Shown in pieces: positions 1-64,000 of a stretch of 64,000 nt of DNA (positions are counted from its first letter, which is position 1; each line of letters begins with the position of its first letter). This DNA comes from Salinilacihabitans rarus (lineage in GTDB: Archaea > Halobacteriota > Halobacteria > Halobacteriales > Natrialbaceae). Under the pieces are notes generated by a model. It saw only the letters and a list, made by a program, of their open reading frames with translations, did not search any database and was not told the origin of the DNA. The position numbers and the translations under genes are program-made. The stretch covers positions 1 through 64,000 of the forward strand of contig NZ_CP100762.1 in NCBI RefSeq assembly GCF_024296665.1, written 5' to 3'.

Positions 1-30
1 AATTTCCGCGAGGCGGGTACCCTACCCGAA

Positions 31-44
31 GCCTCTTAAGAGGC
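31..44. promoter_or_regulatory. 14-bp perfect palindrome over the pan promoter
   Basis: GCCTCTTAAGAGGC is a perfect inverted repeat with no spacer. Its centre (CTTAAG) lies about 27 nt before the ATG of pan, where the TATA element of a leaderless haloarchaeal transcript should sit. A factor bound to it would compete with TBP/TFB. The role as an operator is inferred. Confidence 0.5.
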
Positions 45-63
45 AACGCCCTACGACTGCGTG

Positions 64-1281
64 ATGAGCGACACTGTGGACGACGTCGACCTCCCTTACG
101 ACGAGGACGAGGCGTCCCAACAGGAGAAAATACGGGCGCTCGAGGAACGCCTGGAGGTCCTCGAGTCGCAAAACGAGGAGATGCGCGACAAACTCCTCGA
201 CGCGAACGCCGAGAACAACAAGTACCAGCAAAAGCTCGAGCGACTCACCCACGAGAACAAGAAGCTCAAGCAGTCCCCGCTTTTCGTCGCCACGGTCCAG
301 GAACTCACCGACGAGGGCGTCATCATCAAACAGCACGGGAACAACCAGGAGGCGCTGACCGAGGTCACCGAGGAGATGCGCGAGCGACTCCAGCCGGACG
401 CTCGCGTCGCGGTCAACAACTCTCTATCTATCGTCAAGACCCTCTCCAACGAGACCGACGTCCGCGCCCGCGTGATGGAAGTGACCGAGAGCCCGGACGT
501 CAGCTACGAGGACATCGGCGGCCTCGACGAACAGCTCCAGGAGGTCCGCGAGACCGTCGAGATGCCCCTCGAGAAACCCGAGATGTTCCAGAACGTCGGC
601 ATCGAGCCGCCGTCGGGCGTGTTGCTCTACGGGCCGCCGGGGACGGGCAAGACGATGCTGGCGAAGGCCGTCGCCAACCAGACCGACGCCACCTTCATCA
701 AGATGGCCGGCTCCGAACTCGTCCACAAGTTCATCGGGGAGGGCGCCAAACTCGTCCGCGACCTCTTCGACGTCGCCCGCGACCACGAACCCGCCGTCAT
801 CTTCATCGACGAGATCGACGCCATCGCCGCCAAGCGCACGGAGTCGAAGACCTCCGGCGACGCCGAGGTCCAGCGGACGATGATGCAACTGCTCTCGGAG
901 ATGGACGGCTTCGAGGAGCGCGGCGAGATCCGGATCATCGCGGCGACGAACCGCTTCGACATGCTCGACCGCGCCATCTTGCGCCCGGGCCGGTTCGACC
1001 GCCTCATCGAGGTGCCAAAGCCCGACGAGGAGGGGCGCGAACTCATCTTCAAGATCCACACCCGCGACATGAACGTCGCCGACGACGTCGACTTCGAGGC
1101 GCTGGCCGCCGAGGCCGAGGACGCCTCCGGCGCCGACATCAAGGCGATCTGCACCGAGGCCGGCATGTTCGCCATCCGCGACGACCGCACCGAGATCCGG
1201 ATGGAGGACTTCCGCGAGGCCTGGAAGAAGGTACAGGCCGAGGCCGAGGAGAACGCCGAGGTCTCGAAGACCTTCGCCTGA
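64..1281 (+). CDS. pan: Proteasome-activating nucleotidase (PAN)
   Basis: Hexameric AAA+ ATPase that unfolds substrates and threads them into the cytosolic 20S proteasome. The 405-residue product has the family architecture: an acidic start, an N-terminal coiled coil (about 20-72), an OB-fold region (about 75-135) and one AAA module with Walker A GPPGTGKT (about 190-197), Walker B FIDEIDAI (about 247-254) and the arginine-finger region RPGRFDR. A GTG lies directly before the ATG; the ATG at 64 is chosen because it gives MSDTVDD and fits a leaderless start 27 nt after the TATA-like centre. The C-terminus reads KTFA, so the usual HbYX gate-opening motif has Phe where Tyr is expected and Thr as the Hb residue. 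Haloarchaea often carry two PAN paralogues; which one this is cannot be told here. Confidence 0.95.
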   Translation: MSDTVDDVDLPYDEDEASQQEKIRALEERLEVLESQNEEMRDKLLDANAENNKYQQKLERLTHENKKLKQSPLFVATVQELTDEGVIIKQHGNNQEALTEVTEEMRERLQPDARVAVNNSLSIVKTLSNETDVRARVMEVTESPDVSYEDIGGLDEQLQEVRETVEMPLEKPEMFQNVGIEPPSGVLLYGPPGTGKTMLAKAVANQTDATFIKMAGSELVHKFIGEGAKLVRDLFDVARDHEPAVIFIDEIDAIAAKRTESKTSGDAEVQRTMMQLLSEMDGFEERGEIRIIAATNRFDMLDRAILRPGRFDRLIEVPKPDEEGRELIFKIHTRDMNVADDVDFEALAAEAEDASGADIKAICTEAGMFAIRDDRTEIRMEDFREAWKKVQAEAEENAEVSKTFA

Positions 1282-1289
1282 TCGCTCGG

Positions 1290-1340
1290 CTCGACGCCCG
1301 TTTTCTCCAGTTTCAGCCCGTAGCCGCCGCGTTTTTACGA
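1290..1340 (+). terminator. Probable T-tract terminators downstream of pan
   Basis: The otherwise GC-rich gap after the pan stop contains two short T runs, CGTTTTCTCC near 1299 and GCGTTTTTACG near 1330. Archaeal RNA polymerase terminates on oligo-T, so these are plausible terminators between the convergent pan and the small membrane gene. Confidence 0.4.
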
Positions 1341-1366
1341 CCTCGCGTGTGTCCTCGTCCTCGCCG

Positions 1367-1513
1367 TCACGGCGCGCCCAGCGTCGCGAACGCGAGGTAC
1401 GGCAGGACGAACAGCGCGACGAACAGCAGGAGGAGGATCAGGAGGTAGCCGACGCCGGTGCCCGCGGCGGTCAGCCACGACGGGTGCTCGAACTGCGCGC
1501 GGTCGAGTGCCAT
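1367..1513 (-). CDS. Small single-helix membrane protein (48 aa)
   Basis: Short protein starting MALDRAQFEHPSW, then one long hydrophobic segment (residues about 18-42, rich in Leu, Val and Phe) and a short tail. It looks like a one-pass membrane peptide of the sort commonly annotated as haloarchaeal hypothetical. The start at 1513 is preferred because a TATA-like GCTTATAGC lies about 27 nt upstream (centre near 1540). Longer readings into the intergenic region lose typical composition. It is convergent with pan and divergent from guaA. No function can be assigned. Confidence 0.65.
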   Translation of the reverse strand: MALDRAQFEHPSWLTAAGTGVGYLLILLLLFVALFVLPYLAFATLGAP

Positions 1514-1535
1514 GGGTACACGCTGGCCCGACGCC

Positions 1536-1600
1536 GCTATAAGCGTACCGGGAATCCCGGTCAACGATCGTCCGGTTTCCCGGTTCGGACCGTTTTTATC
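1536..1600. promoter_or_regulatory. Divergent promoters for the 48-aa membrane peptide and guaA
   Basis: Two TATA-like elements face outward: GCTATAAGC at 1536-1544 (leftward, 27 nt from the ATG at 1513) and GTTTTTATC at 1592-1600 (rightward, about 27 nt from the ATG at 1624). Between them at 1548-1560 sits the 13-bp palindrome CCGGGAATCCCGG. It could be an operator, but at this GC content chance is possible. Confidence 0.5.
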
Positions 1601-1623
1601 GCTCGGGTCGCTACCGCTCTCCA

Positions 1624-2178
1624 ATGACGAAAATCGTCGTGGTGGACAACCACGGGCAGTTCACCCACCTCGAACACCGGGCGCTTCGCGACCTCGGCGT
1701 CGACGCCGACCTGATCGACAACGACACCCCGCCCGAGGACGTCGACGCCGACGGCGTGGTCCTCTCCGGCGGCCCGGACATGGACCGGATCGGCCGCTCG
1801 GCGGCGTACCTCGACGCCGACGTGCCCGTCCTCGGCATCTGTCTCGGGATGCAACTGATGGCCGCGGAACTCGGCGGCCGCGTCGGCGGCGGCGAGTACG
1901 GCGGCTACGCCGACGTCACCGTCGAGGTGCTCGACGAGGAGGACCCGCTGATCGGCTCGCTGGCCCCCGAGACGCGCGTCTGGGCGAGCCACGCCGACGA
2001 GGTCAAGGCGGTGCCCGAGGGGTTCGACCGCACCGCGAGAAGCGACGTCTGCGGCGTCGAGGCGATGAGCGACGCCGACCGGAACCTCTACGGCGTCCAG
2101 TGGCACCCCGAGGTCGCCCACACCGAGGAGGGCGAGGCGGTCTTCGAGAACTTCCTCGCCATCTGCGAGTCCGCCTGA
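1624..2178 (+). CDS. guaA: GMP synthase, glutamine amidotransferase subunit
   Basis: Class I glutamine amidotransferase that supplies ammonia to the separate ATP-pyrophosphatase subunit converting XMP to GMP. In archaea the two halves are usually separate genes, and the 184-residue length matches the amidotransferase half. The oxyanion strand is LSGGPD (about 48-53), the nucleophile elbow is GICLGMQ with Cys73, and the His/Glu pair is in QWHPEV near the C-terminus. The synthetase partner is not in this window. The start fits a leaderless message. Confidence 0.93.
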   Translation: MTKIVVVDNHGQFTHLEHRALRDLGVDADLIDNDTPPEDVDADGVVLSGGPDMDRIGRSAAYLDADVPVLGICLGMQLMAAELGGRVGGGEYGGYADVTVEVLDEEDPLIGSLAPETRVWASHADEVKAVPEGFDRTARSDVCGVEAMSDADRNLYGVQWHPEVAHTEEGEAVFENFLAICESA

Positions 2179-2298
2179 CGGCGGGCCGGCGCGCGACCGA
2201 CCGACGGTCGGACCGGACGAGCGGTCACCCTGTGTGCGGACACGGACCCGCCCCTCGCCGGCGAGGCCGGAGACGACGGTGAGGCGGGCTGTACCCGC

Positions 2299-3648
2299 TC
2301 AGCCGTCGATCCCCCGCGCCGACGCCCGCAGCCGTTCGAGGACCGACGGCCGGCCGCGACACCGCAGGGTGACCGCGTCCCCGGCGTAGTCGACGTCGTC
2401 GACCGCCGTCCGGTCGTACGCCCGCGAGACGACCCGCATCGCCTCGTCGCAGTTGGGCAGCCGGATCGTCGCCCGGTCCGTCGGGAGTCGGTTCAGGACC
2501 GCGTCGACGAGCGCCCCGAGGTTCGTCCCCTCGCGGACGCTCACCGGGATCGGCGCCGCCGCGGACGCGGGCGCGCGGTCCTCGGCGAGCGCGACCCGTC
2601 GCGCCCGTTCGTCGGCCCCGAGCAGGTCGACCTTGTTCAGCGCCGGGACGATCCGCTCGTCCTCGACGCCCTGCTCGGCGAGCGCGTCGAGCGAGACGGC
2701 GAGGCGCTCGCGGAACGTCTCGACGGGGTCGCTCGCGTCCGCGACGAGGACGACGACGTCGGCGGCCCCGGCCTCCGAGAGCGTCGCGCTGAACGACCGC
2801 ACGAGGTCGTGTGGGAGGTCGTCGACGAAGCCGACCGTGTCCGTGACGAGCGTGGGCCGCCCCTCCAGCGTCGCCCGCCGGGTGGTCGTCTCCAGGGTCT
2901 CGAACAGCCGGTCGGCGACCGACGCCGCGGCGTCCTTCCCGGAGACCGCGTCGGCACCGGCGGTCGCGCCACCCGCGGCGGCGTCGCCGTCCGCGAAAGA
3001 GACGTCGTCGGCCAGCCGCCGCAGCAGGGTCGACTTCCCGGCGTTCGTGTAGCCCGCGAGCGTCACGAGGTCGAACCCCTGCTCGCGGCGGCGTCGCCTG
3101 AACTGTTCGGTCGGGTCCGGCAGGTCGTCTAGCGTGCGCTCCAGTCGGTCGATCCGGTCGCGGACGTCGTAGACGGGCGTCCCGCTCTCGGTGACCTCGT
3201 TGAGCAGGCCCTCGTCGGCGGACTCGATCAGCCGCGGCAGGTCGTACCGGAGCCGGGCCAGTTCGACCTGCAGTCGCGCCCGGCGGCTCCCCGCCCCTCG
3301 CTCGAAAATCCCGAGGACGAGCCGATAGCGGTCGAGCAGGCGCGTCCCGTCGGGCAGGCGGCGTTCGAGCGCGTGGTGCTGGCCGGGCGTGAGGGAACCG
3401 TCGACGACGACGGTGCCCGCGCCCAGGTCCGCGGCGCGGGCGGCGAGTTCGGCGGCCTTGCCGCTCCCGAAGTGCGTCCCCGGGTCCTCGGGGCCGACCT
3501 GCGTCACCGCGTCGACGACTTCGTAGCCGGCGGCGCTCGCGAGCGCTTCGATCTCGTCGGTCTCGACGGGGCCCGACGCCGACCGGGCCGCGACGATAGC
3601 GTCGATTCCGTTCGCTTCGTTCGCTTCGTTCGTTCGTGACGTTCGCAT
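2299..3648 (-). CDS. hflX: GTPase HflX
   Basis: Ribosome-associated Obg/HflX-superfamily GTPase. The N-terminal HflX domain contains the glycine-rich FGSGKAAEL segment and the coiled region ERGAGSRRARLQVELARL; the G domain follows with G1 GYTNAGKST, G3 DTVGFVDDLP and G4 NKVD. The start is taken at MRTSRTNEANEANG (449 residues); codons further upstream give Arg-rich, non-acidic sequence unlike this proteome. The N-terminus NEANEANG is encoded by a short tandem repeat of TTCGCTTCG units. An Ala/Gly-rich low-complexity insert follows G1. The bacterial enzyme splits stalled ribosomes; the archaeal role is less clear. Confidence 0.9.
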   Translation of the reverse strand: MRTSRTNEANEANGIDAIVAARSASGPVETDEIEALASAAGYEVVDAVTQVGPEDPGTHFGSGKAAELAARAADLGAGTVVVDGSLTPGQHHALERRLPDGTRLLDRYRLVLGIFERGAGSRRARLQVELARLRYDLPRLIESADEGLLNEVTESGTPVYDVRDRIDRLERTLDDLPDPTEQFRRRRREQGFDLVTLAGYTNAGKSTLLRRLADDVSFADGDAAAGGATAGADAVSGKDAAASVADRLFETLETTTRRATLEGRPTLVTDTVGFVDDLPHDLVRSFSATLSEAGAADVVVLVADASDPVETFRERLAVSLDALAEQGVEDERIVPALNKVDLLGADERARRVALAEDRAPASAAAPIPVSVREGTNLGALVDAVLNRLPTDRATIRLPNCDEAMRVVSRAYDRTAVDDVDYAGDAVTLRCRGRPSVLERLRASARGIDG

Positions 3649-3955
3649 TCGTGACGGTAGTGTGACTGGCGTGTGATCGACGGCGGTACCCGCCCCGGCC
3701 CGAACGCGAACGGCGGAGCCGGGACTATCAGAAACGAACGGGAGCCGGGTCGCGACGCCACTGGACGGCGCTCGGGCCGTCGCGGCGGGGCGAACCCGAC
3801 TCAGACGAACGAGAGGGTCTCCATGGACCTCGATCCGAGGTCTCCGGCCGGCCGGAAATCCGTTTCGGACGTGTGTCACCAGTTACCGCCCTCGGCCGGG
3901 CGACGCGGCCGCGGTCCGTGTGGGAGGGGCCGTCGCGATGCGGTGGGTTCGGAGT
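3649..3955. other. Intergenic region, 307 bp, no gene seen
   Basis: No frame here has acidic, haloarchaeal-type composition. The only notable structure is the inverted repeat GACCTCG-ATC-CGAGGTC at 3826-3842, followed by a GGCCGGCCGG run. It presumably carries the hflX 5' region and the end of the ATPase message. Confidence 0.5.
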
Positions 3956-6706
3956 TCAGTGGAGCCGAGGAAGCGCCTCCTCCACGCGTTCGAACCGCGC
4001 CCCGAAGTCGGGCGTCCCGAACCGCCGGCGGAACTCGCGTTCCGTCTGGGCGACGGCGACGGGGAGCAGGCTCATCCCGAACACCACCAGCCACCCCTCC
4101 GGGCCGATGGGGGCGGTGCGCAGCGCCAGCGAGACGCCGGGCAGGTAGACGGCGCCGGCGAGGAGCAGTGCCGACAGCGCGAGCGCGCCCCAGACGTACC
4201 GGTTCTCCGTGACCTCGTTCCGGAGGGCGTCGGCGCTGATCTCCCGCATGTCGAAGACGTGCCAGAGCTGGGCGAACGCCAGCGTGAGGAACGAGACCGT
4301 GACGGCTTCCTCGGTCCCCATCCCCCCGGCGTACAGGTCGCCGGCGACGGCGAGCGCGCCGACGGTCGCGGCCGAGATCAGGACCCCGTACAGCCCGAGT
4401 TCGGCCCAGTTGGTCCGCGTCATGATCGGTTCGTCGGGATCCCGCGGCGGCCTCTCCATGACGTCTTCGCTGCCCTCGCAGGCCCCGAGCGCGAACGCCG
4501 GGAAGACGTCGGTCACGACGTTGAGAAACAGGATCTGCAGGGGAAGTAGCGGCAGCGGGAAGCCGAGCAGCGAGGCGAGCAGGATGGCCAGCAGTTCGCT
4601 GAGGTTACAGGACATGAGGTACAACACGAACTTCCGGATGTTGCTGAAGATGATCCGCCCCTCCCTGACGGCGTGGTAGATGCTCCCGAAGTTGTCGTCC
4701 TGGAGGATCATGTCCGACGCCTCCTGGGCGACCTGGGTTCCCCGCTGGCCCATCGCGACGCCGATGTCGGCGCTTTTCAGCGCCGGCGCGTCGTTGACCC
4801 CGTCGCCGGTCATGGCGACGATGGAGCCGACTGTCTGGTGGAGGTCGATCAGGTCGAGTTTGTTCTCGGGGCTGACCCGGGCGAAGACGGACGCGCTCAC
4901 GAAGCGGTCGACCTCCTCCTCGGAGAGGCGTTCGGGGTCGTCGAGGTGGCGTCCCTCGACGACCTCGGCGTCGTCGGCGTCGACGAGCCCGACGCTCCGG
5001 GCGACGTTTCTGGCCGTCCCCGCGTGATCGCCGGTCACCATGACGACGCGCATCCCGGCGTCCTGACACCGCCGGACGGTCGGCCCGACCTCCTCGCGGG
5101 GCGGGTCGATCAGGCCGACCAGCCCGATCAGCGCCAGATCCTCGTACGGTCGTTCCTCCGGGCTGTCGACGGTCTTTCTGGCGAGCGCGAGGACGCGTAG
5201 CCCGTCGTCGGCCATCCGATCGCTCTTCTCGATCCACGCCGCGCGCTCGCTCGGCGATAGCTCCTCGACCCCCTCGTCCGTCACCAGCCGGGTGGACGCG
5301 TCGACGACCGCCTCCGGGGCGCCCTTCACGGCGACCGCGTACCGCTCGTCGACCTCGTGGTACGTCGCCATCATCTTGACCGACGGGTCGAAGGCGACCT
5401 CCCGGACCTGCGGCGTCTCGTCGAGGAGGGCGTCCCGATCGAAGCCGCCGTGTAGCCCCGCGAGCAGCAGCGCGACCTCCATGGGATCGCCGGTCGCCTC
5501 GGTCTCGCCGTCGGCCCCGGTCACGGAGGCGTCGTTACAGAGCACGCCGACTTCGAGGGCCGCCCGCAAAACGGGGTCCCGCGGCTCGTCCCGCGTCTCG
5601 CCGTCGCGGCGAAACGTCTCGACTGCGTCGTCGGCGACCTCGACCGAACCGGTCGCCAGTTCGTAGGCGGCGACGGTCATCTCGTTTTTCGTCAGCGTGC
5701 CGGTCTTGTCGGTACAGATGACGTCGGTGGAGCCGAGCGTCTCGACGGAGGCGAGGTCGGTGACGAGCGCGTTGCGGTCCGCCATCCGCCACATCCCCCT
5801 CGCGAGCACCAGCGTGGCGACGACGGGCAGCCCCTCCGGCACCGTCGCGATCGCCAGCGCGATGGCCGTCTCGACCATCAGGAACGGGTCCTGACCCCTG
5901 AGCCAGCCGGAGACGAGCACGATCGTCGCCACCACGAGCAGGAACGGAACGAGCGTCCGGCCGAGCTCGTCGAGTTTCTCCTGCAGCGGGGTCTTCTCCT
6001 CGGCGGCCTCCCGGAGCGACGCCGAGATCCGCCCCAGTTCCGTCTCCGTCCCCGTGGCCACGACCACCGCCTCGGCGGTCCCTCGCGTCACATACGTCCC
6101 CTTGTAGAGCATGTTCTCCCGGTCGGCCAGGGGCGCGTCCGCGTCGACGGGATCGTTCGTCTTCCCGACGGGGACGGACTCGCCGGTGAGCGCCGACTCG
6201 TCGACCTGGAGTCTGGACGGCTCGACCACCCGCAGGTCGGCCGGAACGACGTCGCCGGCTTCGACGACGACGACGTCGCCCGGGACCAGTTCGTCCGCCG
6301 GAATCTCCCGGTCGTCGCCGTCGCGCCGGACCCGGGCTTCGATCTCCGTCATCTCCTGTAGGCTCTCCATCGAACTGACGGCCCGCATCTCGGTGACGAA
6401 GCCGATGATCCCGTTGACGACGAGGACGGCGACGATCGCGGCCCCTTCGACGACGTCCCCCAGCAGGAACGCCCCGCCGGCCGCGACCGCGAGTAGCAAG
6501 ACGATGACGCTCTCGAACTGCGCCGCGAGGATCTCCCACCAGCGTCGTCGCTCGGCGTCGCGCAACTCGTTGGACCCGAACCGCTCGCGTCTGCGCTCGG
6601 CTTCCGACTCGGTCAGACCCTCGTCCATCGATACGTCGACCCGGTCTAGAACGTCGTCGACCGGCTCCGTCCACAACGTCCGCTGCTCGTTCTCGTCTCG
6701 TATCAT
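3956..6706 (-). CDS. P-type Ca2+-transporting ATPase (SERCA/PMR1-like)
   Basis: Membrane cation pump of P-type class II, 916 residues from MIRDENEQ. It has the N-terminal cation-ATPase domain, the actuator motif TGES, the phosphorylation motif DKTGT, the nucleotide-binding KGAPE and the hinge TGDGVNDAP. M4 carries PEGLP, M5 has CNLSELL and M6 has LNVVTDVFPAFALG, so the SERCA Ca2+-site residues (the M4 Glu, the M5 Asn and Glu, the M6 Asn, Thr and Asp) are all present by eye. That favours Ca2+ (or Mn2+) over Na+/K+ or H+. A start 14 codons upstream is possible but adds a Pro/Arg-rich leader. It appears monocistronic. Confidence 0.9.
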   Translation of the reverse strand: MIRDENEQRTLWTEPVDDVLDRVDVSMDEGLTESEAERRRERFGSNELRDAERRRWWEILAAQFESVIVLLLAVAAGGAFLLGDVVEGAAIVAVLVVNGIIGFVTEMRAVSSMESLQEMTEIEARVRRDGDDREIPADELVPGDVVVVEAGDVVPADLRVVEPSRLQVDESALTGESVPVGKTNDPVDADAPLADRENMLYKGTYVTRGTAEAVVVATGTETELGRISASLREAAEEKTPLQEKLDELGRTLVPFLLVVATIVLVSGWLRGQDPFLMVETAIALAIATVPEGLPVVATLVLARGMWRMADRNALVTDLASVETLGSTDVICTDKTGTLTKNEMTVAAYELATGSVEVADDAVETFRRDGETRDEPRDPVLRAALEVGVLCNDASVTGADGETEATGDPMEVALLLAGLHGGFDRDALLDETPQVREVAFDPSVKMMATYHEVDERYAVAVKGAPEAVVDASTRLVTDEGVEELSPSERAAWIEKSDRMADDGLRVLALARKTVDSPEERPYEDLALIGLVGLIDPPREEVGPTVRRCQDAGMRVVMVTGDHAGTARNVARSVGLVDADDAEVVEGRHLDDPERLSEEEVDRFVSASVFARVSPENKLDLIDLHQTVGSIVAMTGDGVNDAPALKSADIGVAMGQRGTQVAQEASDMILQDDNFGSIYHAVREGRIIFSNIRKFVLYLMSCNLSELLAILLASLLGFPLPLLPLQILFLNVVTDVFPAFALGACEGSEDVMERPPRDPDEPIMTRTNWAELGLYGVLISAATVGALAVAGDLYAGGMGTEEAVTVSFLTLAFAQLWHVFDMREISADALRNEVTENRYVWGALALSALLLAGAVYLPGVSLALRTAPIGPEGWLVVFGMSLLPVAVAQTEREFRRRFGTPDFGARFERVEEALPRLH

Positions 6707-6748
6707 GTCTCGTGGCGGCGTCGGTGTCGGGCCGGTACGGCCTCGCAC

Positions 6749-6937
6749 TCCGGGGTCACACCGGGGACCGCCCGGTCGGTTCGCGAGGCGCTCTCTATCC
6801 GCCGAAATAACCCGGAAGTCACTCGGCCGTTCCGGTCACCGACGTCGGTACCCCACAGGTAGACCGAGGGCCAACGGTCGCATTAAGCGGATGGAAGATT
6901 CTCTCGTGGTAGTAATCGCCGTCAACGAAACTGTGGG
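6749..6937. other. Intergenic region between the ATPase and DUF3194 genes
   Basis: 189 bp with no supported gene. It should contain the ATPase promoter, but no single TATA-like element is clearly placed for the ATG at 6706. Confidence 0.4.
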
Positions 6938-7192
6938 TCACTCCCCGAACAGGTCGTCGACCGCCCGCCGCGCGGCCAGCGCGGCGTCGTCGGCGACGAC
7001 CTCGGGATCGGGGCCGCCGGCCTCGTCGGGGGCGTTGAGGTAGACGTCCACTTCGAGCACCCCGTCCTCGAAGACGACGGTGACGTCGTAGTCGCGGACC
7101 GTAGACTGCTTGTACCGCGAGAATATCACCTCCTCGGCGGCGTCGGCGGCGGTCCGCACGACCGCCTCGTCGGACGGGTCCTCGGTCGACAT
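6938..7192 (-). CDS. DUF3194 family protein
   Basis: 84-residue acidic protein resembling the DUF3194 family, which in archaea is repeatedly encoded next to prefoldin beta. It starts 3 nt after the prefoldin stop codon, so the two are almost certainly co-translated. It has no catalytic motif. The fold probably resembles Pcc1-like small alpha/beta proteins, an inference from the pattern of one strand-rich segment (DYDVTVVFEDGVLEVDVYL) between helices. Function unknown; context suggests chaperone or translation-linked work. Confidence 0.8.
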   Translation of the reverse strand: MSTEDPSDEAVVRTAADAAEEVIFSRYKQSTVRDYDVTVVFEDGVLEVDVYLNAPDEAGGPDPEVVADDAALAARRAVDDLFGE

Positions 7193-7195
7193 CGC

Positions 7196-7597
7196 TTACG
7201 CGCCGCCGGCGCCCGGGCCGCCGGGGCCGGTCGGGCCGCCCATCGCGCCGCCCGCGCCGCCGAGCATCTCCTGAAGCTCTTCCTGAAGCTTCTCGAACTG
7301 CTCCTGGACGCGTTCTTCCTGCTTCTCGAGGGTTTCGAGGCGGATCTCGAGGTTGTCGACCTTCTCTTCGAGGTCCTCCTCGGCCTCGTCGTAGTCGGTC
7401 TCGACGAGCAGTTCGCCGATCTGCCGGTACATCGTCGTCTCCTCGTCGATGTCATCGAGTTCGTCGAGGGCGTTCTCGGCCTCGGTGAGCGAGGAGTCGG
7501 CCTCCTGCTTCTGGACGGCGACCGTCTGGGCGGTCTCCTGGAGTCCCTGCAGTTCCTCGATCTTCTCCTGTGCCTCGGGGGGCAGATTTCCTTGCAT
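7196..7597 (-). CDS. pfdB: Prefoldin subunit beta
   Basis: Beta subunit of the alpha2-beta4 prefoldin chaperone, which captures unfolded proteins and passes them to the thermosome in the cytoplasm. The 133-residue protein has two long heptad coiled coils (about 7-50 and 70-115) flanking the beta-hairpin segment around [11 protein letters not shown], as in the family. The Gly/Ala/Pro tail after residue 116 resembles flexible tails of haloarchaeal homologues. Its own promoter is visible: a TATA-like GGCTTTATCA near 7621-7630, about 27 nt before the ATG. Confidence 0.93.
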
Positions 7598-7618
7598 ACC
7601 TCGACCCTTGCCCTCCGG

Positions 7619-7630
7619 ACTGATAAAGCC
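7619..7630 (-). promoter_or_regulatory. TATA element of the prefoldin beta gene
   Basis: On the minus strand GGCTTTATCA lies 25-30 nt before the ATG at 7597, matching a leaderless haloarchaeal promoter. The prefoldin-DUF3194 pair can therefore be transcribed apart from the rpl37ae-rpoP-pcc1 genes upstream. Confidence 0.5.
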
Positions 7631-7674
7631 AAGCTTTGCGTTCCGTCGGCGTCGGCCGGCCCGTCGACGGCGTC

Positions 7675-7938
7675 TCAGGCGCGTTCGTCGCCGTCGCCGA
7701 CCGCGGCGGCCCGTTCGGCGACGTCGGTTAGCCCGAACCAGGTGTTCAGCGCCGCTCGAAGCGCGACGAGGTCGCGGGCGTCGACCTCGATCCGTACGGT
7801 CCGGCAGTCGCGGTCGATGGTCGTCCGCGAGCGCTCGTCGTCTATCTCGCCGACCTCGCGGGCGACGCTCTCGGCGACGATCCGCGCCCGCCGCCGGTCG
7901 TCGTACTCGAACTCGAGGACCGCGTCGTGGGAGAACAA
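7675..7938 (-). CDS. KEOPS complex subunit Pcc1
   Basis: Small dimerisation subunit of KEOPS, the complex that makes t6A37 in ANN-decoding tRNAs with Kae1/Bud32. The 87-residue protein shows the Pcc1 pattern: an N-terminal strand ([10 protein letters not shown]), a helix ([12 protein letters not shown]), a central strand pair ([16 protein letters not shown]) and the C-terminal helix [14 protein letters not shown]. The start appears to be TTG at 7938, 14 nt after the rpoP stop; no ATG or GTG gives a better N-terminus. Its place between rpoP and prefoldin beta is the standard archaeal arrangement. Confidence 0.85.
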
Positions 7939-7952
7939 ACCTCGGAGATCGG

Positions 7953-8087
7953 TTACTCGACGTCGACTTCCTTGACGTCCCGGCTGCGCTCTTTCAGCAG
8001 AACGCGGTGGCCACAGTACGGACAGCGGACGCCGCCGTACTCGTCGAGCTGGACGTCGCGTTTACAGCGGGAGCACTTGTAGCTCAT
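7953..8087 (-). CDS. rpoP: RNA polymerase subunit P (Rpo12)
   Basis: 44-residue zinc-ribbon subunit of archaeal RNA polymerase, homologous to eukaryotic Rpb12. It begins [12 protein letters not shown] and continues to [18 protein letters not shown], giving the two CxxC knuckles (Cys5/Cys8 and Cys22/Cys25) that bind one zinc and the basic tail that contacts Rpo3/Rpo10. It follows rpl37ae after 11 nt and precedes pcc1. Confidence 0.93.
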
Positions 8088-8098
8088 GCGCGTTCAGG

Positions 8099-8371
8099 TC
8101 ACTCGTCGCCGTCGTCGGCCAGTGCGGCCCGGATCGACCGCCGGACCGTCCGGCCGGCGGGCGTCTCGGGGCGGTAGGCGCCGCCGGTGAAGACCTCGCC
8201 GGTCTCCTCGTTCTTCCAGATGCCGGTGCCGACGCGGGTGACGTCGTCGCCGTCGACCTGGGAGTTGCGCATGTCGTCTTCGATCTCGGTGACGCGACGG
8301 CGCGCGACGCGACCGTAGCGAGCGCCGAACCGTCCCGCGCTGCCGACCTTTCCTTTCCGTCGTTCGGCCAT
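8099..8371 (-). CDS. rpl37ae: Large-subunit ribosomal protein eL43 (L37Ae), zinc-less form
   Basis: 90-residue eL43 with the typical start [15 protein letters not shown], the core GTGIW and the conserved [21 protein letters not shown] tail region. The family normally has two CxxC pairs around the central GTGIW; here the positions read VDGDD and NEET, and the whole protein has no cysteine, so the zinc finger is lost while the flanking rRNA-contact segments are kept. It is the first gene of the run with rpoP and pcc1. Confidence 0.92.
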
Positions 8372-8413
8372 GGTACCGCAACGTACCCGAAGCGGCCAGA
8401 TAAACCTGTTGAG

Positions 8414-8635
8414 TTACGAGCGCTCGTCGCCGCCGTCGGCCGCTCGCCGGGCGGCCGGCCCCGCGAGCAGTTCCCGGACGATCACCGCGAACGCGGCGAG
8501 GTAGCCCGCCGGCGCGAGCGGCACCGCGAGCAGTCCGGTCCCGACCCCGGTCGCGGCGATGGCCGTCCGGAGGGCGAGTCCGCTCATCGCGAGCAGGGGG
8601 ACGACGGCCAGCACTGCGTCCGCGCGTTCGATCAC
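8414..8635 (-). CDS. Small two-helix membrane protein
   Basis: 73 residues with two hydrophobic segments (about 6-24 and 29-52) and a charged Arg/Asp tail. The start is a GTG at 8635 (MIERADAVLAV). An internal ATG at 8587 would remove most of the first helix. A 16-bp AT-rich palindrome ends 4 nt before the GTG. It resembles short conserved haloarchaeal membrane proteins of unknown role. Confidence 0.6.
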   Translation of the reverse strand: MIERADAVLAVVPLLAMSGLALRTAIAATGVGTGLLAVPLAPAGYLAAFAVIVRELLAGPAARRAADGGDERS

Positions 8636-8638
8636 GGC

Positions 8639-8654
8639 TAATTAGATCTAATTA
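8639..8654. promoter_or_regulatory. 16-bp perfect AT-rich palindrome TAATTAGATCTAATTA
   Basis: This is a perfect inverted repeat in very GC-rich surroundings, next to the start of the 73-aa membrane protein. It is 11-12 nt closer to the GTG than a leaderless TATA box would be. It is therefore either an operator, or the promoter of a transcript that starts inside the annotated frame. Confidence 0.5.
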
Positions 8655-8734
8655 CCCGCGGGCGGAAAAGGGGCCGACAACCGGCGAGCGCTGTCACTTC
8701 CATCGGCGAGCGACCGTCATCGGGAGGCGGGCGG

Positions 8735-9451
8735 TCACCGAAGCCCCTCCTCGACGAGCGCGTCGTTGAGGTCCTCGCGGATCACCTCGCCGAGTTCGCG
8801 GTCGCGGGCGGTCGTCACCACGCGGTTCTCCTGGACGCTCGACCCGTCGCGCAGCAGCATCCGGACGTTGCCGCCGTCGTCCGCGCGGGTCACCTTCGCG
8901 CGCAGGCCCGACTGCGATCCGGTGCCGCCGGCGTCGATCGGTCCCGGGATCACCTTCTTGACGTGCGGGTGGTCCGCGACGACCCGAATCGCGCGCATCC
9001 CCGCCCGCCCGCCGATCAGCGTCGAGTGGCTGCCGCCGATCTTCTCCGCGGGCGCCAGATCGACGACGTCGAGCGCGCGGCCCTCGCGCCGGTCGAGTAC
9101 CGTCTCCACGGGGTCGTCGCCGTCGACGCGATAAAACGGGTAGTGGACGTCCCGCCGGACGGCCCTGATGACGTCGCGGTCGCCGGCCGCGTACACCTCC
9201 TCGGGGCGCTTGCGGCGGATCTCGTCGCCGATCCGGCCCGCGAAGTTCCGCAGTTCGACGATCTCGGCCTCGCCCTCCTCGGGCGTCGTCGTGACGGTCG
9301 TCGCGCCGACGCGTGCCTCCCCGTCGAGCATGGTGAGCGTCGCCCGGTCGCGGGCCGCGTCGAGGACGACCGCGTCGGCGTTGGCCTCGCGACAGACCAG
9401 ACAGTAGTCGCCGGGGCGGTCGAGCGGCGAGGCACACTGCCGGCACTCCAT
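8735..9451 (-). CDS. DUF2103 family predicted metal-binding protein
   Basis: 238-residue archaeal conserved protein. The N-terminus MECRQCASPLDRPGDYCLVC carries two CxxC pairs forming a zinc ribbon; the C-terminal half (about 130-238) resembles DUF2103, with DLAPAEKIGGSHSTLIGG and HPHVKKVIPGPI containing conserved His residues. The start at 9451 is chosen so the protein opens with the ribbon; upstream codons are Arg-rich. It may act on nucleic acid, but no reaction is known. Confidence 0.75.
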   Translation of the reverse strand: MECRQCASPLDRPGDYCLVCREANADAVVLDAARDRATLTMLDGEARVGATTVTTTPEEGEAEIVELRNFAGRIGDEIRRKRPEEVYAAGDRDVIRAVRRDVHYPFYRVDGDDPVETVLDRREGRALDVVDLAPAEKIGGSHSTLIGGRAGMRAIRVVADHPHVKKVIPGPIDAGGTGSQSGLRAKVTRADDGGNVRMLLRDGSSVQENRVVTTARDRELGEVIREDLNDALVEEGLR

Positions 9452-9501
9452 GGCGGTGGTTGCGGTCGGCGACCTAAAATTGGCGCGTTTTCGACGCCGG
9501 C

Positions 9502-9633
9502 TCAGGGCCCCGCCATCGCGTCGGCGAGTTTCGCCCCGCAGTTGCTGCAGTAGACCGACCCCTCGGCGACGACCGCCTCGCACTCGGGGCAGGCGATGCC
9601 GTCGCCCGGTCCGGGTTCGACGCCCGCGGACAA
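9502..9633 (-). CDS. Mini zinc-ribbon protein (43 aa)
   Basis: A short frame starting with TTG 11 nt after the truD stop encodes a protein with CPEC (14-19 region) and CSNC (28-33 region), a classic zinc ribbon ending GAKLADAMAGP. It is too short for usual gene callers. Close coupling to truD suggests co-translation. Haloarchaeal proteomes contain many small double-CxxC proteins; no partner is known. The start codon is uncertain, because the frame is open upstream across truD. Confidence 0.5.
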   Translation of the reverse strand: MSAGVEPGPGDGIACPECEAVVAEGSVYCSNCGAKLADAMAGP

Positions 9634-9644
9634 AAGACCGTCAG

Positions 9645-10979
9645 CTACCCCAGCGCGACCGGATCGACCTTGAGGTACTCGCGCATCACGACCGTCGCGT
9701 ACGACCCCTTCGGCAGCGCGAACGACAGCGTCAGCGGCTCCCGGCCGAGGTCGAGGTCGGTCCGGACGAGGATCGCTCGACGCGTCCCCGTCGAGTGGAA
9801 CTCCCCCGGCAGGTCGAAGTCCGCCGGCGAGAGGTCGAGGTCGGAGAGCACGGCGCGTTCGATCTCGCCCTGCTCGCCGTCGGCGAGGTCCGTCTCCGTC
9901 CCGACGAGCGGCGCGGTGACGAACGCCCGCCCGCGCTCGCAGTGGCGCGCGACCGAGCGCACCCGGCGCTCGTCGACGCGCTGCTCGCGGTCGGTGTCGG
10001 GCAGTTCGAGGCCCTCGGGGGCGTCCCGGTCGGCGAAACAGACCACGTCGCCCGCGACCGGCCGGTCGAACGGCAGCCCCCGTTCGAGGCGCGCGCTCAG
10101 CATCAGGTTGAACGCGTACGACTGGGCGGCGTGGACGAACAGCCGCTGGAGGTTGGAGGGGACCCGTTCGAGCGCCCGGCGGAAGGTCTCGGGGCCGGGG
10201 TCGCCGTCGCACTCGGCGAGTTCGTGCAGCATCGAGCGCTCGTACCGCAGGCGGTTCGGGAAGCGGTCGAGCGCCTCGCTCCAGTCGCGACTCTCCGCGA
10301 CGAACTCCCTCGCGGCGCGGGTTCCCTCCGGTTCGGCCTCGGACGGCCGGCCGACGTACGCCAGCACCGCCTCCTCCCAGTTCCCGCGGACGATTTCGAG
10401 TCCGACCTCGTGGGTGATCGGCCGGCGACTGCCGAACCGTTGCCCGCCGAAGAAGTTGGGGACGCCGATCGTCCCGTCCTCGCGGCCGCCGAACGCCCGC
10501 AACTCCTCGGTGATCGCCGCGGCGTTTGCCGGCGCGTCGGCGTCGCTCACGACGAGTTCGAACGCGTTGCCCGCGAGGTCGCCGAACTCGATCGCCCGGC
10601 CCGCCCGGCCGAGCACCTCGATCGCCGCGCCGTTCACGTCGGGGAGGGCCGCGGGGTCGGCGCCGTAGACGGAGAATAGCTGGGTGGTGACCGCGTGCTT
10701 GTCCTTCGTGCCGGCCCACGAGACGCGCTCGCGGGAGATTCCGAGCGCGTCCGAGAGCCGGGCGGCGAAGTCGTTGGTGTCCCACCCGCGCAGGGTGGCC
10801 CGGAAGACGAGGTGCGGGTAGGCGTCGGTCGGCGCGTCGACGGGTTCGGTCGGGAAGCGTTCGAGTTCGCGCACGCGGAAGTCGGCGTCGTCCGCGCGCA
10901 GGCGGCCGCCGACCCCGTCGGTCTCGCTGACGTAGTACTCGATGCCGACGGCCTGCTCGGTCGGGTGGGCTCGGCGCAT
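9645..10979 (-). CDS. truD: tRNA pseudouridine(13) synthase TruD
   Basis: Isomerises uridine 13 in tRNA (the archaeal/eukaryotic Pus7 group also modifies U35 of some tRNAs). The 444-residue protein has the catalytic motif [12 protein letters not shown] with its Asp at about residue 91, NFFGGQRFG after it, and the large TRUD insertion domain in the middle (about 180-330). The C-terminal [15 protein letters not shown] closes the catalytic fold. Pth2 lies a few genes away, as in other haloarchaea. Confidence 0.94.
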
Positions 10980-11034
10980 GCTGGCTGCCGTCCGTTTGGT
11001 GCGCCGACGGTAAACCGGTTCGTTCTCGGTCGTC

Positions 11035-11070
11035 GGGGTTCGATCGACTCGTTTCCGTCGATCGAACCCC
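11035..11070. terminator. Perfect 14-bp stem-loop after the alcohol dehydrogenase gene
   Basis: Arms GGGGTTCGATCGAC (11035-11048) and GTCGATCGAACCCC (11057-11070) pair perfectly around an 8-nt loop. The structure begins 12 nt after the dehydrogenase stop codon (minus strand) and lies upstream of truD. No T-tract follows, so it is not a canonical archaeal terminator. It could protect the 3' end, be processed, or be a DNA site. Confidence 0.5.
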
Positions 11071-11082
11071 TCGAACGTGGGC

Positions 11083-12156
11083 TCAGTTCGGCTTGACGAG
11101 GATCTTCACGTGATCGCTCTCGGGGTCGAGGAGCCGCTCGAACCCGTCCTCGACGATCTCTTCGAGGCCGATGCGGCCGGTGATGAACGGGTCGGGGTCG
11201 AGGCGTCCGTCGGCCAGCATCTCGATCACCATCCCGTACTCCTCGTCGGCCCGCGGCCCGCCGAGGTACGCGAGGGTGCCGGTCACCGTCCGCTCGCCGA
11301 GGACGACGGTGTTCAGGTGGCTGCTCACTTCCTCCTCCCAGATGCTCACGACCGTCGTCAGGCCGCCCGGCGCCGTGCTCTCGACCGCCGCGTTGTACGA
11401 GGCCTCGACGCCCGCGACCTCGAACGCGACGTCGACGCCCCCGCCGGTGGCCGTCGCGATTTCCTCGACGGCGTCCGTGCTCGACGGATCGACGAGTACG
11501 TCGGCCCCGCACTCGCTCGCGCGCTCGCGTCTCGCCGCCCGCGGTTCCGAGACGTAGATCGTCCCCGCGCCGGCCACCCGGGCACACTGGACGACGGCCA
11601 GTCCGATCGGGCCGCTCCCGAACACCGCTACCGAGTCGCCGGCCTGCAGTCCGGAGCGACGCACCGCGTGGAGGGCGACGGCCAGCGGTTCGACCAGCGC
11701 GCCGTACTCGACCGGGACGTCGTCGCCGAGCGGAACGACGCGCTCCGCGTCGAGGACGGCGCTCTCGGCGAATCCGCCGTCGCCGCCCGAGAGGCCGACG
11801 AACCCGATCGAATCGCAGATGTGGTACGCACCGCGCCGACACTGGCGACACTCGCCGCAGTAGAGGATCGGGTTGACGGCGACGGCGTCGCCGGGTTCGA
11901 AGTCGGTCACCGCCGAACCGACCCCGGTGACGACGCCGCTGTACTCGTGTCCCATTCGGATCGGCGCGGTCTCCCGTGACACCGGGTGCGGTTCGTCGGC
12001 GGGTACGAAGATGGGGCCGGCGGCGTACTCGTGGAGGTCCGAGCCGCAGATGCCGCAGGAATCGACCTCGATTCGGACCTGTTCCGGACCGACGTCCCCT
12101 TCGTCGACGTCTTCGACGCGAATGTCCCCTCGGTCGTGATACGTTGCTGCTTGCAT
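11083..12156 (-). CDS. Zinc-dependent medium-chain alcohol dehydrogenase (butanediol dehydrogenase-like)
   Basis: NAD(P)-linked oxidoreductase of the MDR superfamily, 357 residues. The catalytic zinc site comes from CGICGSD, GHEYSG and the later Glu; the structural zinc lobe has four Cys in [15 protein letters not shown]; the Rossmann motif is GSGPIG. Overall layout is closest to (R,R)-butanediol or sorbitol dehydrogenases. The substrate cannot be fixed from sequence. A TATA-like CAGTTATGC lies about 28 nt before the ATG, so it has its own promoter, and a perfect stem-loop follows the stop. Confidence 0.85.
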
Positions 12157-12249
12157 GGTCGATGTACGGTACCACTCCCCACAGCATAACTGCTCCTAGG
12201 GGCTATCGAACCGGTTTACCACCGGCGGACGACCCGCTGCCGTCGACGA

Positions 12250-12918
12250 TCAGTCCGCGACGTCGGCGACGAGGTCGCGGACGTACGCGAGTTCGTCCTC
12301 GACGACGGTGTGGCCCATCCCCTCGTAGATCCGTTCGGTGACGTCGGCGCCGCGGTCCTCGTAGAGGCGGACGGTGTCGTGGACGCGCTCGACGGGGACG
12401 TGCGGGTCGCGGTCGCTACAGCCGAAGAAGGCGGGGGTCCCGTCCAGCGAGCCCCGGTATCGATCGGGGTCGAGTTCGTCCCCGATCAGCCCGCCCGAGA
12501 GGGCGACGACGCCGCCGTACCGGCGGGAGTTCCGGGCGGCGTACTCGGTCGCGAGGCAGGCCCCCTGCGAGAAGCCGAGCAGGACGATCCGATCGGACGG
12601 GACACCGTCGCCGCCGTCCCCGTCGTCGAGCGTTCCCGCGGTCACGTCCGCGACGAGCGAATCGAGGACCGCGAGCGCGGAGTCGAGGTGTGGCTGGTTG
12701 GCCTCCAGATCGGCGAGGAAGGAGTTCGGGTACCACGTCCCCCGGTGGGCCTGCGGCGCGACGTACGCGACGTCGTCCCGGTCGATCTCGGCCGCGAAGT
12801 CGAGCATCCCGCGGGCCCGCGCGCCGCGGCCGTGGACGAGGATCAGCGCCGCCGCGGCGTCGGCGAGGGTGGCGCCGGCGCGCTCGACGGGCGGGTCGCC
12901 GTGGGGGTCCGTCGTCAT
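12250..12918 (-). CDS. Phospholipase/carboxylesterase family alpha/beta hydrolase
   Basis: 222-residue cytosolic serine hydrolase of the carboxylesterase type. The oxyanion motif is LVHGRGA, the nucleophile elbow GFSQGA (Ser about 116), then an acid in CSDRDPHVP and the catalytic His in GMGHTV. The start at MTTDPHG is preferred over one nine codons upstream. A likely substrate is a short acyl ester or thioester. Confidence 0.85.
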   Translation of the reverse strand: MTTDPHGDPPVERAGATLADAAAALILVHGRGARARGMLDFAAEIDRDDVAYVAPQAHRGTWYPNSFLADLEANQPHLDSALAVLDSLVADVTAGTLDDGDGGDGVPSDRIVLLGFSQGACLATEYAARNSRRYGGVVALSGGLIGDELDPDRYRGSLDGTPAFFGCSDRDPHVPVERVHDTVRLYEDRGADVTERIYEGMGHTVVEDELAYVRDLVADVAD

Positions 12919-12978
12919 GGGCTGTCGGAGGGCGCCCACGGGCAAAGGCGTTGGCGAGGCGGCGAGGCGGACGGCGGC

Positions 12979-13317
12979 TCAGAGCAGCGAGAGGTCGCCC
13001 GTCACGCGGTCGACGAGGTCGTCCTCGGCAGGGCCGACCGCGAGCGCGGTGACGGTCCCCGGTTCGAGTTGGGTGTGGCCCGCGTCGCGGACGACGGCGT
13101 TCGGCAGTCCCTCGCGGTCGGCGATCTCCGACAGTTCGTACAGTTCGCGCTCGCCGGAGCCCTTCAGGACGACCTTCTTCTGGCCGCCGTCCTTCCAGCG
13201 CCGGCGGGCGCGCTCGTCGGCCTTCTCGTAGGCCGACAGCGAGGCGTGGGCGACCTGCGCGGCGAGCTTTCCCGTGCCCATCCCGACGTCCGTGCGGGCG
13301 ACGATGGCCTGCTTCAT
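12979..13317 (-). CDS. pth2: Peptidyl-tRNA hydrolase, archaeal/eukaryotic type
   Basis: Recycles peptidyl-tRNAs dropped by ribosomes. The 112 residues show the Pth2 pattern: [21 protein letters not shown] with the catalytic Lys and Gln region, AHASL, then [14 protein letters not shown] and [11 protein letters not shown]. Its promoter has CCTTTAGGCC about 23 nt before the ATG, within an intergenic region shared with the divergent DsbA-like gene. Confidence 0.94.
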
Positions 13318-13362
13318 ACGACCGGCGTCGACGCGAGGCCTAAAGGCCCCACCGATCCCGCT

Positions 13363-13372
13363 ACCTATTTGA
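13363..13372 (+). promoter_or_regulatory. TATA element of the DsbA-like gene
   Basis: CCTATTTGAC lies about 27 nt before the ATG at 13395, consistent with a leaderless transcript. Confidence 0.45.
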
Positions 13373-13394
13373 CCGTCGACTCGGTAGCCGAGGT

Positions 13395-14027
13395 ATGGAC
13401 ATTTCGCGACGGGCGTTCGCGAAGCGCGCGGCGGCGACGACGGCGCTCGTGGGCGTCGCCGGCTGTATCGGTGACGGCGACGACGACGAGTTCGAGCTAT
13501 CCGGCGATGACGTCCTGCCGCCGGCGGTCGCCGGCGATCCGGACGCCGACGTCACCGTGATGGCCTTCGAGGACTTCAGCTGTCCGCACTGCGCGCAGTA
13601 CGCGCTGGGCGTCTACCCGCGGATCGAGGCCGCGTACGTCGACCCCGGCCACGTCAGGTACGAACACCGCGACTTCCCAATCCCGGTCGACGAGACGTGG
13701 TCGTGGGCCGTGGCGGGCGCGGCGCGGTCGGTCCAGGAACGTGGCGGCGACGAGGCGTTCTGGCCGTTCGTAAGCGAGATCTACGAACACCTCGGCGACT
13801 ACTCCTACGAGACGATCGCGGCCGTCGCCGACGGGGTCGGCGTCGACGGCGAGGCCGTGGCGGCCGACGCCGAAGAGGGCGCCTACCGGGACGACCTCGA
13901 AGCCGAGCGCGGGCGCGGGGCGGACGCCGGCGTCGAGGGAACGCCCACGGTCGTCGTCGACGGCGAGGTCACCGAGAACTACGAGTGGGAGACCATCGAG
14001 TCGGCCATCGAGGACGCCCTCGAATAG
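13395..14027 (+). CDS. DsbA-family thioredoxin-fold lipoprotein
   Basis: Exported thiol oxidoreductase anchored outside the cell membrane. The 210-residue protein has a Tat signal ([10 protein letters not shown]), a lipobox GVAGC at about 20-24, an acidic linker and a DsbA fold with active site CPHC (in FSCPHCAQY), a helical insert and the cis-Pro loop GTPTVVVDG. It resembles the thioredoxin_4 group that shuffles disulfides in secreted proteins. Transcribed alone. Confidence 0.9.
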
Positions 14028-14044
14028 CCGCCCCGTTCCGGGAG

Positions 14045-14055
14045 CTTTTACACCG
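14045..14055 (+). promoter_or_regulatory. TATA element of dcd
   Basis: GCTTTTACACC lies 25-30 nt before the ATG at 14076, so dcd can be expressed apart from the lipoprotein gene 48 bp upstream. Confidence 0.45.
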
Positions 14056-14075
14056 CGCCCCGCGACTCCCCGCAC

Positions 14076-14678
14076 ATGATCCTCTCGGACGCGGACATCC
14101 TCGCCAGACTCGAGGCGGGCGACCTCGTCGTCGACCCCCTCGACGACCCCGACCTGCAGATCCAGCCCGCGAGCGTCGACCTCCGGCTGGACCGGCAGTT
14201 CCTCGAGTTCCGCCGGACGAACATCCCCTGTATCCACCCCGACTCGGCGCGCGAGGTCGACGAGTACGTCACCGAGACGGTCGTCGAGGAGGGCGACGAC
14301 TTCATCCTCCACCCCGGCGACTTCGTCCTCGGGACGACCCACGAGCGCGTCGAGATCCCCCCGGACCTCATCGCGCACGTCCAGGGGCGGTCGTCGATCG
14401 GCCGGCTCGCGGTCGTCGTCCACGCCACCGCCGGCATCGTCGACCCCGGCTACCGCGGCCAGATCACGCTCGAACTCTCCAACCTCGGCACCGCCCCGGT
14501 CGCGCTCACGCCGGGGATGCGCATCTCCCAGCTCATCTTCACCGAACTGCGCACGCCCGCCGAGCGCCCCTACGGGAGCGAGCGCGGCTCGAAGTATCAG
14601 GATCAGGCCGGCCCGCAGGCCTCTCGCATCGGCGTCGACGAGGAGTTCGGCGGCGACGGGCGAGGCGGCGAGGACTGA
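14076..14678 (+). CDS. dcd: dCTP deaminase
   Basis: Converts dCTP to dUTP as the first step of dTMP supply. The 200-residue trimeric dUTPase-fold enzyme shows [19 protein letters not shown] and the core [13 protein letters not shown] with the catalytic Glu, then PGMRISQL and the nucleotide-covering tail [10 protein letters not shown]. Bifunctional deaminase/dUTPase forms exist in archaea; the distinction is not attempted. Convergent with the DyP-like gene. Confidence 0.93.
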
Positions 14679-14706
14679 CCGGGACCGGCGTTCGGTCCTC
14701 GCTCTC

Positions 14707-16011
14707 TCAGGCTCCCGGATCGGGCCTCGGCAGTGCCCGGTGGCGCCGCGGCGGGACGAGGTAGCTCCCCCAGCGCCGGAGCCGAACGTACCGGAGGATG
14801 CCGTTGCCCTGCCGCGGGCCGACCCCGTGTCGGCGAAACTCCGCGCCGACCATCGCCCGCCTCGCGCGGGTGAACGCGGCCAGTTCCCGCTGGAGGGAGA
14901 CGAAGTGGAGGCCGGCGACGTCGCCGTCGGTCGTGTTGACGTCGCGCCGGAGCAACGCCGGCTCCCCGTCCTCGCGCGCCCGGGCGACCTTCTGTGCGTG
15001 GCCGACGATACCGTGCTCGCGGGCGTGGTCGTGGGCCTCGTCGGCGACCGCGGCGGCGCCGGCGTCGGTGCCGAGGCGGTCGCCGTACTCGCCGACCGAC
15101 TCCCGCTCGGCGTGGTCGGGGCTGAAAAGCCGCGCGACGCGGTTCTCGTGGGTGCTCTCCTCGAACCACCCCTCCAGATCGAGTTCGAGCGTCTCGAAGT
15201 GCTGTGTCGTGCCGCCGGCGAACGGCCCCTCCCGGATCGTCACCCGATCCTCGGTCGCCTGACTCTCCCGGAACCCCGACCGGAAGCCCATGAAGAACGG
15301 CGCCGCCTCGGGCACCGGTTCGCCCGCCGGGACGCCGTCGAGGCCCTCCTGCCGGGCGGCCGGCAGCCCCGGCCCGACGAACCCCGTCCGGCGGTCCGTC
15401 CGCTCGAAGACCCCGTCGAGCGACGCCGACGGCGACCGGCCGTTGAGCCGTTCGCGGTCGCCGAACAGGGCCTCTTCGACGGCCAGTACCGTGGCGGCGT
15501 CGTCGCTCGCGAGGTGCAAGAGCGCGTCGTTCGCGTCCACGGTCACGTCGCTCTCGGCGGCGAGGACGACGATCGGGTCCGGCTCCGGGAGGGCGACGGC
15601 GTCGAGGGCCGCGTCGTACCGGTCGAAGTACGCCGGCGTGTACCCCAGCGTGAAGAGGACGCCGTCGGGGCGTCGCGCCGTCGCTCGCTCGACCGCGCGC
15701 AGGGCCGTCGCCACGGTCTCGCGGGCCGTGGCGTCCGGGTCGCGCGTCAGCGACAGGCCGAGGAAGACGTGGTGGGCTGGCGGCCTGACGTTGCCGTCCT
15801 CGTCCGTCCGCAACGTGTCGTTCCAGGCGTGCTGTCGCTCGGGGAGCGAGTCGGGGTCCGCGACGCCCGGCGGGGCGTCCACCGACTGCTCGCCCCCGAG
15901 GCAGGCCGCGAGCGCGGCGCTCCCGCCGGTCGCGACCGCCGCGCGCACGAACGCCCTGCGGGACCGGTCCGGCGTCGCGCTCGGCTCCGTCCGGTCGTCG
16001 GTGGGACACAT
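14707..16011 (-). CDS. DyP-peroxidase-like Tat lipoprotein, catalytic Asp lost
   Basis: 434-residue exported protein. It has a twin-arginine signal (DRSRRAFVRAA), a lipobox LAAC at about 34-37 and a body that follows dye-decolourising peroxidases by eye. GFRSG (242-246) aligns with the GxxDG distal motif but has Ser245 for Asp. GGTTQHFETLELDLEGW follows as in the family; His338 (IVGHAQK) matches the proximal haem ligand, LLRRD (353-357) the distal Arg, and AGLHFVSLQREL the closing core. It starts 2 nt after the amine-oxidase-like gene and is surely co-transcribed. Haem could bind, but normal peroxidase chemistry is doubtful. EfeB-like deferrochelatase is an alternative reading. Confidence 0.65.
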   Translation of the reverse strand: MCPTDDRTEPSATPDRSRRAFVRAAVATGGSAALAACLGGEQSVDAPPGVADPDSLPERQHAWNDTLRTDEDGNVRPPAHHVFLGLSLTRDPDATARETVATALRAVERATARRPDGVLFTLGYTPAYFDRYDAALDAVALPEPDPIVVLAAESDVTVDANDALLHLASDDAATVLAVEEALFGDRERLNGRSPSASLDGVFERTDRRTGFVGPGLPAARQEGLDGVPAGEPVPEAAPFFMGFRSGFRESQATEDRVTIREGPFAGGTTQHFETLELDLEGWFEESTHENRVARLFSPDHAERESVGEYGDRLGTDAGAAAVADEAHDHAREHGIVGHAQKVARAREDGEPALLRRDVNTTDGDVAGLHFVSLQRELAAFTRARRAMVGAEFRRHGVGPRQGNGILRYVRLRRWGSYLVPPRRHRALPRPDPGA

Positions 16012-16013
16012 CC

Positions 16014-17933
16014 TCAGTACCCCGAGAGCTCCAGCCGCGCCGTCGTGACGAAGTTCGTCACCCCCGACGGGTGTGGCAGTTGATCGATCGCCCCGAGCAC
16101 GAGCAGCCAGACGATCACCCGCTCCCCCTGGATCGGCTGACCGTCGACGTACTGGGCGGGGTGGTACAGGTGAGAGGGCGTCCCCTCGTCGGACCGCCGG
16201 TGGGCGGCGGCCTCGCCCGGACCGATCTCCGCCCCGTCCCGGCGCACGACGACGACCTCCAGATCGTCCCGCAGGGGAATCTCGACCGCCTCCGGCCCGT
16301 CGGGGTTGCCAAACCGGACGATCGTTCCCGGCTCGCCTTCGAGGTAGAACTCCGCCTCGGGGGTCGTCCACTCCTCGCCGTCGAAGAACTCGACCGTCGC
16401 GCCGTCGTCGGTCCCGGGCGTCACGTCGATCGCCTGCGTCGAGACGTAGTGCTGGACGACCGGCTCCTCGTAGGCGCCGCCCTCCCCGTAGCTCTCGGCG
16501 TTCTCCTCGACTTTCCGGAGGAACCGCGTGACGAAGCCGGGGCCGGTCCGCCGGAAGACCGGCGAGAACACCCCGTCGGCGTAGAACTCGTAGGCGATGT
16601 CGTAGTTGTAGGGGCCAAAGCGGAGCCCGGAGTGAAAGTCCACGCTCTCCCGTCCGACCGCGCTGGAGTGGTAGTGGGACTTCAGCTGGAAGCCACTCGG
16701 CGTGCCGTCGCGGGCCGGAAAGTCGAGTTTCCCGAGCAGCCCCGGGCCGCCGACGGTCGAACTGTGGACGTCCCAGAAGAGGAGGTCGCCGCTGAACACG
16801 GTGTCGTCGTCCGGGAAGTACCACTCGCGGGTGTTCCGTCCCTCCCGCGGGGGCAGGTAGTAGCCGGTGAACGTGATCGGGCTGTTCATCGCCTCGAACA
16901 CGGGACTGCCCCGGTACGACGCGGAGAGGGTGACGCCCTGCGCGTCGGGGGGCTCCCACTCGACCGCCCACTCGTCCTGCTCGAACGACTCGTCGGGGGG
17001 TTCGATCCGGTGGTAGCCGTCGTTGGCCGTGTAGTACGGGCGCTGCTCGGTCGGCACGTCCGGGACGGCGTCGAGCACCGACTCCGCGGCCGGTTCGATC
17101 GTCTCGACGAGTTCGTAGAGCGGGTACTCCACGGCGTGGTCGAGGACGGCGACGTCCACGACGACGGGGTTCTGCGGGTCCGAGCCGTCGACGAACGCGC
17201 TGATTATGCGTACGTCGTCGCCGTCTTTCACGTGCATCACCGCGGTCCCGCCGTGGCCGTGACGGAGGTCCGCCTGCCCGAGTCCGGTGTAGCCCCCGGC
17301 CGCGCCCTTCCACGACGGGTACCACTCCCGCTCGCTCACGTCCCCGAGGGCCTCCCGGACCGGCTCGGCGTCGTGGATCGCCTGCCCGAGCGCCATCTGG
17401 TAGGCGTTCTGGGTCACCGTCCAGCCGACGTCCTGCGGGTCGGTGATCTCGAGTGCGACGATCTCGTCGCGGCGACGGTCGACGAGCCCGTAGACCGTCC
17501 GCCGGTTCTCGGCCGTGACCTCGAACTCGGCCTCGTCGCCGTCCGGGAAGCCACGCTCGCGCACGGTCAGCGAGGTCGGCCCCTGGAGGCTGATCGTCTC
17601 CAGGTGGTTCGTGAGCACCTCGTACGCCTCGAAGGTCCCGATCCAGTCGCCGACGAGGTCGTGGACCTCGGGGTCGGCGAGGAGCGTCTCGATCGCCCGC
17701 CGCTTCCGGGTGGCGTGCAGTCGCTCGTAGGTGTCGTTGTCGAACTGCCGGGCGGAGGCGAAGTCGGCGGTGTCCATCCGGAGCGAGGGGATTCCGTCGG
17801 CTGTCGACTCGCCGTCCGGATCCGAGATCCGCGACGGATCGTCGGGTTCGCCGGACTCGGTACAGCCCGCGAGCGCCGCGACGCCGCCGAGCGCCGCGAC
17901 CGCGACGTAGTCGCGTCGGGAGAGGTCGCTCAT
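16014..17933 (-). CDS. Copper-amine-oxidase-like Tat lipoprotein, copper ligands eroded
   Basis: 639 residues, with Tat signal LSRRDYVAVAAL and lipobox ALAGC (20-24). The region 60-200 resembles the N2/N3 domains of copper amine oxidases and 290-639 the catalytic domain. PYNYD (441-445) matches the topaquinone motif, with Tyr444 as cofactor precursor, followed by FYADG and RRTG as in the family. The downstream HxH copper pair reads VQH (His495 kept, Val493 replacing His) at the usual 51-residue spacing. The third copper-His site, in the segment VIVWLLVLGAIDQLP, appears to be Asp617. It may therefore not be a normal amine oxidase. First gene of a coupled pair with the DyP-like protein. TATA-like CTATACCC lies about 27 nt upstream. 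Confidence 0.65.
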   Translation of the reverse strand: MSDLSRRDYVAVAALGGVAALAGCTESGEPDDPSRISDPDGESTADGIPSLRMDTADFASARQFDNDTYERLHATRKRRAIETLLADPEVHDLVGDWIGTFEAYEVLTNHLETISLQGPTSLTVRERGFPDGDEAEFEVTAENRRTVYGLVDRRRDEIVALEITDPQDVGWTVTQNAYQMALGQAIHDAEPVREALGDVSEREWYPSWKGAAGGYTGLGQADLRHGHGGTAVMHVKDGDDVRIISAFVDGSDPQNPVVVDVAVLDHAVEYPLYELVETIEPAAESVLDAVPDVPTEQRPYYTANDGYHRIEPPDESFEQDEWAVEWEPPDAQGVTLSASYRGSPVFEAMNSPITFTGYYLPPREGRNTREWYFPDDDTVFSGDLLFWDVHSSTVGGPGLLGKLDFPARDGTPSGFQLKSHYHSSAVGRESVDFHSGLRFGPYNYDIAYEFYADGVFSPVFRRTGPGFVTRFLRKVEENAESYGEGGAYEEPVVQHYVSTQAIDVTPGTDDGATVEFFDGEEWTTPEAEFYLEGEPGTIVRFGNPDGPEAVEIPLRDDLEVVVVRRDGAEIGPGEAAAHRRSDEGTPSHLYHPAQYVDGQPIQGERVIVWLLVLGAIDQLPHPSGVTNFVTTARLELSGY

Positions 17934-17954
17934 CGTGACGCCGTACGCCGCCCG

Positions 17955-18017
17955 GGTATAGTTTGGTTGGGGCGTTTCTCAGGCGCCGCCGGGGCCGCGG
18001 AGGACCCACAGTTATCC
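17955..18017. promoter_or_regulatory. Divergent promoters: amine-oxidase-like operon and thiR-like gene
   Basis: GGGTATAGTTTGG at 17960-17972 reads leftward as the TATA element for the start at 17933. CAGTTATCCCG near 18007-18017 serves the rightward start at 18046. No shared palindrome is evident between them. Confidence 0.4.
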
Positions 18018-18045
18018 CGAGTGCGGCCGTACCCCCAGCGTACGA

Positions 18046-18945
18046 ATGAAATTCGTCGAAGAGATCGTCGTGGAGGAGTTCCTGCCGACGCTGCGCTCGC
18101 TGCTGGCCGGCGAACTCCGCGACCGCGGGCTCACCCAGAGCGAGGTGGCCGAGGTGCTGGGGATCAGCCAGAGCGCCGTCTCGAAGTACGCACACGGCGG
18201 CGTCACGACGAACGACCGGATCGCCGACGACGAGCGCGTCCGCGACCTCGTCGAGCGGCTGGCCGACGGACTCGCCGACGGCCACGTGACGCCCGCGCAG
18301 GCGCTCGTCGAGGCCGAGGTGCTGATCCGCGAACTCGAAGCCGGCGGCGACCTCCTCGCGCGCCTCCACGAGGAGGCCGTCCCCGAACTGGCCGACCACG
18401 ACGCGAGTTTCCGGGTTCACGACCCCGACAGCGACGTCCGCACGAGCGAGCGGGTCCTCTCGTCGCTCCGGCGCGGACTGCGCATCCTGAAGAACGCGAG
18501 CGGCTTCGCGGGGCTCATCCCCGCGGTCGGCTCGAACCTCGTCGCCTGCGTCCCCGACGCGACCGACGTCGACGACGTCGCGGGCGTCCCCGGACGGATC
18601 TTCGACGTGAAAGGTCAGGCGCGGGTGCCCGCGGACCCCGAGTTCGGCGTCTCCGAGCACGTCGCGACCGTCCTGCTGGCGGCCCGGCGCCACGGCAGCG
18701 ACGCCGCCGCGGCGATCAACGTCCGGTACGACCCGGAACTGCTGGCCACGCTGGAAGAGCAGGGACACGTCCTCGCGGAGTTCGACGAGTCCGGCGACGT
18801 CGCCTCCAGCGTCGGCGCGGCGATCGAGGAGGTACCCGAGGCGTCCGTCCTCTACCAGACCGGCGGCCAGGGGATCGAGCCGTTGACCTACGTGCTCGGC
18901 CCGGACGCCGAGTCCGTCGCGGACGCGGTCCGGGCGCTGCTCTGA
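18046..18945 (+). CDS. thiR: HTH-ThiN transcriptional regulator (ThiR-like)
   Basis: 299-residue fusion. The N-terminal XRE-type helix-turn-helix (LTQSEVAEVLGISQSAVSKYA, about 29-49) is followed by a helical linker and a C-terminal ThiN domain (about 125-299). ThiN domains are thiamine-phosphate synthases; fused to HTH they form the archaeal ThiR family of repressors that sense thiamine phosphate. A ThiR role fits the thi4 gene 7.5 kb away. The ThiN core AAAAINVRYDP is present, so residual enzyme activity cannot be excluded. Followed after 1 nt by a methyltransferase. Confidence 0.75.
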   Translation: MKFVEEIVVEEFLPTLRSLLAGELRDRGLTQSEVAEVLGISQSAVSKYAHGGVTTNDRIADDERVRDLVERLADGLADGHVTPAQALVEAEVLIRELEAGGDLLARLHEEAVPELADHDASFRVHDPDSDVRTSERVLSSLRRGLRILKNASGFAGLIPAVGSNLVACVPDATDVDDVAGVPGRIFDVKGQARVPADPEFGVSEHVATVLLAARRHGSDAAAAINVRYDPELLATLEEQGHVLAEFDESGDVASSVGAAIEEVPEASVLYQTGGQGIEPLTYVLGPDAESVADAVRALL

Positions 18946-18946
18946 G

Positions 18947-19612
18947 ATGAGCGAGGACGTCCAGACGTTCTACGGCCGCTGGGCCCGCCTCTACGACCTG
19001 CTGGCGCGGCGAACCCCCGGAATCGCCGCCCTCAGGCGGCGCGCCGCGGCGGCCTGTCGGCTCGACCCCGGCGACACCGTCGTCGAGATGGGCTGTGGGA
19101 CGGGCGCGAACCTGCCCTACCTGCGCGAGGCCGTCGGCCCCGAGGGGACGGTGATCGGGGTCGACGTCACCCGGCCGGCACTCGACCGCGCGCGCGACCT
19201 GACCGCCGGCTACGACGAGGTCCACGTCGTCCGCGGCGACGCGACGCGGCCGCCGGTCGACGCCGGCGACGCGGACGCCGTGCTCGCGGCGTTCGTCGCC
19301 GGGATGCTCCCCGACCCGGCCGGCGCGGTCGACGACTGGTGCGACCTCGTCGCCCCCGGCGGGCGCGTCGTGCTCCTCAACGCCGCGAGCAGCCGGCGGC
19401 CGTACGCCCCGCTCGTTAACGCCGTCTTCCACGCCGTCGTCGTCCTCTCGACGCCGCCGACGACGAAACTCCGGTACGAGCGCGACCCCCGTCGGCTGCT
19501 CGACGAGCGGATCGCCACCGCCCACGGTCGCCTCCGCGAGCGGGCGGCCGCGGTCGCCGACGAGACGCGCGTTTTCGGCACCGTCCGGCTGACGGGCGGG
19601 AGAATCGAGTGA
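18947..19612 (+). CDS. Class I SAM-dependent methyltransferase
   Basis: 221-residue Rossmann methyltransferase of the UbiE/Methyltransf_11 type. The start FYGRWARLYDLLARR is typical of quinone or small-molecule methylases; motif I is VVEMGCGTGANLPYL, the acidic residue after strand 2 is in GVDVTRPAL, and motif III is VAPGGRVVLLNA. The start codon is 1 nt after the regulator's stop, implying a two-gene operon. The substrate is unknown; menaquinone biosynthesis is only one option. Confidence 0.8.
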   Translation: MSEDVQTFYGRWARLYDLLARRTPGIAALRRRAAAACRLDPGDTVVEMGCGTGANLPYLREAVGPEGTVIGVDVTRPALDRARDLTAGYDEVHVVRGDATRPPVDAGDADAVLAAFVAGMLPDPAGAVDDWCDLVAPGGRVVLLNAASSRRPYAPLVNAVFHAVVVLSTPPTTKLRYERDPRRLLDERIATAHGRLRERAAAVADETRVFGTVRLTGGRIE

Positions 19613-19624
19613 GTCGGAGAACCG

Positions 19625-20032
19625 TTACCGCGCTTCGAGGCCCTCGAACGCCTCGATCTTCCGGCGGGCGTCGTCGGGGATCGGTCTCGGCCGCTTCGCC
19701 TCGGGATCGACGAAGACGAGCGTCGTCTCGCCGGTCGCGGCGGCCTCGCCGTCGACCCGGAGGTCGTACGCCTGCGTCCAGCTCGTCTCGCCGAGGTCGG
19801 TCGTCCGGACGACGACGGCGAGGTCGTCGTCGATCGTGACGGGCCGTTCGTAGGAGAGTTCGAGGTGTGCGAGCACGAAGTCGTACTCCTCGACGCGGAC
19901 GTCGAGCACCTCGTCGAGGTAGGCGACCCGCGCCTCCTCGAGGTAGGTCGCGTAGACGGCGTTGTTGACGTGTTCCAGCGTGTCCAGGTCGCGGTAGCGG
20001 ACCGGGACGTCGACGGTGAATGCGTCGCTCAT
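19625..20032 (-). CDS. Hotdog-fold acyl-CoA thioesterase
   Basis: 135-residue 4HBT-type thioesterase starting MSDAFTVDVPVRYRDLD, with the motif DTLEHVNNAVYATYLEEAR typical of the YbgC/FadM group, where an acidic residue and the HVNN segment form the active site. It probably hydrolyses acyl-CoA in the cytosol. Upstream codons in the frame are not protein-like, so the ATG at 20032 is chosen. Confidence 0.88.
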   Translation of the reverse strand: MSDAFTVDVPVRYRDLDTLEHVNNAVYATYLEEARVAYLDEVLDVRVEEYDFVLAHLELSYERPVTIDDDLAVVVRTTDLGETSWTQAYDLRVDGEAAATGETTLVFVDPEAKRPRPIPDDARRKIEAFEGLEAR

Positions 20033-20152
20033 CGTCGGCGTGGTGAACGCGACTGCGGCGTAAGTGGCCTGCGCTTTCGGCAGCCCCGACACCTCTCGCC
20101 CGTCTGATAGTCGTCTGACTGGCGACGGACGCACGTCCGAACACGATCCTGT

Positions 20153-20163
20153 GAATTTATGTA
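20153..20163 (+). promoter_or_regulatory. TATA element of the HalOD1 gene
   Basis: GAATTTATGTA sits 25-30 nt before the ATG at 20186 and overlaps an earlier in-frame ATG at 20159. This favours the downstream ATG as the true leaderless start. Confidence 0.5.
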
Positions 20164-20185
20164 CAGGAACGTTGCCGCCCGACGT

Positions 20186-20452
20186 ATGGCTCGCGAAGAC
20201 GAACTCCTCTGGACCGTCGTCGAGAAAGTGGCCGATCGGAAGGGCGTCGACCCGGTCGATCTGGAGTCGCCGCTGTACGAGACCTTCGACACCGATGCCC
20301 TGCAGGCGCTGCTCGACTCGGCCGACCCCGACGGGCCACGCGTCTCGGTCACGTTCACGTACGGCGGCTACGCGATACAGGTGGACGACTCGGGAACGGT
20401 CCGCGTCACGGGGTCGTGCCCGGACGCCGACCCGGCGAAAGCCGGCGCGTGA
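20186..20452 (+). CDS. Stand-alone HalOD1 output-domain protein
   Basis: 88 residues covering just the haloarchaeal HalOD1 output domain: ELLWTVVEKVADRKGVDPVDL, then LYETFDTDALQALLDS and a C-terminal strand pair VSVTFTYGGYAIQV with DDSGTVRV. In haloarchaea HalOD1 is usually found after receiver domains or alone, and is thought to transmit signals. No partner kinase is nearby. The start at 20186 is set by the TATA position. Confidence 0.75.
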   Translation: MAREDELLWTVVEKVADRKGVDPVDLESPLYETFDTDALQALLDSADPDGPRVSVTFTYGGYAIQVDDSGTVRVTGSCPDADPAKAGA

Positions 20453-20498
20453 GTCGGGAGTCCGGCGGCCACGCGACCGCCGAGACGCCACGCGGGCG

Positions 20499-21278
20499 CT
20501 ACGATCCCTCGCCCGACGCCCCGTACGCCGCGGCGTGCTCGTCGCAAAACTCCGGGTCACGTCCCTGCGCGCGCAGCAGGTCCTCGTGGTAGTGGGCGTC
20601 GAACAGCCGGCACCGCTCGTCCTCGCAGAAGGCCTCGCCCGTCTCTACGAGGTGGACCGCCGCGAGGACGTACCCCTTCAGGGCGTCGGTCGTCCGCGGG
20701 TCGTCCTCGATCAGGAACGCGCCCTCGATCCGGTCCTCCAGGACCTCCCGCGGCGGCGCGTCGCCCGACAGCAGCGCGTGTTTCTGCTTCGCCCGGTAGT
20801 AGGCCTCGGGCTTTGCCGGCGCCTCGTAGAGGCCGGGGACGGAGACGAGCGCCGGTTGGCCGAGGACCGCGACGCGCTTGTGCCAGCGGCCGTCGTGGTC
20901 GCCCCAGGTGGCGAGCGCCCGGTCGAGCAGCGCCACGTGGAGGTGGGCGAGGTCGCGTTTCGCTTCCGGCAGCGCGTCGTTCAGCGCCCGCTGGACGGAC
21001 AGGCCGTCGTAGAGAACCCCGCCCGCGCGCTCGGGGTGGTCGAGCGCGCGTTCCTCGTAGCGGACGGTGCCGAGCATCGTGTTCCCCGTCTCGCGGTCGT
21101 ACGGCGAGCGCACGCGCGCCTCGGCGAACCGCTCCGGGAGGGCCTCGGTCCGGTGGACGTCGAGGAAGCGGCCGCCGACGCTCACGTCGGCGTCGATCCG
21201 CGCGCGGAGCCAGTCGGCGATCGCGTCGGCGTCGGCCACCGTCGTCGGCGCCCCGTAGAGCGTGACTCGATCGACCAT
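20499..21278 (-). CDS. Conserved archaeal protein, possible metallopeptidase-like C-terminus
   Basis: 259-residue protein from MVDRVTLYGAP. The N-terminal part includes YGAPTTVADADAIADWLRARI; the central part has HLHVALLDRALATWG and LVSVPGLYEAPAKPEAYYRAKQ. The C-terminus carries CEDERCRLFDAHYHEDLL and FCDEH, a Cys/His arrangement that recalls archaemetzincin-like proteins, but a clean HExxH is absent. It belongs, I think, to an uncharacterised archaeal family. It lies 59 nt downstream of a flippase gene, possibly by chance. Confidence 0.65.
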   Translation of the reverse strand: MVDRVTLYGAPTTVADADAIADWLRARIDADVSVGGRFLDVHRTEALPERFAEARVRSPYDRETGNTMLGTVRYEERALDHPERAGGVLYDGLSVQRALNDALPEAKRDLAHLHVALLDRALATWGDHDGRWHKRVAVLGQPALVSVPGLYEAPAKPEAYYRAKQKHALLSGDAPPREVLEDRIEGAFLIEDDPRTTDALKGYVLAAVHLVETGEAFCEDERCRLFDAHYHEDLLRAQGRDPEFCDEHAAAYGASGEGS

Positions 21279-21337
21279 GTATTCGGTAGTCGTACCACGC
21301 GGTAATCGGTTACGGTCCGAATCCGTCGGGGCGTCGT

Positions 21338-22906
21338 CTAAGCGGAGCGATCGGTCGACTCGAAGGCCTCGCTCAGGTCGGCTCGATACCGGTCGGCGAG
21401 TTCGCGAACGACGAGTTCGTCCCGGGGATCGACGCCGAGTACGGAAAGTGCCAGAACGTAGGCGATAACCCCGACGGGGATGCCGGACAGGGCGATGAAA
21501 CCGTCGGAAACGCTGGCGCGTATCGCCCACATGACCACCAGCGCGACGCCGCCGGCCGCGATCGGCGTGTGGAACGTCCGGTCGAACGGCCACAGGTCCT
21601 CGAACCGTCGCAGGAGGAGCACCTGGACCCCGTTCTGTACGGCGATCGCGAGCGAGGTGCCGAGAGCGGCGCCGACGAGGCCGAACTGTACGATAAACAG
21701 GTACGTCAACGCGACGTTGAGTGCCGCCAGGAGCCAGTCTAAAAGCATTCGAGCGTACTGGTGATCCGTCATCATCAGCAGCCAACCGGTCGCACCCACG
21801 GCGCTGCCGACGAACACGCCGCCGAGGTACACGACCAGTGGAACGTACCCCTGTGTGTACGTCGGGCCGAACAGGGCGAGAAACTCCCGCCCGTACACGA
21901 CGAGCGTGACGAGCACGGGGACGACCGTGGTGACGATCAGCCGCGTGACGGACGTGTAGAGTTCGTTGAGCACGTCGATGCGACCGTCGGCGTACAGTTC
22001 GGACGCGACCGGTGGTAACAGCTGGTTGAACGATCGCAGCGGAATCCACGCGATCGCGACCAACACCAGGAGGGCGTTGTAGACGCCGGCCGCGACCGTC
22101 GTCAGTAGCGCCCCCACCAGCAACACGTCGATTCGGTTCTGGAACACCTTTCCGAGGCTGCTCATCGCGACGGGGACGGCGTGGTTGTAGAATCGTCGCA
22201 CCTCGCTTCGGACCTCGCGCAGGGACGGGGCGATTCCCGTCACGCGCGTCGTAATCGGGACGGCCAGCGCGGTGAGGGCGGCCGTTCCGACGACGATCGC
22301 GCCGGTGACGCCGACGACCGAGTATCCGAGTGCGAGCGCCGCGCTCGCGCAGACGAGCCGAACGGCCGGCCGGAGCAGTTTGTTGAACGCCACTTCGCCG
22401 CGGGCGGAACCGACCGCCCGGAAGATCCCCGAGACGACCGTGATGGTACCGAGCAACCCCACGAGGAACCCGAACCCCCGCATCGTCGGCACGAACGACG
22501 GCTGGCCGACGGTGAGGTCGTCGATCCACGGGGCCAAGAGCCAGACGCCGACTCCAAGCAGGACGCCGAATCCGGCCGTGGTGGCGTACGCCAGCCCCAC
22601 GACGGTCGACCGGCGTCCGGACCGTCCCGCGTAGGCGGGAACGTACCGTTGCAGTGCCGGCACGCTCCCGAAGGTCACGATTCGGACGAGTATCTGTGCG
22701 ATCCGCCACGCCATCGCGTACACGCCGTAGGCCGTCGGTCCGAGGCCGCGCGCGAGGACGACCTCGACGGCCGTCCTCAACGCTCGTTGCCCCGAAATCC
22801 CGCCGGACGTGACGACCGCACCGTGAGCGATAGCCAGGAGCGCGTCGCGTTCCTCGTCCGAGATCGATTCCTCGTCCCCTCGACTCACTATTCGTACCCG
22901 TACCAC
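21338..22906 (-). CDS. Polysaccharide flippase (MATE/Wzx-like)
   Basis: 522-residue membrane protein with about 12-14 hydrophobic segments and the Wzx/MurJ-type layout. It opens with a cytosolic start, SGQRALRTAVEVVLARGLGPTAYGVYAMAWRI, typical of oligosaccharide exporters. It should move lipid-linked glycans across the membrane for surface-glycan or N-glycan assembly. It follows an epimerase gene after 40 nt, so the pair may act on the same sugar nucleotide pathway. A second flippase lies at 27161-28678 and is not closely similar at the ends. Confidence 0.85.
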   Translation of the reverse strand: MVRVRIVSRGDEESISDEERDALLAIAHGAVVTSGGISGQRALRTAVEVVLARGLGPTAYGVYAMAWRIAQILVRIVTFGSVPALQRYVPAYAGRSGRRSTVVGLAYATTAGFGVLLGVGVWLLAPWIDDLTVGQPSFVPTMRGFGFLVGLLGTITVVSGIFRAVGSARGEVAFNKLLRPAVRLVCASAALALGYSVVGVTGAIVVGTAALTALAVPITTRVTGIAPSLREVRSEVRRFYNHAVPVAMSSLGKVFQNRIDVLLVGALLTTVAAGVYNALLVLVAIAWIPLRSFNQLLPPVASELYADGRIDVLNELYTSVTRLIVTTVVPVLVTLVVYGREFLALFGPTYTQGYVPLVVYLGGVFVGSAVGATGWLLMMTDHQYARMLLDWLLAALNVALTYLFIVQFGLVGAALGTSLAIAVQNGVQVLLLRRFEDLWPFDRTFHTPIAAGGVALVVMWAIRASVSDGFIALSGIPVGVIAYVLALSVLGVDPRDELVVRELADRYRADLSEAFESTDRSA

Positions 22907-22946
22907 TCGACCTGACGCTGAAAAGTCAATCGTTCCGGACGGTGTC

Positions 22947-23837
22947 TCACTCCTCGAGAAACGCCGGCCCCGCGACCGCCTCGTCGGCGGCCTCCCGCCA
23001 GGAGTGGGAAGGCTCCCAGCCCAGTTCCTCGCGGGCTTTCGCCGTCGTGAACGCCGACGCCTCGCCCTCGATGTCGCACTCGTCGGGCAGGTCGCCGAAG
23101 ACGGCCTCGACGGTCTCCGCGGTGGGTCGGCCGAGGGCGTTCTCCGCGGCGACGGCGAGGTAGGGCTCGTGGCCCTCGACGTCGGTCCCGAGGGCGGCGT
23201 CGACCATCGAGACCACGTCGCGGACGTCGACGTACGACCAGAAGTTGCCGCTCGGGTCGGCCGTCTCCGGGTCGAACCCGGCCAGTTCCTCGCGGACGCG
23301 GTACTCGCCGGGGTACTGCACCCACGAGGGCCGGATCGAGACCACGGAGATCCCGTGGCGGCGGACGACCCGCTCTGCGAGTTCCTCGCCGACGAGTTTC
23401 GAGGTCCCGTAGCCGTCCTCGGGCCGGGGCGGGTGGGCCTCGTCGATCGGCAGGTACTCCGGGAGGAACGGTTCGGCGGCGAAGGGCATCCCGTAGAGGC
23501 TCTCGCTCGATGTCCAGATCACGTCGGCGCCGACCCGGCCGGCCGCCTCGAAGACGTGGTAGGTGCTGGCCACGTTCGTCACGAACGTCTCCGTCTCCGG
23601 GGCGAGACCCATCGCGGGGATCGCCGCGAGGTGGATCACCGCGTCGGGGTCGTAGGTCTGGACGACTTCCCAGGCCTGTCCCTGATCCGTGAGGTCGGCC
23701 GCGAGGAACGAGACCCCCTCGCGCTCGCCCGGCGGGCGTTCGAGGTCGACGGCCACGACGTCGTGGCCCTCGCTCGCGAGGTGGTCGACTACCCAGCTTC
23801 CGACTCCGCCGGTCGCGCCGGTGACGACGAGTCGCAT
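22947..23837 (-). CDS. NAD-dependent epimerase/dehydratase (extended SDR)
   Basis: 296-residue Rossmann enzyme. It begins MRLVVTGATGGVGSWVV (GxxGxxG motif), with the catalytic SSESLYG Ser and the YGTSK Tyr/Lys pair (YxxxK) about residues 145-149. It resembles UDP-glucose 4-epimerase-like SDRs of haloarchaea. The likely substrate is a nucleotide sugar, given the flippase downstream. The start is the ATG at 23837; frame upstream is non-coding in composition. Confidence 0.85.
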   Translation of the reverse strand: MRLVVTGATGGVGSWVVDHLASEGHDVVAVDLERPPGEREGVSFLAADLTDQGQAWEVVQTYDPDAVIHLAAIPAMGLAPETETFVTNVASTYHVFEAAGRVGADVIWTSSESLYGMPFAAEPFLPEYLPIDEAHPPRPEDGYGTSKLVGEELAERVVRRHGISVVSIRPSWVQYPGEYRVREELAGFDPETADPSGNFWSYVDVRDVVSMVDAALGTDVEGHEPYLAVAAENALGRPTAETVEAVFGDLPDECDIEGEASAFTTAKAREELGWEPSHSWREAADEAVAGPAFLEE

Positions 23838-23905
23838 ACCCGAACGCTGACACCGAGCCACGAAAACGGTGTGGGTTCCGACGACGGCTCGCGGCCGCCG
23901 ATTCG

Positions 23906-25399
23906 TCACTCCACGTCGATGCGTCCGACGTGACCGGCGGCCTCGTGGGGGATACAGCAGAATTCGTGGGTGCCCTCGACCTCGAACGTCCGCACGTACG
24001 ACCGCCCCGGGACGACGGCGCCGCGGCCGTCCGCCCAGCCCTCGCGGGCCGCGTCCTCGCCGTCGAAGTCGCCCGACGCCCAGTAGGGGGCGTCCGCGGG
24101 GATGGCGTCCTCGTAGGCGGTGACCGTGTGGGGTTCGCCCTCGACGTGTTCGAACGCGACGGTCTCGCCGGCCCCGATCGTTAGCTCGTCGGGTTCGAAG
24201 CTCGCGGCGTGTAGCTCCACGACGTGGTCGACGTCCTCGGGGACGCCCTCGACGACGTTCGGTCCGCCCTCGAGGTCGTCGTAGTCGTGGCCGCGACCGT
24301 GTCCGCCGCCGTGGTCGTCGCCCGGCGCCTCCTCGAGCGCGCCCGCGACGGCGAACTGCGCCCGCAACGCGGCCGCGGCGAAGTCGGCGGCCGCCGGGTC
24401 GACGCCCTCGTCGGTTTCCAGGGCATCGGCGTAGGTCTCGAGTTCGCCCTCGAAGGCCTCGTAGGTGGCGTGATCGGCGGCCCCGACCGCGTCGTGGACG
24501 CGGGCCCCCTCGAACCGCCGGAGGGTCCCCCGTGCGACCGCCGCGGCCGTCTCCGGGTCGACGCCCTCGAGTGCCGCGAGGACCGCTGCGTCCCACCCCC
24601 GGGCCTGCATCGCGGAGAGGACGGCCGCGTGCGCGGCGGCGTCGTCCTCGGCGAGGACGTACGCGGCGTCGAACGCGGCGTCGGTCGCGGCGTCGGCGCC
24701 GCTCTCGACCGCTTCGAGGTCCCCGTCGGCGGCGGCCGTCTCGAGTCCGGCCAGTTCGCCCTCGAAGGCGGCGTACAGCTCCACGTCGGCCGCGCTAACC
24801 TCGTCGTGGACGATCGAACTCTCCCAGCGCTCGGTCGTCTCGTCGGCGATCTCGGCGGCGGCCTCGAACGCGCCGGCGGCCGCGAGCCCCGCCACGTCGC
24901 CGATCCGCGCGGCGAACAGTCCCACGTCGAACACCAGCGCGTTCCGGTGCGAGAGCCGCCGTCGCTGTGCGTTCCGGAGCTGTTCGTCGGCGATCCCGGC
25001 TTCGGTCCGCGTTCGCTTCAGGTCCGCCTCCGCGAGGCCCTCCAGCCGGAGTTCCTCCAGGGCCTCCTCGAGTTCCTCGTAGGCGTCGTGGTCGGTCACT
25101 TCGAGTTGTTCGTGAGCGCCCCACTCGTCGGTCGCCCCCTCGAATCGGGCGAGCGTGTCGCCGGTGACTGCCGCACCGACCGCGAACTCCTCGGCGACCC
25201 CGAGCGCGAGGGCGTCGTCGACCCGCGCACGGATGGCGTTCCACTCGGCCGCGACGCCGAGTTCGGGGCCGACCGCCGCGTCCGCGCTCTCGTCGTCGTT
25301 TCCGTCGCCCGAATCCGCGCCCGCGTCGGTGGTACAACCGGCGATGCTCGCTCCGGCCGCCGCCGCGGCCAGCGCCACGATCGTTCGTCTCGTCGGCAT
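23906..25399 (-). CDS. DUF5059-like / cupredoxin Tat lipoprotein
   Basis: 497 residues. A Tat-type signal with lipobox IAGC (19-22) is followed by an Asp-rich linker, then an Ala-rich helical region (45-355) holding three similar units (about 82-119, 188-221, 292-326), each with an RFEG/RWES start, a conserved His and Y..FE.EL. A His-rich linker (363-371) leads to a plastocyanin-like domain (about 385-497). Copper ligands by eye are His424, Cys482 and His485; the axial position, normally Met in GMxG, is His490. The layout recalls a domain-swapped EfeO (helical metal-binding domain plus cupredoxin). A DtxR-type palindrome covers the promoter, pointing to metal control. I associate the helical part with DUF5059 from memory. 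Confidence 0.75.
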   Translation of the reverse strand: MPTRRTIVALAAAAAGASIAGCTTDAGADSGDGNDDESADAAVGPELGVAAEWNAIRARVDDALALGVAEEFAVGAAVTGDTLARFEGATDEWGAHEQLEVTDHDAYEELEEALEELRLEGLAEADLKRTRTEAGIADEQLRNAQRRRLSHRNALVFDVGLFAARIGDVAGLAAAGAFEAAAEIADETTERWESSIVHDEVSAADVELYAAFEGELAGLETAAADGDLEAVESGADAATDAAFDAAYVLAEDDAAAHAAVLSAMQARGWDAAVLAALEGVDPETAAAVARGTLRRFEGARVHDAVGAADHATYEAFEGELETYADALETDEGVDPAAADFAAAALRAQFAVAGALEEAPGDDHGGGHGRGHDYDDLEGGPNVVEGVPEDVDHVVELHAASFEPDELTIGAGETVAFEHVEGEPHTVTAYEDAIPADAPYWASGDFDGEDAAREGWADGRGAVVPGRSYVRTFEVEGTHEFCCIPHEAAGHVGRIDVE

Positions 25400-25401
25400 G
25401 G

Positions 25402-25419
25402 TTTTAGGTCGGCCTAAAA
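25402..25419. promoter_or_regulatory. DtxR-family (iron/manganese) operator palindrome
   Basis: TTTTAGG-TCGG-CCTAAAA is a perfect 7-bp inverted repeat with a 4-nt spacer. The TTAGG...CCTAA core matches the consensus bound by DtxR/IdeR/MntR regulators; haloarchaea have several (Idr, SirR and TroR types). It lies between the TATA-like CATATTTT (about 25417-25425, minus strand) and the ATG at 25399, so binding would block initiation. Confidence 0.7.
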
Positions 25420-25567
25420 ATATGATGGCGGTTTCGGTTATTCCCGCGGACTGGGCATCCGACCGGGAACACGCGGGACGTCTGGAGTCGGCGACGGATT
25501 CGCTCGCCGGCGTGAGAACCCGTCCGGTTGGTCCGCGATGGGGTCGGATCGGCCGACGCCGACGGGA

Positions 25568-26497
25568 TCAGTCGTCCGCCGGTTCCGCGCGCGTCGTCAG
25601 TTCGACGGGGTCGGCGTCGACGCCGAGTTCGTCGATTGCCTCCTGGGCGGCGCGCTTGCCGGAGACGAGCATGGCGCCGAAGGTCGGCCCCATCCGCGGG
25701 AGGCCGTAGGCGGTGGCGACGGCCATCCCGGTGGCGATCAGGCCGTCGTGGACGAGGCCCGTGTGCTCGACGACGGCGTCCTCGCTCTCGCCGACCCACA
25801 TCGAGTCGTGGCCGGGCGAGTCGTGGCCGGGCGCGCCGTACTGCTCGCTCTCGGTCTGGTCCATGACCTGTCCGCGCTCGCGGGCCTCGCTGACGCCGGG
25901 CGCGTTCAAGACGCCGCGCTCGTCGAGTTTCGTGACCGCCATCGCGTCGTGGCCGGTCGCGTCGATCACGAGGTCGGCCTCGACGGCGATGGGGTCGACG
26001 CAGGTGATCTCGCGGGGCAGGGCGTGGACCGGCGTCCAGTTCATCACGATGCCCGAGACCCTGTGGTCCTCGCGGACGACGACGTCCGTGAACTCGGTCA
26101 TGTTCTGCATCTTCGCGCCCGCGTCGCAGGCGGCCTTGATCAGCCCCGAACAGGCCTCGGGGCCGTTCGCGACGTACAGTCCCTCGCTGTCGGCGGCCGG
26201 CTTGTAGTCGACGTCGAGTTCGTCGAGGACCCGTTCGGCCGGCGAGCGCACCGTCACCTTGTTCATCAGGAAGCCGCCGAGCCAGAAGCCGCCGCCCAAG
26301 TAATTGTTCTTCTCGACGACCATCGTCTTCACGCCGCGCTCGGCGAGTTCCTTCGCGGCGGTCAGCCCCGACGGGCCGCCGCCGACGACGATGACGTCGG
26401 AGTCCGAGAAGTCCATGAACTCCTCGGTCCACTCCTGGCCGATCGCGCGCGTGACGTCCGCCTCGCCGACGTCGCTGAACTGGTCGAACTCGGTCAT
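25568..26497 (-). CDS. thi4: Thiazole synthase Thi4
   Basis: Makes the thiazole moiety of thiamine (ADP-thiazole) from NAD and glycine. The 309-residue FAD/NAD-fold protein has the dinucleotide motif [14 protein letters not shown] (35-48), the loop GGGFWLGG and the C-terminal [15 protein letters not shown]. Cys166 (in REITCVD) is where suicide-type Thi4 proteins, including the Haloferax enzyme, have the sulfur-donor Cys, whereas methanogen forms have His. The enzyme is therefore probably single-turnover. A 15-bp palindrome lies upstream. Confidence 0.93.
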
Positions 26498-26550
26498 ACA
26501 ACTGGGTGGTATCTCGCGGTAGTGAAAAAGCTATCGCGACGGGCACGCGA

Positions 26551-26565
26551 CCGTGACGGTCACGG
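26551..26565. promoter_or_regulatory. 15-bp palindrome upstream of thi4
   Basis: CCGTGAC-G-GTCACGG is a perfect inverted repeat about 55 nt upstream of the thi4 start and about 20-25 nt beyond its presumed TATA element (AGCTTTTTC, about 26523-26531, minus strand). It could be a ThiR site, but its binding is inferred from position only. It is also about 115 nt before the divergent lipoprotein gene. Confidence 0.35.
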
Positions 26566-26679
26566 ACGCCGGCCGTTTCGCCGACGGAAAAGTAGATTAC
26601 TCGCGGCGTGAACTCCCCGACGTGGGCGACGACGCCGCCCGAAGGCTCAAGGCTCGGCCCGCCGAATCCGAAGGAGAGA

Positions 26680-27060
26680 ATGAACCGCCGCGCGTTCCTC
26701 GCGCTCGCCGTCACGTTCTCGGGGTGTCTCGAACCCTTCCGGGGGAACGGCGACGAGATCCGGGAACCGGAGGACCTCGAGATCGTCTGGTCGGACCTCG
26801 TCCGGGACGACCCCGGAACCGAGGAGGAACGCGTCTACGTCTGGGGAATCGTCAGGAACCAAAGCGACAGGGAGTTGAGCTACGTCGAGATCCGGGCGAC
26901 GTTCCTCGACGGGGAGGGGGAGGAACTCGATACGGTCATCGAGAACGTCGAGGACGTCACCTCCGGCGAGGAGTGGGAGTTCGAGATCGAGTTCCCCGAC
27001 TTCGGCGAACGGGCCGCCGAAGTCGCCGACTACGAACTCGAGCCCGCGACGGGCGTTTGA
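26680..27060 (+). CDS. FxLYD-like lipoprotein
   Basis: 126-residue secreted protein. The short signal MNRRAFLALAVTFSGC has a lipobox-type Cys at 16; the body EDLEIVWSDLVRDD through the strands VYVWGIVRNQSDRELSYVEIRATFLDGEGEELD is a beta-sandwich of the FxLYD type common in haloarchaeal lipoproteins. The start at 26680 is supported by a purine-rich AAGGAG 5 nt upstream. Function unknown; such domains usually sit outside the cell. Confidence 0.75.
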   Translation: MNRRAFLALAVTFSGCLEPFRGNGDEIREPEDLEIVWSDLVRDDPGTEEERVYVWGIVRNQSDRELSYVEIRATFLDGEGEELDTVIENVEDVTSGEEWEFEIEFPDFGERAAEVADYELEPATGV

Positions 27061-27160
27061 GCGCGTCCGTCGGTTCCGGGGACCGCGGCCCGCGGGATCG
27101 GGCGTCGCCCCGACGGACCGACGGCGCGCCGAGCGCGCGGGACCGAACGCGAACGACTCC

Positions 27161-28678
27161 ATGACCGACCACGACGAGGGCGTCTCGACGCTCGCCAAGC
27201 AGGGCAGCATCACGTTCGTCGGGAACGTGTTCAACGGCGTCTTCGGCTTCGCCATCGTAATGGTGATGACCCGGTTCGTCAGCCCGTCGGTCTACGGCCT
27301 GTTCGTGCTCGCGACGTCGGTCATCCTCTTCACGCAGGTGTTCGCGAACCTCGGACTACCGCTGGCGATCGACTACTTCGTCCCGCAGTACCTCGAGGAG
27401 GGCGAACCGGGGAAGGCCAAGGGGGTGATCGTCCAGGTCACCGCGACCGTCCTCGTGACCTCCTCGCTCGTCGGCCTCACACTCGCGGTGAGCGCGTCGT
27501 ACGTCAGCGAGTTCTTCGCGGAGCCGTCGCTGCGCATCGCGTTGCTGCTGCTCGCGGCCGCCATCCCGATGCTGGCGATCTACAACGTGTTGCTCACCTC
27601 CTACTACAGCATCAAGCGCCTCCAGTACCGCGTGGTGATGCGCGACCTCGTCCGGCCGACGGTCCGGTTCGGGGTCACCCTCGCGCTCCTGCTGGCCGGC
27701 TTCGGGCTGCTCGGGCTGATCGTCGGCTACCTCGTCGGCCTGCTGGTCGCGATCACCGTCGGCGCCGTCGTCTTCGTCTACAAGGCATGGGAGATCATGG
27801 CCGCGAAGATGGAACTCGTCGCGCCGGCGCCGCTGGTGCGGTACTCGGTGCCGCTTGCGATGACGAGCGTCGTCTACGTGCTGATGGGCCACGTCGACTA
27901 CTTCGTCCTCGGCTTCTACCTCGAGTCCGACGACGTCGGCATCTACCGCGTCGGCTACATGCTCGGCTCGGCGCTGACGATCATCTTTAGCTCGCTCGCG
28001 CCCGTCTTCAAGCCGCTGATCGCAGAGACCCGCGACGACACCGCCCTCGTCGAGGAGCGGTTCCGGATCGCCGCCCGCTGGATCGCCGGCTTCACCCTCC
28101 CGATCGCGATCACGCTCTCGCTGGGCGCGCCCGCCTACCTCTCGGTGCTCTACACCCCGCAGTACGCCGAGGCCAGCGCCGTCGTCGCGCTCCTGTCGGC
28201 CGCGTTCCTGTTCAACGTCACCTTCGGCGGCCCCGACGGGACGCTGTTGCAGGGGATGGGCTACTCCCGGGTCGTCTTCGCGAACACGCTCGTCCTCTTC
28301 GGCGCGAACGCCGTCGTCTCGTTCGCGCTCGTCCCCTTCTTCGGCATCTTCGGCGCCGCGATGGGGTCGGCGACCGCGCTCTCGCTCGTCGGCGCGCTCA
28401 CCCTCGTCGAACTCCACCGCCTCGACGGCGTCCACCCGTTCACCCGCGACTTCGCGAAGGTCGTCCTCTCGGGGGTGCCGCCGCTGCTCGTCGGCGCGCC
28501 GATCGTCCTGCTCGTCGACTCCAACCTCGTCGTCGCCGCCGTCCTCCCCGTCGTCGTCTTCGCGACGTACGTCCTCTCGCTGGTGCTCACCGACGCGTTC
28601 ACCGACGACGACGCCCGCATGGCCGCCGAGTTCGGCCCGAGCGTCGAGAAGTGGCTGCCGGCGGGGCTGTTGAAGTAG
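27161..28678 (+). CDS. Oligosaccharide flippase (Wzx/Agl15-like)
   Basis: 505-residue multi-pass membrane protein with about 14 segments. It starts STLAKQGSITFVGNVFNGVFGF, typical of archaeal polysaccharide transporters, and shows the Arg/Lys-rich cytosolic loops and IYRVGYMLGSALT repeat centre of Wzx proteins. It probably flips dolichol-linked glycans during protein N-glycosylation or exports S-layer polysaccharide. No glycosyltransferase is next to it. Convergent with the phosphopantothenate synthetase gene, with a 1-nt gap. Confidence 0.87.
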   Translation: MTDHDEGVSTLAKQGSITFVGNVFNGVFGFAIVMVMTRFVSPSVYGLFVLATSVILFTQVFANLGLPLAIDYFVPQYLEEGEPGKAKGVIVQVTATVLVTSSLVGLTLAVSASYVSEFFAEPSLRIALLLLAAAIPMLAIYNVLLTSYYSIKRLQYRVVMRDLVRPTVRFGVTLALLLAGFGLLGLIVGYLVGLLVAITVGAVVFVYKAWEIMAAKMELVAPAPLVRYSVPLAMTSVVYVLMGHVDYFVLGFYLESDDVGIYRVGYMLGSALTIIFSSLAPVFKPLIAETRDDTALVEERFRIAARWIAGFTLPIAITLSLGAPAYLSVLYTPQYAEASAVVALLSAAFLFNVTFGGPDGTLLQGMGYSRVVFANTLVLFGANAVVSFALVPFFGIFGAAMGSATALSLVGALTLVELHRLDGVHPFTRDFAKVVLSGVPPLLVGAPIVLLVDSNLVVAAVLPVVVFATYVLSLVLTDAFTDDDARMAAEFGPSVEKWLPAGLLK

Positions 28679-28679
28679 G

Positions 28680-29456
28680 TCAGCCGCCGGTCCGAATCCG
28701 CTCTTCGGCCGCTTCGAGCGCCGCCTCCGCGTCGAAGGCGTCGACGATCCCGCGCAGCGCCGTCTCGTCTTCGTCCGCCAGTTCCTCGGCGTGGGCGGTG
28801 ATGTTCGGCACCGCGCGGATCACGTTGTCGACGATCGGGACGTCCGCGACCCGCGGCGAGCGCGACAGCGGGTTGAGGTCGATCACGATCTCGGTCTTGC
28901 CCATCTCGTCGAGCGCCTCGGCGCGGTCGCCGTCCTCCAGCGGGACGACCACGACGTCGGCGTCGTAGATGCCGTCGGCGTCGACCTTCGCGCGCTCGTG
29001 GTCGAGGCCGGGGATGCGGGCGTCGGCCTCGATCCCCTTTACCTCCGCGGCGCCGTGCTCGCGCAGGTGGTCGGCGATCGCCCGGACCCGCTCGGGGGTG
29101 CGGTTGAAGAGGTTGACCTCGAGGTCGGCGTCGACGGCCTCGGCGAGGTCGACGACCTCCGCGGCGACCAGCGCCGCGACGTTGCCGTTGATCGAGAGCA
29201 CGGGGTCGTCCGCCAGCAACAGGTGGGCCGCGGCCGCGCGCTCGGCCGCGTCGGCGGAGGGAATGGTCTCCTCGCCGAGCAGGTAGTCGAAGGCGCTGCC
29301 CCGCCCCTCGGCGTGCATCCCTTGGAGGTGGGTGATCCCCTTCTCGACGCCGCGCTCGATCCGGTGGCGCGTGACGAGGTCGGCGTACCGCGGGTGGTCC
29401 GCCGGAATCTCGTCTTCGTGTTCGACGTCGGCGGGGACGGTCTCGTGGTCGCTCAC
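28680..29456 (-). CDS. 4-phosphopantoate-beta-alanine ligase (phosphopantothenate synthetase)
   Basis: ATP-dependent archaeal enzyme that joins 4-phosphopantoate and beta-alanine to 4'-phosphopantothenate, replacing bacterial PanC/CoaA order. The 258 residues match the family by eye: HPRYADLVTRHRIERGVEKGI, QGMHAEGRGSAFDYLLGE, then VLSINGNVAAL and NLFNRTPERV. The start is GTG (29456). A TATA-like CTTTTTATCG lies about 25 nt upstream, so it has its own promoter although only 52 bp separate it from the upstream gene. Pantoate kinase, the preceding pathway step, lies at 32610-33437. Confidence 0.9.
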   Translation of the reverse strand: MSDHETVPADVEHEDEIPADHPRYADLVTRHRIERGVEKGITHLQGMHAEGRGSAFDYLLGEETIPSADAAERAAAAHLLLADDPVLSINGNVAALVAAEVVDLAEAVDADLEVNLFNRTPERVRAIADHLREHGAAEVKGIEADARIPGLDHERAKVDADGIYDADVVVVPLEDGDRAEALDEMGKTEIVIDLNPLSRSPRVADVPIVDNVIRAVPNITAHAEELADEDETALRGIVDAFDAEAALEAAEERIRTGG

Positions 29457-29475
29457 GGCCGAACGGTCGCGAGCG

Positions 29476-29486
29476 TCGATAAAAAG
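29476..29486 (-). promoter_or_regulatory. TATA element of the phosphopantothenate synthetase gene
   Basis: On the minus strand GCTTTTTATCG sits about 25 nt before the GTG start. Independent transcription from the large upstream gene is therefore likely. Confidence 0.5.
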
Positions 29487-29508
29487 CGGTACGATTCGGC
29501 TGGTCGGA

Positions 29509-32376
29509 CTACTCGGTGAAGGTGATCCAGCCGTTCGGGGCGTGTTCCTTGACCGCCTTCATGGCCTCGCGGGCCTCGGTCCGGGTCTCGTAGGTCCGGG
29601 TACTCTCGGTCATCGGGACGCCGTAGCGGTCGACGAGCTTCCACTTCCAGCCGTCCTCGCCGGTGTGAAGCTCGAAGGAGACGCTGTCGATCTCGAGGAT
29701 GCTCGCCGTCTCGATCATGTCCCGCAGGTCGTCGAGGGCCTCGCGGGCCGCCTCGGTGGACTCGTAGCCCTCCGAGCCGGCGGCGACGGTGAGCCCCTCC
29801 TCGTTGATGAGCCGCCAGCGCCAGCGGTCGTCCTCGTCTGCGAACAGTTCGAAGGAGGCGACGTCGAAGTCGACGCGGCCGGCCATCGGCGCGAGCTTGC
29901 GCACGCGGTCGACGTCCTCGACGATCTCGTCTTTCGTCGGCTCGGCGTCGACGGAGCCCGCGAGCACGTCGCGGTCGGCGTCGACGAGTTCCCAGTGCCA
30001 GCCGTCGTCCCCGCCGAGGCGGATCGCCGCGGTCTCGATCGTGAAGATCGGCGCGTCGGCGGCGTGGCGTTCGAGGTCGCGCGCGGCGCTGACGGCGGTC
30101 TCGCGGTTGTCGTAGCCGACCGAGGAGTCCGCGATCATCTCGCGGTCGCGGTCGACCAGCCGGAACTGCCAGTCGCCGCCGCGGTACACCTGCACGGCGA
30201 CGTCGCCGATGGTGTGTTCCCGGGCGGTCGCGGCCGCCTCGCGGATCGCCGGCAGCGTGTCGAGCAACTCGTCACGCGTCGGGTGAGCCTTGTCGTCGAC
30301 GGCGACGGTCTCGCCCGAGGGCAGGACGAACCGCCAGTGCCAGCTCTCGTCGGCGTAGGTCTGGAAGATCGCGTTCTCCATCTCCCGGACCTCGGACTCG
30401 AGGTTGTCGATCAGCCGGTCCATCGCGTCCTTGGCGTCGCCGCGGGTCGGGTGGGTCGTCGGGTCCTCGGCGACCAGCTTCCCGCCCGCGTCGATGAGCC
30501 GCCAGCCCCACTCGTCGTCCTCGTTGACGAAGAGTTCGAACGCGGCGGTGTCGATCTCGAGCAGTTCCGCGTCGGGCGCCTGCTCTTTCAGCGTCATCAT
30601 CGCCTCCGCGGCCTCGCCGCGGGTGGTGTGTTCCTCGCCGCTGTCGGCGAGTACGTTCCCGTCCTCGTCGATGAGCCGCCAGCGCCACTCGCCGTCGTCG
30701 GCCTCGTAGACCTGGAACGCCGCGTGCTCGAACTCGATGAGGTCGGCCTCGCGGGCCTGTTCGCGGACGCGATCGATCGCGGTCTCGGCGGCGTCGGCGG
30801 TGAAGTGGGCCTCGTCGCTCGCGGCGATGATCTCGCGGTCCTCCGTGACCAGCCGCCAGTTCCACCGGACGTTCGACTCGGGGGGCTCTTCCTCCTCGTC
30901 GGCGTCCTCGGCGACCTCCTCGACCTCGTCGGCGTCGACGGGGTAGATCTCGTACTCGGCGTCGTCGATCTCGACGACGTCGGCGCCGCGGGCGTGCTCG
31001 CCAAACTGCCGGGTCTGGTGCTCGGCGGCGGCGTGTTCGGCGGCCGCGTCCGGGCCGCGCGCGACGAGGTGTTCGTTCTCGTCGACCAGCCGCCACTGCC
31101 ACTCGTCGCCGTCCTCGTACAGTTCGTACGTCGGTTCGCCCGCGACGGTGATCGACGCCGACTCGAGTTCGGGCAGCAGGTCCTCGACCGCCTCCTCGGC
31201 GTCGCGCCGGGAGCTGAACTCGGCGGCGCTCTCGGCGATCTCGCGGTCCTCCTCGTCGACGAACCGCCAGATCCAGCCGCCGTCGTCGCGCTGGCGGAGT
31301 TCGACGCCGATGTGGTCGACGTCGAGCAGCCGCGCCTGATCGAAGCGCTTGGCGAACTCGTGGGCGGCCTCCTCGGCCTCGTTCTGGTCCGCGAAGCCGG
31401 TCTCGCTCTCGGCAAGCGGTGTGCGGTCGTCGTCGAGCAGTTGCCAGTACCAGCGGTCGCGGCGCTCGACGTACGTGAACGCCGCGCCCTCGATCTCGAT
31501 GACGTCGGCTTCCGGCGCGCGGTCCTTGAAGAAGCTCACCGACTCCTCGGCGCCGTCGCGCTGTTCGAACTCGCGTGCACAGGCGCCGACGATGCTGCCG
31601 TCGTCGCGGGCGAGCGTCCACTGCCAGTTGCCCGCGCGGTCCTCGTAGAGCCGGAACGCCGACGTCGTCAGCTCCATCAGCCCCGCGGAGCCGATCTGGG
31701 ATTTCACCTGATCGATCGCCTCCTCGGCCTCCGGTCGCGTCACGGCGCTGTCCTCGCTGGCCGCCAGCGCCTCGAGGTGCAGGACGTGCCACTTCCAGTC
31801 GCCTTTCTCGTCGCGGAAGACGGCGTACTGGGCGCCTTCCAGCGCGTCGCCCGTGAGGATGTCCGGATCGTCGCTCGCTCCCTCCTCTTCGACGAACATA
31901 CCTTTTCGACCGGTGACGACCGGAATCAGGGCGGTGACGACCGCGATGAGGCCGATCCCGACCGCGTAGGACGCGATGACTTCGATCGTCCAGTCCGGCC
32001 CGGTACCGCCCCACTCTTTGACCCTGATGTTACTCGGGTAGAACACCCCGAAGGAGCCGACCCCGACGAGGGACACGAGGAACCCGACCGCGGCCGCCTG
32101 CAGGCCACGCCGCCTGACCGGCAACATCATGACGATACCGAACAGCAAGAGCGAGAGGCCGAGCCCCCCGAGGACCCCGGCCACCCGGTTGATCTGCAGA
32201 TTCTCGGAGCCGATGAGCGCGTAGGTCCCCGCGTAGAGGACCACCGCCATCGCGGCCCCGAGGAATCCGAAGACGAACAGCCAGTAGCCGTATACGTCTT
32301 TCGGCGACTCCGGCTCACCGACGTAGTGTTCGTACAGCCGGAACAGTTTTTGGTGAAAGTCTTTGACTGGAGACAT
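29509..32376 (-). CDS. Membrane protein with 13 tandem DUF1508-like repeats
   Basis: 955 residues. Four hydrophobic helices lie at about 31-55, 64-85, 91-113 and 131-154, followed by a soluble region (about 180-955) of 13 units of roughly 58-60 residues. Each unit carries a W-x-W-x-L/V signature; examples are GDWKWHVLH, GNWQWTLARDDGS, GEWRWRLIDEDGN, DEWGWRLIDAGGK and DGWKWKLVDRYGV. This resembles DUF1508 (YegP-type, usually one or two copies). Several units also end with an (E/T)xxEAxEAxxxLKxxAPxA helix. The gene sits between pantoate kinase and phosphopantothenate synthetase. It could be a cell-surface or cytosolic scaffold; topology and function are unknown. Confidence 0.8.
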   Translation of the reverse strand: MSPVKDFHQKLFRLYEHYVGEPESPKDVYGYWLFVFGFLGAAMAVVLYAGTYALIGSENLQINRVAGVLGGLGLSLLLFGIVMMLPVRRRGLQAAAVGFLVSLVGVGSFGVFYPSNIRVKEWGGTGPDWTIEVIASYAVGIGLIAVVTALIPVVTGRKGMFVEEEGASDDPDILTGDALEGAQYAVFRDEKGDWKWHVLHLEALAASEDSAVTRPEAEEAIDQVKSQIGSAGLMELTTSAFRLYEDRAGNWQWTLARDDGSIVGACAREFEQRDGAEESVSFFKDRAPEADVIEIEGAAFTYVERRDRWYWQLLDDDRTPLAESETGFADQNEAEEAAHEFAKRFDQARLLDVDHIGVELRQRDDGGWIWRFVDEEDREIAESAAEFSSRRDAEEAVEDLLPELESASITVAGEPTYELYEDGDEWQWRLVDENEHLVARGPDAAAEHAAAEHQTRQFGEHARGADVVEIDDAEYEIYPVDADEVEEVAEDADEEEEPPESNVRWNWRLVTEDREIIAASDEAHFTADAAETAIDRVREQAREADLIEFEHAAFQVYEADDGEWRWRLIDEDGNVLADSGEEHTTRGEAAEAMMTLKEQAPDAELLEIDTAAFELFVNEDDEWGWRLIDAGGKLVAEDPTTHPTRGDAKDAMDRLIDNLESEVREMENAIFQTYADESWHWRFVLPSGETVAVDDKAHPTRDELLDTLPAIREAAATAREHTIGDVAVQVYRGGDWQFRLVDRDREMIADSSVGYDNRETAVSAARDLERHAADAPIFTIETAAIRLGGDDGWHWELVDADRDVLAGSVDAEPTKDEIVEDVDRVRKLAPMAGRVDFDVASFELFADEDDRWRWRLINEEGLTVAAGSEGYESTEAAREALDDLRDMIETASILEIDSVSFELHTGEDGWKWKLVDRYGVPMTESTRTYETRTEAREAMKAVKEHAPNGWITFTE

Positions 32377-32404
32377 TCGTTGACTCGAACGGATAACTGA
32401 AATG

Positions 32405-32438
32405 GACCATAATAAACTTCCGGCTATCTGTCAGATAG
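32405..32438 (-). promoter_or_regulatory. Promoter of the 13-repeat gene with an upstream palindrome
   Basis: On the minus strand the TATA-like TTTATTATGG (32407-32416) lies 30-40 nt before the ATG. Just beyond it the perfect inverted repeat CTATCTG-T-CAGATAG occupies 32424-32438, where an activator or the BRE region would lie. Confidence 0.45.
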
Positions 32439-32609
32439 TACAACAGAACGCGGCCCCACACGTTCGTCGCCGCTCGTTCGGGCGGTATCGTCGCACAGAG
32501 AGGCTCTGGCGTCCGATCGGGTCGGCGTCGGCGGCGCGATCCGGGGCGACGGGCCGGTTTTCGGGTCGAAGTTTCGACACTCGAAGCGGGGGGTACCACC
32601 CGCGCACGG

Positions 32610-33437
32610 TCACCGTAGCACCGCGCCCGCGGGGTGGGTCGAACAGACCGACGGCTCGTAGCCCGCGTCCGACAGCCCCGTCCCGAGCGCGAAGACGGTG
32701 TCACCGAGCATCGCCATCGACGCCTGTCCGTCCGCCGCCGCGACCTCCGCGAGCGCCTCCCCCACCGCGGGCGTCAGCAGGTCCGCCTCGCGCGCGAACC
32801 GCCGCGAGGCGAAGACGAACGAGGCGAGCGTCGGCTCCCGGACCACCCGCGAGAGCGCCCGCTTGCCCGCGCGCGAGAGCGTCCCGGTGTCGCCCGAGAG
32901 CACCTCGGCCGTCGAGAGGTCGCCGAAGGAGACGTACTCGACGCGCGCGCGGGCCGGGACGGCGTCGAGTTTCCCGTGGCCCGGCGCGCCGGGTTCGAGG
33001 CGGATCGGGACGCCGCCGCGGGCCTGCGCGACGACGTCGCCGAGGCCGGTACCCGCCTGTACCTCCGCGCCGTGGGCGATCGTCACGAGTTCGTTCTCCG
33101 AGAGCCGCCGGTCGAACACCCGGTTGGCGGCGAGCGCGGTCCCGAGCGCGAGCGCGCCCGAGACGCCGAAGCCGGCCCCGAGCGGGAGGTCCGACTCGGC
33201 CTCGACGCGCGCGGGCGCCTCAAGCGTTTCGAGGACGGTCGTCACGGGTTCGATCTCGATCCGGTCGCCGTCGAGGACGACCGCCGGGTCGTCGGCCGGG
33301 CGGACGGTCACCTCGACGCCGTCGGTGAGCGTGAGTCCGGCACCGCGGGACCCCGCCTTCGTCGGGTCGTCGTCGGGGTGAGCGCTGAAAAAGCCCGTGA
33401 CGTGTCCCGGAACGAACGCCGTCGCCTCGTCGGTCAT
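32610..33437 (-). CDS. Pantoate kinase
   Basis: GHMP-superfamily kinase that phosphorylates pantoate in the archaeal CoA pathway. The 275 residues show the family start TAFVPGHVTGFFSAH, the ATP loop PLGAGFGVSGALALG (GHMP motif 2) and the GTGLGDVVAQARGG segment. It pairs in pathway with the phosphopantothenate synthetase gene 3 kb downstream; in many archaea the two genes are adjacent. Its own TATA-like element lies about 27 nt upstream (near 33464). Confidence 0.88.
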   Translation of the reverse strand: MTDEATAFVPGHVTGFFSAHPDDDPTKAGSRGAGLTLTDGVEVTVRPADDPAVVLDGDRIEIEPVTTVLETLEAPARVEAESDLPLGAGFGVSGALALGTALAANRVFDRRLSENELVTIAHGAEVQAGTGLGDVVAQARGGVPIRLEPGAPGHGKLDAVPARARVEYVSFGDLSTAEVLSGDTGTLSRAGKRALSRVVREPTLASFVFASRRFAREADLLTPAVGEALAEVAAADGQASMAMLGDTVFALGTGLSDAGYEPSVCSTHPAGAVLR

Positions 33438-33495
33438 CGCCCGTCCCTTTCGTCCCGGCCGTAATAATCCTGAAGATCCGCGCGTCGGTCCCGAC

Positions 33496-34764
33496 TCACT
33501 CCTCGCCCATCGCCTCCTCCAGCCACGTGATCGTCGGCGAGGCCGTGGCGCCGTGGACGAGGATCGACGTCAGGACGACAAAGCCCACAAGCGCCCAGAG
33601 CTCGTCGCCGTCCCGGAAGGGGGCGACGTTGAGGCCGTACGACAGGTAGTAGAACGAGCCGATGCCGCGGATGCCGAAGAAGGCGACGACCGCGCGCTCG
33701 CGCCAGTCGCGGTCGAACCCCGCCAGCCCGACGGCGCCGGCGACGGGCCGGACGAGGAAGACGATGGCCAGCCCCGCGAACACGAGGTCCCACGTGAGCG
33801 GTTCGAGGAGGCCGCTCGCGAGCGCGCCGCCGAAGAGAATCACGATCGCGGCCATCAGCAGGTACTCGGCCATCTCGGCGACGGCGTGTAGCGCCTCCTG
33901 GTAGTCGTGTCTGCGCTCGTACTGGCGCATCGTGAGCGCGGCGACGAAGACGCCAATGAAGCCGTACCCCCCGAGCAGTTCCACGACGCCGTAGACCAGC
34001 AGCGTCCCCGCGACGGCCTCCAGGCCCCGCAGCGAGCGCGACAGCGACGTCTCCGCGGCGACGCCGAACGTGACGGCGGCGACGAGCCAGCCGAGGCCAC
34101 CCCCCGCAAGCGTGCCCACGACGATCTTGTACGCGACGTAGACCAGCGCCCACTCGCCGATCCACGCCGCGGGGTCGTAGCCGACGTACGCCACGAGGAT
34201 CGCGAGGTAGGTAAACGGGAACGCGAGGCCGTCGTTCAGCCCCGCCTCCGAGGTGAGCGCGAACCGGACCTCGTCCTCCATGCCGGCCTGCTCGGGGTCG
34301 GGTTCGGCCTCCATCCCCGCGCCCGGTTTCGGCACCTGCACCTCCGCGGCGAGGACGGGGTCGGTGGGCGCGATCACCGCGCCGAGCAACAGCGCGGTCG
34401 GCAGGAGCAACCCCGCCCACAGGCCAACCAGCGCCGCCAGCCCGATCGACAGCGGCATCGTGATCCCGAGCAGGCGGGCCGTCGAGGCCCACTCCGGCCA
34501 CTGCGGCCGCCGGTCGAGTTTCAGCCCCGCGCCCATCAGCGCGACGATCACCCCCAACTCCGTCAGCCGCTCGGCGATGGCGGCGTTCTCGATCGGGTCC
34601 GGGTCGGGCAGCGTCGGCGCCAGCGAGAAGACGACCGCGCCGAACGCGAGGTAGACGATCGGCAGCGACACCGCGCGCTCGGAGACGAGTCGCGGCAACA
34701 GGACCACGCCGAGGACGGCGATTCCCGCGACGACCATCCCGACGACGAACCCCTCGATCGCCAT
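33496..34764 (-). CDS. Na+/H+ antiporter (CPA1/NhaP family)
   Basis: 422-residue membrane exchanger with about 12 hydrophobic segments. The ion-binding elements include PTDPVLAAEV (TD/ND motif type) and GLNDGLAFP (ND pair), both typical of CPA1; GIRGIGSFYYL matches the conserved C-terminal half. It exports Na+ in exchange for H+, consistent with a salt-in organism. The start is taken at MAIEGFVVG; another ATG six codons earlier is possible. The N-terminal region fits a leaderless layout shared with a divergent lipoprotein. Confidence 0.87.
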   Translation of the reverse strand: MAIEGFVVGMVVAGIAVLGVVLLPRLVSERAVSLPIVYLAFGAVVFSLAPTLPDPDPIENAAIAERLTELGVIVALMGAGLKLDRRPQWPEWASTARLLGITMPLSIGLAALVGLWAGLLLPTALLLGAVIAPTDPVLAAEVQVPKPGAGMEAEPDPEQAGMEDEVRFALTSEAGLNDGLAFPFTYLAILVAYVGYDPAAWIGEWALVYVAYKIVVGTLAGGGLGWLVAAVTFGVAAETSLSRSLRGLEAVAGTLLVYGVVELLGGYGFIGVFVAALTMRQYERRHDYQEALHAVAEMAEYLLMAAIVILFGGALASGLLEPLTWDLVFAGLAIVFLVRPVAGAVGLAGFDRDWRERAVVAFFGIRGIGSFYYLSYGLNVAPFRDGDELWALVGFVVLTSILVHGATASPTITWLEEAMGEE

Positions 34765-34856
34765 CCGTACGCGAGCATACACGAGGGGCCGGATAACCGC
34801 TGGACTTGCAACGACCGGCCGCCGACTTTTCGCGGCGTTCGGCGTAGCGGGTCGAC

Positions 34857-35450
34857 GTGTCGAGACCCCGACGCGACCCCGCCGCGGGACGCCGGGCGTT
34901 CCTCGCCGCGGCCGCCGCGGCGACCGCCGCGCTCGCCGGCTGTTCGGAGGAGCAGGACGTCACCCACGAGGAGGTCCCCGAACCCGTCGAGGAGCGCCAG
35001 CCGCTGCACCACCGCCTGCCGGACCTCCCCGTCCCGCAGTACCTCGAAACCGTCGAAGCGGGCGTCGAGGAGGGGATCGCGGCCGACGTCGACGACGAGG
35101 AGTCGCTTCGCGAGGCCCTCGAAGAGCGCGACGTCGCCGTCGAGGTCCTCGAACGCGACGGGCGCTTCCTCCTGGTCGAACACGTCGCAGACGCCCCCGA
35201 AGCGGGGGTCCTCGAAGACGTCGGCGTCGTCGCCGGCGCGTTCCTCCCCTACGCCGTCGGGAGCGAGGACCCCGGTCGACTCGAGGCGACGCTGCTGCAG
35301 GCCGACGGGAGCCCCTTCGGCTCCTACGACGCGCTCGTCACGTGGGCGCTGTCCCACGACGGGAGCGAGTTGCCACTCGGCGCGTACGCCGAACTCGTCG
35401 CCGCGACGCTCGAAACGGAACAGGAGGTGCCGGTAGAAGCGGAGTCGTGA
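34857..35450 (+). CDS. Haloarchaeal lipoprotein, unknown function
   Basis: 197 residues with a GTG start. Its Tat-like signal (AAGRRAFLAAAAAATAALAGC) ends in a lipobox Cys, followed by a highly acidic body. Alternating strands such as EVLERDGRFLLVEHV and a C-terminal pattern VTWALSHDGSELPLGAYAEL are unfamiliar to me as a named family. Two-helix or alpha-beta fold, outside the membrane. TATA-like GACTTTTCG lies about 27 nt upstream. Confidence 0.7.
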   Translation: MSRPRRDPAAGRRAFLAAAAAATAALAGCSEEQDVTHEEVPEPVEERQPLHHRLPDLPVPQYLETVEAGVEEGIAADVDDEESLREALEERDVAVEVLERDGRFLLVEHVADAPEAGVLEDVGVVAGAFLPYAVGSEDPGRLEATLLQADGSPFGSYDALVTWALSHDGSELPLGAYAELVAATLETEQEVPVEAES

Positions 35451-35458
35451 GAGCCCTC

Positions 35459-35644
35459 CGGGCTCGGACGCTGCCGGTCCCACGAGACTCGCTTCGCTCG
35501 TCTCGCTGGCTCTCAACGTCTTCGCCTACGGGCTCGGACGGTGCCGATCCCGCGGGAACGCGGTCGCAGCGAAGCTGCTCCCTGCTCCCGCTCGACGGTC
35601 GCGTCGTCGCCTACGGCGACAGACGCTGCCGGTCTCGCGGGAAC
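35459..35644. repeat. Three degenerate copies of the aspS 3' tail
   Basis: Similar segments occur at 35461-35486, 35525-35559 and 35610-35644; the last is the real 3' end of aspS, encoding [10 protein letters not shown] and the stop. The middle copy matches it at 28 of 35 bases by eye and, read on the minus strand, still spells FPRDRHRPSP then stop. The first copy has lost the stop. Between them lie GC-rich tracts such as CTCGCTTCGCTCGTCTCG. Serial duplication of the gene end is the simplest reading. Confidence 0.55.
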
Positions 35645-36915
35645 AGGACCGCTTCCCGGATGTTGTCGAGGTCGAGCATCGTCATCAGCAGGCGCTCGCC
35701 GCCGAGGCCGAAGCCGGCGTGGGGCGGCATGCCGTACTTGAACATCTTCGTGTAGTACTCGAACTCGTCGGGGTCGAGGCCCTGCTGTTCGAACCCCTCG
35801 ACGAGGTGCTCGAAGCGGTGTTCGCGCTGGCCGCCCGAGACGAGTTCCATCCGCGGGTGCATCAGGTCGAAGCCCGTCGAGAGTTCCTCGTCCTCGTCGT
35901 CGTCCATGATGTAGAACGGCTTGATCTCGCTTGGCCAGTCGGTGATGAAGTAGTGGCCGCCGACGTCCGCCCCGAGGGCCTTCTCGCCCTCGGTGGGGAG
36001 GTCGTCGCCCCAGACGAGTTGCTCGTCGAGTTCGCCCGTCGCGTTGATGCGCTCGATGGCCTCCTCGTAGCTGAGACGGGGGAACTCGCCCTCGGGGACC
36101 GAAAAGTCGTCGGCGATGCCGAGCGTCTCGAGTTCCTCGGCGCAGTTCTCGGCGACGGCCTCGTAGGCCGCCTTCACGACGCCCTCGACGACGTCCATCG
36201 CGTCGTGGTGGTCGCAGAACGCGCCCTCGAAGTCGATCGAGGTCGCCTCGTTGAGGTGCCGCGGCGTGTTGTGCTCCTCGGCGCGGAAGATCGGGCCGAT
36301 CTCGAAGACCCGTTCGAGGTTGGAACCGGCCATCAGCTGCTTGAACAGCTGCGGGCTCTGGTTCATGAACGCCTCGCGGCCGAAGTAGGTGATCGGGAAC
36401 AGTTCGGTGCCGCCCTCGGTGCCGGTCGCGACGATCTTCGGCGTGGTGATCTCCGTACAGCCGACCTCGCGGAACTGCTCGCGGGTCGCGCGCAGGACCT
36501 CGCTGCGGATCTCGAAGATCGCCTGCACCTCGTCCTTGCGCAGGTCGAGGGTGCGGTTGTCCAGCCGCGTCGAGAGTTCGGCGTCGACCTTCCCGGAGGG
36601 GTCGAGGGGCAGTTCGGGGTCGGCCGGCGCGATGACCTCGACCGACTCGGGGACGACCTCGACGCCGGTGGGCGCGCGGGGCTCCTCCTCGACCGTCCCG
36701 GTGACGGTCACGACGCTCTCGCGGGAGACCCCCAGACCGGTCTCGACGAGGTCGTCGTCCATCTCGTCTTTCTCGAACTTGATCTGGATCTTCCCGGTCG
36801 CGTCGCGCAAGATGAGGAAGGCGATGCCGCCGAGGTCGCGAACCTCGTGGACCCAGCCGGCGACGGTCGCCTCGTCGCCCGGCTCGGCGTCTTCAGTGTA
36901 GGTTCTGTCCTGCAT
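35611..36915 (-). CDS. aspS: Aspartyl-tRNA synthetase (archaeal type)
   Basis: Class IIb synthetase, 434 residues from [10 protein letters not shown], which charges tRNA-Asp. The N-terminal OB anticodon domain ([14 protein letters not shown]) is followed by motif 2 ([16 protein letters not shown]) and motif 3 ([11 protein letters not shown]). His in GWVH and Pro in RAPTG resemble the non-discriminating form that also charges tRNA-Asn, which fits archaea lacking AsnRS; this is inferred. The start at 36915 has a TATA-like CTTAAG about 28 nt upstream. The frame stays open further upstream into a P450 remnant, but family length supports 36915. Confidence 0.93.
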
Positions 36916-36940
36916 ACCTCCCGGTTGTCCCAGCCGCGAC

Positions 36941-36947
36941 TTAAGCG
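36941..36947 (-). promoter_or_regulatory. TATA element of aspS
   Basis: CTTAAG-type element about 27-28 nt before the ATG at 36915, lying within the last codons of the P450 remnant. It supports an independent, leaderless aspS transcript. Confidence 0.5.
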
Positions 36948-36949
36948 CA

Positions 36950-37399
36950 CTCGTTCGGCGCCGTCGTCGCTCGTGGACCGTCATCGGAATCTCGTCTCTC
37001 GGGCGGGCAGTCACCGACGCCATCAGGTCGAGGTCGGTCCCCGGGAGGAGTTCGAGGTGGTACCGCCGGTAGACGGTCGCGAGGATGAGCCGCGCCTCCA
37101 GCATCGCGAACCGGTCGCCGATACACCGGCGGGGGCCGGCGGCGAACGGGAAGTAGGCGAGTTTCGGCAGCGACTGCTCCATCCCGTCGGTCCAGCGCTC
37201 CGGGCGGAACGCCAGCGGGTCGTCGTACCACCGCGGGTCGCGGTGGACGACCCACTGGTGCATCCGGACGGCCGCGCCGGCGTGGGAACCGCCGGGGGCA
37301 GGACGTAGCGCGGAGAAACGCGAGCTGGTTGCCGACGATCGGCAGGCCGTCGGGGCCGGACGGACGCTCCTCGGCGATCGCGGGGGTGTCGCCGCGCAT
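36950..37399 (-). pseudogene. Cytochrome P450 remnant (internal deletion, frameshift)
   Basis: Two P450 pieces remain in different frames. The piece from 37399 encodes [31 protein letters not shown], the proline-rich N-terminus of a haloarchaeal CYP. From about 37310 another frame gives [22 protein letters not shown] and the haem-ligand loop [16 protein letters not shown], then the C-terminal tail [14 protein letters not shown]. Roughly 300 residues of the middle (I helix, ExxR region) are absent, so the enzyme is dead. The C-terminal piece has no stop and runs in frame into aspS. The pieces are clearly recognisable, so decay seems recent. Confidence 0.85.
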
Positions 37400-37487
37400 A
37401 GCCAGGCGAAACGGAAGCCAGCGCTCTATGTCCGTCGGCGACGGGCGACCGGGGACGCCCGCGGCCCGCGGACGCGAACTTCCGCAC

Positions 37488-37499
37488 CGTTTTGACGCT
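37488..37499 (+). promoter_or_regulatory. TATA element of the sirtuin gene
   Basis: CCGTTTTGACGC lies 25-30 nt before the ATG at 37519. Confidence 0.4.
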
Positions 37500-37518
37500 G
37501 GAACGCCGACTGTCAGCC

Positions 37519-38289
37519 ATGGATACGCTCGAATTCCTCGCCGCCGCGATCCGAGATGCCGAGACCGTCGTCGCGCTCACCGGCGCCGGCGTCTCCGCCC
37601 CGTCGGGCGTCCCCACGTTCCGCGGCGACGACGGCGTCTGGGAGCGCTTCGACGAGGAGCAGTTCACGTACGGGCGCTTCCAGCGCGATCCGGCCGGCTT
37701 CTGGGCGGATCGGCTCGCCCTCCAGCGGGAACTGTACGGCGAGGATCACGAGCCCAACGCGGCCCACGAGGCGCTCGCGGCGCTGGCCCGCGACGGCTAC
37801 CTCGACGCGATCCTCACCCAGAACACCGACGGGTTACACGGGCGCGCGGCCGAGACGGCGGACGGCACGGAACTGGTCGAACTCCACGGCAACGCCCACC
37901 GAGTCGTCTGTGCCGACTGCGGCCGCCGGAGCGACGCGAACCCGGTCCTCGAGCGCGTCGCCGACGGCGACCTCCCGCCGCGGTGTGACTGCGGCGGCGT
38001 CTACCGCCCCGACGTCGTCCTCTTCGGCCAGCGGCTCCCGGACGACGTCCTCCGGCGCTCGCGGGCGTTCGCCCGCAGGAGTGACGTCTTCCTCGCGATC
38101 GGCTCCTCGCTGGTCGTCGAACCGGCCGGATCGCTGCCGCGGCGGGCCGGCGAGACGGGCGCGACCGTCGGCATCGTCAACCTCGACGTGACCCCCTGTG
38201 ACGCGGTCGCCGACGCCACCCTCCGCGAGGACGTCACCGAGGTCCTGCCGCGGCTCCGCGCGGCGGTCGAAGGCGAGCGCGGCGGCTGA
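37519..38289 (+). CDS. NAD-dependent protein deacylase (sirtuin)
   Basis: 256-residue Sir2-family enzyme that removes acyl groups from lysines, using NAD+. The Rossmann NAD motif is TGAGVSAPSGVPTFRG, the second NAD motif TQNTDGLH, and the catalytic His is in ELHGN. A zinc ribbon is formed by CADC and the CDCGG pair. GSSLVVEPAG closes the fold. Bacterial and archaeal homologues act on acetyl-CoA synthetase or chromatin protein; the target here is unknown. The start is set at MDTLEFLAAA. Confidence 0.92.
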   Translation: MDTLEFLAAAIRDAETVVALTGAGVSAPSGVPTFRGDDGVWERFDEEQFTYGRFQRDPAGFWADRLALQRELYGEDHEPNAAHEALAALARDGYLDAILTQNTDGLHGRAAETADGTELVELHGNAHRVVCADCGRRSDANPVLERVADGDLPPRCDCGGVYRPDVVLFGQRLPDDVLRRSRAFARRSDVFLAIGSSLVVEPAGSLPRRAGETGATVGIVNLDVTPCDAVADATLREDVTEVLPRLRAAVEGERGG

Positions 38290-38322
38290 CCGGCGGGCAC
38301 GAGCGGGAAGCGAGAACGGGCG

Positions 38323-39024
38323 TCAGGCGTCGTTGGCCGCGTCGACGGTCTCCTGGACGGCGTCGACGCCCTCGTCGTGGGCGAGGTTGCCGACGACGAT
38401 CACGTCGGCGCGGTTCGCCATCGCGTACGCGGAGTCGTAGTCGTGGATGCCGCCGCCGTAGAACAGCGTCGCCTCGTCGAGGGCCTCGCGGGCGGCCTCG
38501 ACGATCGACTCCTCGCCGTACGTCCCCGAGTACTCGACGTAGACGATCTCCTGACCGAACATCCGCTCGGCGATCTTCGCGTAGGAGGCGATGTCGTCCG
38601 CGGTGAGGTCGCAGTCGGCCTCGGTCAACTGCGCGACGTCGGCCTCGGGGTTCATCACGATGTACGCCTCGGTCCAGGTGCGACCCCAGTCGAGGTCGCC
38701 GTCGACGCGCACCCACTCCTTGTGCGCGCCGGTGATCCAGAACGGCGAGCCGGCGTTGAACACCGTCGGGATGAGGTAGCCGTCGAGCGCGTCGTCGTCG
38801 ACGACGACGCCCGGGTTCGACGGCTCCTGGTACAGCGGCACGTCGTGTTCGGCGCAGGCCTCGATGACGGCCGCCATGTTCTCCTCGGTGATCCCCATCG
38901 TCCCGCCGATCTCGACGGCGTCGGTCCCGGTCGCACAGAGGTCTCCGTAGGTGACCTCGTCCGGAAGCTCCTTGTCCGGATCGATCTTCAGGATGTGGTT
39001 CCACTCAGCCCAAGGCGCAGTCAT
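38323..39024 (-). CDS. Geranylgeranylglyceryl phosphate synthase
   Basis: Forms the first ether bond of archaeal membrane lipids by joining geranylgeranyl-PP to glycerol-1-phosphate. The 233-residue TIM-barrel protein shows the family signature: [13 protein letters not shown] at the start, [49 protein letters not shown] and the phosphate-binding [16 protein letters not shown]. The group I haloarchaeal form has this size. The start is ATG at 39024; the 9 upstream codons are ignored. Confidence 0.93.
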
Positions 39025-39096
39025 ACCGCCCCGTTTCCCGACAACCGGCAAAAACGCTCCGAAACCGTCCGTCAGCCGGCCGACGTCTCGCGTCGA

Positions 39097-39849
39097 TTAC
39101 CGTTCGGCGATCCAGACCATCTCCTGGTCGGTCGACTCCAGGGGCGCACGCTCGAACCCGCCGTAGACCTCCCACGCGGAGAACGGCGAGAGCCGGAACA
39201 GCAGTTCGAACTCGCGGCGCGAGACGAGAGCGAGCGGCGCCTCGTTCTCCGCGACGACCTCGCCGTCGGCGTCGAGCACCTCGGAGCGGATGCGGGCTAC
39301 CTGCTCGACCTCGTCGACGAGTTCCGTCACCGTCCGGTGGACGTACGTCGCGCCGTCGACCTCGAACTCCGTCTTCTCCCACCGGCCGTAGGTCTCGCAG
39401 ATCACGTCGAAGTTCGGGGCGAACGCGTTCAGCGCCAGCCGTCCGCCCGGCGCGAGCGCGTCGTGGAGCCGTTCGAGCGCCGCGAGCTGGTCGTCGATCT
39501 CGAGCAGGTGCAGGAACGCCCGGAACGGGACGATCGCGAGCGCGTACTCCCGCTCCGGGTCGAACTCGGTGACGTCCGCCCGACGAACGCTCGGTTCGAG
39601 CCCCGCCGCGGCCGCGTTCTCGCGGAGCACTTCGAGCATCCCCTCCGAGACGTCGATACCGTAGGCGTCGACCCCGTCGCGGAGCACCTCGAGGTAGACG
39701 CGACCGGTGCCACAGCCGACTTCGAGGACGGGACCGTCCGCCTCGCGGGCCAGTTCGCGGTAGAAGTCGACGTCGTTCGCGTCGATCACCTCGCCGTAGT
39801 AGGCGTCGTAGAACGCGGCGAGGTCGTCGAAGTAGTCGGCGGCCTCCAT
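39097..39849 (-). CDS. Class I SAM-dependent methyltransferase
   Basis: 250-residue methyltransferase starting YFDDLAAFYDAYYG. Motif I is VLEVGCGTGRVYLEVL, followed by GIDVSEGML (acidic post-II) and the motif RALAPGGRLALNAFAP. The C-terminal strand pattern (LVSRREFELLFRLSPF) is common to haloarchaeal small-molecule methylases. Substrate unknown. It is 72 nt downstream of the next minus-strand gene in order and probably single. Confidence 0.82.
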   Translation of the reverse strand: MEAADYFDDLAAFYDAYYGEVIDANDVDFYRELAREADGPVLEVGCGTGRVYLEVLRDGVDAYGIDVSEGMLEVLRENAAAAGLEPSVRRADVTEFDPEREYALAIVPFRAFLHLLEIDDQLAALERLHDALAPGGRLALNAFAPNFDVICETYGRWEKTEFEVDGATYVHRTVTELVDEVEQVARIRSEVLDADGEVVAENEAPLALVSRREFELLFRLSPFSAWEVYGGFERAPLESTDQEMVWIAER

Positions 39850-39910
39850 GCCCGAGGCCTCGGTCGACGGGGAAAAAGCGTTTCCGGGGGTGTGCCAGTC
39901 GGTGCCGCCG

Positions 39911-41104
39911 TCAGATCCCCTGCCCCATCAGGTGGCTGCGCAACACGTCGGCCTCCTTGTTCCCCGCGCCGGTGTTGAGCAGGACGACCGTCTCGTCGCC
40001 GTCGAACTCGCCGCGGTCGGCGAGTTCCCACGCGCCGCTGGCCGCGGCGGCGCAGGTGGGCGCCATCTCGATGCCCTCGCGCTCGGCGACCGCGATGGCG
40101 GCGTCGAGGATCTCGTCGTCGTCGGTCGCGACCGCGCCGCCGTCGCTCTCGCGCAGCGCCTCGAGGATCCACGGGCTCGCCCCCGGATCGGGGATCTCGA
40201 TCCCGCCACAGATCGTGTCGGGGTGCTCGACGGGTTCGTGGACGTCCCGGCCGGCCTCGAACGCATCGACGATGGGCGCACAGCCGGTCGCCTGCGCGGC
40301 GTACAGCGCGGGCACCTCGTCGATCAGCCCGAGGTCGCGGAACTCCGTCGCCCCCTTGTGCATCCCGACGAGGCCGACGCCGCCGCCGGTCGGGTAGACG
40401 ATCGCGTCGGGCACCTCCCAGTCGAGTTGCTCGACGATCTCGTACAGCATCGTCTTCTTGCCCTCGTGGCGGTACGGCGTGACGAACGTCTGGACGGGGT
40501 ACCAGTCGTCGTGTTCCTCGACCGCCTCCTCGTAGGCCGCGCCCGCGTCGCCGATCCGGCCGCCGACGACGGTCAGGTCGCCGCCGTGGACGTTCACCAT
40601 CGCCTTCGTCGTGAAACCGGCGCGGGCGGGCAGGAAGACGTGTGCGTCGAGGTCCGCCCGGCCCGCGTAGGCCGCGGCGGCCTGCCCCGCGTTGCCCGCC
40701 GAGGCGAGCGCGACGTCGCTCGCGCCGTGTCCGACGGCGGCCGTCGTCGCGACCGTCTGGCCGCGGTCCTTGAACGTCCCCGTCGGGTTGCGTCCCTCGT
40801 CTTTGATCAGGACGCGCCCGACGCCCAACTCGTCCGCGAGGTCCGGACACTCGACCAGCGGCGTCGCGCCCTCGTCCATCGTCACCGCCGCCTCGCGGGC
40901 GAACGGCAGCAGTTCCTCGTAGCGCCACATCGAGTCGAACGGGCGCGCGGCCAGCGTCTCCCGGTCGAGGTCGACCGCGTCGTAGTCGTAGGTCGGGTCG
41001 AGGATGCCCCCGCAGTCGTCACAGCGGTGGGTCCCCTCCTCGGGGTCGAACCGCGCGCCGCAGTCGACGCACTCGAGGCCGTCGTAGGCGTCCGTCGTCT
41101 CCAT
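39911..41104 (-). CDS. thrC: Threonine synthase
   Basis: PLP enzyme converting O-phosphohomoserine to threonine. The 397 residues start with a zinc-ribbon-like N-terminus (CVDCGARFDPEEG, CDDCGG), typical of archaeal threonine synthases, then the PLP Lys in NPTGTFKDRG, the phosphate loop ASAGNAGQAAAAYA and TGGGVGLVGMHKGA. Starts upstream of METTDAY add non-acidic sequence. No other threonine gene is in the window. Confidence 0.9.
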   Translation of the reverse strand: METTDAYDGLECVDCGARFDPEEGTHRCDDCGGILDPTYDYDAVDLDRETLAARPFDSMWRYEELLPFAREAAVTMDEGATPLVECPDLADELGVGRVLIKDEGRNPTGTFKDRGQTVATTAAVGHGASDVALASAGNAGQAAAAYAGRADLDAHVFLPARAGFTTKAMVNVHGGDLTVVGGRIGDAGAAYEEAVEEHDDWYPVQTFVTPYRHEGKKTMLYEIVEQLDWEVPDAIVYPTGGGVGLVGMHKGATEFRDLGLIDEVPALYAAQATGCAPIVDAFEAGRDVHEPVEHPDTICGGIEIPDPGASPWILEALRESDGGAVATDDDEILDAAIAVAEREGIEMAPTCAAAASGAWELADRGEFDGDETVVLLNTGAGNKEADVLRSHLMGQGI

Positions 41105-41173
41105 ACTCCCGCCTTGCGGGGGCGGGGACAAATCCCTGTCCATAGACCGGTCGCGGGTTGCCGTCGCGTGCAG

Positions 41174-41182
41174 GCCTTTGTG
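41174..41182 (+). promoter_or_regulatory. TATA-like element of the flavin oxidoreductase gene
   Basis: GGCCTTTGTG lies about 27 nt before the ATG at 41205. The divergent thrC promoter shares the same 100-bp gap. Confidence 0.35.
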
Positions 41183-41204
41183 TCCGCCGGTCGAACAGTC
41201 GTCC

Positions 41205-42485
41205 ATGGGATCGAACCCGACGGTGATCGTCGCCGGCGCCGGCCTCGCCGGGCTTGTCGCCGCCCGCCACCTCGCCGCGGGCGGCGCGGACGTGACGTGT
41301 TACGAGCGCCGGGAGACGGTCGGTGGCCGCGTCCGTACAGCCGAGCGCGACGGCTTCCGGTTCGACCGCGGCTTTCAGGTGCTGTTCACCGCCTACCCCG
41401 CGGTCCGGCGGGAACTCGACCTCGATGCCCTCGACCTCCGGCGGTTCGCGCCGGGCGCGGTGCTCGCGCGGCCGGGCCACCGCTCGACGCTCGGGGACCC
41501 CCTGCGCGACCCGCGCTCGCTGCCGGAGACGCTGCTGAACCCCGACGTCTCCGTCGCCGACGGGCTCCGGGTCCTCCGGCTTCGCCGGGACCTCGCCCGG
41601 ACCGACCCCGAGGCGATCTTCGACGGCGACGGCGACGACCGGTCGATCCGCGAGTACCTCCGCGAGCGGAGCTTCTCCGAGGGCTTCGTCGAGAACTTCG
41701 CCGCGCCCTTCTACGGCGGGATCACCCTCGACCGCTCGCTGTCGACCTCCGGTCGGGTCTTCGAGTACACCTTCGCGATGCTCGCACGCGGCGACACCGC
41801 CGTCCCCGTGGACGGGATGGGCGCGATTCCGCGCCAACTCGCGGCGAGGGCGCGGGGGGCCGGCGCGACCGTCGAGACCGGCGCGACCGTCGAGGCGGTC
41901 GCCGACGAGGGCGACGGCGTCTCGGTGACCGTCGACGGCGCGGCCCGCGAGGCCGACGCCGTCGTGGTCGCGACCGACCCGCCGACCGCCCGGGAACTGA
42001 CCGGCGTCGAGGACGTGCCGACCGAGGCCCGCGCCTGCGTCACGCAGTACTACGCGCTGCCGGCGGAGGCCGACCTCGGGACGGGAAAGCGGCTGGTGCT
42101 CAACGGGGTCGAGGACGGGCCGAACCAGGTCGTCCCCCACAGCGAGGTCGCACCGGAGTACGCCCCCGACGACGCCGCGTTGCTCGGCGCGACCTACCTC
42201 GGCGAGCGCGAGGAGCGCGAGGAGGAACTCGCCGAGCGCACCCGGCGGACGCTCGAATCGTGGTACCCCGAGCGCCGGTTCGACGGGTTCGAACTCCTGC
42301 ACACCGACCGGATCGAGTTCGCGCAGTTCGCCCAGCCGCCGGGGATCCACGACCGGCTGCCGGGGCCGCGCGCGGCCGGCGGCCGGGTCTACCTCGCGGG
42401 CGACTACACCGCGTGGTCGTCGATCCAGGGGGCGATGGAGAGCGGGCGAACGGCCGCGAAGGCGGTCGTCGAGGACCTGTCCTGA
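41205..42485 (+). CDS. FAD-dependent oxidoreductase (phytoene desaturase/amine oxidase type)
   Basis: 426-residue flavoprotein. The N-terminal dinucleotide-binding motif TVIVAGAGLAGLVAARHLA is followed by ERRETVGGRVRT, the second FAD contact. The C-terminal motif GRVYLAGDYTAWSSIQGAMESG binds the flavin. The overall layout is that of carotenoid desaturase/protoporphyrinogen oxidase-like enzymes. The substrate is not predictable. It ends 0 nt from the convergent phosphoesterase gene, so both transcripts overlap at their 3' ends. Confidence 0.85.
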   Translation: MGSNPTVIVAGAGLAGLVAARHLAAGGADVTCYERRETVGGRVRTAERDGFRFDRGFQVLFTAYPAVRRELDLDALDLRRFAPGAVLARPGHRSTLGDPLRDPRSLPETLLNPDVSVADGLRVLRLRRDLARTDPEAIFDGDGDDRSIREYLRERSFSEGFVENFAAPFYGGITLDRSLSTSGRVFEYTFAMLARGDTAVPVDGMGAIPRQLAARARGAGATVETGATVEAVADEGDGVSVTVDGAAREADAVVVATDPPTARELTGVEDVPTEARACVTQYYALPAEADLGTGKRLVLNGVEDGPNQVVPHSEVAPEYAPDDAALLGATYLGEREEREEELAERTRRTLESWYPERRFDGFELLHTDRIEFAQFAQPPGIHDRLPGPRAAGGRVYLAGDYTAWSSIQGAMESGRTAAKAVVEDLS

Positions 42486-43193
42486 CTACAGGAGCCGCCG
42501 ACACTCCCCCAGCGGCGGGAACCAGAGCGTCTCGTCGCCTTCCTCGTCGCGGATCGCCGGGTGGAACGCGTCGGCGTCGTCGATCAGCGGCGACCCGAAG
42601 TCGCGGCCGGCCATCCCGTTGACCGTCGCCCCCGGCGCCAGCCGAGTGAACGCCGGGAGGACGAGCACGTCCGCGCCCTCGTAGACCCCGGGGCCGTAGA
42701 GGAAACACGGCAGCTTCCGGCCGTCGACCGACAGCGCGGGGTGGTCGTGGCCGATCACGTACCGCGCGGCGTCGCTTTCGGGTCGCTCGTGACCGTGGAC
42801 GACGACCGTCTCGCCGTCGGCCAGTCGGCGTTCGGCGGCGGTCTCGCCGTCGTAGATCCGGTCGAGCAGCGCGTCGTGGTTCCCGGGGGTGACGACCAGC
42901 GACGCGCCGGCGTCTGCGACCCGCTCCTCCAGCGCCGCGAGGTCCCGCTCGACGCCGCGGGGGACGGTCGAGAACGAGTGCAGCAGGTCGCCCGCGACGA
43001 CGACGGTTCCGGGGTCGACGCGCCCGAGGAGGGCGTCGAGGCGGGCGAGCGCGTCGCCGCCGTCGTCGATCGGGGCCTCGACGTCGGAGGCGGCCGCGCG
43101 CCCGAGGTGGAGGTCCGCGAGGACGAGCGCGTCGCTCTCCGGGATGTACGCGGCGCGGTCGAGGAGGTCGAACGGGACGTCGACGGGGGTCAT
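42486..43193 (-). CDS. Metallophosphoesterase (YfcE/MJ0936-like)
   Basis: 235-residue phosphoesterase with two-metal motifs: LADLHLG (D-x-H), VVAGDLLHSF (GD), TPGNHD (GNHD) and HGHERPE with a later GHDHP. These are complete, so it should hydrolyse a phosphoester (nucleotide or small phosphodiester). Its ATG overlaps the archaeosortase stop (ATGA), so both are translated from one message. Homologues with this neighbour recur in haloarchaea by memory, but no link in function is known. Confidence 0.85.
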   Translation of the reverse strand: MTPVDVPFDLLDRAAYIPESDALVLADLHLGRAAASDVEAPIDDGGDALARLDALLGRVDPGTVVVAGDLLHSFSTVPRGVERDLAALEERVADAGASLVVTPGNHDALLDRIYDGETAAERRLADGETVVVHGHERPESDAARYVIGHDHPALSVDGRKLPCFLYGPGVYEGADVLVLPAFTRLAPGATVNGMAGRDFGSPLIDDADAFHPAIRDEEGDETLWFPPLGECRRLL

Positions 43194-44215
43194 TCCTCGC
43201 CGCCGTCGGGCCGCACCTCCGCGTCGGGGCCGAGCGCGCTCGCGAGGTCGTACTCGGTGCCCGTGAGGACGAACAGGACGTCCTCCAGCGGTTCGAGCAC
43301 CTCGGGGAGGACGCGGACGACGAGGTAGGCGATGCCGATCAGCGCGACCACCGACAGCGGCTGGGAGATGAAGTTGTGCGCGACGAGAAAGGAGGTGCGA
43401 CTCGCCGGGGCGCCCATGTACGTCGTCACGACGTAGATCAGCGGCTCGTACTGGAACCAGCCCCACGGCGAGGCGAGCGCGATGAAGACGTTCCGGAAGA
43501 GGTTGAGCAGCCAGATGACGCCGACGGCGAGCGCGAACGCCGCGAGTTTGCGCCGCAGCGACGCGCTCACGGCCGCGATCAGCCCGCCGAAGATGGCCAT
43601 GCTCCCGATGCCGGTACAGGCCATCACGATGTAGGTGGTCCGTCCGGTGACCGTCTCCTCGGGGTCGAACGCGAAGCGGCTCCGGTACCCGTCGGGGCCG
43701 ACGTCGAGGCCGGGGCTGTGGCCGAGCAGTTCCATCCCGTAGTGGGTCTGGGCGGCGGTCGTCTCGATCAGCCACCGGCGGACGAACGGAATCGTCTCCG
43801 CGGGCAGGTAGATCAGCCCCATGAGCGCGACGGCCTTCGAGAGCAACAGCAGCGACTCCCGTCCCCGAAAGAGGAGGTAGCCGGTGTACGCACACAGCGG
43901 GAGCGCCGCGAGGCTCAGGACCGTCTCTATCGGGCTCTGGGCGTCGTAGTAGTAGTACGGGACCATCGTCAGCCAGAAGAGGCCGAACAGCACCCACGCG
44001 CCGGCGGCGACGTACCGGGCGCGGTCGAGGGCGCCCCGCCACTGGAGGGCGAACGCGAGCGCGAACGTCCCGATCGAGAGCCACGCGAGGGCGTCGGTCG
44101 CCGGGACCGTTCCGGCGAGGGCGGGCCGGAGGGCCGGCGAGAACGTCGCCGCGACGAGTTCGAGGGCGCTCGCGGGGACGGCACCGACCGGGACGGGCGG
44201 GGTCGACATACTCAC
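43190..44215 (-). CDS. artA: Archaeosortase A
   Basis: Membrane cysteine transpeptidase-like enzyme that cleaves PGF-CTERM tails and links surface glycoproteins to archaeal lipid. The 341-residue protein has about eight hydrophobic helices. The active-site Cys is in VMACTGIGSMAIF (Cys200); the Arg in NLFRNVF (Arg241) lies 41 residues later, the same spacing as in Haloferax ArtA. A third catalytic residue could be Arg273 or His280 (LVAHNF). Overlaps the phosphoesterase gene by 4 nt. Substrates are not in this window. Confidence 0.9.
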   Translation of the reverse strand: MSMSTPPVPVGAVPASALELVAATFSPALRPALAGTVPATDALAWLSIGTFALAFALQWRGALDRARYVAAGAWVLFGLFWLTMVPYYYYDAQSPIETVLSLAALPLCAYTGYLLFRGRESLLLLSKAVALMGLIYLPAETIPFVRRWLIETTAAQTHYGMELLGHSPGLDVGPDGYRSRFAFDPEETVTGRTTYIVMACTGIGSMAIFGGLIAAVSASLRRKLAAFALAVGVIWLLNLFRNVFIALASPWGWFQYEPLIYVVTTYMGAPASRTSFLVAHNFISQPLSVVALIGIAYLVVRVLPEVLEPLEDVLFVLTGTEYDLASALGPDAEVRPDGGEE

Positions 44216-44281
44216 GCGATCCGACGGACTCTCGCGGTATCAACCTGACGCCTCGTCGTGCGACGGTGCGAGGAGACCGCG

Positions 44282-44292
44282 TAGCTTTTTGC
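44282..44292 (+). promoter_or_regulatory. TATA element of the HTH regulator gene
   Basis: TAGCTTTTTGC lies 25-32 nt before the ATG at 44315 in the gap shared with the divergent artA. Confidence 0.4.
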
Positions 44293-44314
44293 TCGCCTCG
44301 CGAGAAACGACGGT

Positions 44315-45094
44315 ATGGTCGACGTCCTCGACAACAAGCGGGCCGCGACCCGGTTTCGCATCCTCGTCGAGATCGCCGAGCGCCAGCCCGCGGTGAGCCA
44401 GGGCGAGATCGCCGCGGAGGTCGGCGTGACGAGTCAGGCCGTCAGCGAGTACATCCGCGACCTCGTCGACGACGGCCTCGTCGAGAAGGAGGGTCGCTCG
44501 CGCTACCGCGTCACCAAGGAGGGCGTCGACTGGCTCTTTCAGGCCGCCGGCGACGTGCGCCGGTTCGCCGACCACGTCACCGAGGACGTCCTCGGGGCCG
44601 TCGGCGAGGACGCGGCGATCGCCGTCGACGACCTCGCGGAGGGCGACCCCGTCTCGCTCTCGCTCGAAGACGGCCTGTTGCACGCCAGCGCCGGGGAGGC
44701 GGGGCCGGCGACGGGCGTCGCGACCACCGACGCCGAGGCGGGAACCGACGTCGGCGTCACCAGTTTCGAGGGCGTCATCGACCTCGAACCCGGCTCCGTC
44801 ACCGTCTGGCAGGTGCCGACGGTGCGGGCGGGCGGCAGCCGCGCCGTCGACCGCGAGGCGATCGCCGAGGACTGCGCCGACGCCGACCTCGTGGGGGCCG
44901 CCGGCGTCGAGGCCGTGGTGACCCTCCGCGAGGCCGGGATCGAACCGACGGTCGGCTTCGCCGTGGGCGACGTCGCCGCCGACGCGGCCGAGCGCGGCCT
45001 CGCGGTGACCGTCGTCGCCACGGTCGACGCCGTCGGCCGGGTGACCGACACCCTGCGCGACGCGGACGTCGCCTACGAGGTGCTCGAAGGCTGA
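44315..45094 (+). CDS. MarR-like winged-helix regulator with C-terminal sensor region
   Basis: 259 residues. The N-terminal winged helix spans about 13-70: RILVEIAERQPAVSQGEIAAEVGVTSQAVSEYIRDLVDDGLV. The remainder (75-259) alternates short strands and helices; the C-terminal half has a repeated pattern such as GAAGVEAVVTLREAGIEPTVGF, resembling periplasmic/regulatory sensor folds of archaeal COG1844-type proteins. No ligand is evident. Transcribed divergently from artA. Confidence 0.7.
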   Translation: MVDVLDNKRAATRFRILVEIAERQPAVSQGEIAAEVGVTSQAVSEYIRDLVDDGLVEKEGRSRYRVTKEGVDWLFQAAGDVRRFADHVTEDVLGAVGEDAAIAVDDLAEGDPVSLSLEDGLLHASAGEAGPATGVATTDAEAGTDVGVTSFEGVIDLEPGSVTVWQVPTVRAGGSRAVDREAIAEDCADADLVGAAGVEAVVTLREAGIEPTVGFAVGDVAADAAERGLAVTVVATVDAVGRVTDTLRDADVAYEVLEG

Positions 45095-45165
45095 GGGGGC
45101 GACGACCGGACGACCAGTTGCGCCATCCGGCACCAGCTATTTCCGCCGCGGCCCGCTGGGGGACG

Positions 45166-45174
45166 GTGGAGGAC
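45166..45174 (+). promoter_or_regulatory. Shine-Dalgarno of the cold-shock gene
   Basis: GGTGGAGGAC ends about 9 nt before the ATG at 45181, so this gene has a leadered, SD-type start, unlike most of its leaderless neighbours. Confidence 0.5.
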
Positions 45175-45180
45175 AACAGC

Positions 45181-45375
45181 ATGGCGACCGGAACGGTGAC
45201 GTTCTTCAACGATACGGGAGGCTACGGCTTCATCGAGACCGACGACGCCGACGAGGACGTGTTCTTCCACATGGAAGACGTCGGCGGCCCCGACCTCGAA
45301 GAGGGTCAGGAGGTCGAGTTCGAGATCGTTCAGGCCGACAAGGGCCCGCGCGCGAGGGACCTCACGCGGCTGTAG
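45181..45375 (+). CDS. Cold-shock-domain protein
   Basis: 64-residue nucleic-acid-binding OB protein. RNP1 is GYGFIETDD and RNP2 is VFFHMED, both typical of CspA; the family is about 65 residues. It acts as an RNA chaperone in the cytosol. Haloarchaea carry several copies. The SD upstream supports the ATG at 45181. Confidence 0.93.
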   Translation: MATGTVTFFNDTGGYGFIETDDADEDVFFHMEDVGGPDLEEGQEVEFEIVQADKGPRARDLTRL

Positions 45376-45471
45376 GTCCCGAGACGCGGCCGGGAGCGGA
45401 CATCGGAAGCGGACGGCGACGGCCGGACGGCGCGGGCGGACGAGACGTGGGGCGGACCGCAGGAGCTACCG

Positions 45472-46170
45472 ATGAACCAGAACGACGTACACAGACGCTG
45501 GGAGAACCGATCGAGAGCCTATTCGCCGGGATACTACGCCTACTACGGGCCGAACGAGGCGAGCGAGCGACTCCGGGAAGCGCTCGACGACGCCGTCGGC
45601 CCGGACGCGGCCGTGCTCGAACCGGGCTGTAGTTCGGGCCGGCACCTCGCGCACCTGCACGACCACGGCTACGACGACCTCGCCGGCGTCGAGATAAACG
45701 GCGACGCGCTCGACGTGATGGCGGAGAGCTACCCCGACCTCGCCGACGCCGGGACGTTCCACGTCGGCCCCATCGAGCGCGTCGTCCCCGAGTTCGACGA
45801 CGACGCGTTCGACGCCGTCTTCTCCGTCGAGACGCTCCAGCACGTCCACCCGGACAGCGAGTGGGTGTTCGCGGAACTGGCCCGCGTCGCCAGCGACCTC
45901 ATCGTCACCGTCGAGAACGAGGGGGAACGGGCCGACGGGGACGACGAGGACGGGAACACGGGCGAGGGCGAGCCCCGGACCGACGCCGGGGCGAGCGGGG
46001 ACGCCGGCGACGGCGAACCCGAGACCGCGCCCGTCAGCTACGTCGACGGCGAGATTCCGCTGTACTACCGGCGGTGGGACCGCGTCTTCACCGACCTCGG
46101 CTTCGTGGAGGTCGAGTCGCGCTCGCTCGGACGGGACACGTTCCGCGCGTTCCGCCGGACGCGGCGCTGA
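45472..46170 (+). CDS. Class I SAM-dependent methyltransferase with an acidic insert
   Basis: 232 residues. Motif I is VLEPGCSSGRHLAHLH (GCSSG instead of GCGTG), followed by GVEINGDALDVM and VFSVETLQHVHPDSEWVF. An acidic low-complexity stretch (about 150-185, rich in Asp, Glu, Gly) interrupts the fold after strand 5, then ends with LGFVEVESRSLG. The insert looks like a haloarchaeal expansion. Substrate unknown. An AGGAGCT SD lies just upstream. Confidence 0.78.
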   Translation: MNQNDVHRRWENRSRAYSPGYYAYYGPNEASERLREALDDAVGPDAAVLEPGCSSGRHLAHLHDHGYDDLAGVEINGDALDVMAESYPDLADAGTFHVGPIERVVPEFDDDAFDAVFSVETLQHVHPDSEWVFAELARVASDLIVTVENEGERADGDDEDGNTGEGEPRTDAGASGDAGDGEPETAPVSYVDGEIPLYYRRWDRVFTDLGFVEVESRSLGRDTFRAFRRTRR

Positions 46171-46176
46171 CCCCTC

Positions 46177-46821
46177 TCAGTTCGCGTGCTCGCTCGCCGT
46201 CGCGTACGCCTCGCGGACGCGCCGGAACGACTCCTCGTCGCCGCCGCGGTCGGGGTGGACCTCCTTGACGCGCTCGCGGTAGGCCGACCGGACCTCCGCG
46301 CGGGTGGCCGTGATCGGCACCCCGAGCGCCTCGTAGGCCGCGAGGACTGCCTCGTGGACGTGGCTATCGGCCGGTTCGGACTCGGCGTCGGGCACCTCGA
46401 AGGGCAGGCGCGCCCCGAGGTGCCGACCCGGCATCTCGTGCTCGCAGAGGACGACGTACGTCTCCGTCGCGCTCCCGATCCGGAAGAAGTCGTGGGCGTC
46501 GTACGTTACCGCGACGTCGCGCTCGGGTAGGTAGAAGGCGACCGTCGTCCCCGCGATCGGGTGGTCCTCGACGAACCGCTCGTCGATCTCACGCAGGTAG
46601 GCGCGGATCTCGGTCCGGCGGCGCCCCTCGCTGGAATCGCCGGTCGGCGCCGACCGGCGACTCGGGTACAGCCGCTCGCCGGCGACGAACAGGGCGGTCG
46701 CGACCAGCGCGAACCCCGCGCCGATCGCCAGCCCGGCGAGCACCGCGGTCGGGATCGCCTCGAGGAGGTCCGCGGGCACGGCCGGCCGTACGCCTCGCGG
46801 GGACAAGAAGGTCACGTCCAC
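46177..46821 (-). CDS. Membrane-anchored J-domain protein
   Basis: 214 residues. A hydrophobic helix (about 24-47) is followed by a basic stretch, a central domain of unknown fold (about 70-140) and a C-terminal J domain (YEALGVPITATRAEV, then VKEVHPDRGGDEESFRRVREAY) with the HPD motif that stimulates Hsp70 ATPase. It may recruit DnaK to the membrane. Function of the middle domain unknown. Confidence 0.82.
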   Translation of the reverse strand: MDVTFLSPRGVRPAVPADLLEAIPTAVLAGLAIGAGFALVATALFVAGERLYPSRRSAPTGDSSEGRRRTEIRAYLREIDERFVEDHPIAGTTVAFYLPERDVAVTYDAHDFFRIGSATETYVVLCEHEMPGRHLGARLPFEVPDAESEPADSHVHEAVLAAYEALGVPITATRAEVRSAYRERVKEVHPDRGGDEESFRRVREAYATASEHAN

Positions 46822-46849
46822 GCCGGCTCGAAGGCCGGTACGGACGCCG

Positions 46850-47623
46850 TCAGCCGATGTACCGCAGGTCGTCGTCGCTCGGGACGTCCATCGACCGCTG
46901 CTGTTCCATCTCCTGGATCTTGCCGATGACGTCCTCCATCTCGTCGGCGCGGTCGTCGAGCGAGCCGTAGTCGAGTTCGAGGCCGAGCAGTTCTTCGAGC
47001 ACTTCGAGTACCGCCCGGGCGCTCTTCGGGTCGACGAGGTAGCCGCTGGTCTCGCCCATCAGGCAGCTCACCTGGAACCCCCGGCGGTCGCCGAGACCGA
47101 GCAGGAGCCCGGAGACGCCGACGATGCCGCCGGCGGGTTCGTCCTCGCGGAACTCGACGCCGACCTCCTCCAGCGGGTCGATCATCGACTCGTCGCTGAC
47201 CGCCCCGAGGACGGCGTACTCGTCGATCAGTTCGCCCGTCGGGATGCCGCCGAGGGCGTACACCTCGCTCGCGCCGAACTCGGCGGCGACGTCGAGGAAG
47301 GCGTCGGCCAGCACGTAGTGGCCGGCGTTCGACTGGGCCTGGTGGTCGCCGATCAACACGAGCAGGTCCCGCCCGTCGGGGGTCGCGTTCTCGACCGCGT
47401 GCACCTCGGCGCAGGTGAGGTCTGCGACGCCGTCCTCGACGGTCACCTGCGGGGGGAACTCGCGGGAGTAGACGCGCCGAACGAGCGTGCTCTCGGCCTC
47501 ACACTCCTCGAGGACGTGGTCGGCGGCGAGTTTCCCGACGTGCCCGACTCCGGGCAGGCCCTCGACGAGAACGGGGTCGTCGAGTTCGACCTCCGCGACC
47601 GCGTCGATCTCGAGTTCGTCCAT
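46850..47623 (-). CDS. PAC2 family protein (proteasome assembly chaperone-like)
   Basis: 257-residue protein with the PAC2 pattern: ELDDPVLVEGLPGVGHVGKLAADHV, then LLVLIGDHQAQS and VYALGGIPTGEL. The fold is shared with eukaryotic proteasome assembly chaperone 2 and with ATP-grasp-associated proteins. The C-terminal helical tail includes MEDVIGKIQEMEQQ. Its gene ends the translation operon (gap 6 nt from nop10). In archaea it may assist proteasome assembly, but that is not established. Confidence 0.87.
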   Translation of the reverse strand: MDELEIDAVAEVELDDPVLVEGLPGVGHVGKLAADHVLEECEAESTLVRRVYSREFPPQVTVEDGVADLTCAEVHAVENATPDGRDLLVLIGDHQAQSNAGHYVLADAFLDVAAEFGASEVYALGGIPTGELIDEYAVLGAVSDESMIDPLEEVGVEFREDEPAGGIVGVSGLLLGLGDRRGFQVSCLMGETSGYLVDPKSARAVLEVLEELLGLELDYGSLDDRADEMEDVIGKIQEMEQQRSMDVPSDDDLRYIG

Positions 47624-47629
47624 ACCGTA

Positions 47630-47809
47630 TCAGCGAAGGCGACGCTTAAGAGCGCGTCGGTACTCGCCGTGGGGGTCGGCCGGATCGAACGGGGCCGGCG
47701 CGCTGTTCTCGGCGTCGGCGCCGCAGTCCGGACAGGTGTCAGAAAGGGTGTACACCGGGCGGTCGTGGGCCTCGCGCCACGCCGAACAGACCCGGATGTC
47801 CGACTTCAT
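47630..47809 (-). CDS. nop10: H/ACA ribonucleoprotein subunit Nop10
   Basis: 59-residue component of the H/ACA guide RNP that makes pseudouridines. It starts MKSDIRVCSAWREAHDRPVYTL; Cys8, then CPDCG and a basic tail RRALKRRLR fit the zinc-ribbon and linker helix of archaeal Nop10. The N-terminal CxxC is reduced to a single Cys8, so zinc may be bound atypically. Six nt separate it from eif2a and from the PAC2 gene; the order is the classical archaeal operon. Confidence 0.9.
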   Translation of the reverse strand: MKSDIRVCSAWREAHDRPVYTLSDTCPDCGADAENSAPAPFDPADPHGEYRRALKRRLR

Positions 47810-47815
47810 CGCCCG

Positions 47816-48616
47816 CTACTCGTCGTCGGTGCGTCGCTCGCGGTGGTACTCGCCGTCGCCGCCCCGGGATTCGACGGCCGCGATCGCGCGGTCGGCGCTC
47901 GCCTCGAGTTCGGCCTCGGCGGTCTTGTAGTCCGGCGCGCGGACCTTGATGCGGTACTCGGGCGCGCCGACGTAGGTGACCTCCAGTTCGACCTCCTCGG
48001 GGACGTCGCCGTTGCCCTCGGCGGCCGCCAGCGCCTCGCGGATGCCGTCGACGCCGCTCTCGGAGGGGTTCTCGAGGTCGACGTAGCCGGTGACGTTGAC
48101 GTACGGCACCGAGACGTTCTCGCGGGCGGTCTCGACGATCGACTCGATCTCCTCGTCGTCGAGGTCGGTGTCTTCGAGCGCCTCGGCGCCGTGGATCGCG
48201 GCCTGCTTGAAGCCGTCGTAGAGGCTGCCGTGGACCGCGAGCAGTTCGTTCGCGATCGAGATGTACTGCTCGTCCTCGATGTCCTCGCCGAACGCCAGCC
48301 CCATCCAGTTGTCGGCTTTCTGCTCGTTTTTCCACTCCTGGATCTTGTCCGAGCGCTGGTGGTCGTTGACGTCCTTCAGCGAGAGGTCGATCTGCTGGGA
48401 GCTCTCGTCGACGTCGAGCACCTTACAGACGACGATCTGGCCCTCGCGGACGTGATCGCGGACGTTCTTGATCCAGCCGCTCGCGACCTCGGAGATGTGG
48501 ATCAGGCCGCGCTTGTCCTGATACTCCTCGAGGTCGACGAAGACGCCGAAGTCCTCGATCTCGTCGATTCGACCGACGACGAGTTCGCCGGGGTCGGGCC
48601 AGCCGCTGTACTTCAT
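47816..48616 (-). CDS. eif2a: Translation initiation factor 2 subunit alpha
   Basis: Alpha subunit of aIF2, which stabilises initiator tRNA on the small subunit. The 266 residues start [20 protein letters not shown] with an S1/OB domain (1-85), a helical domain (88-175) and a C-terminal alpha-beta domain ([18 protein letters not shown]). Its ATG overlaps the rps27e stop by 4 nt, giving tight translational coupling. Confidence 0.95.
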
Positions 48617-48786
48617 CGTGCTTCGACCGTTTCGACGACCTCGTGGTCGATCTCGGCTTTGCCGCCGGTCGGGCGGGCGAGCGTCGTCCCGCAGACCGCG
48701 CAGGCGACCTCCGTGGAGGCCTTGCCGAAGACGACCTGTTCGTTCTCACAGTCACTGCAGCGGACTCTGTAGAAGTTCCCTGCCAT
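48613..48786 (-). CDS. rps27e: Small-subunit ribosomal protein eS27
   Basis: 57-residue zinc-ribbon ribosomal protein: [18 protein letters not shown] (CxxC, Cys10/13 of the 57) then CAVCG (CxxC). It contacts 16S rRNA. The start is ATG at 48786; an upstream ATG gives three extra residues. Tightly coupled with eif2a and rpl44e. Confidence 0.95.
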
Positions 48787-48791
48787 CGTGA

Positions 48792-49076
48792 TCACTCCTG
48801 GAACTCGAGGCGGCCCGCGCGCCAGCCCTCGCGCAGGTGGGCCTTGCCGCAGTTGCCACAGCGGTACTTGAGGTCGGTCTTCTTCGTCGGCTTGTCCCCG
48901 CTGGGTACCTTCGAGAACTTCCCGCTGTTCCCGATGGTGGAGATGGCGCGACCGCGCTGGCGGTCGGCGACTTTCTTCATGCCGGTCGATCGGCCGGTCC
49001 GGACCTTCTCGACCTCGTGTTCGTGGTGTTCGTTGCAGTGCGGGCAGTACGTATTGAATCGGCGTGGCATCTGCAT
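48792..49076 (-). CDS. rpl44e: Large-subunit ribosomal protein eL42 (L44e)
   Basis: 94-residue protein: [23 protein letters not shown] with Cys pair 11/14, then [22 protein letters not shown] with the second CxxC. Located near the E site. It starts the conserved operon rpl44e-rps27e-eif2a-nop10-PAC2. Its promoter has TTTAAAAC about 38 nt upstream (minus strand), shared with a divergent gene. Confidence 0.95.
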
Positions 49077-49109
49077 GGTTAACTCACTTGGAGTGGGCTT
49101 GGACAGCGC

Positions 49110-49198
49110 CGTTTAAAACGCATTTGGTTCGCCGTCGGTCGGTCGCGCGCCGGCCCGCGCCGAACGGTCGGTGAAGGCTTCGAAGCGCTTAATTTTCC
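49110..49198. promoter_or_regulatory. Divergent promoters: translation operon and HAH_0734-like gene
   Basis: GTTTAAAACGC (about 49112-49122) reads leftward for rpl44e; GCGCTTAATTTTCC (about 49185-49198) lies about 27 nt before the rightward ATG at 49218. Confidence 0.45.
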
Positions 49199-49217
49199 AT
49201 CGGCCGAACCGCCGCGT

Positions 49218-49484
49218 ATGAAGCGGCTCATCATCCACGGGGACCCGGGCATCCGCAAGGGCGCCGTCGTCGAGGTCGGCGGGGAGGAACTCGTCTGCTT
49301 CGGCATCAACCGCAACGGCGAGTGGCACGGCCCCGACCGCGTCCAGTTGTGGTGTACCGTCGGCCAGCAGTCGGAGTTCGAGGACTACGAGAAGCGCAAC
49401 TACGTCCCCCACTGGCTCGACGTCGAGCGCGTCGACGCCGACGAGGTGACGGTCGTCCGCCCGAAAGGCGACCTCGCGATCTGA
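49218..49484 (+). CDS. HAH_0734-type conserved haloarchaeal protein
   Basis: 88 residues: MKRLIIHGDPGIRKGAVVEV, then GINRNGEWHGPDRVQLWCTVG and EKRNYVPHWLDVERVDADEV. It is a compact beta-rich cytosolic protein found across haloarchaea; I recall it from memory as the HAH_0734 family. No active-site pattern. Always divergent from rpl44e here; a translation-related role is only guessed. Confidence 0.75.
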   Translation: MKRLIIHGDPGIRKGAVVEVGGEELVCFGINRNGEWHGPDRVQLWCTVGQQSEFEDYEKRNYVPHWLDVERVDADEVTVVRPKGDLAI

Positions 49485-49677
49485 GCCGTTCGACGACGCG
49501 TCCGGCCGCAGGCGCGTCCGACCGCGACCGTCCCGGGCCGTCCGTACCGCTGCACTCGACGGCGACGGCGGGGCGGTCCAGCGAGTTCTACAGCACCTGC
49601 GCGACCGGCAGGGACTGCCGGCCGCGCAGCAGATGACTATCTGGTCCTCGTTCTCGTAGCCCACAGGGGGGACCGGA
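49485..49677. other. Intergenic region, 193 bp, no gene seen
   Basis: Nothing with coding composition on either strand. A GGGGGGACC stretch just before 49678 may act as a weak ribosome-binding site for the following gene. Confidence 0.4.
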
Positions 49678-51066
49678 ATGACGATAGAGATACCAGCGGA
49701 CGATTACGAAACGCTCGCGTACGACACGCGCGGCGACGTGCTTCGACCCGGGGACGACGGCTACGACGAGGCCCGATCGGTCTGGAACGGGATGATCGAC
49801 CGCCGGCCGGCGGTCGTCGTACGCGCGACCGGGGCGGCCGACGTGTGTACGGCGGTCGACTTCGCCCGGGAGCGTGACCTGCCCCTCGCCGTGAGAGGCG
49901 GCGGCCACAACGTGGCCGGGAGCGCCGTCTGCGACGACGGGGTCGTCGTCGACCTCTCCCCGATGTCGTCGGTCCGGGTCGATCCGGTCGCGCGAACCGC
50001 CCGCGTCGGACCCGGCGCGACGATGGGGGACTTCGATCACGAAGCGCAGGCGTTCGGCCTCGCGACGCCCGGCGGCGTCATCTCGACGACCGGGGTCGCC
50101 GGCCTCACGCTCGGGGGCGGGATGGGGTGGCTCAGCAGGCAGTACGGCCTCGCGATCGACAACCTCCGGTCGGTCGATATCGTCACCGCGGACGGCGAGG
50201 TGGTGACCGCCAGCGAGGACGAGCACGCGGACCTCTTCTGGGCGGTCCGCGGCGGGAGCGGCAACTTCGGGGTCGTCACGTCGTTCGAGTTCGACCTGCA
50301 CGAGGTCGGTCCGGAGGTGCTGTTCGGCCCTGCCGTCTACCCGTACGAGGACGCCCCCGACGTGCTCGCACGCTACCGCGAGTTCGCCCTCGACGCGCCG
50401 CGGGAGTGTTCCGTCTGGGTGAACAGCGTGGGGGCGCCGCCGCTCCCGTTTCTCCCGGAGGAACTGCACGGAACGACGGTGCTGGTCCTCGTGTACTTCT
50501 ACGACGGCGACCTCGACGAGGGCGAGGCGGTGCTCGCCCCGCTCCGGGAGTACGGCGACCCGATCGCCGACGCCGTGGCGCCGACGCCGTACGTCGAGGC
50601 CCAGCGCAGTCTGGACGACCTGTACGGGGAGGGCGCCCGCAACTACTGGAAGTCGGCCAACTTCGTGGACCTCCCCGGGGAGACGATCGATACGATCGTC
50701 GAGTACGCCGAGCGGGCCCCGACGCCGGAGTCCGAGATCCTCCTCCACCACGTCGGCGGCGCGGTCAACGACGTCGCGTCGGACGCCACCGCGTATCCAC
50801 ACCGCGAGACGGAGTTCGTCGCGACCATCGCCGCGCGCTGGGAGGAGACGACGCGGGACGACGAGTGTGTCGCGTGGGTCCGGGCGTGTCACGACGCGCT
50901 CGCCGCCGCCGCGACCGGCGGGACGTACGTGAACTTCGAGGGCGACCGGGAGGGCCGCGAGCGGAACGCGTACGGCGAGAACTACGGCCGACTCGCCGAG
51001 GTGAAAGCCGAGTTCGACCCGGGGAACGTCTTCCGGCTGACGCAGAACGTGACGCCGGCGGACTGA
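49678..51066 (+). CDS. FAD-linked oxidase (BBE-like)
   Basis: 462-residue secreted-type or cytosolic flavoprotein of the berberine-bridge/VAO superfamily. The FAD domain has RGGGHNVAG, with the His that can link 8-alpha to FAD, followed by GATMGDFDHEAQAFGLATPGG and GLTLGGGMGW. The Cys that forms the second covalent link in BBE is replaced by Thr/Gly at the usual place (TTGVAGL). The C-terminal YVNFEGDREGRERNAYG and AEVKAEFDPGNVFR close the fold. No signal peptide. Substrate likely a sugar or aromatic alcohol. Confidence 0.87.
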   Translation: MTIEIPADDYETLAYDTRGDVLRPGDDGYDEARSVWNGMIDRRPAVVVRATGAADVCTAVDFARERDLPLAVRGGGHNVAGSAVCDDGVVVDLSPMSSVRVDPVARTARVGPGATMGDFDHEAQAFGLATPGGVISTTGVAGLTLGGGMGWLSRQYGLAIDNLRSVDIVTADGEVVTASEDEHADLFWAVRGGSGNFGVVTSFEFDLHEVGPEVLFGPAVYPYEDAPDVLARYREFALDAPRECSVWVNSVGAPPLPFLPEELHGTTVLVLVYFYDGDLDEGEAVLAPLREYGDPIADAVAPTPYVEAQRSLDDLYGEGARNYWKSANFVDLPGETIDTIVEYAERAPTPESEILLHHVGGAVNDVASDATAYPHRETEFVATIAARWEETTRDDECVAWVRACHDALAAAATGGTYVNFEGDREGRERNAYGENYGRLAEVKAEFDPGNVFRLTQNVTPAD

Positions 51067-51155
51067 GCGGACGGCGGGCGAACCGGCCTCCGCTCGCCCC
51101 CTCTCCCGTCGACAACCGCCGCATAACTAACCCCGGACCGACCGGAGCCACTCGT

Positions 51156-51749
51156 ATGTGGCCGTGGGAACACGCCGTCGTGGGATATCTCGCCTACTCG
51201 CTGACCTGTCGACTCCGCTACGGCGACGCGCCCGGGGGCGCCGAGACGCTCGTCGTGGTCGTCGCGTCGGTCCTCCCCGACGTGATCGACAAACCGCTCG
51301 CGTGGGAGTTCGGCGTCGTCGAGAGCGGCTACGCCGTCGGCCACTCGGTCTTCGCCGCGCTCCCGCTCGCCGTCGCCGCGGGCCTGCTGTCGCGACGTGC
51401 CGGCCGACCCCGCCTCGGGGTCGCGTTCGGCCTCGGCTACCTGCTGCACCTCCCGGGGGACCTCGTCCTGCCCGCCGTCACCGGGCGCGGGGTCCCCCTC
51501 GTCCGCCTCCTCTGGCCGGTCGCGACCGTCGAGGCCGGCGGGCCGCCGGCCGGGTTCGCCGAGGGGTTCCTGACGATGGTCGGCGGCTTCGGAGCGCGGC
51601 TGGTCGCCGGCGACCTCGCGGCCACCGAGTCCGCGGGACTGGGGCTGGTCGGCCTCACGTTCCTGCTGTGGCTCTACGACGGCGCGCCGCTCCTGCGCGA
51701 CCTGCTTCTCGCGGCCGGGCGCGCGGTCGGGCGGGCGGCGGGGCGGTAG
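51156..51749 (+). CDS. Membrane-bound metal-dependent hydrolase (YdjM-like)
   Basis: 197-residue inner-membrane protein with about four hydrophobic helices. Conserved motifs HAVVGYLAY, VLPDVIDKP, GHSVFAALP and HLPGDLVLPAVTG contain the His/Asp set of the YdjM family. The product may act on membrane substrates; the reaction is unknown. A TATA-like GCATAACTAA lies about 30 nt upstream. Confidence 0.75.
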   Translation: MWPWEHAVVGYLAYSLTCRLRYGDAPGGAETLVVVVASVLPDVIDKPLAWEFGVVESGYAVGHSVFAALPLAVAAGLLSRRAGRPRLGVAFGLGYLLHLPGDLVLPAVTGRGVPLVRLLWPVATVEAGGPPAGFAEGFLTMVGGFGARLVAGDLAATESAGLGLVGLTFLLWLYDGAPLLRDLLLAAGRAVGRAAGR

Positions 51750-51824
51750 CCCCCGACGGCGGCGATCCGCCGCGATCGGAAACCCACAATCCTTTTGCAA
51801 GCTACCCCGCAGGAGTACACACGA

Positions 51825-52610
51825 ATGAGCCGTACCGTCGGCCTCGTCGTCCCCGCGTTCCGGCCCGACGTCGACGCCCTCTCGTCGTACGTGCGCGCCC
51901 TCCACGAACGGCTCCCGGTCGAGACGATCCGGATCGAACTCGACGACCCCCTCCCCGGCACGGCCGACGCGCTCGCCGACTGCCCGGCGACCGTCAACGC
52001 CGTCGCCGCCCGCCGCGGGAAGGGCGCGGCCATCACCGCCGGCTTCGAGGCCCTCGACGCCGACGTGCTCGCGTTCGCCGACGCCGACGGGAGCACCCCG
52101 CCCACTTCGATCGGCGCCGTCCTCGACTCGGTGCTGGGCGGGCGGGCCGCCCTCGGCGTCGGCTCGCGTCGCCACCCGGACGCGACGGTCGAGGCCCACC
52201 AGACGCTCGCCCGGCGCCGGCTCGGCGACGCGTTCGCGTGGCTGGCCCGCCGACTGCTCGCGGTCTCGCTGACGGACTACCAGTGCGGCGCGAAGGCCAT
52301 CGACGCCGACGCGTGGCGGGCCGTCCGCGATCACCTCTGCGAGCCGGGATTCGCGTGGGACGTCGAACTGATCGCGCTCGTCGACGCGCTGGGCTACCGG
52401 ATCGAGGAGGTGCCGGTGACGTGGCGGGACGACCCCGAGTCGACCGTCTCGCCGCTCGCCACGGCGTCGGAACTCGCGGGTGCGCTCGTACGCTCGCGCC
52501 ACCGCGCGAAACTCATCCGTGGGGACCGCGTCCACGCGGCGATCGCGACGCGGACGCCCACGCGGGTACCGCTGACAGACCGCCTCGGCGCCGACCCGAC
52601 CGATGACTGA
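51825..52610 (+). CDS. Family 2 glycosyltransferase (DPM-like)
   Basis: 261 residues. GT2 domain: VGLVVPAFRPDVDALSSYV, RGKGAAITAGFEALDADVLAFADADGSTPP with the DAD nucleotide-metal motif, then SLTDYQCGAKAIDADAWR and FAWDVELIALVDALGY. It most resembles dolichol-phosphate mannose synthases and likely charges a polyprenyl phosphate. An AGGAG sequence precedes the ATG. It overlaps gtrA by 8 nt; the pair is typical of polyprenyl-phosphate glycosyl modification. Confidence 0.87.
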   Translation: MSRTVGLVVPAFRPDVDALSSYVRALHERLPVETIRIELDDPLPGTADALADCPATVNAVAARRGKGAAITAGFEALDADVLAFADADGSTPPTSIGAVLDSVLGGRAALGVGSRRHPDATVEAHQTLARRRLGDAFAWLARRLLAVSLTDYQCGAKAIDADAWRAVRDHLCEPGFAWDVELIALVDALGYRIEEVPVTWRDDPESTVSPLATASELAGALVRSRHRAKLIRGDRVHAAIATRTPTRVPLTDRLGADPTDD

Positions 52611-53055
52611 CCGGCTACCGGAGGCGATCCGCTCCCGGCTCTCCGCGCTCGTCTCGGCGGCCCGGGTCGGGCAGTTCGCCTCCGTCGGCGCCGTCGGCGC
52701 CGGCGTCGACAACCTCTCGCTGTACCTGCTGGTGGAGCTCGTGGCCCTCGAACCCATCCTCGCGAAGGTGGTCGCCTGGGAGGTCGCCATCGCCGTCATC
52801 TTCGCGGTCAACGAGCGGTGGACGTTCGCCACGTTCGGCTCCTCGAACCCGCGGGCGCTCGGCCGACGGTTCCTCCGGTCGAACGCGGTCCGGTTCGCCG
52901 GCTTCCTCGTCACCCTCGGCGTGCTCGCGTTCTTGCACTACGGGTTCGGCGTCTGGTACCTCGCGGCGAACGTCGTCGGCATCGGCGTGGGCTTTTTCGT
53001 CAACTACACCGCCGAGAGCCTCTACACGTGGCGAGTCCACCGCGGCGAGCGGTAG
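52603..53055 (+). CDS. GtrA-family membrane protein
   Basis: 150 residues with four membrane helices and the GtrA signature: GQFASVGAVGAGVDNLSLYLLV, WEVAIAVIFAVNERWTF and YLAANVVGIGVGFFVNYTAESLYTW. GtrA proteins help flip polyprenyl-phosphate sugars. The start overlaps the stop of the glycosyltransferase, so the two are made together. Confidence 0.88.
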   Translation: MTDRLPEAIRSRLSALVSAARVGQFASVGAVGAGVDNLSLYLLVELVALEPILAKVVAWEVAIAVIFAVNERWTFATFGSSNPRALGRRFLRSNAVRFAGFLVTLGVLAFLHYGFGVWYLAANVVGIGVGFFVNYTAESLYTWRVHRGER

Positions 53056-53115
53056 AAAGTCGCATACGGTGGCCGAATCACAACCCTTAACTACCGTACC
53101 GGGTTACGAAGAACC

Positions 53116-53190
53116 AGCGGGATGGGATAGCCAGGAGATTCCGGCGGGCTCATAACCCGCAGACCGGTAGTTCAAATCTACCTCCCGCTA
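53116..53190 (+). tRNA. Initiator tRNA-Met (CAT)
   Basis: 75-nt cloverleaf: acceptor AGCGGGA/TCCCGCT, D arm, anticodon stem GCGGG/CCCGC with loop CTCATAA (CAT at 53151-53153), variable AGACC, T stem GGTAG/CTACC and discriminator A. A1:U72 and three G:C pairs (GGG/CCC) at the end of the anticodon stem mark it as initiator. CCA is not encoded, and no intron is seen. TGTTTT follows as a short terminator. Confidence 0.95.
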
Positions 53191-53338
53191 TGTTTTGGCG
53201 CGAACTGACCCGTAAGCGCCGACCGAACACTCTCGTTTCGCTCGTCGGTGTTGCCCCCGAGAAGGTAGTCTCTCCCGCTTGGGACCCCGCTCCGTGCTAA
53301 CCCCACCCGTTTTTGTTACTGCGTCCCAACCGGCGAGC
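53191..53338. other. Spacer downstream of tRNA-Met
   Basis: 148 bp; no gene. CGTTTTTGTTAC at about 53309-53320 is a TATA-like element about 26 nt before the ATG at 53339. There is no sign of an integrated element or an attachment-site repeat of the tRNA 3' end in this window. Confidence 0.45.
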
Positions 53339-54223
53339 ATGTCAGATCGACGCCTCTCGATCCCCGACCGCGTACGGAAGCCGGAGTACACGGGCGAAAA
53401 TCGGTGCGTCCCGTGTACCGTCGTCAACGTACTGATCGCGCTCGCGGCGAGCGTCCTCGTCGGGGTCCTCGCCGCGGTCGAACTGGGCGCGCTCGTCCTC
53501 GCCTGTTCCCTGCTGGCCATCTACCTCCGGGGGTACCTCGTCCCCGGAACGCCCGCGCTCACCGAACGCTACCTGCCGGACCGGGTCCTCGCGTGGTTCG
53601 ACGAGGACCCGTTCGAGGACGACGCGCACACCTGGGAGACCCTCGAAAAGCTCGAAGCCGAACGCGAGAACGCCGTCGACCCGGAGGCGTTCCTCCGCGA
53701 GGCGGGCGCGGTCGAACCGCGGGAGGAGGCCGACGCGGCCGGCCACGAGTTCCGTCTGGCGGACGACTTCGCGGCCCTCGTCGAGCGCCGGGCCGAGCCC
53801 TACCGCGACGGGAGCGTCCCCCGCGAGGCCATCGCGGCCGTCTTCGGCGTCGCCCCCGGGGAGGTGACGGACGAGGACCGCGACTACCCCGCGGTCGAGA
53901 TCGGTCGACGGATCCGAAAGTGGCCGAGCGACGCGGCGCTCGTCGCCGACGTCGCCGCCCACGAGGCCCTGCGCGAGCGGACCGATCGCTGGGCGGCCGT
54001 CCCCACGGAGCAGCGCGTCGAGATGCTCACGTCGCTGCGCTCCTACCGGGAGCGGTGTCCGCTGTGTGCCGGCGAACTGGCGTTCAGCGAGGACACGGTC
54101 GCGTCGTGCTGTCGGACCTACGAGGTCGTCTCCTACGGCTGTCCCGACTGCGACGCACCGATGCGCGAACTCGATCCGGCGACGGCCGGCCTCGGCGAGC
54201 CCCGGCGGGGCGTCCACGCCTGA
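53339..54223 (+). CDS. Haloarchaeal membrane protein with zinc-ribbon tail
   Basis: 294 residues from MSDRRLSIPDRVRKPEYTGENRC. Two adjacent helices (about 28-62) follow a short cytosolic N-terminus, then an acidic soluble region with many Glu/Asp/Ala helices and a C-terminal zinc ribbon: RCPLCAGELAF, CCRTYEVVSYGCPDCDAPM. I do not recognise a named family. TATA-supported start. It may be a membrane-linked adaptor. Confidence 0.7.
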   Translation: MSDRRLSIPDRVRKPEYTGENRCVPCTVVNVLIALAASVLVGVLAAVELGALVLACSLLAIYLRGYLVPGTPALTERYLPDRVLAWFDEDPFEDDAHTWETLEKLEAERENAVDPEAFLREAGAVEPREEADAAGHEFRLADDFAALVERRAEPYRDGSVPREAIAAVFGVAPGEVTDEDRDYPAVEIGRRIRKWPSDAALVADVAAHEALRERTDRWAAVPTEQRVEMLTSLRSYRERCPLCAGELAFSEDTVASCCRTYEVVSYGCPDCDAPMRELDPATAGLGEPRRGVHA

Positions 54224-54245
54224 TCGCCGGCCGGTTCCGACGCCG

Positions 54246-54797
54246 CTAGTTCTCGTCGGCCGTCTCGGCGACGAGGCGAACCGTCGTCTCGTCGTACAGG
54301 CCCGCCTCGCGCGCGTCCTCGACGTTGAGTCCCGCGCCGATCACGTACTCCCCGGGCGCTGCCCGCTCCCACTCGGCGTCGTCGACGCGGAACACTCCCT
54401 GCCACCGCCGCGTGAACTGCTTGCGCTCGCCGCGGTCGAACACGAACTCCCCGGGTTCGTCCGGCGGGTCACGAAGCGGCACGTGTGACGCCTCGGGCAC
54501 CCCGTCGACGTGCCACGTCCAGCCCACGGGCGAGGTCGTCCGGATCGCGACCGGAAACGGCAACGCGTTTTTCATCGTGACCGAGAACGGCACCGGGGTG
54601 TCGACCGGGTACTCCGCACGCGGCGTCGAGACCGCGACCGAGACGGCGCGACGCCGGAGCCGATCCGGCACCAGCAGCCGACTCAGCGCGGTCGCGTTCA
54701 GCGAGCGCATCGCCTGTGGGCGGTCGTCTCCGTCGTTCGGCGAGAAGGGATCGTCGTCGTCGCGGTGGAGGGCTCGCGACTCGTAGATCCGACGCAT
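54246..54797 (-). CDS. Haloarchaeal conserved protein, beta-sandwich-like
   Basis: 183 residues without signal or membrane helix. The pattern LRRRAVSVAVSTPRAEY, PFSVTMKNALPFPVAIRT and ERKQFTRRWQGVF looks like an immunoglobulin-type or transglutaminase-associated beta domain that binds other proteins; the C-terminal APGEYVIGAGLNVED fits. I do not assign a named family with certainty. Convergent with the zinc-ribbon protein gene. Confidence 0.6.
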   Translation of the reverse strand: MRRIYESRALHRDDDDPFSPNDGDDRPQAMRSLNATALSRLLVPDRLRRRAVSVAVSTPRAEYPVDTPVPFSVTMKNALPFPVAIRTTSPVGWTWHVDGVPEASHVPLRDPPDEPGEFVFDRGERKQFTRRWQGVFRVDDAEWERAAPGEYVIGAGLNVEDAREAGLYDETTVRLVAETADEN

Positions 54798-54841
54798 TGG
54801 TGCCCGCAGGCACCGCGGCGTCTAAAACGTTGGGATGGCGG

Positions 54842-56191
54842 TCAGTCGTCCGCGACGGCGTCGCCTCGCCCGCCGACGCTCGACCGGGGCCGCTTGCCGG
54901 CGTACCGGTCGTCGTAGAGGAGACAGGAGATCCGGTGGGTCTTCCCCGTCGGCACCGGATCCGGGTGGTGGCGCTCACACGGCGACTCGAACGCCTCCTC
55001 GAGGAGGTCGTACGCGGCCGTCAGGTTGTCGGCCTGGAGTTGATCGACCGCCTGCGCGAGCACCTGCTCGGCCCGCGAGTCGGAGACGCGGTCGGGCAGG
55101 CCGAACTCCTCCCGGACGAGGGCGTCGAGCGTCTCGCGGGCGGCCTCGGTCGGATCGGCCCGTCCGTCGCCCCCGGCGCCGTCGATGGCGGTGACCGACT
55201 CGACCGAGTCGGCGTCGCGGACCCGCAACTTGAAGTCCACGATCGACCGCCACTCCTCGCGGCGCAGGTTCAGCCCGTCGGGCTGGATGATCCGCGGGCA
55301 CCGCGTGTGGAACCGACAGCCGGAGGGCGGGTCGATCGGCGACGGGACGTTCCCGGAGAGGAAGATGCGCTCGCCCTCCCAGAGGGGGTCTGGCTCCGGG
55401 ATCGCCGAGAGCAGCGCCTCGGCGTACGGGTGGTGGGGCGGCGAGAACACCTCCTCGGTGGCTCCGACCTCCGCGATTTCGCCGAGGTACATCACCGCCA
55501 CCCGGTCGGCGATGTGCTCGACGACGCTCAGGTCGTGGGCGATGAAGATGTACGACAGGCCGAACTCGTCCTGGAGGTCCTCCAGCAGGTTGAGGATCTG
55601 CGCCTGCACCGAGACGTCGAGCGCCGAGACCGGTTCGTCACAGACGATGACCTCGGGGTCGACCGCGAGCGCCCGCGCGATGCCGATGCGCTGGCGCTGG
55701 CCCCCGGAGAACTCGTGGGGGTAGCGGTGGGCGTGGCTCGGGTTCAGCCCGACGATCTCGAGGAGTTCGTAGATCCGTTCGGTCCGCTCCTCGCCCTCGG
55801 CGATGCCGTGGATGTCGAGCGGTTCGCCGATGATGTCGCCGACGGTCAGCCGCGGGTTCAGGCTCGAGAACGGGTCCTGGAAGATGTACTGGAGGTCCTT
55901 CCGGAGCTCCCGGAGGCGCCCGGTGGAGGCCTCGGTCAGGTCCTCCCCGCGGTAGTAGACCGAGCCGTCGGTCGGCTCGATCAGTTGCAGCAGCGCCCGG
56001 CCGAGGGTGGTCTTCCCACAGCCGCTCTCGCCGACGACGCCGAGGGTCTCGCCGTCGTGCAGTTCGAAGTCGACGCCGTCGACCGCCTTCACCCACTGCG
56101 ACCGTCCGAGGAGGGTGTCGATGAACCCCTCGCTGGAATCGTAGTACTTCGTCAGGTTCTCCGCCTGGAGGATCGGCTCGCCGCTAGACAT
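54842..56191 (-). CDS. dppF: Oligopeptide/dipeptide ABC transporter ATP-binding protein (F)
   Basis: Second ATPase of a peptide/oligosaccharide importer. The 449 residues show Walker A GESGCGKTT, Q-loop IFQDPFSSLNPR, signature FSGGQRQRIGIARAL, Walker B VIVCDEPVSALD and the C-terminal OppF-type extension with CRFHTRCP. It carries a further C-terminal 100-residue Arg/acid-rich tail, longer than usual. It overlaps dppD by 8 nt and ends the operon. The substrate is unclear; the cluster may take up peptides or glycans. Confidence 0.88.
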   Translation of the reverse strand: MSSGEPILQAENLTKYYDSSEGFIDTLLGRSQWVKAVDGVDFELHDGETLGVVGESGCGKTTLGRALLQLIEPTDGSVYYRGEDLTEASTGRLRELRKDLQYIFQDPFSSLNPRLTVGDIIGEPLDIHGIAEGEERTERIYELLEIVGLNPSHAHRYPHEFSGGQRQRIGIARALAVDPEVIVCDEPVSALDVSVQAQILNLLEDLQDEFGLSYIFIAHDLSVVEHIADRVAVMYLGEIAEVGATEEVFSPPHHPYAEALLSAIPEPDPLWEGERIFLSGNVPSPIDPPSGCRFHTRCPRIIQPDGLNLRREEWRSIVDFKLRVRDADSVESVTAIDGAGGDGRADPTEAARETLDALVREEFGLPDRVSDSRAEQVLAQAVDQLQADNLTAAYDLLEEAFESPCERHHPDPVPTGKTHRISCLLYDDRYAGKRPRSSVGGRGDAVADD

Positions 56192-57263
56192 TGCGATCAC
56201 CCTCCGCGCGGGGGGCGCCGGCACCGCGTGTCGACCCGCGGACGTCGACCTGGTAGTCGAGTCCGTCTCTCAACTGCCCGGTGTACTCGAGACACGCGGC
56301 CGCGCGGCCGGCCGACGCGTCGCCGACCTCCCGACCGGTATCGGGGTCGAGCAGCGGCGGCTCGTTCAGGGTACACGCCTCCTCGGCGAACGGACACCGG
56401 GGGTGGAAGCTACACCCCGGCGGGAGTTCGACGAGGTCGGGCATCGTGCCGGGGATCGTCTGTAGCCGGTCGCGGTCGTCGCCGACCCGCGGGATCGAAC
56501 TCATCAGCCCGACGGTGTAGGGGTGTTTCGGGTCGTAGTAGAGGTCCTCGACGGACGCCTTCTCGACCGGCTTGCCGGCGTACATCACCATCACGCGCTC
56601 GCAGACCTCCGCGACGACGCCGAGGTCGTGGGTAATCAGCTGGATCGCGGTGTCGAACTCGTCGGCGAGCGCCTCCAGTTCCTCGAGGATCTGCGCCTCG
56701 ATGGTCACGTCCAGTGCGGTCGTCGGCTCGTCGCAGATGAGCAGGTCCGGGTCACACGAGAGCGCCATCGCGATCACCGCCCGCTGTTGCATCCCGCCGG
56801 AGAACTGGTGGGGATAGTCGGAGTAGCGGCTCTCGGCTTCCGGAATGCCGACCTTGTCGAGCAGGCGGATCGTTCGGTCGCGGGCCTCGTCGGCGTCGTA
56901 GTCGAGGTGGTGTCTGATCGCCTCCGAGATCTGCTCGCCGACGGTGTAGACCGGGTTGAGCGCGGTCTGGGCGTCCTGGAAGATCATGGCGATCTCGTTG
57001 CCCCGGAGGTTCCGCACCTCCCTGTCGCTCATCTCCAGGACGTTCTCGCCTTTGAACAGGATCTCGCCGCTCTCGATCCGGCCGGGGGAGTCGATGAGGC
57101 GCATCAGCGAGAGGGCGGCCACGCTCTTGCCGGCGCCGCTCTCGCCGACGACGCCGAACTTCTCGCCGCGGTCGACGCGGTAAGAGAGGTCGTCGACCGC
57201 GTTGACCACGCCGTCCTGCGTGTAGAACTTCACCGTCAGGTCGTTGACCTCGAGCAGGGCCAT
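56184..57263 (-). CDS. dppD: Oligopeptide/dipeptide ABC transporter ATP-binding protein (D)
   Basis: 359-residue ATPase with Walker A GESGAGKSV, Q-loop IFQDAQTALNP, signature FSGGMQQRAVIAMAL, Walker B LLICDEPTTALD, H-loop ITHDLG and the C-terminal oligopeptide-type extension CSFHPRCPFAEEAC. Starts by 1-nt overlap with the permease stop (TGATG). Confidence 0.9.
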   Translation of the reverse strand: MALLEVNDLTVKFYTQDGVVNAVDDLSYRVDRGEKFGVVGESGAGKSVAALSLMRLIDSPGRIESGEILFKGENVLEMSDREVRNLRGNEIAMIFQDAQTALNPVYTVGEQISEAIRHHLDYDADEARDRTIRLLDKVGIPEAESRYSDYPHQFSGGMQQRAVIAMALSCDPDLLICDEPTTALDVTIEAQILEELEALADEFDTAIQLITHDLGVVAEVCERVMVMYAGKPVEKASVEDLYYDPKHPYTVGLMSSIPRVGDDRDRLQTIPGTMPDLVELPPGCSFHPRCPFAEEACTLNEPPLLDPDTGREVGDASAGRAAACLEYTGQLRDGLDYQVDVRGSTRGAGAPRAEGDRNV

Positions 57264-58318
57264 CAGGCACCACCCCGCTCGCGGACGTTCGTCTCCTGGG
57301 CGTCGAGGGCGTCGTTGACGCCGTCGCCGATCATGTTCATCGCCATCACGAACGTGAAGATGGCGCCGCCGGGGAAGACCGTCGCCCACCAGGGGATGGA
57401 GGCGCCGGGCCCTTGGATGATCGTCTCCCGGGTCTGGTCGAGCATCGTCCCCCACTCGGGGGTGCCCGGCTCGAAGCCGACGCCGAGGAAGCCAAGCGCC
57501 GCGACGCCGATGACGACGGTCCCGATCGAGAGCGTCGCCTGCACGATCAGCGGCGCGATCGCGTTCGGGACGACGTGTCTGAAGATCACCGACCGGTCGC
57601 GTGCCCCCAGCGCCTTCGCGGCGAGTACGTACTCGTTTTGCTTGACCTTCAGTATCTCCCCGCGGATGATGCGGGCGTATGCCACCCAGCCGGGGATCAC
57701 GAACGCGGCCACGAGTTGCCAGTAGCCGCCGCCGAGCATCGCGACGATGATCAACGCGAGCACGAGCCCCGGGAACGCGAACACCGTGTCGACGATCCGC
57801 ATCATGATCTCGTCGACGAGGCCGCCGTAGTAGCCGGAGATGCTGCCGTAGATCAACCCGACGGTGGCGGTGATCCCCACCACGACGAACCCGATCGAGA
57901 TGCTGTACCGCCCCCCGACGAGGACGCGCGAGAACATGTCGCGTCCCGACGCGTCGGTCCCCATCGGGTGGGCAAGCGACGGCGGATCGTACCGGCCGAC
58001 GTTCGAACCCGGCTCCAGATACAGGATCGCCGTCGGGTCGTGCGGTGCGATCGAGAACGGCTGGACCGGGATCCCGGAGACCGTTATCGGCCGGGCGAAG
58101 ATCGTGATCAGCGCCATCAGGGTGACCACCCAGACGCCGAGCACGGCCACCCGGTTGCGCCTGAATCGTCTCCACGCGCGCACCCAGCGACTCTCGGTTT
58201 CGGTGCCGGCGTCTTCGTTCCAGTCCGACAGTCGTTCTCGGTTCTCGACGCGTTCGGCGTCGAATCCCGTGATTCGTATTCGTCCTCGTTCGGTAGACAT
58301 GGTAGTTCTCTCAGTCAT
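57263..58318 (-). CDS. dppC: Peptide ABC transporter permease (C)
   Basis: 351-residue inner-membrane permease with six helices after a cytosolic N-terminus. The inner-membrane component signature is KALGARDRSVIFRHVVPNAI (EAA loop). PHPMGTDASGRDMFSR matches the DppC/OppC N-terminal motif. It overlaps dppB by 8 nt and pairs with dppB to form the channel. Confidence 0.92.
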   Translation of the reverse strand: MTERTTMSTERGRIRITGFDAERVENRERLSDWNEDAGTETESRWVRAWRRFRRNRVAVLGVWVVTLMALITIFARPITVSGIPVQPFSIAPHDPTAILYLEPGSNVGRYDPPSLAHPMGTDASGRDMFSRVLVGGRYSISIGFVVVGITATVGLIYGSISGYYGGLVDEIMMRIVDTVFAFPGLVLALIIVAMLGGGYWQLVAAFVIPGWVAYARIIRGEILKVKQNEYVLAAKALGARDRSVIFRHVVPNAIAPLIVQATLSIGTVVIGVAALGFLGVGFEPGTPEWGTMLDQTRETIIQGPGASIPWWATVFPGGAIFTFVMAMNMIGDGVNDALDAQETNVRERGGA

Positions 58319-59264
58319 ATCTGATGCGCGGATCGAGTACCGCGTAGACGATGTCCGCGAGCAGGTTCGCCAGCACGATCGCGACCCCCGTGAACAGGGT
58401 GATCGCCATGATCAGGTCTATCTCGCGACCGATGATCGCGTCGACGAACTCCTTGCCGAGGCCGGGCCAGTTGAACACGACCTCGACGACGACCGATCCG
58501 GCGACGATGCCGGCGGTCAGGAAGGCGGCGACCGTGGTGACGGAGATCAGCGAGTTGCGCAGGACGTGCTTGAGGATGACCGTCCGCTCGGGCAGCCCCT
58601 TCGCCCTCGCGGCGGTCACGTACTCCTTGTTCATCTGTTCGGCCATCGACGAGCGCATGATCCGCATCAGCGTCGCCGCCGAGGCCGTCCCGATGGTGAT
58701 CCCGGGCAGTATCAGGAACCACAGCATCCGCGGGTGGTAAAGCGGGTCCCGCGGGGGGAGGACGGGCCACAGCCCCAGCACGAGCGCGCCGATCAGGATC
58801 AGCATCAGCCCCAGCCAGAAGTTCGGGATCGAGATGCCCGAGAGGGCGACGAACCGGCTGACGTGGTCGCCGAGTTGGTCTTTCTTCACCGCCGCGTAGA
58901 TCCCGGTCGGGATCGCGATGAGCAGCGCGAACGCCCAGCCGAAGAGGCCGAGTGCGATCGTCGCCGGCAGGCGGGCGGCGATGACGTTGCCGACGTCCCG
59001 GTCGGTCGCGACGACCGTCCCGAAGTCGCCGCGCAGCACGTCGCTTATCCACCGCAGGTACTGTTCCCACACCGGTTTATCGAAACCGTACTGGATGCGC
59101 AGCCGCTGGCGTTCCGCCGGCGAGATGTCGGGGTTCATCGCGACCATCAGCTCGACGGGGTCGCCGGGCGTGAGGTGGACGAGAGCGAACGTGATCACCG
59201 AGACGCCGAACAGGATCGGCACGACGGCTACCAGCCGCCTCAGTACGAAACGTCGTAGACTCAT
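58311..59264 (-). CDS. dppB: Peptide ABC transporter permease (B)
   Basis: 317-residue permease. N-terminal FVLRRLVAVVPILFGVSVITFALVHLTPGDP is typical of DppB; the EAA loop is AARAKGLPERTVILKHVLRNSL. Six helices. It starts 38 nt after dppA and is the second gene of the A-B-C-D-F operon. Confidence 0.92.
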   Translation of the reverse strand: MSLRRFVLRRLVAVVPILFGVSVITFALVHLTPGDPVELMVAMNPDISPAERQRLRIQYGFDKPVWEQYLRWISDVLRGDFGTVVATDRDVGNVIAARLPATIALGLFGWAFALLIAIPTGIYAAVKKDQLGDHVSRFVALSGISIPNFWLGLMLILIGALVLGLWPVLPPRDPLYHPRMLWFLILPGITIGTASAATLMRIMRSSMAEQMNKEYVTAARAKGLPERTVILKHVLRNSLISVTTVAAFLTAGIVAGSVVVEVVFNWPGLGKEFVDAIIGREIDLIMAITLFTGVAIVLANLLADIVYAVLDPRIRYD

Positions 59265-59302
59265 GATGTGTTATATGGGAGAGCTCGATAGGCGATACTT
59301 GC

Positions 59303-61273
59303 TCAGTCCCGGTCGAGGTAGGTGATCTGTTCGTCCATCGGAGTGTACAGCCCGTACCCCACCAGGTCCTGCGTGCTCGGGTACGAGTTGAACCCGACCA
59401 CGTCGTCGTTGGTCACCGAGACGGTCATGCTGTGGGTCGAATAGGAGTTGGCGTTGAGTTCGAGGATCAGTTTCCAGACCTCGTCGTAGCGCTGACGCCG
59501 GAGGTCGGGGTCCTCGACGACGTCGACGCCGTAGCGGGCCTCGCGCATCGCCTCGTTGAGCTCCTCGATGTCGATGTTCTGGAAGTTACAGCACCCCATG
59601 AAGTTGTCGGGGTGGTGGATCGACTTCGCGTAGCCGTGGGGGCCGAAGCCGCCCGACAGCCCGATGTACGCCAGCCGCGGCTCGTTCTGGTACTCGCCGC
59701 TCATCAGCTGGGTGACGAACGTGATGAAGTCGATCGTCTCGACGTCGGCCTCGAAGTACTCCGACTGGCTCATCGACTCGGCGATCAGTTCGACGATCCT
59801 GACGCGGTCGTCGTTGTCGGAGTTGGTCTCGATGGTGATCTCGATGGGCGTCTCGATGCCCTTCTCCTCTATGACCTCCTCCATCAGCTCGCTGGCGCGC
59901 TCGGACGAGTACTCGTTGTACTCCCGGAGGTCCTCGACGAGCTGGTCGTAGTCGGCCGTGCCGTCAGTGGCGGCCAGCGGCGGCAGCGGGACCCACGCGG
60001 GCTTCTCCCAGCCCATGAAGATGTTCTCCGAGATCTGCTCGCGCGGGATGAGGTGGTTGACCGCGCGGCGCACCCGCGGGTCGTCCCACGGCTCGGAGTT
60101 GACCGGGAACTGGATGAATTTGTAGCCGGCACCCTGGGTCGCGGAGGTCTGGTACCCCTCGGAGGACTGGTAGTCGTCGAGGGTGCTGGACGTGAGACCG
60201 TAGGTCATGTCGATCTCGTCGTTCTGGAGCGCGGCCGACCGGTTCGAGTCGTCCTGGACGAACTGGATGTCGACCTCCTCGACGGCGGGACCGTTCGGGA
60301 AGTCCGCGTTGCCGTCGAACCAGTCTTTCAGTTCGGTGTCGAACCAGTAGTCGTCGTTTCTGGTGAAGACGACGTACTCCTCGTCCTGGTACTCGTCGAA
60401 CTCGAAGGGGCCGGTCCCCAGCGGCGTGTTCCCCTCGCGCGGGTCCATCGCCTGCGGCGGGAGGTCCGTACTCTCGGTCGGGTAGACCGGGAGGCCGGTG
60501 ATCTCGCGGACGAACGCCGCGTCGGGGATCTGCGCGTAGATGTGCACCGTGTAGTCGCCCTCGGCCTCGATGTGCAACAGCGAGTCGAAAATCTGACCCG
60601 CGAGGGGCGACCCTTCGACGCGCCGGAACGACGCGACGACGTTGTCGGCGGTGAGTTCCTCGCCGTTGTGGAACTCGATCCCCTCGTGGAGGTCGAACCG
60701 GTAGTGCATCCCGTAGGTGCCGTCGGCGACCGCGTCGGCGGCCCCGGACGAGGTGAGGATCAGCGCCTCGCCCTCGGACGGATCGTTGTCCGGATGGCTG
60801 ACGACGATCTGGTCCTCGGTGTCGATGTACGTGTTACCCTCGTCGTCCTCCGCGTAGGGGACCGAGGTCATGTACTCCTCGTAGTCGGTCGGTCCGGCCT
60901 CCGTGACGTCGAGGCGCTCGTAGGACTCGGCGAGCCACGGGTAGATCTCCCCGCTGGCGTTCGTCGTGATCATCCCCTCGTACATGAGGTTCATCATGAG
61001 GGTCGTGTGCGCCGAGCTACTGTACGGGTAGTCGAACGAGTCGGGAGCCTCGCCGATCGCGACGCGGAAGGTCCCGCCGTCTTTGATCTCGTCGGGGTTG
61101 ACCGTTTCGCGGTCCTGGACGGGGTCGAGCGACTCGCCGTCGCCGCCGTCGCCGCCGTCGCCGGTGAAGTCGCTGAGACAACCGGCGAGGCCGCCGATGC
61201 CGGCCGCGGACAGTCCTTTCAGGACGTGACGTCTGTCGAAGATTGAATTGGGCTGAGTATCTTCAGATCCCAT
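59303..61273 (-). CDS. dppA: Peptide ABC transporter solute-binding lipoprotein (A)
   Basis: 656-residue family 5 extracellular solute-binding protein. It has a Tat signal FDRRHVLKGLSAAGIGG and lipobox LAGC (about 29-32), an Asp/Gly-rich linker, then the SBP_bac_5 pattern: GGTFRVAIGEAPDSFDYP, LHEGIEFHNGEELTADNVVASFRR, PLGTGPFEF and YKFIQFPVNSEPWDDPRVRRAVNHL. It delivers peptide or other substrate to dppBCDF, with the lipid anchor facing out. A palindrome sits between its TATA element and the ATG. Confidence 0.92.
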   Translation of the reverse strand: MGSEDTQPNSIFDRRHVLKGLSAAGIGGLAGCLSDFTGDGGDGGDGESLDPVQDRETVNPDEIKDGGTFRVAIGEAPDSFDYPYSSSAHTTLMMNLMYEGMITTNASGEIYPWLAESYERLDVTEAGPTDYEEYMTSVPYAEDDEGNTYIDTEDQIVVSHPDNDPSEGEALILTSSGAADAVADGTYGMHYRFDLHEGIEFHNGEELTADNVVASFRRVEGSPLAGQIFDSLLHIEAEGDYTVHIYAQIPDAAFVREITGLPVYPTESTDLPPQAMDPREGNTPLGTGPFEFDEYQDEEYVVFTRNDDYWFDTELKDWFDGNADFPNGPAVEEVDIQFVQDDSNRSAALQNDEIDMTYGLTSSTLDDYQSSEGYQTSATQGAGYKFIQFPVNSEPWDDPRVRRAVNHLIPREQISENIFMGWEKPAWVPLPPLAATDGTADYDQLVEDLREYNEYSSERASELMEEVIEEKGIETPIEITIETNSDNDDRVRIVELIAESMSQSEYFEADVETIDFITFVTQLMSGEYQNEPRLAYIGLSGGFGPHGYAKSIHHPDNFMGCCNFQNIDIEELNEAMREARYGVDVVEDPDLRRQRYDEVWKLILELNANSYSTHSMTVSVTNDDVVGFNSYPSTQDLVGYGLYTPMDEQITYLDRD

Positions 61274-61282
61274 GAAATATGC

Positions 61283-61308
61283 GTGTGGACCACACTCATA
61301 TATAATTA
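61283..61308 (-). promoter_or_regulatory. dppA promoter with an internal palindrome
   Basis: The strong TATA-like TAATTATATATGA (minus strand, about 61296-61308) precedes the inverted repeat GTGTGG-A-CCACAC at 61283-61295, which sits between TATA and the start codon at 61273. It is a candidate repressor site controlling the whole importer operon. Confidence 0.55.
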
Positions 61309-61494
61309 TTGCTCGCGTTTCGAAGACCTGTACCCATGGTGACGTACGTCGAATCCGGTCGACGCGGCGGGTGAGTGGCTCAGAGCAGGCAGAACGGTCG
61401 AATCGAGCCGAGAGTCGGGGGTCCGAGGGCGTCGGAAGAGCGTCCGCTGCGATCGGTCGTCCCGTGCCGGCCGGTCGCCGCCGGCGCGCGACGC
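61309..61494. other. Intergenic region between dppA promoter and hpt
   Basis: No gene is supported. This stretch is the far-upstream region of dppA and the 3' flank of hpt; nothing further is seen. Confidence 0.35.
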
Positions 61495-62064
61495 TCAGTC
61501 GTCGCCGTCCTCGTCGACGATGACGACCTCGCCCTCGACGACGTCGACGTTGATGAGGGTCTTGACGTGGTAGCCCGCGTCCTCGACCTTGTTCTCGCCG
61601 CCGACCTTCTTGATGACGGCGACGGTGTCGATCACCTCGGCGCCGATCTCGTCGAGCGCGTCGAGGACGGCCGCGAGGGTGCCGCCGGTCGAGAGGACGT
61701 CGTCGAGCACGAGCACGCGCTCGCCCTCGCGGACGTCGTTGATGTACATCTCGTTCTCGGAGTAGCCGGTCCGCTGGGAGATGGCGACCTCGTCTTCGAG
61801 GCCGTACTCGCGCTTTCGGATCACCGTCAGGGGGATGTCGGTCATCAGCGAGACGGCCGTCGAGATGTGGATGCCCATCGCCGCGGGCGTGACGATGCGG
61901 TCGACCTCTTCGAGTTCGGCCTTGCGGATGATGCGGATGACGATCTCGCGCAGGAGCGTCGGGTCGAGTTTCGGCACGCCGTCGCTGATCGGGTGGACGA
62001 AGTAGTGGTACCCGTTCTTCTCGATGATGGGCGCCTCGAGCAGGGACTGCTTCAACTGATCCAT
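61495..62064 (-). CDS. hpt: Hypoxanthine/guanine phosphoribosyltransferase-like (Hpt)
   Basis: 189-residue purine salvage PRTase: the PRPP motif [13 protein letters not shown] is clear; [15 protein letters not shown] and [13 protein letters not shown] match archaeal HGPRTase-like proteins. It makes IMP or GMP from free base and PRPP in the cytosol. A TATA-like AACTTTTACTC lies about 27 nt upstream. Some haloarchaeal paralogues act on adenine instead; the base is not resolved here. Confidence 0.9.
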
Positions 62065-62137
62065 GTCGTGGGTCGTGCCGTAGGAGAGTAAAAGTTGACG
62101 ATACGCGCGGGAACGGTGTCGAGCGTTCGCGTACCGC

Positions 62138-62710
62138 TCAGTCGTCGGCGCCGTAACTGAGTTCGGGCGGCTTCTCGCCGTACCCCAGCCGCATGTTGCG
62201 CTCGTGGTAGATGTGAGCGGTGGCGGCCGCGGTGAACGTCGTCGAGATGAACCCCGCCCACGCCAGATCCGACAGCAGCGTCAGCGGGTAGATGCCGAGC
62301 CAGAGCGCGGCGACCAGCGCGCAACTGACCGCCCCCAGCGAGAGGTAGAGTTCGCGCCAGGCGAACTCGTGGCCCGGAACAATCTCGAGGTAGACGCTGA
62401 CGTCGCGGGTCAGGTCCGTCGCCTCGATCACTCCCTCGTCGGCGTCGAACGAGAGGATCCCCGCCTCGTCCATCTTCGGGAGATGCGTCTGCTGGAGCGT
62501 GGTGTAGACGCGCTTTCGTTGCTCCGGCGTGACGCCGTCGAGCGTGGTCTCGTACTCCCACGCGGCGACCTGCTGGGCGAGGTCGCCGAGTTCGACCGGC
62601 CGGCCGTCCTGCTTGAGAAACTGGACCACGTACCGCCGGCGCTGGTTGCGCAGCACCTCGAATATCTCACCTTTCGTGAGCGTATCCCCTCCCGAGACGT
62701 CGCCTATCAC
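62138..62710 (-). CDS. DUF7344-type HTH membrane protein
   Basis: 190 residues with a GTG start. The N-terminal ArsR-like winged helix spans about 10-90: [56 protein letters not shown]. Two hydrophobic helices (about 122-142 and 148-165) follow and a polar tail. This HTH-plus-two-helix arrangement is common and highly amplified in haloarchaea and likely gives membrane-linked regulators. Upstream are two TATA-like elements (near 62755 and 62780). Confidence 0.8.
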
Positions 62711-62808
62711 GTCACGACACCCCCACCCCGGTCGAAACCGGATTACAACCCATTAATTCGTGGCAGGAACGCCACCTATATAATTCTCTTGACGGTCGCG
62801 AATTCCGA
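62711..62808. promoter_or_regulatory. AT-rich promoter region of the DUF7344 gene
   Basis: CCATTAATTC (about 62750-62759) and TATATAATTC (about 62777-62786) are both good TATA candidates, suggesting a leader of about 20-45 nt rather than a leaderless start. Confidence 0.4.
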
Positions 62809-63981
62809 TCAGTTCGGTGTCGTGTCGGCGTCGAGAACGACCGACAGCGAGGCGGCGATCTCGTCGGCCAGCCCGTCTTTCGAGCCCTCGAACCGGGCGG
62901 CGTCCGTGGCGTGGACGAGCAGCGCACGCGTCCGGTCCGACCCCATCACGCCCGCGTCGTTGGCGACGACGAACGCCGCGTCGATCCGCTCTAGGGTCTC
63001 GCGGGCGGCCTCGATCATCGCCTCGTCCTCGTCGGCGGTCTCGGTCTTGAACGCCACGATCGGCAGGTCCGGGCGGCGCTCGCGCACCTCGTCGACGAGT
63101 TTCGGCGTCGGCTCCAGTTCGAGCGTGAGCTCCTGTCCCGACCGGATCTTCTCGGGTCGGGCCTCGACGGTGTAGTCGCCGATCGCGGCCGCCGAGACCA
63201 GCGCGTCGGCGCCCTCGCTGGCCGCGAGCGTCGCATCGAGCATCTCCGCGGCGGTCTCGACCCGCCGGACGTCCGCGTACGGGACGTCGGGGCCGTCGTG
63301 GACGAGCGTCACGTCCGCCCCGCGGACGTAACAGGCCCGCGCGACCGCCCGCCCCATCTTCCCCGACGAGCGGTTCGTCAGCACGCGCACCGGGTCGATC
63401 GGCTCGCTGGTCGCCCCGCTCGTGACCACGACGCGCTCGCCGTCGAGCGGCCGGTCGCCGGCCGCGCGCGCGGCGTCGCAGACGATCGCCTCCTCGCTCG
63501 CGACCTTGGCTTTCCCCTCCTCGACCCGCGGGTCGACGAACGAGACGCCCCACGACTCGACGCGCTCGATCGCCTCGATCACGCCCGGGTGGTCGTACAT
63601 CGGCTCGTGCATCGCGGGCGCGATCACCACCGGCGTCCCCGACCCAAGCGCGGTCGTCGCACAGGTGGTGACCGGCGTGTCGTCGATCGCCGCGGCGATC
63701 TTCCCGACCGTGTTGGCCGTCGCCGGCGCGATCAGGAACACGTCGGCCCAGCCGTCGTCGCCGAAGAGGTCGACGTGCTCGACCGCGCCGGTGATCTCCG
63801 TGACCACCTCGCGGCCGGTGGCGAACTCGACCGACCACGGGTGAACGATCCCGCGTGCGCTGTCGCTCATCACACCCCGTACGTTCGCCCCCCGCCGTCG
63901 AAGCTCGTGGGCGAGTTCGACCGTCTTGACCGCCGCGATCGACCCCGTCACCCCGAGTACGACGTTGACTCCGTCCAGCAT
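62809..63981 (-). CDS. coaBC: Phosphopantothenoylcysteine synthetase/decarboxylase
   Basis: Bifunctional flavoenzyme making 4'-phosphopantetheine. The N-terminal CoaC flavodoxin-like domain (1-180) has GVTGSIAAVKTVEL, PATANTVGKIA and PAMHEPMYDHP; the C-terminal CoaB domain (185-390) has VVVTSGATSEPIDPVRVLTNRSSGKMG and LVSAAAIGDYTVEA. With pantoate kinase and phosphopantothenate synthetase it gives three CoA steps in this window. Complete at 390 residues; its ATG is 19 nt from the window end, so the promoter is cut off. Confidence 0.95.
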   Translation of the reverse strand: MLDGVNVVLGVTGSIAAVKTVELAHELRRRGANVRGVMSDSARGIVHPWSVEFATGREVVTEITGAVEHVDLFGDDGWADVFLIAPATANTVGKIAAAIDDTPVTTCATTALGSGTPVVIAPAMHEPMYDHPGVIEAIERVESWGVSFVDPRVEEGKAKVASEEAIVCDAARAAGDRPLDGERVVVTSGATSEPIDPVRVLTNRSSGKMGRAVARACYVRGADVTLVHDGPDVPYADVRRVETAAEMLDATLAASEGADALVSAAAIGDYTVEARPEKIRSGQELTLELEPTPKLVDEVRERRPDLPIVAFKTETADEDEAMIEAARETLERIDAAFVVANDAGVMGSDRTRALLVHATDAARFEGSKDGLADEIAASLSVVLDADTTPN

Positions 63982-64000
63982 TCGTGTGAGATTGCCGGCG

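Follow-up and report, generated by a model that had tools for sequence, protein, structure and literature searches.

Paired haloarchaeal lipoproteins resembling copper amine oxidases and DyP-type peroxidases: a possible amine-oxidising surface system

Copper amine oxidases (CAOs) are textbook quinoproteins whose three copper ligands are regarded as strictly conserved. Amine oxidation can also be coupled to a small blue-copper carrier, as in methylamine dehydrogenase and amicyanin, and in E. coli the tynA-feaB-paa genes constitute a phenylethylamine route. Among the DyP-type peroxidases, EfeB (deferrochelatase) is exported by the Tat system, like the route predicted for the second of the two proteins described here. 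The known CAO consensus comprises the motif T-x-x-N-Y-D/E, three strictly conserved His and a catalytic Asp, and both the biogenesis of the cofactor topaquinone (TPQ) and catalysis need copper held by the three His (PMC3382800).

The window (the whole stretch of DNA analysed, 64,000 nucleotides long, from a haloarchaeal genome of 3.62 Mb) contains two genes, the first recalling CAOs and the second DyP-type peroxidases. Their ORFs are real and encode proteins of 639 (P0001) and 434 amino acids (P0002), located as listed in Table 1; another, long ORF in a different frame (14707-18768, minus strand) was dismissed as an artefact of high GC. The original prediction described two genes separated by 2 nt, both encoding a Tat signal and a lipobox, and the ORFs, the intergenic DNA and the sequences agree with this description. 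At both N termini an RR (Tat) motif precedes a hydrophobic segment and a lipobox Cys (RRDYVAVAALGGVAALAGC in P0001 and RRAFVRAAVATGGSAALAAC in P0002), which is the pattern expected of Tat-exported lipoproteins. The RR motif and the lipobox are kept in all 18 P0002 relatives of the close clade and were found by script in 17 of the 18 P0001 relatives; in the eighteenth (L080) the alignment shows RRDYLKMAALGGGVTAIAGC, which the script missed since its match fell on the upstream extension of the stop-to-stop ORF.

Table 1. Positions of the two genes and of the residues discussed in the text
Feature	Position in window	Strand	Basis or remark
P0001, Tat lipoprotein with predicted CAO fold	16014..17933	-	First gene of the pair; ORF, AlphaFold model, Foldseek, VIA-align
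P0002, DUF7405 Tat lipoprotein, DyP-peroxidase-like	14707..16011	-	Second gene; PF24152, Dyp_perox_C, Foldseek, VIA
2-nt intergenic gap between TGA (first gene) and ATG (second gene)	16012..16013	-	DNA reads ...TAC TGA GG ATG...
P0001 lipobox cysteine C24 (LAGC)	17862..17864	-	Sequence
P0002 lipobox cysteine C37 (LAAC)	15901..15903	-	Sequence
P0001 Y442, tyrosine at the topaquinone position (GPYNY)	16608..16610	-	Ungapped match to the CAO GNYDY strand; kept in 52/59 relatives
P0001 H422 (SHYH)	16668..16670	-	Kept or lost together with Y442
P0001 D388 (FWDVH)	16770..16772	-	Invariant, 59/59 relatives
P0001 V493-Q494-H495, aligned to the copper-binding H-x-H of CAOs	16449..16457	-	First His lost; low-confidence colinear alignment
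P0001 D617, roughly where CAOs have their third copper His	16083..16085	-	His in 4/59 relatives
P0002 H338, putative proximal heme ligand position	14998..15000	-	Invariant 32/32; aligned to a DyP His in 7qyq
P0002 R356, distal Arg position	14944..14946	-	Invariant 32/32
P0002 S245, in place of the DyP distal Asp of GXXDG	15277..15279	-	Ser/Ala in 32/32 DUF7405 proteins

Fold and active-site positions of the first protein

P0001 matched nothing in Pfam or NCBIfam, and the CAO-like genes are labelled as hypothetical proteins in the PGAP records examined. An AlphaFold model computed from an alignment of 21 sequences drawn from related genomes was of moderate confidence (pLDDT 67, pTM 0.71). In a Foldseek search of the PDB with this model, the top 50 matches were all CAOs (best E-value 1.3e-14), and VIA-align superposed residues 178-639 of the model on 1avk with a Z-score of 22.9 (343 residues, rmsd 4.3, 15% identity). 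The predicted fold, which comprises domain 3 and the beta-sandwich catalytic domain, is that of CAOs, as originally proposed from the sequence. Structure prediction and profile-profile comparison, both put forward as checks in the original prediction, gave different answers: the first recovered the CAO fold, and the second was not significant, with hhalign probabilities of 2.7% against 14 haloarchaeal CAOs and 2.8% against 24 CAOs. Likewise, an hmmsearch of the PDB found no CAO and the Pfam CAO family matched none of 30 family members. Since sequence profiles alone miss the homology, the assignment of P0001 to the CAO fold depends on the structure model. Overall, P0001 is similar to CAOs (PF01179; AGAO 1avk and ECAO 1oac) in the fold of model residues 176-639 (Z ~20-23) and in having a Tyr at the TPQ position, and its family differs from them in its low identity (~15%), its escape from Pfam detection, a broken TPQ consensus, and the absence of the H-x-H motif in all relatives and of the third His in 55 of 59.

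The best local hhalign segment corresponded to the TPQ strand and was ungapped (GPYNYDIAYEFYADGVFSPVFRRTG against GNYDY...DG...TG in CAOs). We scored shifts from -12 to +12 against the 24 CAOs: placing Y442 at the TPQ position gave 0.92 per column, and all other shifts gave -0.35 or below. The tyrosine of the NYD sequence, which had been taken for a topaquinone motif, is Y444; it lies two residues off, and the register that places it at the TPQ position scores -0.35, so that this part of the original prediction did not hold. Around Y442 the consensus is broken (RFGPYNY), with Pro in place of N and Asn in place of D/E, whereas N-Y-D/E and all three copper His were present in 24/24 reference CAOs. 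In the copper site, whose register is less certain than that of Y442, position 493 is never a His (0/59 relatives) and position 495 is a His in 24/59, including the paired clade defined below. The conserved P374 aligns to the catalytic-base Asp of CAOs and is followed by a variable residue (D/T/N/E at 375), in a region where the alignment is of low confidence. Given the CAO fold and the missing copper His and TPQ consensus, P0001 therefore appears to be a CAO-fold protein without the canonical active site.

Other positions are strongly conserved. Y442, Y444 and H422 are all kept in 52 of the 59 relatives and all lost in the same seven, which form one clade, whereas H390, H420, D432, H434 and H591 are near-invariant except in the most distant branch. 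We infer that these residues, together with the invariant D388, probably form a working site, whatever its chemistry.

The DUF7405 partner

P0002 belongs to DUF7405 (PF24152), with an E-value of 2e-143 and a score of 477.9 bits for a cut-off of 27.1. Its relationship with DyP-type peroxidases, also part of the original prediction, emerged from several comparisons. The domain Dyp_perox_C was matched by 6 of 18 DUF7405 proteins (best E-value 3.6e-6), and the one further DUF7405 gene of the host genome, at position 1,863,471, encodes a paralogue matching it above the family cut-off. The structure model of P0002 was poor (pLDDT 39, from only 8 sequences), so we relied on Foldseek, with matches that were nearly all DyPs, and on VIA, with a Z-score of 9.5 over residues 76-214, for the N-terminal half, and on Pfam for the C-terminal half. 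A phmmer search of the PDB with the host-genome paralogue found no DyP, and PGAP annotates a P0002 relative in Natronococcus CG52 as a Dyp-type peroxidase. By these criteria P0002 is a relative of DyP-type heme peroxidases, including EfeB/deferrochelatase (PF20628; 7qyq, 8olp and 2gvk), with which it shares the ferredoxin-like N-terminal half, the Dyp_perox_C similarity, the distal Arg and the proximal His, a residue that had been proposed to be retained and that is invariant in the aligned DUF7405 proteins. Unlike DyPs, DUF7405 has Ser or Ala in place of the Asp of the GXXDG motif, constitutes a separate Pfam family and is represented here by an archaeal lipoprotein. Thus, as far as can be judged from conserved residues, neither P0001 nor P0002 is a canonical enzyme.

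This bears directly on the simplest reading of the locus, an ordinary pair in which a topaquinone/copper enzyme makes H2O2 and a DyP peroxidase consumes it. The CAO fold, the Tyr at the TPQ position, the His at position 495 (one of the three copper His positions) in the paired clade and the adjacent DyP relative would all fit such a pair, which the original prediction had entertained. It is nevertheless very improbable, because the H-x-H motif and the third copper His are missing, the N-Y-D/E consensus is broken and DUF7405 as a whole lacks the distal Asp of DyPs. The same losses (copper ligands, TPQ consensus and distal Asp) could instead mean that both proteins are pseudoenzymes, dead scaffolds that serve as a surface pair for binding, sensing or structure, and the persistence of the fold in the seven-member subclade that also lacks Y442, Y444 and H422 would agree with this. 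We consider it quite unlikely, since dead proteins would not be expected to keep Y442, Y444, H422 and D388 in the other 52 relatives across very distant subfamilies, nor the His at the heme-ligand position and the Arg in 32/32 DUF7405 proteins, and the link with blue-copper carriers described below recurs. Both possibilities appear less likely than a redox role in amine oxidation or a role in metal handling.

Inheritance of the gene pair

DUF7405 was found in 346 of the 391 haloarchaeal genomes searched and the CAO-like family, counting strong matches, in roughly 50 of them. No DUF7405 relative was found in viral contigs. The phylum Armatimonadota was represented by one MAG only. In one monophyletic CAO-like clade, hereafter the paired clade, all 18 distinct loci had a co-oriented DUF7405 gene no more than 46 nt downstream; these loci represent three families and 11 or more genera. 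Conservation of the two genes as neighbours in other haloarchaeal genomes, on which the original prediction had made its case depend together with the folds, is thus observed throughout this clade. At the window locus itself the neighbour script lists no DUF7405 gene, because its ORF, when taken from the longest start, overlaps the first gene, and adjacency there was read from the intergenic DNA.

The CAO-linked DUF7405 copies group in a clade (support 1.0) that excludes the canonical copies, and pairwise distances in the two gene trees were highly correlated (Mantel r 0.91, with 0/5000 permutations as high). By comparison, none of 30 canonical DUF7405 loci had a CAO-like gene within 1.5 kb. 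The adjacency in 18/18 loci and the agreement of the gene trees rule out chance adjacency and indicate that the pair is a co-inherited unit. Since another DUF7405 copy is present in 14 of the 17 searched genomes of the paired clade, the paired copy is usually an extra paralogue.

Canonical DUF7405 genes adjoin genes for DUF7350/P19-type Fe2+ transport proteins, SCO1/SenC, TlpA-like thioredoxins and CcdA-like proteins, and this makes metal handling a real alternative and the main rival to a redox function. In such a metal- or heme-handling unit P0001 could be a copper or iron binder (through D388, H390, H420, H422 and H434), with its DyP-like partner acting as EfeB does in metal acquisition or supplying copper to extracellular redox proteins like halocyanin. 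Among the window genes near the pair, none for EfeU or EfeO, which accompany EfeB in EfeUOB-type iron uptake, was noticed. Also consistent with it are the weak profile matches of DUF7405 to deferrochelatase EfeB, the loss of the canonical copper triad while several other His and Asp are near-invariant, and the presence of halocyanin, a copper protein, next to many relatives. On balance we regard this alternative as unlikely: the aldehyde dehydrogenase, paa and ammonium transporter (Amt) neighbours of the relatives are catabolic, no metal gene was noticed near the paired clade, and the proteins in which halocyanin and the CAO fold are fused, described in the next section, are more easily read as serving electron transfer.

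Gene neighbourhoods and a candidate redox function

Outside the paired clade, CAO-like genes have suggestive neighbours, although the counts include related genomes and the neighbourhoods are phylogenetically correlated. Halocyanin (PF00127) adjoins ~17 of them, mostly divergent, within ~600 bp, and in three relatives detected by profile, plus a fourth recognised by eye, the N terminus carries a fused cupredoxin domain. An aldehyde dehydrogenase (ALDH) gene occurs within ~4 kb of the CAO-like gene in eight loci, with positions taken in part from a script that omits any gene sharing a few bases with the CAO-like gene. In Haloarcula sinaiiensis the PGAP annotation reads halocyanin, hypothetical protein and ALDH, and in Halorubrum PV6 the CAO-like gene is accompanied by ALDH, halocyanin, paaC, paaD and one more gene for phenylacetic acid breakdown. 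In three distant members an ammonium transporter gene lies downstream, and two have a PQQ-type sugar dehydrogenase nearby. In the paired clade, the 8 kb examined around each of the 18 loci contain no halocyanin, ALDH or amine genes, so the link of the window clade to amines is made by its relatives only.

The original prediction had left open whether the two proteins act in redox chemistry or are derived binding proteins built on the same scaffolds; the halocyanin, ALDH, paa and Amt neighbours of the relatives make a role in redox and amine chemistry more likely than binding alone. From fold and neighbourhood, we tentatively propose, while holding it to be somewhat short of an even chance, that P0001 and P0002 are an amine-oxidising surface redox system with a CAO-fold amine dehydrogenase or oxidase. 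In such a two-gene redox unit on the external face of the membrane, the CAO-fold protein would oxidise an amine-type substrate outside the cell with an active site modified or relocated around Y442, H422, D388 and their neighbours. Its tethered DyP-like heme partner would take up the electrons, or H2O2 if the acceptor were O2; in relatives, a fused or adjacent blue-copper halocyanin might provide the outlet instead of the DyP-like protein. The aldehyde and ammonia produced would feed into aldehyde dehydrogenase and ammonium uptake.

This proposal would explain at once why the fold is that of CAOs, why the tyrosine was retained, and why carriers and catabolic genes are found as neighbours; the loss of the copper site would fit a switch in which a tethered carrier replaced O2 as electron acceptor. 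In its favour, the Tyr at the TPQ position is present in 52/59 relatives in perfect association with H422, and no canonical CAO was found in the host genome. Against it, the canonical copper triad is absent although known TPQ biogenesis and catalysis are copper-dependent, an invariant Pro probably occupies the position of the catalytic-base Asp in the best alignment, and P0002, a putative heme binder, lacks the DyP distal Asp. A more specific and rather doubtful version holds that a haloarchaeal family of CAO-fold amine dehydrogenases gave up the copper site and passes electrons from amines to tethered carriers, with a fused or neighbouring halocyanin in several branches and, in the window branch, a DyP-derived heme lipoprotein acting as acceptor or peroxide sink, with a site centred on Y442/H422/Y444/D388 that could hold a new protein-derived cofactor.

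Two described systems offer partial parallels. The halocyanin-linked CAO-like relatives suggest an arrangement like that of methylamine dehydrogenase and amicyanin, but methylamine dehydrogenase has an unrelated fold and cofactor (TTQ), and in the window clade the partner is DyP-like, in place of a cupredoxin. The Halorubrum PV6 locus resembles tynA-feaB-paa in bringing together a CAO-fold gene, ALDH and paa genes; it differs in that its CAO-fold gene is non-canonical and halocyanin is present, and such genes were not seen near the window pair. The original prediction knew of no described system of this form, and our search of one open-access library also found none, nor any literature on DUF7405 or on an amine dehydrogenase with halocyanin. 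The joint inheritance of the pair and the halocyanin and ALDH neighbours of the relatives suggest a surface system for amine oxidation of a kind not yet described. A family that combines the CAO fold and a Tyr at the cofactor position with the lack of copper ligands, and that is repeatedly paired with blue-copper or heme carriers, would let this fold be tested as a dehydrogenase; if the proposal is true, it would also give DUF7405 a function and explain amine use in some haloarchaea.

In one further genome (G334) a single locus encodes a divergent CAO-like protein together with DUF7405, halocyanin and a permease of the amino-acid type. As its DUF7405 falls outside the paired clade, this is a second, apparently independent association of the two families.

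Variant copper amine oxidase-like proteins

The topaquinone-position tyrosine Y442, together with Y444 and H422, is jointly missing in one subclade of the copper amine oxidase (CAO)-like family (loci L029, L088, L097, L098, L139, L142 and L145), in which the remainder of the protein is retained; several members lie near small paired proteins (~108 and 170–190 aa) of no known family. In three distant relatives (L206, L207, L208), PYRY replaces PYNY, and an ammonium transporter gene is found ~1 kb downstream. An Armatimonadota MAG contig (JAVKKH010000007.1, L086) also codes for a CAO-like protein, which shares 45% identity with its haloarchaeal counterpart and is the sole match in the 43 genomes of this phylum searched; its presence in a bacterial MAG may reflect transfer or a binning error.

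Gene neighbourhoods

On plasmid pHrrPV6 of Halorubrum PV6 (L166), the CAO-like gene is annotated as hypothetical. An IS6 transposase separates it from a neighbouring halocyanin gene, and the same neighbourhood includes aldehyde dehydrogenase and genes of phenylacetate degradation. A single locus (L146/L205; G334:C2:110700-128600) encodes a DUF7405 protein falling outside the paired clade, halocyanin, a divergent CAO-like protein of 722 aa and an amino-acid-type permease. Canonical DUF7405 genes (L032–L061) are repeatedly adjoined by genes for DUF7350/P19-like iron transport, SCO1/SenC, TlpA-like and CcdA-like proteins, a possible metal or cytochrome-maturation cluster.

Other genes beside the pair in the window
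Feature	Position	Strand	Location
DsbA-like thioredoxin, further Tat lipoprotein	13395-14027	+	~0.7 kb past end of pair
dCTP deaminase	14076-14678	+	between DsbA-like thioredoxin gene and pair
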